Shown here in pieces: positions 1 through 12,173 of a stretch of DNA of 12,173 nucleotides (position 1 is the stretch's first letter; each line of letters opens with the position of its first letter). The notes beneath the pieces are model-generated. The model worked only from the letters and a program-made list of their open reading frames with translations. It was not told the origin of the DNA and ran no database searches. The DNA is taken from contig JAUXFG010000120.1 in NCBI GenBank assembly GCA_030620115.1, positions 1 to 12,173 on the forward strand, written 5' to 3'. The position numbers and the translations under genes are program-made. The stretch comes from Candidatus Fermentibacterota bacterium (lineage in GTDB: Bacteria; JAFGKV01).

Positions 1-400
1 ACCCGGCGAGGACTCCCTCCAACTCTAAGGAGGCGGCTTGACCTCGCTTATAGGAGCTGTCGAACTCCGTCCCGTCGATGAGCGTACCGCGATAGTGGAC
101 CGTGACCCGATCCGTGGCCGCCGGTTTCGGGCCGTATGCTTCTTTGAGCACCAGGTATTGCAGACCGCTTGCGGTGGTTACGACGCCTTCTTTCGCTGCA
201 TTCTCCGCCAGGAAGGCCTCTCCTTCCTTCAGGTTCTTCTGTGCAAGATTCTGTGGCTTTGGGCGCTGAGCCATCGCTTTCTTTGCCTTTCTTTCATCTG
301 TCGCATTGCTCCCCTTGGAGGAGTCCTTCTCCTGGGAGTTGCAGGCGAAAAACGCCATGAGCATGGCCGTTGTAACGAATAGGAACCATTTCGAATTCAC
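1..400 (-). CDS. FKBP-type peptidyl-prolyl cis-trans isomerase, probable lipoprotein (3' end cut by window edge)
   Basis: Reading the minus strand from a GTG at 400-398 gives 133 codons without a stop to the window edge. Residues 1-20 form a lipoprotein-like signal: a short basic start, a hydrophobic stretch and F-F-A-C with Cys20. A lysine-rich linker follows, with the Mip/FkpA-like stretch FLAENAAKEGVVTTASGLQY and then VTVHYRGTLIDGTEFDSSY, the first part of the FKBP fold. The Asp and Phe of the DGTEFDSS segment are typical active-site positions of the family. Such enzymes speed proline isomerisation during folding of exported proteins, here probably at the periplasmic face of a membrane. 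The GTG start is chosen because AAGGAAAGGAG stands 7 nt upstream on the minus strand and because it places the signal peptide at the N-terminus. Only the C-terminal part of the FKBP domain is missing. The family call is firm; the lipoprotein call is an inference, since Phe at -3 of the lipobox is not ideal. Confidence 0.9.
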   Translation of the reverse strand, partial: MNSKWFLFVTTAMLMAFFACNSQEKDSSKGSNATDERKAKKAMAQRPKPQNLAQKNLKEGEAFLAENAAKEGVVTTASGLQYLVLKEAYGPKPAATDRVTVHYRGTLIDGTEFDSSYKRGQAASLELEGVLAG

Positions 401-465
401 GCAGTATCTCCTTTCCTTGGGCGCTATTCTCCGAGTCACGCCCGCATTTCCTCAGTCGCCCCTAT

Positions 466-550
466 AGCCCGCATTTCTCACCAGCTATCTACTACAGCGT
501 TACATTTGGCCCTGCCTGCTGCAGCCGAAGGTTGGTGAGAAGTCCGGGTT
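466..550 (-). repeat. MITE-like inverted-repeat element, short (internally deleted) copy
   Basis: This 85-bp element has 25-nt imperfect inverted ends, 466-490 (begins AGCCCGCATTTCTCACC) and 526-550 (ends GGTGAGAAGTCCGGGTT). Its first 57 nt (466-522) align without gaps to the reverse complement of 5328-5384 of the longer element, 43 of 57 identical by hand count, including a perfect 15-nt block GGCCCTGCCTGCTGC (508-522). It then jumps directly to the other end sequence. It therefore looks like an internally deleted relative of the 181-bp copy, in the opposite orientation. A further partial copy of its left end (GCCCGCATTTC, 440-450) lies just outside. It sits between two minus-strand genes, and its right end overlaps the TAA stop (551-549) of the GGDEF gene. 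As RNA it would fold into a long hairpin and could affect 3' ends. No transposase is present. Confidence 0.7.
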
Positions 551-3500
551 ACGGTTCGGTCAAGGATATGTTCGCAGATTCACCCAATACCCTCTCCTTC
601 CATCTCCTCGCATGAAGGTATTCGAATATGCTCCTTGCTTTGGCGAACGACTCCTTGGCATCATCTATTTCGGTTTTCTCCTTAAACATCAAGCCTTGAT
701 AATAATGGCTTTTCCCAAGTTCGATTTGCCACTTCAACCCCTGAAGGATAGAGATTGACTGCTCAAAAGAAGATCTCGCCCGATCCCACTCCTTCTCTTG
801 TGTGTAGACGCGCCCTGATAGACAGAGGGCTCTTGCCGTGATCTCCCTTGAGTTGAGTTCTTCGGCAAAGCGAAGAACCAGATCATGTATTGCGCGTGCC
901 TCCTTGTAGTTGCCCTCGATCAAATACAGTGATGCAAGGCCCAGAGAGACTTCAAGCAGAAGCGGTTTCGATTCGACTTCGCGGGCCATCGAATGAGCCT
1001 CATCAAGATATCCCTTTGCACTCGCAAGATCATTCGTTTCAACACATAGAAACCCGATGCTGAGAAGGCCCTCTATCTCTGTTTGACGGTCACCGATGTC
1101 CTTTGATATGTTCAAGCACCTCTTGAAACACTCCATGGCCAGCGAGTATTTGCCTGTGATTCCATGGATGATCCCGATGTTATTGAGGTTCAACGCCTCA
1201 ACCTTGGGAGTTCCGATCTCTCTCGTAATCTTCAATGATTTCTCATGGCACTCCAAGGCCCTGGAGTATTCTCCAAGGTGGGCATAGAGGATGCCGATGT
1301 TATTGAGAGCGCTTGTCTGAACTCCTCGTTCACCGATCTCTGCTGATATCTCCAATGAGTTCTTCAAATGCTCGAGGGCCTCAGGATATTCGCCAAGACT
1401 CTGGCAAATGAGTGCTATATTGCTATGACCCCTTCCTTCGCCCTGACGATCGCCGATTTCTCTCATTATCTCTAATGCATCGCTGTAATACTCAAAGGCC
1501 TTAGAGTATTCGCCAAGGCTCCAATAGACAATCGCGATATTTCCTATGCACTTCGCTTCAAGTTCCCTGTCACCAGTCTCATGAGAGATTCTTAATGAGC
1601 TTCGATAGAACTTCAATGCGACCTGGTATTCACCAAGGAACCAATGCGCATTGCCGATATTATTGAGGCAGTCTGCCTGACTGTTACTATCTCCCAATGC
1701 CCGATACATCTCAAGCGCTACCTCTGCCTCTCCTATGGCGTCATGATAACGATCTGTATGGAGGTAATTCTTGCAGAGCTCAAGAAGACAATCAGCCTTG
1801 GATTTCCTATCACCTGACGCTTTCGCTTTGACAATCCCCTTTTCCAAGTCGTCTGCCGCCTTCTCGAATTCGCCAACGAGACTCAGTACCTCTGACCGCT
1901 TCTTGAGACACACAATTCCTCTTGCCCCATTGGCCTCAGATGCCTCATCCTCAAGGCATTCAATCGCCCGCGTGTAGAATCTTATGGCGTCCTGGTTTGC
2001 ATAGACAGCTTTGGCTCTGTCACCGGCAACTATGCTATATTCAATCGCCCGTTGGCGATCTTCACCAAGAAAGAAATGGAGGGAGAGCTCCTCAACCACA
2101 TTTTCTACGTGACCTTCATGAAGCGATAGCAATTCATTGCCTAGCATCCGATGATAATGCCTTGACTTGGCTTTCCCCATCTTCGAATAGACTATCTCTC
2201 TTATGATATCCTCATTGAAGTAATAAGAGCCCTCACTGTTTTCTTTCAATAACCTGCTTTCCATTATTTCATCCATCAGATCGAGGAGATGCCCCTCATT
2301 CATTCTCGTGATGTTCTTCAGCAAGGTGAAATCAAACGCCCTGCCAATGACTGCCGCATGCTCCATTACATTCCGAGCATCGCTGTTCATCATATCCAGT
2401 TTCTGCGCAACGACACTCTCGATAGAATGTGGAATAGTCACCGCCGTATTGTCATCGAAGGCCCATCTATCATCAACCCAGGTGAGGGCGGCGTCCCTCT
2501 CTATAGATTTCATTATTTCCTCAATGAAGAGAGGATTCCCGCCGGTCTCCCTGACAACATAATCAATCAGTTCTCGAGGAGGGCTATCATCTATAATTAA
2601 TGCAATCATCTTTGCTACATCACTGCTTTCAAGAGGCTCAATTGTTATCATCTCGTATAGGCCTTCACGCGCCATTAGATGCAACGTCCTCTCGAAAAGG
2701 CTATCTTTGGATTCCTCCACACGATAGGCAAAGAAGAAGAAGATGGGGAAATCTCTCAGCGTCCTGAGCAAATAGTGCAAGAGCTCCAAGGAGCCATCAT
2801 CCGCCCATTGAATATTGTCAAAGAATACAAGCATGGGGCTCGACCGAACACACTGGGTGAGGAGTTCCTTTACTCCCTCGAATAGCCGGTACTTATCAAC
2901 CATGAAAGCATGCTTCTCACGGTCATTCGTCTCAGTGGATAACTCAGGTGCTATCTTTGAGAGTTCGATTTGATATGACTTCCCAATCTGCTTGACACTT
3001 CGTTTCCCCTCTTCATTGATCACGCTCCTGATAATCTCCCTAAAAGGATAATAGGGAATTGAACGAGTCGTCGCTGACAGATTGCTACTGAAGAAACGAA
3101 ATGAAGGGGAACCAGGTTGCCTTGCGGACTCATGAACCAATCTCGTCTTGCCCACACCAATTTCGCCACTGATGCATGCAGCACCGCCCCTACCTTGGGA
3201 TATCCGCCGGGTGGATTCCCTTATTATTCCAAGCTCGGCATCCCGCCCTACGATCTCCTCAGTCGGGATGGCCAGTTCCCTACCCCCTCTGGCAAAAAGG
3301 CCAATTCGATCTCTGCCATGCCTCTTCGCACTGTAGAGGTTTCGATCAGCGATCTGAAAGAGCGCCGGCCAGTCCCTCCCATCCTTGGGATATGAAGCAA
3401 TGCCAACGCTCATGGTGAGTGTCACACGAGCGAACTCTTCGATCCGGCATCGTTCCACTGAACGCTGAGAAATCCTTGCGGCGCGCTCGTATTCAGTATT

Positions 3501-3785
3501 TGGGAAGATACAGACGAATTCATCGCCACCATAGCGAGATACTGTGTCGTCTTGTCTTAATGTCCTCTTGAGGAAATCGGCAAACTCCTTAAGAACATCA
3601 TCACCCCTAATATGGCCATAGGTGTCGTTTACGTTCTTGAAATAATCCAGATCGATCAGCACTATAGACAGAGGTCTATTACTTTCGAGAGCATCCTCAA
3701 TCTCTTCCGGGACTCTTTGATTGAGATAACGCCGATTATGGAGACCGGTCAAATCATCAATATATTCTCTTCCAATCTCGGCCAT
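549..3785 (-). CDS. GGDEF diguanylate cyclase fused to STAND/AAA-type ATPase and TPR array
   Basis: 1078 residues, no signal peptide or membrane segment, so probably cytoplasmic. Residues 8-165 are a GGDEF domain with an intact signature RYGGDEF (84-90) and a product-inhibition I-site RxxD (77-80) exactly five residues before it, so it should make cyclic di-GMP from GTP and be feedback-inhibited. Residues 176-430 form an ATPase of the kind found in STAND regulators and in ATPase-coupled adenylate cyclases: Walker A GEIGVGKT (207-214) and Walker B LVFFDN (319-324, Asp323) followed by QWAD. Residues 450-570 look like the helical/winged part after the NTPase. From about 575 to 1055 are TPR repeats with an exact 40-residue period in the centre (IGDR-type motifs at 657, 697, 737, 777, 817, 857, 897). 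The ATG has a GGAGAAGG ribosome site just upstream and begins directly before the GGDEF fold. A likely role is a switch in which TPR-ligand binding and ATP hydrolysis control the cyclase; ligand and partner are unknown. Confidence 0.9.
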   Translation of the reverse strand: MAEIGREYIDDLTGLHNRRYLNQRVPEEIEDALESNRPLSIVLIDLDYFKNVNDTYGHIRGDDVLKEFADFLKRTLRQDDTVSRYGGDEFVCIFPNTEYERAARISQRSVERCRIEEFARVTLTMSVGIASYPKDGRDWPALFQIADRNLYSAKRHGRDRIGLFARGGRELAIPTEEIVGRDAELGIIRESTRRISQGRGGAACISGEIGVGKTRLVHESARQPGSPSFRFFSSNLSATTRSIPYYPFREIIRSVINEEGKRSVKQIGKSYQIELSKIAPELSTETNDREKHAFMVDKYRLFEGVKELLTQCVRSSPMLVFFDNIQWADDGSLELLHYLLRTLRDFPIFFFFAYRVEESKDSLFERTLHLMAREGLYEMITIEPLESSDVAKMIALIIDDSPPRELIDYVVRETGGNPLFIEEIMKSIERDAALTWVDDRWAFDDNTAVTIPHSIESVVAQKLDMMNSDARNVMEHAAVIGRAFDFTLLKNITRMNEGHLLDLMDEIMESRLLKENSEGSYYFNEDIIREIVYSKMGKAKSRHYHRMLGNELLSLHEGHVENVVEELSLHFFLGEDRQRAIEYSIVAGDRAKAVYANQDAIRFYTRAIECLEDEASEANGARGIVCLKKRSEVLSLVGEFEKAADDLEKGIVKAKASGDRKSKADCLLELCKNYLHTDRYHDAIGEAEVALEMYRALGDSNSQADCLNNIGNAHWFLGEYQVALKFYRSSLRISHETGDRELEAKCIGNIAIVYWSLGEYSKAFEYYSDALEIMREIGDRQGEGRGHSNIALICQSLGEYPEALEHLKNSLEISAEIGERGVQTSALNNIGILYAHLGEYSRALECHEKSLKITREIGTPKVEALNLNNIGIIHGITGKYSLAMECFKRCLNISKDIGDRQTEIEGLLSIGFLCVETNDLASAKGYLDEAHSMAREVESKPLLLEVSLGLASLYLIEGNYKEARAIHDLVLRFAEELNSREITARALCLSGRVYTQEKEWDRARSSFEQSISILQGLKWQIELGKSHYYQGLMFKEKTEIDDAKESFAKARSIFEYLHARRWKERVLGESANISLTEP
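966..1865 (-). repeat. Degenerate 120-bp tandem repeats encoding TPR motifs
   Basis: Within the GGDEF-ATPase-TPR gene the sequence repeats with a 120-bp period. On the plus strand, variants of CACCGATCTCT followed about 60 nt later by GAGTATTCGCCAAG recur near 1090, 1210, 1330, 1450, 1570 and 1690. At protein level each unit reads like LGEYSxALE...SLxIxxEIGDR...LNNIGxxY, the helix pair of a TPR of the 40-residue kinesin-light-chain/LGN-like type. The conserved DNA register suggests growth by tandem duplication. Repeats towards both ends are more diverged and less regular in length. Confidence 0.8.
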
Positions 3786-4125
3786 TCGCCTTCTCCGGAG
3801 CTCGCCTGAGCCTCATGGGGTGGATAGCGGAGTTTGTCGATGCGACTGATCAGCATTTGCCTAGTATTGCGAACCCTATACAGAATGCTTCCTTATTTCA
3901 TCTTAGGATGTGGTGATCGGGCTGTCAAGGACCACTCCACAAGCAATCTCCTCCAACCCCTTGGCGCACATGATCCGATGGAGCCCAGAGGCGGGTCGAC
4001 TTGATAAGCGTCTTCCGCAGTCAGCAGGAAAGATCGAAGATCTTCTGGACTTGACCAAATCAGCTGTGTGACTCATTCTGTTAGCCCAGATAATGCTCAG
4101 GATACTCTCCTCGAAGAAGGACAAG
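3786..4125. other. Divergent intergenic region
   Basis: About 340 bp between the divergently oriented GGDEF gene (minus) and the small exported-protein gene (plus). It should hold promoters for both. On the minus strand AT-rich stretches (around 3870-3900, TATAGG and TACTAG hexamers) could be -10 elements, but I found no convincing -35/-10 pair. Short frames on both strands (for example 3910-4071 plus, 53 codons from GTG) have no recognisable motif or ribosome site, so no gene is called. A decayed gene fragment cannot be excluded. Confidence 0.4.
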
Positions 4126-4794
4126 ATGCCAACAGATGGCAGCTACAAGCAATTCCAATGGCCACCATTCCTCCTGGAAGTCGCACGGGCGGCCATACGA
4201 ATTGGTCTCCAGGTTTTTCTGCTGGCAACAGTCTCTTGTGCTGATGGATCAGACATAGACAATAGATACCCTAGCGTAGAATTCAATGTGAATCAAGATC
4301 TCCTTTCCTCGCCCACGTCCATAGATAAATCCTTTTCTATAGAGCTGCCGGCTAGCTGGTCTGAACTCGACGAGAAGTCGCTTCTCAGAGTGAGACAGAC
4401 AATAAGCGGTGACAGTGCATCATTCCTGAAGATAGAAGTCATCAAGGTATTCAGATCAGACGGAAATGCTAGCTGTATTATATCAAAAATCCTGAATGGG
4501 TCATTCTCATTCGACATGTTAGATACAGGTTTTGAGGAGCTTCTACGAGAAAGCTTCAAAACACAAGATGTAACTCGAGCAGCTTTCAATTTAAACGGCT
4601 GTAATACTGTCCAGTACCGTATCCTAAGTGACAATCATATTTCCTTCAAGCTCTTCTATCGATCGAGCAAGATTTACTATCAGATTGATTATTTTATTCC
4701 TACTGACATCTACAACACCGAAATCCACAGCGTGGAATCCTCTATTGGAAGTATAATAGCAACCACAAATAGAAAGGAGGCAATAGAACAGTAG
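4126..4794 (+). CDS. Hypothetical exported protein, possible PsbP/DcrB-like domain
   Basis: 222 residues from ATG 4126. I prefer this start because AGAAGGA stands a few nt upstream; an in-frame ATG at 4093 (11 codons earlier) has no visible ribosome site. The N-terminus has about 20 residues, then a hydrophobic stretch (about 23-36) ending in ATVSC (Cys38), so the protein is exported and may be lipid-anchored, although the lipobox is weak (Thr at -3). The mature part contains SFSIELPASW (69-78) and, near the end, FNLNGCNTVQYRI, FKLFYRSSKIYYQIDYF and VESSIGSI. That pattern (FSIELPxxW, an N-G-x-x-x-x-Q-Y strand, a YYQIxYF strand, a terminal V-x-S-S helix) resembles PsbP/DcrB-type small exported proteins. 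This is inference from pattern only. The gene is visibly richer in A/T than the genes to its right, which may reflect different origin or low expression. It lies 46 bp before the Bor-like gene and may be co-transcribed with it. Confidence 0.75.
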   Translation: MPTDGSYKQFQWPPFLLEVARAAIRIGLQVFLLATVSCADGSDIDNRYPSVEFNVNQDLLSSPTSIDKSFSIELPASWSELDEKSLLRVRQTISGDSASFLKIEVIKVFRSDGNASCIISKILNGSFSFDMLDTGFEELLRESFKTQDVTRAAFNLNGCNTVQYRILSDNHISFKLFYRSSKIYYQIDYFIPTDIYNTEIHSVESSIGSIIATTNRKEAIEQ

Positions 4795-4840
4795 AGTCCA
4801 TACGAGTATTCCGTATCAATCAAAGGAAAGGAGTTCGTCG

Positions 4841-5134
4841 ATGAAAAAGATGGCGTTCTTACTTGTAGTAGTATGTCTTGCTTCTCTTGCAGTCAGCTGC
4901 ACTACGCACATACATAAGATAGGCGCTGGTCCGCAAAGCAACGACATGTCTATTCAACGTCAATGGTATATCCTATGGGGATTGGTTCCCATAAATGCAG
5001 TGGATACGAACGTCATGGCGAGCGGTGCCGCCGATTATGAAATCAGGACTGAAATGAGTCCTCTTGATGTGCTCATTGGCATCCCTGCATCTTGGATCAC
5101 TGTCTCCTCGCGCACAGTAACAGTGACGAAATAG
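4841..5134 (+). CDS. Bor-like small lipoprotein
   Basis: 97 residues. MKKMAFLLVVVCLASLAVSC is a clear lipoprotein-type signal with Cys20 as the expected lipid-modified residue. The mature part reads THIHKIGAGP, RQWYILWGLVPINAVD, then ADYEIRTEMSPLDVLIGIPASWITV and a SRTVTVTK tail. The order aromatic-rich strand, glycine-rich turn, V-D-[x], K/RTE-T/M, L-I-G-I, then closing beta-strands follows the Bor family (phage lambda Bor and many chromosomal relatives), known as small outer-membrane lipoproteins linked to serum resistance in enterobacteria. In other phyla the role is unknown. The start is supported by AAGGAG 7 nt upstream. It follows another exported-protein gene by 46 bp, which suggests a small co-transcribed unit. 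Two short hairpins directly follow the stop. Confidence 0.75.
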   Translation: MKKMAFLLVVVCLASLAVSCTTHIHKIGAGPQSNDMSIQRQWYILWGLVPINAVDTNVMASGAADYEIRTEMSPLDVLIGIPASWITVSSRTVTVTK

Positions 5135-5175
5135 ACCGGGATAATCCATCCCAGTCTGTCCAATCTTTGGATTGG
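5134..5175 (+). terminator. Two short hairpins after the Bor-like gene, possible terminator
   Basis: GACCGGGAT (5134-5142) can pair with ATCCCAGTC (5148-5156) with one mismatch and a 5-nt loop. CCAATC (5160-5165) pairs with GATTGG (5170-5175) over a 4-nt loop. The first starts at the last base of the TAG stop. There is no T-tract, so termination by these hairpins alone is doubtful; the larger structures downstream may contribute. Confidence 0.35.
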
Positions 5176-5203
5176 GGTCCCATAGACGCAAGGAAGACAG
5201 GCT

Positions 5204-5384
5204 AGCCCGGACTTCTCACCGGCTTTCGTGGCGAAACCGCCGAGATAGTCCTGAATGCGAGGCTTGCGACTGAGGACCCCGCAGGCGTATCCTCTGCGAT
5301 ACGTCGAGGAGTCGGAAGGAGCGTAACGCAGCAGGCAGGGCCATATCGGCTGTTGCAGCCGAAAGCTGGTGAGAGGTTCGGGCT
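5204..5384 (-). mobile_element. MITE-like element, full-length copy (181 bp) with 25-bp inverted ends
   Basis: The ends 5204-5228 (AGCCCGGACTTCTCACC...) and 5360-5384 (...GGTGAGAGGTTCGGGCT) are inverted repeats with 22 of 25 positions matching by hand. Inside are smaller hairpins, CGTATC/GATACG (5286-5303) and CGGCTG-TTG-CAGCCG (5347-5361). The element is related to the 85-bp copy at 466-550, which lacks most of the middle. No coding capacity is convincing: minus-strand frames through it are shadows of the structured repeat. I saw no clear target-site duplication at the borders. Two copies of one family 4.7 kb apart, with an internal deletion, are typical of non-autonomous transposon derivatives. 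A structured non-coding RNA or REP-like role is the alternative. Strand is given to match the shorter copy. Confidence 0.65.
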
Positions 5385-5403
5385 GGATTTCTGCGCATAA
5401 GGA

Positions 5404-5441
5404 CGACGGGCCGTGGCAGCTCAGGAAGCCACGGCCCGTCG
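5404..5441. terminator. Strong 14-bp hairpin, terminator-like
   Basis: CGACGGGCCGTGGC (5404-5417) and GCCACGGCCCGTCG (5428-5441) are perfect inverted repeats around a 10-nt loop. On the plus strand it is followed only by ATTTAGG, a weak T-rich stretch, and the minus side has no T-tract. It lies 270 bp beyond the Bor-like gene and could end its transcript or protect the RNA 3' end. It could also be a further palindromic repeat family member. Confidence 0.45.
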
Positions 5442-5595
5442 ATTTAGGAACCGGCTCACGAGGGTCCATCACGGCTGATCGAACTCGCTCATCGTCATGG
5501 TTATCCTCAGGATCACAAATGGGCGGCTGATTCCTCAGCGGAACTCCAAACGCCGAATATGGTTAGATGATCTGTAACCATCCGCCAGCTCAGAG

Positions 5596-5645
5596 GTTCA
5601 GGGTTCACCGGTTATTCAAAACGTTGATTCGTGAGTTCAGGGTTC
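5596..5645 (+). repeat. Short direct repeat GTTCAGGGTTC
   Basis: The 11-mer GTTCAGGGTTC occurs at 5596-5606 and again at 5635-5645, 39 bp apart, in a gene-free region. It is too short to interpret. It may be an operator-like pair or a remnant of a repeat. The surrounding 5442-5669 shows nothing else I can name. Confidence 0.35.
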
Positions 5646-5669
5646 GGACAGGAATAAGCTACATTGAGT

Positions 5670-5897
5670 CCCGCGTACTGCGCAGGATTGAGTGTGGATG
5701 CTTTGGAGTGCGCCCGCTTTGGAGTGCGCAAGCCATGCTTGCGCCTTGTTCTACGGGAGCCATGCTCCCGCGATTGGCTTGTGATCCGTGATGAGTCCCC
5801 ATTGCAGACTGTTCGATGAGGAACGACCTACGCAAGCATGGCTTGCTAAGGAAAAGCGGTAGCCCCGCGCAGTACGCGGGGCTACCGCACTCCAAAG
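5670..5897. repeat. Composite palindromic repeat with nested hairpins
   Basis: CTTTGGAGTGCG is present twice in direct order (5701-5712 and 5717-5728) and once inverted as CGCACTCCAAAG (5886-5897), forming outer arms. A second inverted pair is CCCGCGTACTGCGC (5670-5683) with GCGCAGTACGCGGG (5867-5880). Nested hairpins are GCGCAAG/CTTGCGC (5726-5744), CGGGAGC-CAT-GCTCCCG (5754-5770), GCAAGC-ATG-GCTTGC (5832-5846) and the 14-bp GCGGTAGCCCCGCG with CGCGGGGCTACCGC (5856-5888, 5-nt loop). Hairpins with CATG-type centres are reminiscent of dispersed palindromic repeats that I recall from verrucomicrobial-type genomes; this link is from memory. The element ends 100 bp before the C25 peptidase start codon, so it lies in or next to that gene's promoter region. 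Confidence 0.7.
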
Positions 5898-5996
5898 GGA
5901 GAAACAGAAAACTGACGAGAGATCCGCGCTTCATATATGGCGAAGATGGAACGTCAAGGATGTGAAGTTATTTCTGCGCGAACCCAAGGAGGCACC

Positions 5997-8900
5997 ATGA
6001 GCAGATCAGTTCTTGCTCCACTTGCGCTCTGTTTTCTTGCCTGTTTGACCGGCCTTTCCATTTCCGCCCTGCCCGAAGAGGGAGTGCTCGACCCAGCCGT
6101 AGTCCGGCCCGCGCCATATGGCGCCACCGCTGAGGTGCTCTCTTCATCTCCCACTTCCGTGCTGCTCGAGGTCTCTGTCACAGTGACGGATCGAGACCAA
6201 CTTCCGAGCCAGGACGCTGTCAGCATTGGCCTCGTAGCCATCTCACCACAAGGCAATGTTCAAGCATCCTTGATCCAGGCGGAAGTCTCCCCGGTCCAAG
6301 ACCCCAAAACCACAATCACAGTGGAGCCCGCCAAGCTGCCTCGCGCCTCTGTGATTCTCGGCGCCCCTGCTATTTGGAGAGACCTCCGAGTGGTCGACGT
6401 ATCGGTTGCTCCCTGTTGGGAAACCTCAGACGGCGCCGCAATTGCACACCGCCTACTCATCGAGATCACGAACCTGGGCGGCGTCGGGATCAACGAAAAA
6501 GCGAGTCCCATGCGACCCGTTTCACCCATATGGGACAGGATGTATCGGCGACATGTACTCAACTATGATTCCCTCAACCTCTCTCGGCTTCAACGTGGCA
6601 CGGGCAAACGGTACATCGTGATATCTCGTACCGCCTTCGATGCACAGACACCGCAGTTCGTGGAATGGAAGACACGTCAGGGCTATGGGGTTGATCTTGT
6701 GACCTTGGAGAGCCTTGGGCATGCGCATCATCCCACCAGTTCCGACGCCATGGATGCCATGAAGGACTATATCCTCGATGCATACAATAACTGGCCTGAA
6801 ACTCCTGAGTTTGTCCTTCTTGTGGGCGATATGGATAGCGGCAACCTGTCGGGTTCGCTCTGGACCAAGACCTTCTATAATGCCTTCTATAGTCAAGGAT
6901 ATCGGCCGCATGATCAGTGGTATGCATTTCTCGAGGGAGATGATCTGTTCGCGGACATCATGGTCGGCCGTTTCCCAGACTGGAATGCAACCAGGATGGA
7001 CTACCAGCTTGCGAAGACCATTGCGTACGAGAAAACGCCCCACATCGAGAGCGAGAATGCATGGCAAAAACGTGGCATAATGACCTTGGATTCCAGCATC
7101 TCGGCGACCATCAACACGAAAAACGCCGTGAGTGATCATCTCAACAGTTGGGGCATGAATATATCCGAGTTCTTCTCGTCTCCGTGGAATGTGACTGCCA
7201 CCATGAGCACTGGATTCACATTCTACAACTACCGAGGCGACTACTGCAGCTCCACAGGATGGGGATCCACGTTCTACGATAATGATGTGCCATATGTCAA
7301 TAATCAGAATAAGCCCGGCGTATTCACCATCCTTAGCTGTTCATCCGCGTGCTTTGACTATGGTTATAGCAGCACGGCCGAGCTCCTCCTGCGGCACGAC
7401 TATTCCAATCCCTCCATTTTCAAAGGCGCGGTTGCCTTCGTCGGCTCTCAGGCATACACGGCGTACCAGTGGAACAACCCTCTTGACAAGGGCTTCTACT
7501 ACGCATGGGCCGATTCCAACAAGGCCATCCTGGGCGAGGCCCTCCTATCCGCTAAGATCTATGCTTGGAACAACTCCCCGCACGGGACTACGGGTGAGTG
7601 GAATAGGCGCAACTGCATGATGAAGGAGTACACGATCCTTGGCGACCCCTCACTCCAGGTTTGGACGGACGTGCCAGAAGAGATGACCGTAGCCGCTACG
7701 CCCTCGACTGTCCCCATGAACCAAACCACCAACGTAACGGTCTCTGTGACAACGCCCACCCGAGGCCCTGTGGCTGGTGCTCTGGTCTGTTTCAGGCGAG
7801 ATCCTGATGTGTTTGTCTATGGTTATGCCGACGCCTCCGGGGAGGTTGTGCTTGCTGTTACACCAGCAACAGAAGGCGCCATCGATCTTACCGCCACTGC
7901 ATATAACAATATCCCGGTGTTGGACAGCATCACCGCTACCCCGGGCGAAGGGCCCTACGTAGTCTATATGGGGAACACGATCCTGGGAGATGGCCAGGCG
8001 GACATCGACGATGATGTCTCATTGGACATCGAACTCAAGAATATGGGAACCGGGACCGCGTATGCGGTGCAGGCTTCTCTGAGCACGACTGAGGCCCAGG
8101 TGGTGGTCACCGGACAAGTTCGGGACTACGGGGCCATCGCCCCCGGCAGCACGGCGCTGCCTGCATCACCATTCGAGTTCCATGTCGGCACGCTGCCCGA
8201 TCAGACCGTAGTGCCGTTTGACCTCGACATCGTTTCAGGTGATTCTCTATGGGAGGCAAGCTTCGGCATCACGATCCATGCGCCGGTGCTTGCCGTTGCG
8301 GGCTCCCAGGTGAATGATCACGCAGGAAACGGAAACGGGCGCCCCGATCCTGGAGAGACCATCGAACTGAAGGTGCTCGTTGACAACAGCGGTTCCGGCA
8401 CAGCCCTGAACACTCAAATTACACTGAGCGACACCGATCCATATGTCACCATATCGGGTCCCACTACTCAGAGTATGGGGCAGATTCCGCCCAGTTCACA
8501 GGAACTGAGCCCGAGCTTCACTGTTTCGTTTGATGCAGCCTGTCCACCCGCGTATTCGGCACAGATCCCTGTTCAGCTTGTGTCGCATGATGGAGCATAT
8601 GCCGCATACGATACTCTGATATTGATGGTTGGCCAATATGATCTGCTGTTTGTAGACGCGGATAACGAGCCCACGGAGACACGGATTAGCTCAGCACTGG
8701 ATGATCTCGGCATCACCTACACCCGGTGGAATACCTATGTGCTGGGTATGGAGGTTGTTCCCACGGACACGCTCGTGAAGTACAAGACAGTACTGTGGGC
8801 CGCGGGCGATCAGAATATCTCGAGCATCATCGCCGCCAACCAGACGACCTTGGCTTCGTATCTTGATCAGGGAGGCTCCCTGGTGCTCTCAGCCGAAAAC

Positions 8901-9578
8901 TATTTGACTGAGTATGGCGAGGCCTCGTTCACATCGGACTACCTCCATGTGGCGTCATATCAGACCAGCATCTCCGGTACAGGCGTGAATGGTGTTCCAG
9001 GTGATGAAGTGAGCGATGGTCTTTCAGTCGCATTGAGCTATCATACGGAGCTCGGTGACTGGCCCGACCGGATCGATCCCGACGGAGATGCAACAGTGGT
9101 GTTTCATATGCAGGGGGTGGAGGCCAAGCCTGTGGCTATTCGCTATCCCGACAGCGAAGCGGGAGCGTACCGCGTGATCTTCTACGCTGTCTCGCTCGAG
9201 GCCTTCTCCGCGTCAGGGGGTGATCCGAACAATATCAAGACAGTGATAAACCGGTCTCTGGCCTGGGTGGGCGGCGGCGACATGCTGCCGCCGACTGCGC
9301 CGACAAATCCGGCCTTCACGCCTGATGGCACGCTAAGCTGGAATCCTGCGTCCGACAACGTTGGTGTGGATCACTACCTCATCTATCGCGATACAGTGGC
9401 GTACTTCACCATCCAGGGTATGACGCCGCATACCACAACGCCGGGAACAAGCATAACACTCCCCGAGGGTATCGGTGACCCCGAGGTGAATTACTGCTTC
9501 CGGGTTACGGCTAAGGATGCCGCTGGTAACGAGTCGGAACCGACGTCTACCGTCGGTGGGCATGATTTCGGGACTTAG
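5997..9578 (+). CDS. Secreted C25 (gingipain-family) cysteine peptidase-like protein with CARDB-like and FN3 domains
   Basis: 1193 residues from ATG 5997, chosen because AAGGAGG (5986-5992) stands 4 nt upstream and a signal peptide begins there (MSRSVLAPLALCFLACLTG, cleavage likely after SISA); an ATG at 5937 would bury the signal. Residues about 25-200 resemble the gingipain propeptide/Ig region. Residues 205-557 are the C25 domain: KRYIVISRTAF, EFVLLVGD, DIMVGRFP, the FYNYRG block, TILSCSSACFDYG with candidate nucleophile Cys448, GAVAFVGS and ILGDPSLQVW. Where gingipains have the GHG histidine this protein has G-D-Y (Asp415), so activity is uncertain. Beta-sandwich domains follow (about 560-650; 655-765; 765-875, the last two CARDB-like with DxxGNGNGRPDPGE), then an alpha/beta domain (880-1095, YDLLFVDADN...SYLDQGGSLVLSAENY) and a fibronectin type III domain (about 1098-1185). 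No recognisable C-terminal sorting domain. Probably a surface or secreted protein acting on or binding extracellular protein. Confidence 0.88.
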   Translation: MSRSVLAPLALCFLACLTGLSISALPEEGVLDPAVVRPAPYGATAEVLSSSPTSVLLEVSVTVTDRDQLPSQDAVSIGLVAISPQGNVQASLIQAEVSPVQDPKTTITVEPAKLPRASVILGAPAIWRDLRVVDVSVAPCWETSDGAAIAHRLLIEITNLGGVGINEKASPMRPVSPIWDRMYRRHVLNYDSLNLSRLQRGTGKRYIVISRTAFDAQTPQFVEWKTRQGYGVDLVTLESLGHAHHPTSSDAMDAMKDYILDAYNNWPETPEFVLLVGDMDSGNLSGSLWTKTFYNAFYSQGYRPHDQWYAFLEGDDLFADIMVGRFPDWNATRMDYQLAKTIAYEKTPHIESENAWQKRGIMTLDSSISATINTKNAVSDHLNSWGMNISEFFSSPWNVTATMSTGFTFYNYRGDYCSSTGWGSTFYDNDVPYVNNQNKPGVFTILSCSSACFDYGYSSTAELLLRHDYSNPSIFKGAVAFVGSQAYTAYQWNNPLDKGFYYAWADSNKAILGEALLSAKIYAWNNSPHGTTGEWNRRNCMMKEYTILGDPSLQVWTDVPEEMTVAATPSTVPMNQTTNVTVSVTTPTRGPVAGALVCFRRDPDVFVYGYADASGEVVLAVTPATEGAIDLTATAYNNIPVLDSITATPGEGPYVVYMGNTILGDGQADIDDDVSLDIELKNMGTGTAYAVQASLSTTEAQVVVTGQVRDYGAIAPGSTALPASPFEFHVGTLPDQTVVPFDLDIVSGDSLWEASFGITIHAPVLAVAGSQVNDHAGNGNGRPDPGETIELKVLVDNSGSGTALNTQITLSDTDPYVTISGPTTQSMGQIPPSSQELSPSFTVSFDAACPPAYSAQIPVQLVSHDGAYAAYDTLILMVGQYDLLFVDADNEPTETRISSALDDLGITYTRWNTYVLGMEVVPTDTLVKYKTVLWAAGDQNISSIIAANQTTLASYLDQGGSLVLSAENYLTEYGEASFTSDYLHVASYQTSISGTGVNGVPGDEVSDGLSVALSYHTELGDWPDRIDPDGDATVVFHMQGVEAKPVAIRYPDSEAGAYRVIFYAVSLEAFSASGGDPNNIKTVINRSLAWVGGGDMLPPTAPTNPAFTPDGTLSWNPASDNVGVDHYLIYRDTVAYFTIQGMTPHTTTPGTSITLPEGIGDPEVNYCFRVTAKDAAGNESEPTSTVGGHDFGT

Positions 9579-9597
9579 CGTCGAGGATGGCCGAATT

Positions 9598-9649
9598 GCC
9601 CAGCACTCAGAACACTGAGTGCTGGGCCTCGTTATCCGACCGTTTTTTT
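9598..9649 (+). terminator. Hairpin terminator of the C25 peptidase gene
   Basis: GCCCAGCACTCAG (9598-9610) and CTGAGTGCTGGGC (9615-9627) form a perfect 13-bp stem with a 4-nt AACA loop, 20 nt after the TAG stop. A run of seven T (9643-9649) follows after 15 nt. The spacing is longer than in a textbook intrinsic terminator, but position and stem strength fit. It lies between convergent genes and may also slow transcripts of the minus-strand operon, although no T-tract follows on that side. Confidence 0.7.
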
Positions 9650-9671
9650 GATCCGAAGTATTTCACGCACC

Positions 9672-10268
9672 TTACTGGATTTCGACGGTCTCTTCCTCCT
9701 CGGCTCTCTTGCTCCGCACAGCTTTGACCACGAGGTACACGCCGAGACCAAGCACTGCCAGCGGCCACCATTCCTCTAACCACTCCATGGAGACGTCGAA
9801 CTTTGTGTGCAGGAAAATGAGCCCACCCATCACGATGAGGACGATGCCGCCAGCCAATGACCCGGCCATGCCCGGCATCTTGAATCCTTCAGGCAATTCG
9901 ACAATCTCGCCATCCTCAAGAATCTGGTTGTAGAGCTTGGCCCGCCTGACCGCATCGATGATGTTGTAGAGCCAGAAAAAGGAAAGAAAAAAGCCCAGCA
10001 GCGGCTCCAGGCTTCCCACGCCGGAAGCCAGGGCGGTGATAATGAATGCCACCACCGCCACATAGATGAATCCATGCTGGTAATAGCCAACATAGATCTG
10101 TCCAAGACCAGGCATGCAGGACAGGAAACCTGCCAAGGACGGCGATCGATACGATCCTCGATATGCAGGACGCTGTCGTTTGGGTTGAGCGGTCTCATCA
10201 TGCACCGGCGCGCGTTCGGTCAAACGCTCCTCTCCGGCGCGAGGGCCCATCTCATCTTGGGTACTCAT
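9672..10268 (-). CDS. Membrane protein with TM2-like and LiaF/DUF5668-like transmembrane regions
   Basis: 198 residues from the ATG at 10268, preceded by GAGGAGG 8 nt upstream; an in-frame ATG 13 codons earlier lacks such a site. Residues 1-42 are polar and charged. SPSLAGFLSCMPGLGQIYVG (42-61) is the TM2-type motif (P-G-L-G-Q-I-Y), followed by two hydrophobic segments (about 66-83 and 88-103) with DAVRRAKLYN. The second half has SLAGGIVLIVMGGLIFL (137-153) and EWWPLAVLGLGVYLVVKAVRSKR (167-189), the paired-helix pattern with central W-P-L seen in LiaI/LiaF-like and DUF5668 proteins. The tail is acidic. It is the last gene of a sigma/anti-sigma unit, 87 bp after the anti-sigma stop, so it is probably an envelope protein controlled by or assisting that system. 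Exact function unknown. Confidence 0.82.
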   Translation of the reverse strand: MSTQDEMGPRAGEERLTERAPVHDETAQPKRQRPAYRGSYRSPSLAGFLSCMPGLGQIYVGYYQHGFIYVAVVAFIITALASGVGSLEPLLGFFLSFFWLYNIIDAVRRAKLYNQILEDGEIVELPEGFKMPGMAGSLAGGIVLIVMGGLIFLHTKFDVSMEWLEEWWPLAVLGLGVYLVVKAVRSKRAEEEETVEIQ

Positions 10269-10355
10269 GGTTGGTTCCTCCTCGAAAGAATGAGTCAAAT
10301 TCATCATGTGTTGCGTTACGTAATCACCGAAGGACGCGAGCGGGAGTGGGAAAGC

Positions 10356-11306
10356 TCAACCCGCAGTGCCGTGGCGGTCCTCATCTCCACGGTCACCACC
10401 TCGCCACAACTGTTTCAGATCATTTCCCATCTCGCCGAGGTGCAATGTCGCGCGGAGAAACTCCCGGTTGCCCATGTCTTGGATGAAAGCACGGCCATGC
10501 ATCCGGAGAGCAACGGTGGCCACAGAGAAACGATCCCGTACGGCACCGAGTCGACCTAGGATGCCACGAGTCTTAGAAGCAACACTACCCCCCGTTGCCG
10601 ACCAGACATCCTCAGCCAGGGTTGTGACACGGTGCTGTGCCACTTCGAGTGGCACAGAGCTCTCTCTCTGGAGAGCAATGAGTCCCGACTGGGCAAAAAC
10701 CCGCGCCTGGACCACCACGGTGTGAAGAATCGGCCCCGGGGTCCCCATCATCGTCACCACGAGGAGCGCGCCCACATAGGCGGCTTCCCACTCGAAAAGA
10801 GGATTGGCCAGGGAACGCTCCCACCACTGCTTCAATCGAGCAAGCCAGGGAAATCTCTCGCGGCGTACTCCTCTCGTGGCTCTCACCACATCAGCCACGA
10901 ACCATGGATCGGGCTGCACCTCCCTCATCTCGCCCAACTCTGGCAGAAGCCATTGCAGCGTATCCGCCAGAAGCCGGCACTGGCTGCAATGGGCAAGATG
11001 CTCTTCGAGAAGCTCACGCTTAGGCGCCTCAAGGGAACCGTCCGTCCGGGCGCCCAGCAACTCATGGGCCCGCTTGCATGCGGAACCGGCCGTCCGTGCA
11101 ACAATGCGCCGAGTAAGAGACTCGCGTTCTTCCGTTGAGAGCACCTCTCGCTTACCGCGAACCACCTCCAGTAGATCACGGCAAGACAAACACCTCGAGA
11201 GATGTTGATCCATACGCCGTTGATCTTCGGAGGTGAGACGCCCCTCCAGGAAATCGGCGAGCCGCTCTCGCCATGCTTGGCATTCCCTCTGGTGTGGCGT
11301 GCTCAT
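10356..11306 (-). CDS. Anti-sigma factor with two tandem zinc-finger (ZAS/zf-HC2) modules and one membrane segment
   Basis: 316 residues. Two zinc-binding modules have the same spacing: Cys9-x25-His35-x3-Cys39-x2-Cys42 and Cys77-x25-His103-x3-Cys107-x2-Cys110, the H-x3-C-x2-C pattern of ZAS-type anti-sigma factors, which bind the ECF sigma in the cytoplasm. A hydrophobic segment (EAAYVGALLVVTMMG, about 174-194) probably crosses the inner membrane once. The C-terminal part (195-316) would then be outside; it is rich in basic and amphipathic helices with no domain I recognise. The start ATG overlaps the sigma TGA stop by four bases (ATGA), so the two are translationally coupled, as usual for such pairs. 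The likely role is to hold the sigma factor at the membrane until a signal releases it. The start Met-Ser-Thr-Pro-His fits this overlap and no other start is needed. Confidence 0.88.
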   Translation of the reverse strand: MSTPHQRECQAWRERLADFLEGRLTSEDQRRMDQHLSRCLSCRDLLEVVRGKREVLSTEERESLTRRIVARTAGSACKRAHELLGARTDGSLEAPKRELLEEHLAHCSQCRLLADTLQWLLPELGEMREVQPDPWFVADVVRATRGVRRERFPWLARLKQWWERSLANPLFEWEAAYVGALLVVTMMGTPGPILHTVVVQARVFAQSGLIALQRESSVPLEVAQHRVTTLAEDVWSATGGSVASKTRGILGRLGAVRDRFSVATVALRMHGRAFIQDMGNREFLRATLHLGEMGNDLKQLWRGGDRGDEDRHGTAG

Positions 11307-11872
11307 GGAGTCTCCGAGTCCGGTCGACTGGATAAGGCCAGCACTGCGCGAGCCAATTCGATCCGTGCCCTGTTCAGTCGTGACTTGATGGTCCCCACAG
11401 GTACCTTGAGCACCGAGGCCACCTCGGTGAGCTTCAGATCCTGGATATCCTTCAGCAGGATAACCTCGCGATTGATCCGGCTCAGCTCCTGCAACCCTTG
11501 ATGGATGAGCTGTTTCCGCGACTCCGCAGTAAAGCGTTCCTCCGGATCAGGGCCGTCGGACGCCAAGTCAAACATCTCATCCACCGGTGTGTCGTGCGCT
11601 GCCGGCCTCACCTTGCGTCGCCGGAGATGATCAACACAGACATTTCGGGCGATTCGAATCGTCCAAGGAAGGAATCGCTCAGGATCGCGGCAGGTACCCA
11701 GCTTCTGGTAGATCCGTATGAAGATGTCCTGGGCAAGATCCCTGGCCTCATCGGCATTCCCGACATAGCCGTACGCAAAGCCATAGATTCGTGATTGGTA
11801 GTTTCGCACCAGTACCTCCCACGCCAGCTTATCGCCTTCGAGACATCTTCCAACCAGCTCAGTGAGTTCCAT
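11303..11872 (-). CDS. ECF RNA polymerase sigma factor (RpoE-like)
   Basis: 189 residues, usual length for the group. Region 2: DEARDLAQDIFIRIYQKL (41-58) and FLPWTIRIARNVCVDHLRRRK (67-87), which hold core-binding and -10 recognition/melting positions. A short linker (88-120) contains DGPDPEER, frequent in ECF sigmas. Region 4 (about 125-172): LSRINREVILLKDIQDLKLTEVASVLKVPVGTIKSRLNRAR, a helix-turn-helix for the -35 element. The ATG at 11872 is the first possible start, because a TAG lies directly upstream in frame; the ribosome site is weak (AGGGTG). It directs polymerase to its own set of promoters and is first in an operon with its anti-sigma factor (4-bp overlap) and a small membrane protein. 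Self-activation is common in the family, but I see no clear GGAAC-type -35 box upstream. Confidence 0.93.
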   Translation of the reverse strand: MELTELVGRCLEGDKLAWEVLVRNYQSRIYGFAYGYVGNADEARDLAQDIFIRIYQKLGTCRDPERFLPWTIRIARNVCVDHLRRRKVRPAAHDTPVDEMFDLASDGPDPEERFTAESRKQLIHQGLQELSRINREVILLKDIQDLKLTEVASVLKVPVGTIKSRLNRARIELARAVLALSSRPDSETP

Positions 11873-12101
11873 CTACACCCTACTCTCATCTGGTCTATGG
11901 GATTGCTGCAATCCCCGGGAATCACCCACAATCCACGTCCGCTTTTGAAGACGCAGATATACCCGAAAAGGTTCGTTCACCATTGGCGCAGGCCGGCCCC
12001 TCGCCTGCCCATGGCATCAATTCCCCTTCCTCTCATCCGACATTTCCGCCAGCCGGCGGATTCAATCCCCCAATTCGCAATCGCCCGCTCATCAGCATCT
12101 C
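11873..12101. other. Upstream region of the ECF sigma operon
   Basis: Gene-free stretch that must contain the promoter of the minus-strand sigma operon. Apart from a 17-bp palindrome at 11899-11915 I see no convincing -35/-10 pair. No open frame here carries a recognisable motif. The low-complexity C-rich segments around 12000-12080 look non-coding. Confidence 0.4.
11899..11915. promoter_or_regulatory. 17-bp palindrome upstream of the sigma gene, operator candidate
   Basis: GGGATTGC-T-GCAATCCC has perfect 8-bp arms around one central base and lies about 27 bp upstream of the sigma start codon. The position fits an operator or a 5'-leader hairpin of the sigma/anti-sigma transcript. Binding factor unknown. 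Confidence 0.4.
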
Positions 12102-12169
12102 TGGAGGGACGTGCTCTGTCGCGTCCGTTGTATCGGGCATCAGCGGCCATGACGGAGCATGGCCCTCCA
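12102..12169. repeat. Composite hairpin repeat at the right edge
   Basis: TGGAGGG (12102-12108) and CCCTCCA (12163-12169) form outer inverted arms. Inside are two hairpins: GGACGTG/CGCGTCC (12107-12126, one T-G pair, 6-nt loop) and GGCCATG/CATGGCC (12145-12164, perfect, 6-nt loop). The design (short outer inverted repeat, nested GC-rich hairpins containing CATG) is like that of 5670-5897, but the sequences differ, so they may be two families. The element may continue past the window edge. Confidence 0.55.
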
Positions 12170-12173
12170 TCAT

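Follow-up and report, generated by a model that had tools for sequence, protein, structure and literature searches.

The window analysed here, the whole stretch of 12,173 nucleotides, belongs to a 4.1 Mb draft genome (G000; 296 contigs, 19 C25 domains) and encodes on its forward strand a secreted C25-fold protein of 1193 amino acids (CDS 5997..9578, from the open reading frame list and its translation). The start ATG at 5997, from which residues of the window protein are numbered, and a putative signal peptide (~residues 1–24) were called by eye, and a second in-frame ATG of the same open frame lies at 5937. Elsewhere in the window, the reverse strand carries a fusion of GGDEF, AAA ATPase, and many TPR repeats (549–3785, 1078 aa) and, downstream of the C25 gene, consecutive genes (9672–11872) for an ECF sigma factor, an anti-sigma factor of the zinc-finger type, and a LiaF-like membrane protein.

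The protein begins with a divergent N-terminal region akin to a C25 propeptide (6069..6599, forward strand), which stayed under threshold in the Pfam scan but was recovered by profile–profile comparison of the 180 N-terminal residues with the propeptides of four PF08126-matching C25 paralogues (hhalign, probability 97.4%, E 1.6e-11). It is followed by the C25 (gingipain-like) domain (6612..7658, forward strand; genome-scan entry G000:C49:6612-7658), whose match to PF01364 (E 2.7e-44, 152.4 bits against a cut-off of 23) places it in peptidase family C25 by homology. A well-predicted beta-rich region in model 1 then coincides with an Ig-like domain (7674..7934, forward strand), for which the Pfam match to Peptidase_C25_C, the C25 Ig domain, was sub-threshold (17.6 bits, cut-off 25); a weak Pfam match to CARDB was also found in the protein. 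The C-terminus is a fibronectin type III-like domain (9285..9554, forward strand) matching a chitinase A1 domain (1k85, E 3e-7). With its propeptide-like region, C25 domain, Ig-like domains, and FN3-like end, the protein looks exported. Across the genome, the type IX secretion tail PF18962 had 42 matches, 19 of them over the cut-off, and none at the window protein, which has the FN3-like end.

Among solved structures, the best profile match of the window protein was gingipain R (RgpB, E 3.3e-15). Two AlphaFold2 runs on shallow alignments (7 and 8 sequences, the window and related loci) gave models of low confidence (mean pLDDT 53 and 51), in which the gingipain fold was nevertheless recovered (Foldseek E 1.3e-18 to 1cvr; VIA Z 24.8 over 321 residues at rmsd 3.4). 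The models place residues 408–413 and 441–446 as strands that each end at an active-site position; both are too poor for side-chain distances such as Cys417–Cys448 to be read from them.

Three profile and pairwise alignments put the window NYRG over RgpB NYTG and Cys448 (TGT, 7338..7340) over the nucleophile Cys244, so that the catalytic Cys of an active C25 peptidase is present; this position is Cys in 229/230 of the C25 domains surveyed below. In contrast, the catalytic His expected where strand beta 3 ends is missing, as the original prediction had proposed: nucleotides 7227–7262 read AAC TAC CGA GGC GAC TAC TGC AGC TCC ACA GGA TGG (NYRGDYCSSTGW), and under either of two alignments the position of RgpB His211 is held by Asp415 or Tyr416. 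The predicted nucleotides and residues were confirmed (GAC at 7239–7241, Cys448 TGT, 33 residues apart). A spacing of 33 is the commonest His–Cys distance in the family (47/143) but is weak evidence by itself, since the family range is 28–53. Cys417 (7245..7247) aligns with RgpB Gly212, the glycine right after the catalytic His. The S1 pocket of RgpB has Thr209 and Val242 at its base and Trp284 as cover, with the P1 Arg anchored by Asp163 (PMC9559808). By alignment, its base residue Thr209 is replaced by Arg413 (7233..7235), while the loops bearing Trp284 and Asp163 align poorly and Ala489 (7461..7463) falls near the lid residue Trp284.

The exact occupant of the His site depends on where a one-residue insertion after NYRG, common to the window and its closest relatives, is placed. 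Aligning the protein with C25 members thus upheld the absence of His, whereas Asp415 (7239..7241) as its exact replacement, also part of the original prediction, depends on the insertion: Asp415 occupies the site in one alignment, and in the other Tyr416 does, with Asp415 inside the insertion and the apparent exchange of Asp for His an alignment effect. The Tyr416 placement draws on MAFFT --auto, which aligns Tyr416 with the 143 His of the survey, and on aromatics being the commonest replacements of His, as in the NYRG[WYF] majority. Against it, the profile alignment to RgpB has E or D over His211, insertion-free sister domains (NYRGEGW, NYRGSGW) carry E or S directly after the motif, and E, S, or D stands there in 12/12 members of the clade that contains them (support 74). 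These sister domains favour Asp415 at the site, and we regard Tyr416 as the somewhat unlikely choice. The matter is one of alignment detail, compatible with the other explanations, and His is missing regardless.

Relatives with the same GDYC motif had been suggested as a check, and one was found: L053, a 67% identical homologue from another genus (Candidatus Fermentibacteria MAG Zod_Metabat.355; this locus seems to coincide with L033 of G001, same family and other genus), carries NYRGDYC with the codons of the window (AACTACCGAGGCGACTACTGC), including GAC for Asp415. Within the source genome itself, 6/19 C25 domains are His-less at this site, namely the window (D), L012 (E), L009 (S), L006 (G), L008 (F), and L011 (R). 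Neither a read error nor a recent mutation can account for a loss that own-genome paralogues and L053 share, and a point change from CAC to GAC, one of the predicted options, is contradicted both by the identical codons of L053 and by the depth of the loss in the tree. On these comparisons, the missing His is real and inherited. A dN/dS estimate was saturated and gave no usable value. A single-sequence scan of genome contigs returned no relatives, nor did two scans of viral contigs.

We then placed the window in a survey of 230 non-redundant C25 domains, drawn from its relatives and other genomes. His was present at the site in 143/230 and absent from 87/230, where it is replaced by W (29), Y (13), F (5), and also S, E, D, Q, and others. 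Arg two residues before the site was found in 79/87 His-less and 12/143 His-bearing domains (Fisher p 9e-39, a test that ignores kinship). In a tree computed without the His-site and Arg columns, 78/79 His-less Arg-bearing domains fell in one 83-member clade (SH-like support 85) from 19 genome families, which we name the YRG lineage, and within which the window is nested with supports of 94, 82, and 100. Since nearly all these domains share one clade, the loss of His together with Arg was, as far as the tree indicates, essentially one old event and not a repeated one. A repeated coupling of Arg gain and His loss was considered and rejected: with 9 and 6 changes on the tree, the two coincide essentially once, independent pairs are uninformative, and the Fisher value therefore reflects shared ancestry. 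Because Arg413 aligns with Thr209 and the vacated site with His211, the lineage alters the His and the S1 pocket base together. The nucleophile Cys is retained in 78/78 clade members, as in 143/143 His-bearing domains. The window, with no His, Arg at −2, Cys kept, and a position inside the clade, is a typical member in which Asp is a local variant. Neither the invariant Arg413 nor this lineage featured in the original prediction.

Two further features are frequent in the lineage. A THTxxNN loop in place of the RgpB lid loop brings His489 in 45/79 members (57%, vs ~1% of His-bearing domains), and a DH motif at 306–307 brings His307 in 40/79 (51% vs ~3%). Neither is present in the window or L033/L053: the window reads YTAYQWNN at the first motif, which is frequent and not defining, with NN kept and Ala489 in place of His. 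Other combinations occur across the survey. Arg and His stand together in L097, L026, L040, L042, and L043 (HRDHG) and in L132, L186, L207, L236, and L244 (YRGHG), which may represent an intermediate step with Arg preceding the loss of His. Asp at the His site is also found outside the YRG clade in L155 (G071, NFAGDGW), L184 (G137, LYSGDGD), and L190 (G101, NYCGDGS), which lack Arg413 and keep Cys and are thus separate His-to-Asp cases; the DH motif recurs in L155 and L184. L185 (G104:C77:5848-6786), with Pro at the His site and Ala at the Cys site, is the sole clear double-loss pseudo-peptidase among the 230 and the one domain without Cys, and falls outside the YRG clade. C25 repertoires can be very large, with 19 (G000), 23 (G001), and 27 (G274) domains, sometimes several per contig. 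For the 16 genomes with the fullest C25 sampling, 58/173 domains were His-less and 51/58 of these had the S1-pocket Arg, rough figures in that the sample was taken mainly with the Pfam model, score-ranked, and partly via a His-less profile.

The immediate relatives of the window form a seven-member subclade (window, L053/L033, L009, L054 (= L060), L012, L035, and L036), in all of which His is absent at the site, and whose hallmarks are D, E, or S after NYRG with the one-residue insertion, and Cys at 417. Cys417 is found in 7/7 members but in 9% of the YRG class and 0% of His-bearing domains, and together with Cys448 it forms the only pair of invariant Cys in the subclade. The proposed disulphide between Cys417 and Cys452 (7350..7352) is rejected, because Cys452 occurs in the window protein alone and is missing from all six nearest relatives, whereas Cys417 is present in all seven. 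Judged by conservation, the most likely disulphide pair would instead be Cys417 with Cys448, a redox or metal pair being less likely. Another conserved His serving as base in this subclade was ruled out, as no His of the C25 domain is invariant among its six full-length members.

Taken together, these observations lead us to consider that the YRG-type His-less domain of the window is, on balance, probably a binding or structural module and not a gingipain-type peptidase, with a pocket perhaps capped by Cys417 and Cys448. Its lineage is an old one in which the catalytic His has been lost, an invariant Arg precedes the vacated site by two residues, and the nucleophile is retained as Cys. Without the His, a Cys–His dyad could not form and the domain would not act as a gingipain-type peptidase, while Arg413, at the floor of the former S1 pocket, would mean that a P1 arginine is no longer accepted. 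In the window subclade, the Cys417–Cys448 pair would then cap the former active site, and the domain would most likely work outside the cell as a module for binding or structure that displays its rebuilt pocket. From the missing His and the charged Arg in the S1 floor, we infer that the canonical Arg-specific mechanism is ruled out. Against the module reading stands the strictness of Cys448, which is as complete in the lineage as in His-bearing domains and would be unusual without cysteine chemistry.

This strict retention is the main argument for the alternative, which we hold to be unlikely, that the lineage is still enzymatic, with Cys448 activated without His211 in a peptidase or transpeptidase of other specificity. 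The Cys448 thiolate could be stabilised by the invariant Arg413, or a relocated His, either His489 of the THTxxNN loop or His307 of the DH motif, could serve as activator. Consistent with such chemistry, the G-x-F context after Cys is kept, His is enriched at those two positions in this lineage only, and a propeptide is retained by the YRG member L008 and, in divergent form, by the window. However, both His are missing from 22/79 members, the window and L033 among them, so neither can be a strict catalytic base; moreover, YRG members have no known activity, and profile searches found none of them among solved structures. More doubtful still is the extension of this idea, that the lineage represents a second catalytic class in the gingipain fold, with an Arg-activated thiolate, often joined by a His at the S1 lid, and non-gingipain chemistry or specificity. 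The original choice between a pseudo-peptidase and use of another base thus stands as a fair pair, its premise of an absent canonical His having been borne out. Finally, it is highly improbable that the gene is a decaying pseudogene or that the missing His stems from an error in sequencing or assembly: the window does sit in a fragmented draft genome, but its 1193-codon frame is open, the protein is conserved in five relatives, the NYRGDYC codons recur in an independent MAG, and five own-genome paralogues are likewise His-less.

The reading as a binding or structural module bears on how C25 genes are counted. Environmental genomics tallies them as gingipain-like, Arg-specific secreted peptidases, and in White Oak River sediment C25 made up 41–45% of signal-peptide-bearing peptidases and was tied to the hydrolysis of Arg substrates (PMC6752024). 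If it is true that YRG domains are not Arg-specific peptidases, counts based on C25 overstate peptidase potential. Many “gingipain-like peptidase” annotations probably cover proteins that do not work like gingipain. A Cys strictly kept without His across one lineage also makes the choice between pseudo-enzyme and new chemistry directly testable.

Among known systems, gingipains R and K (family C25, clan CD) share with the window protein the fold (VIA Z 24.8, 24.4, and 22.4, for a low-confidence model), the domain order of propeptide, C25, and Ig, and a Cys ending strand beta 4, and match it significantly at the level of sequence profiles, but the window lacks the catalytic His, has Arg for Thr209 and a replaced lid Trp284 region, and adds Cys417. 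PorU, the C25 sortase of type IX secretion, is weakly matched by the YRG lineage in profile searches (6za2, E 5e-7), and the window scores 35 bits to NF033707, far under the family cut-off of 420. No description of a His-less Arg-bearing C25 lineage was found in a literature search that covered mainly freely accessible papers, and no such branch was found among solved structures. The nearest parallel is provided by the pseudo-orthocaspases (clan CD, C14B), a widespread bacterial lineage in which the canonical dyad is likewise lost lineage-wide (PMC6426788). In these, both dyad residues are gone (Tyr/Ser for His and Cys), and the cyanobacterial members retain an acidic specificity pocket (PMC6426788), whereas the YRG lineage keeps its Cys and places an Arg into the pocket. 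Overall, the C25 fold and family are already known, and it is the His-less, Arg-bearing, Cys-keeping branch that appears to be the new part.
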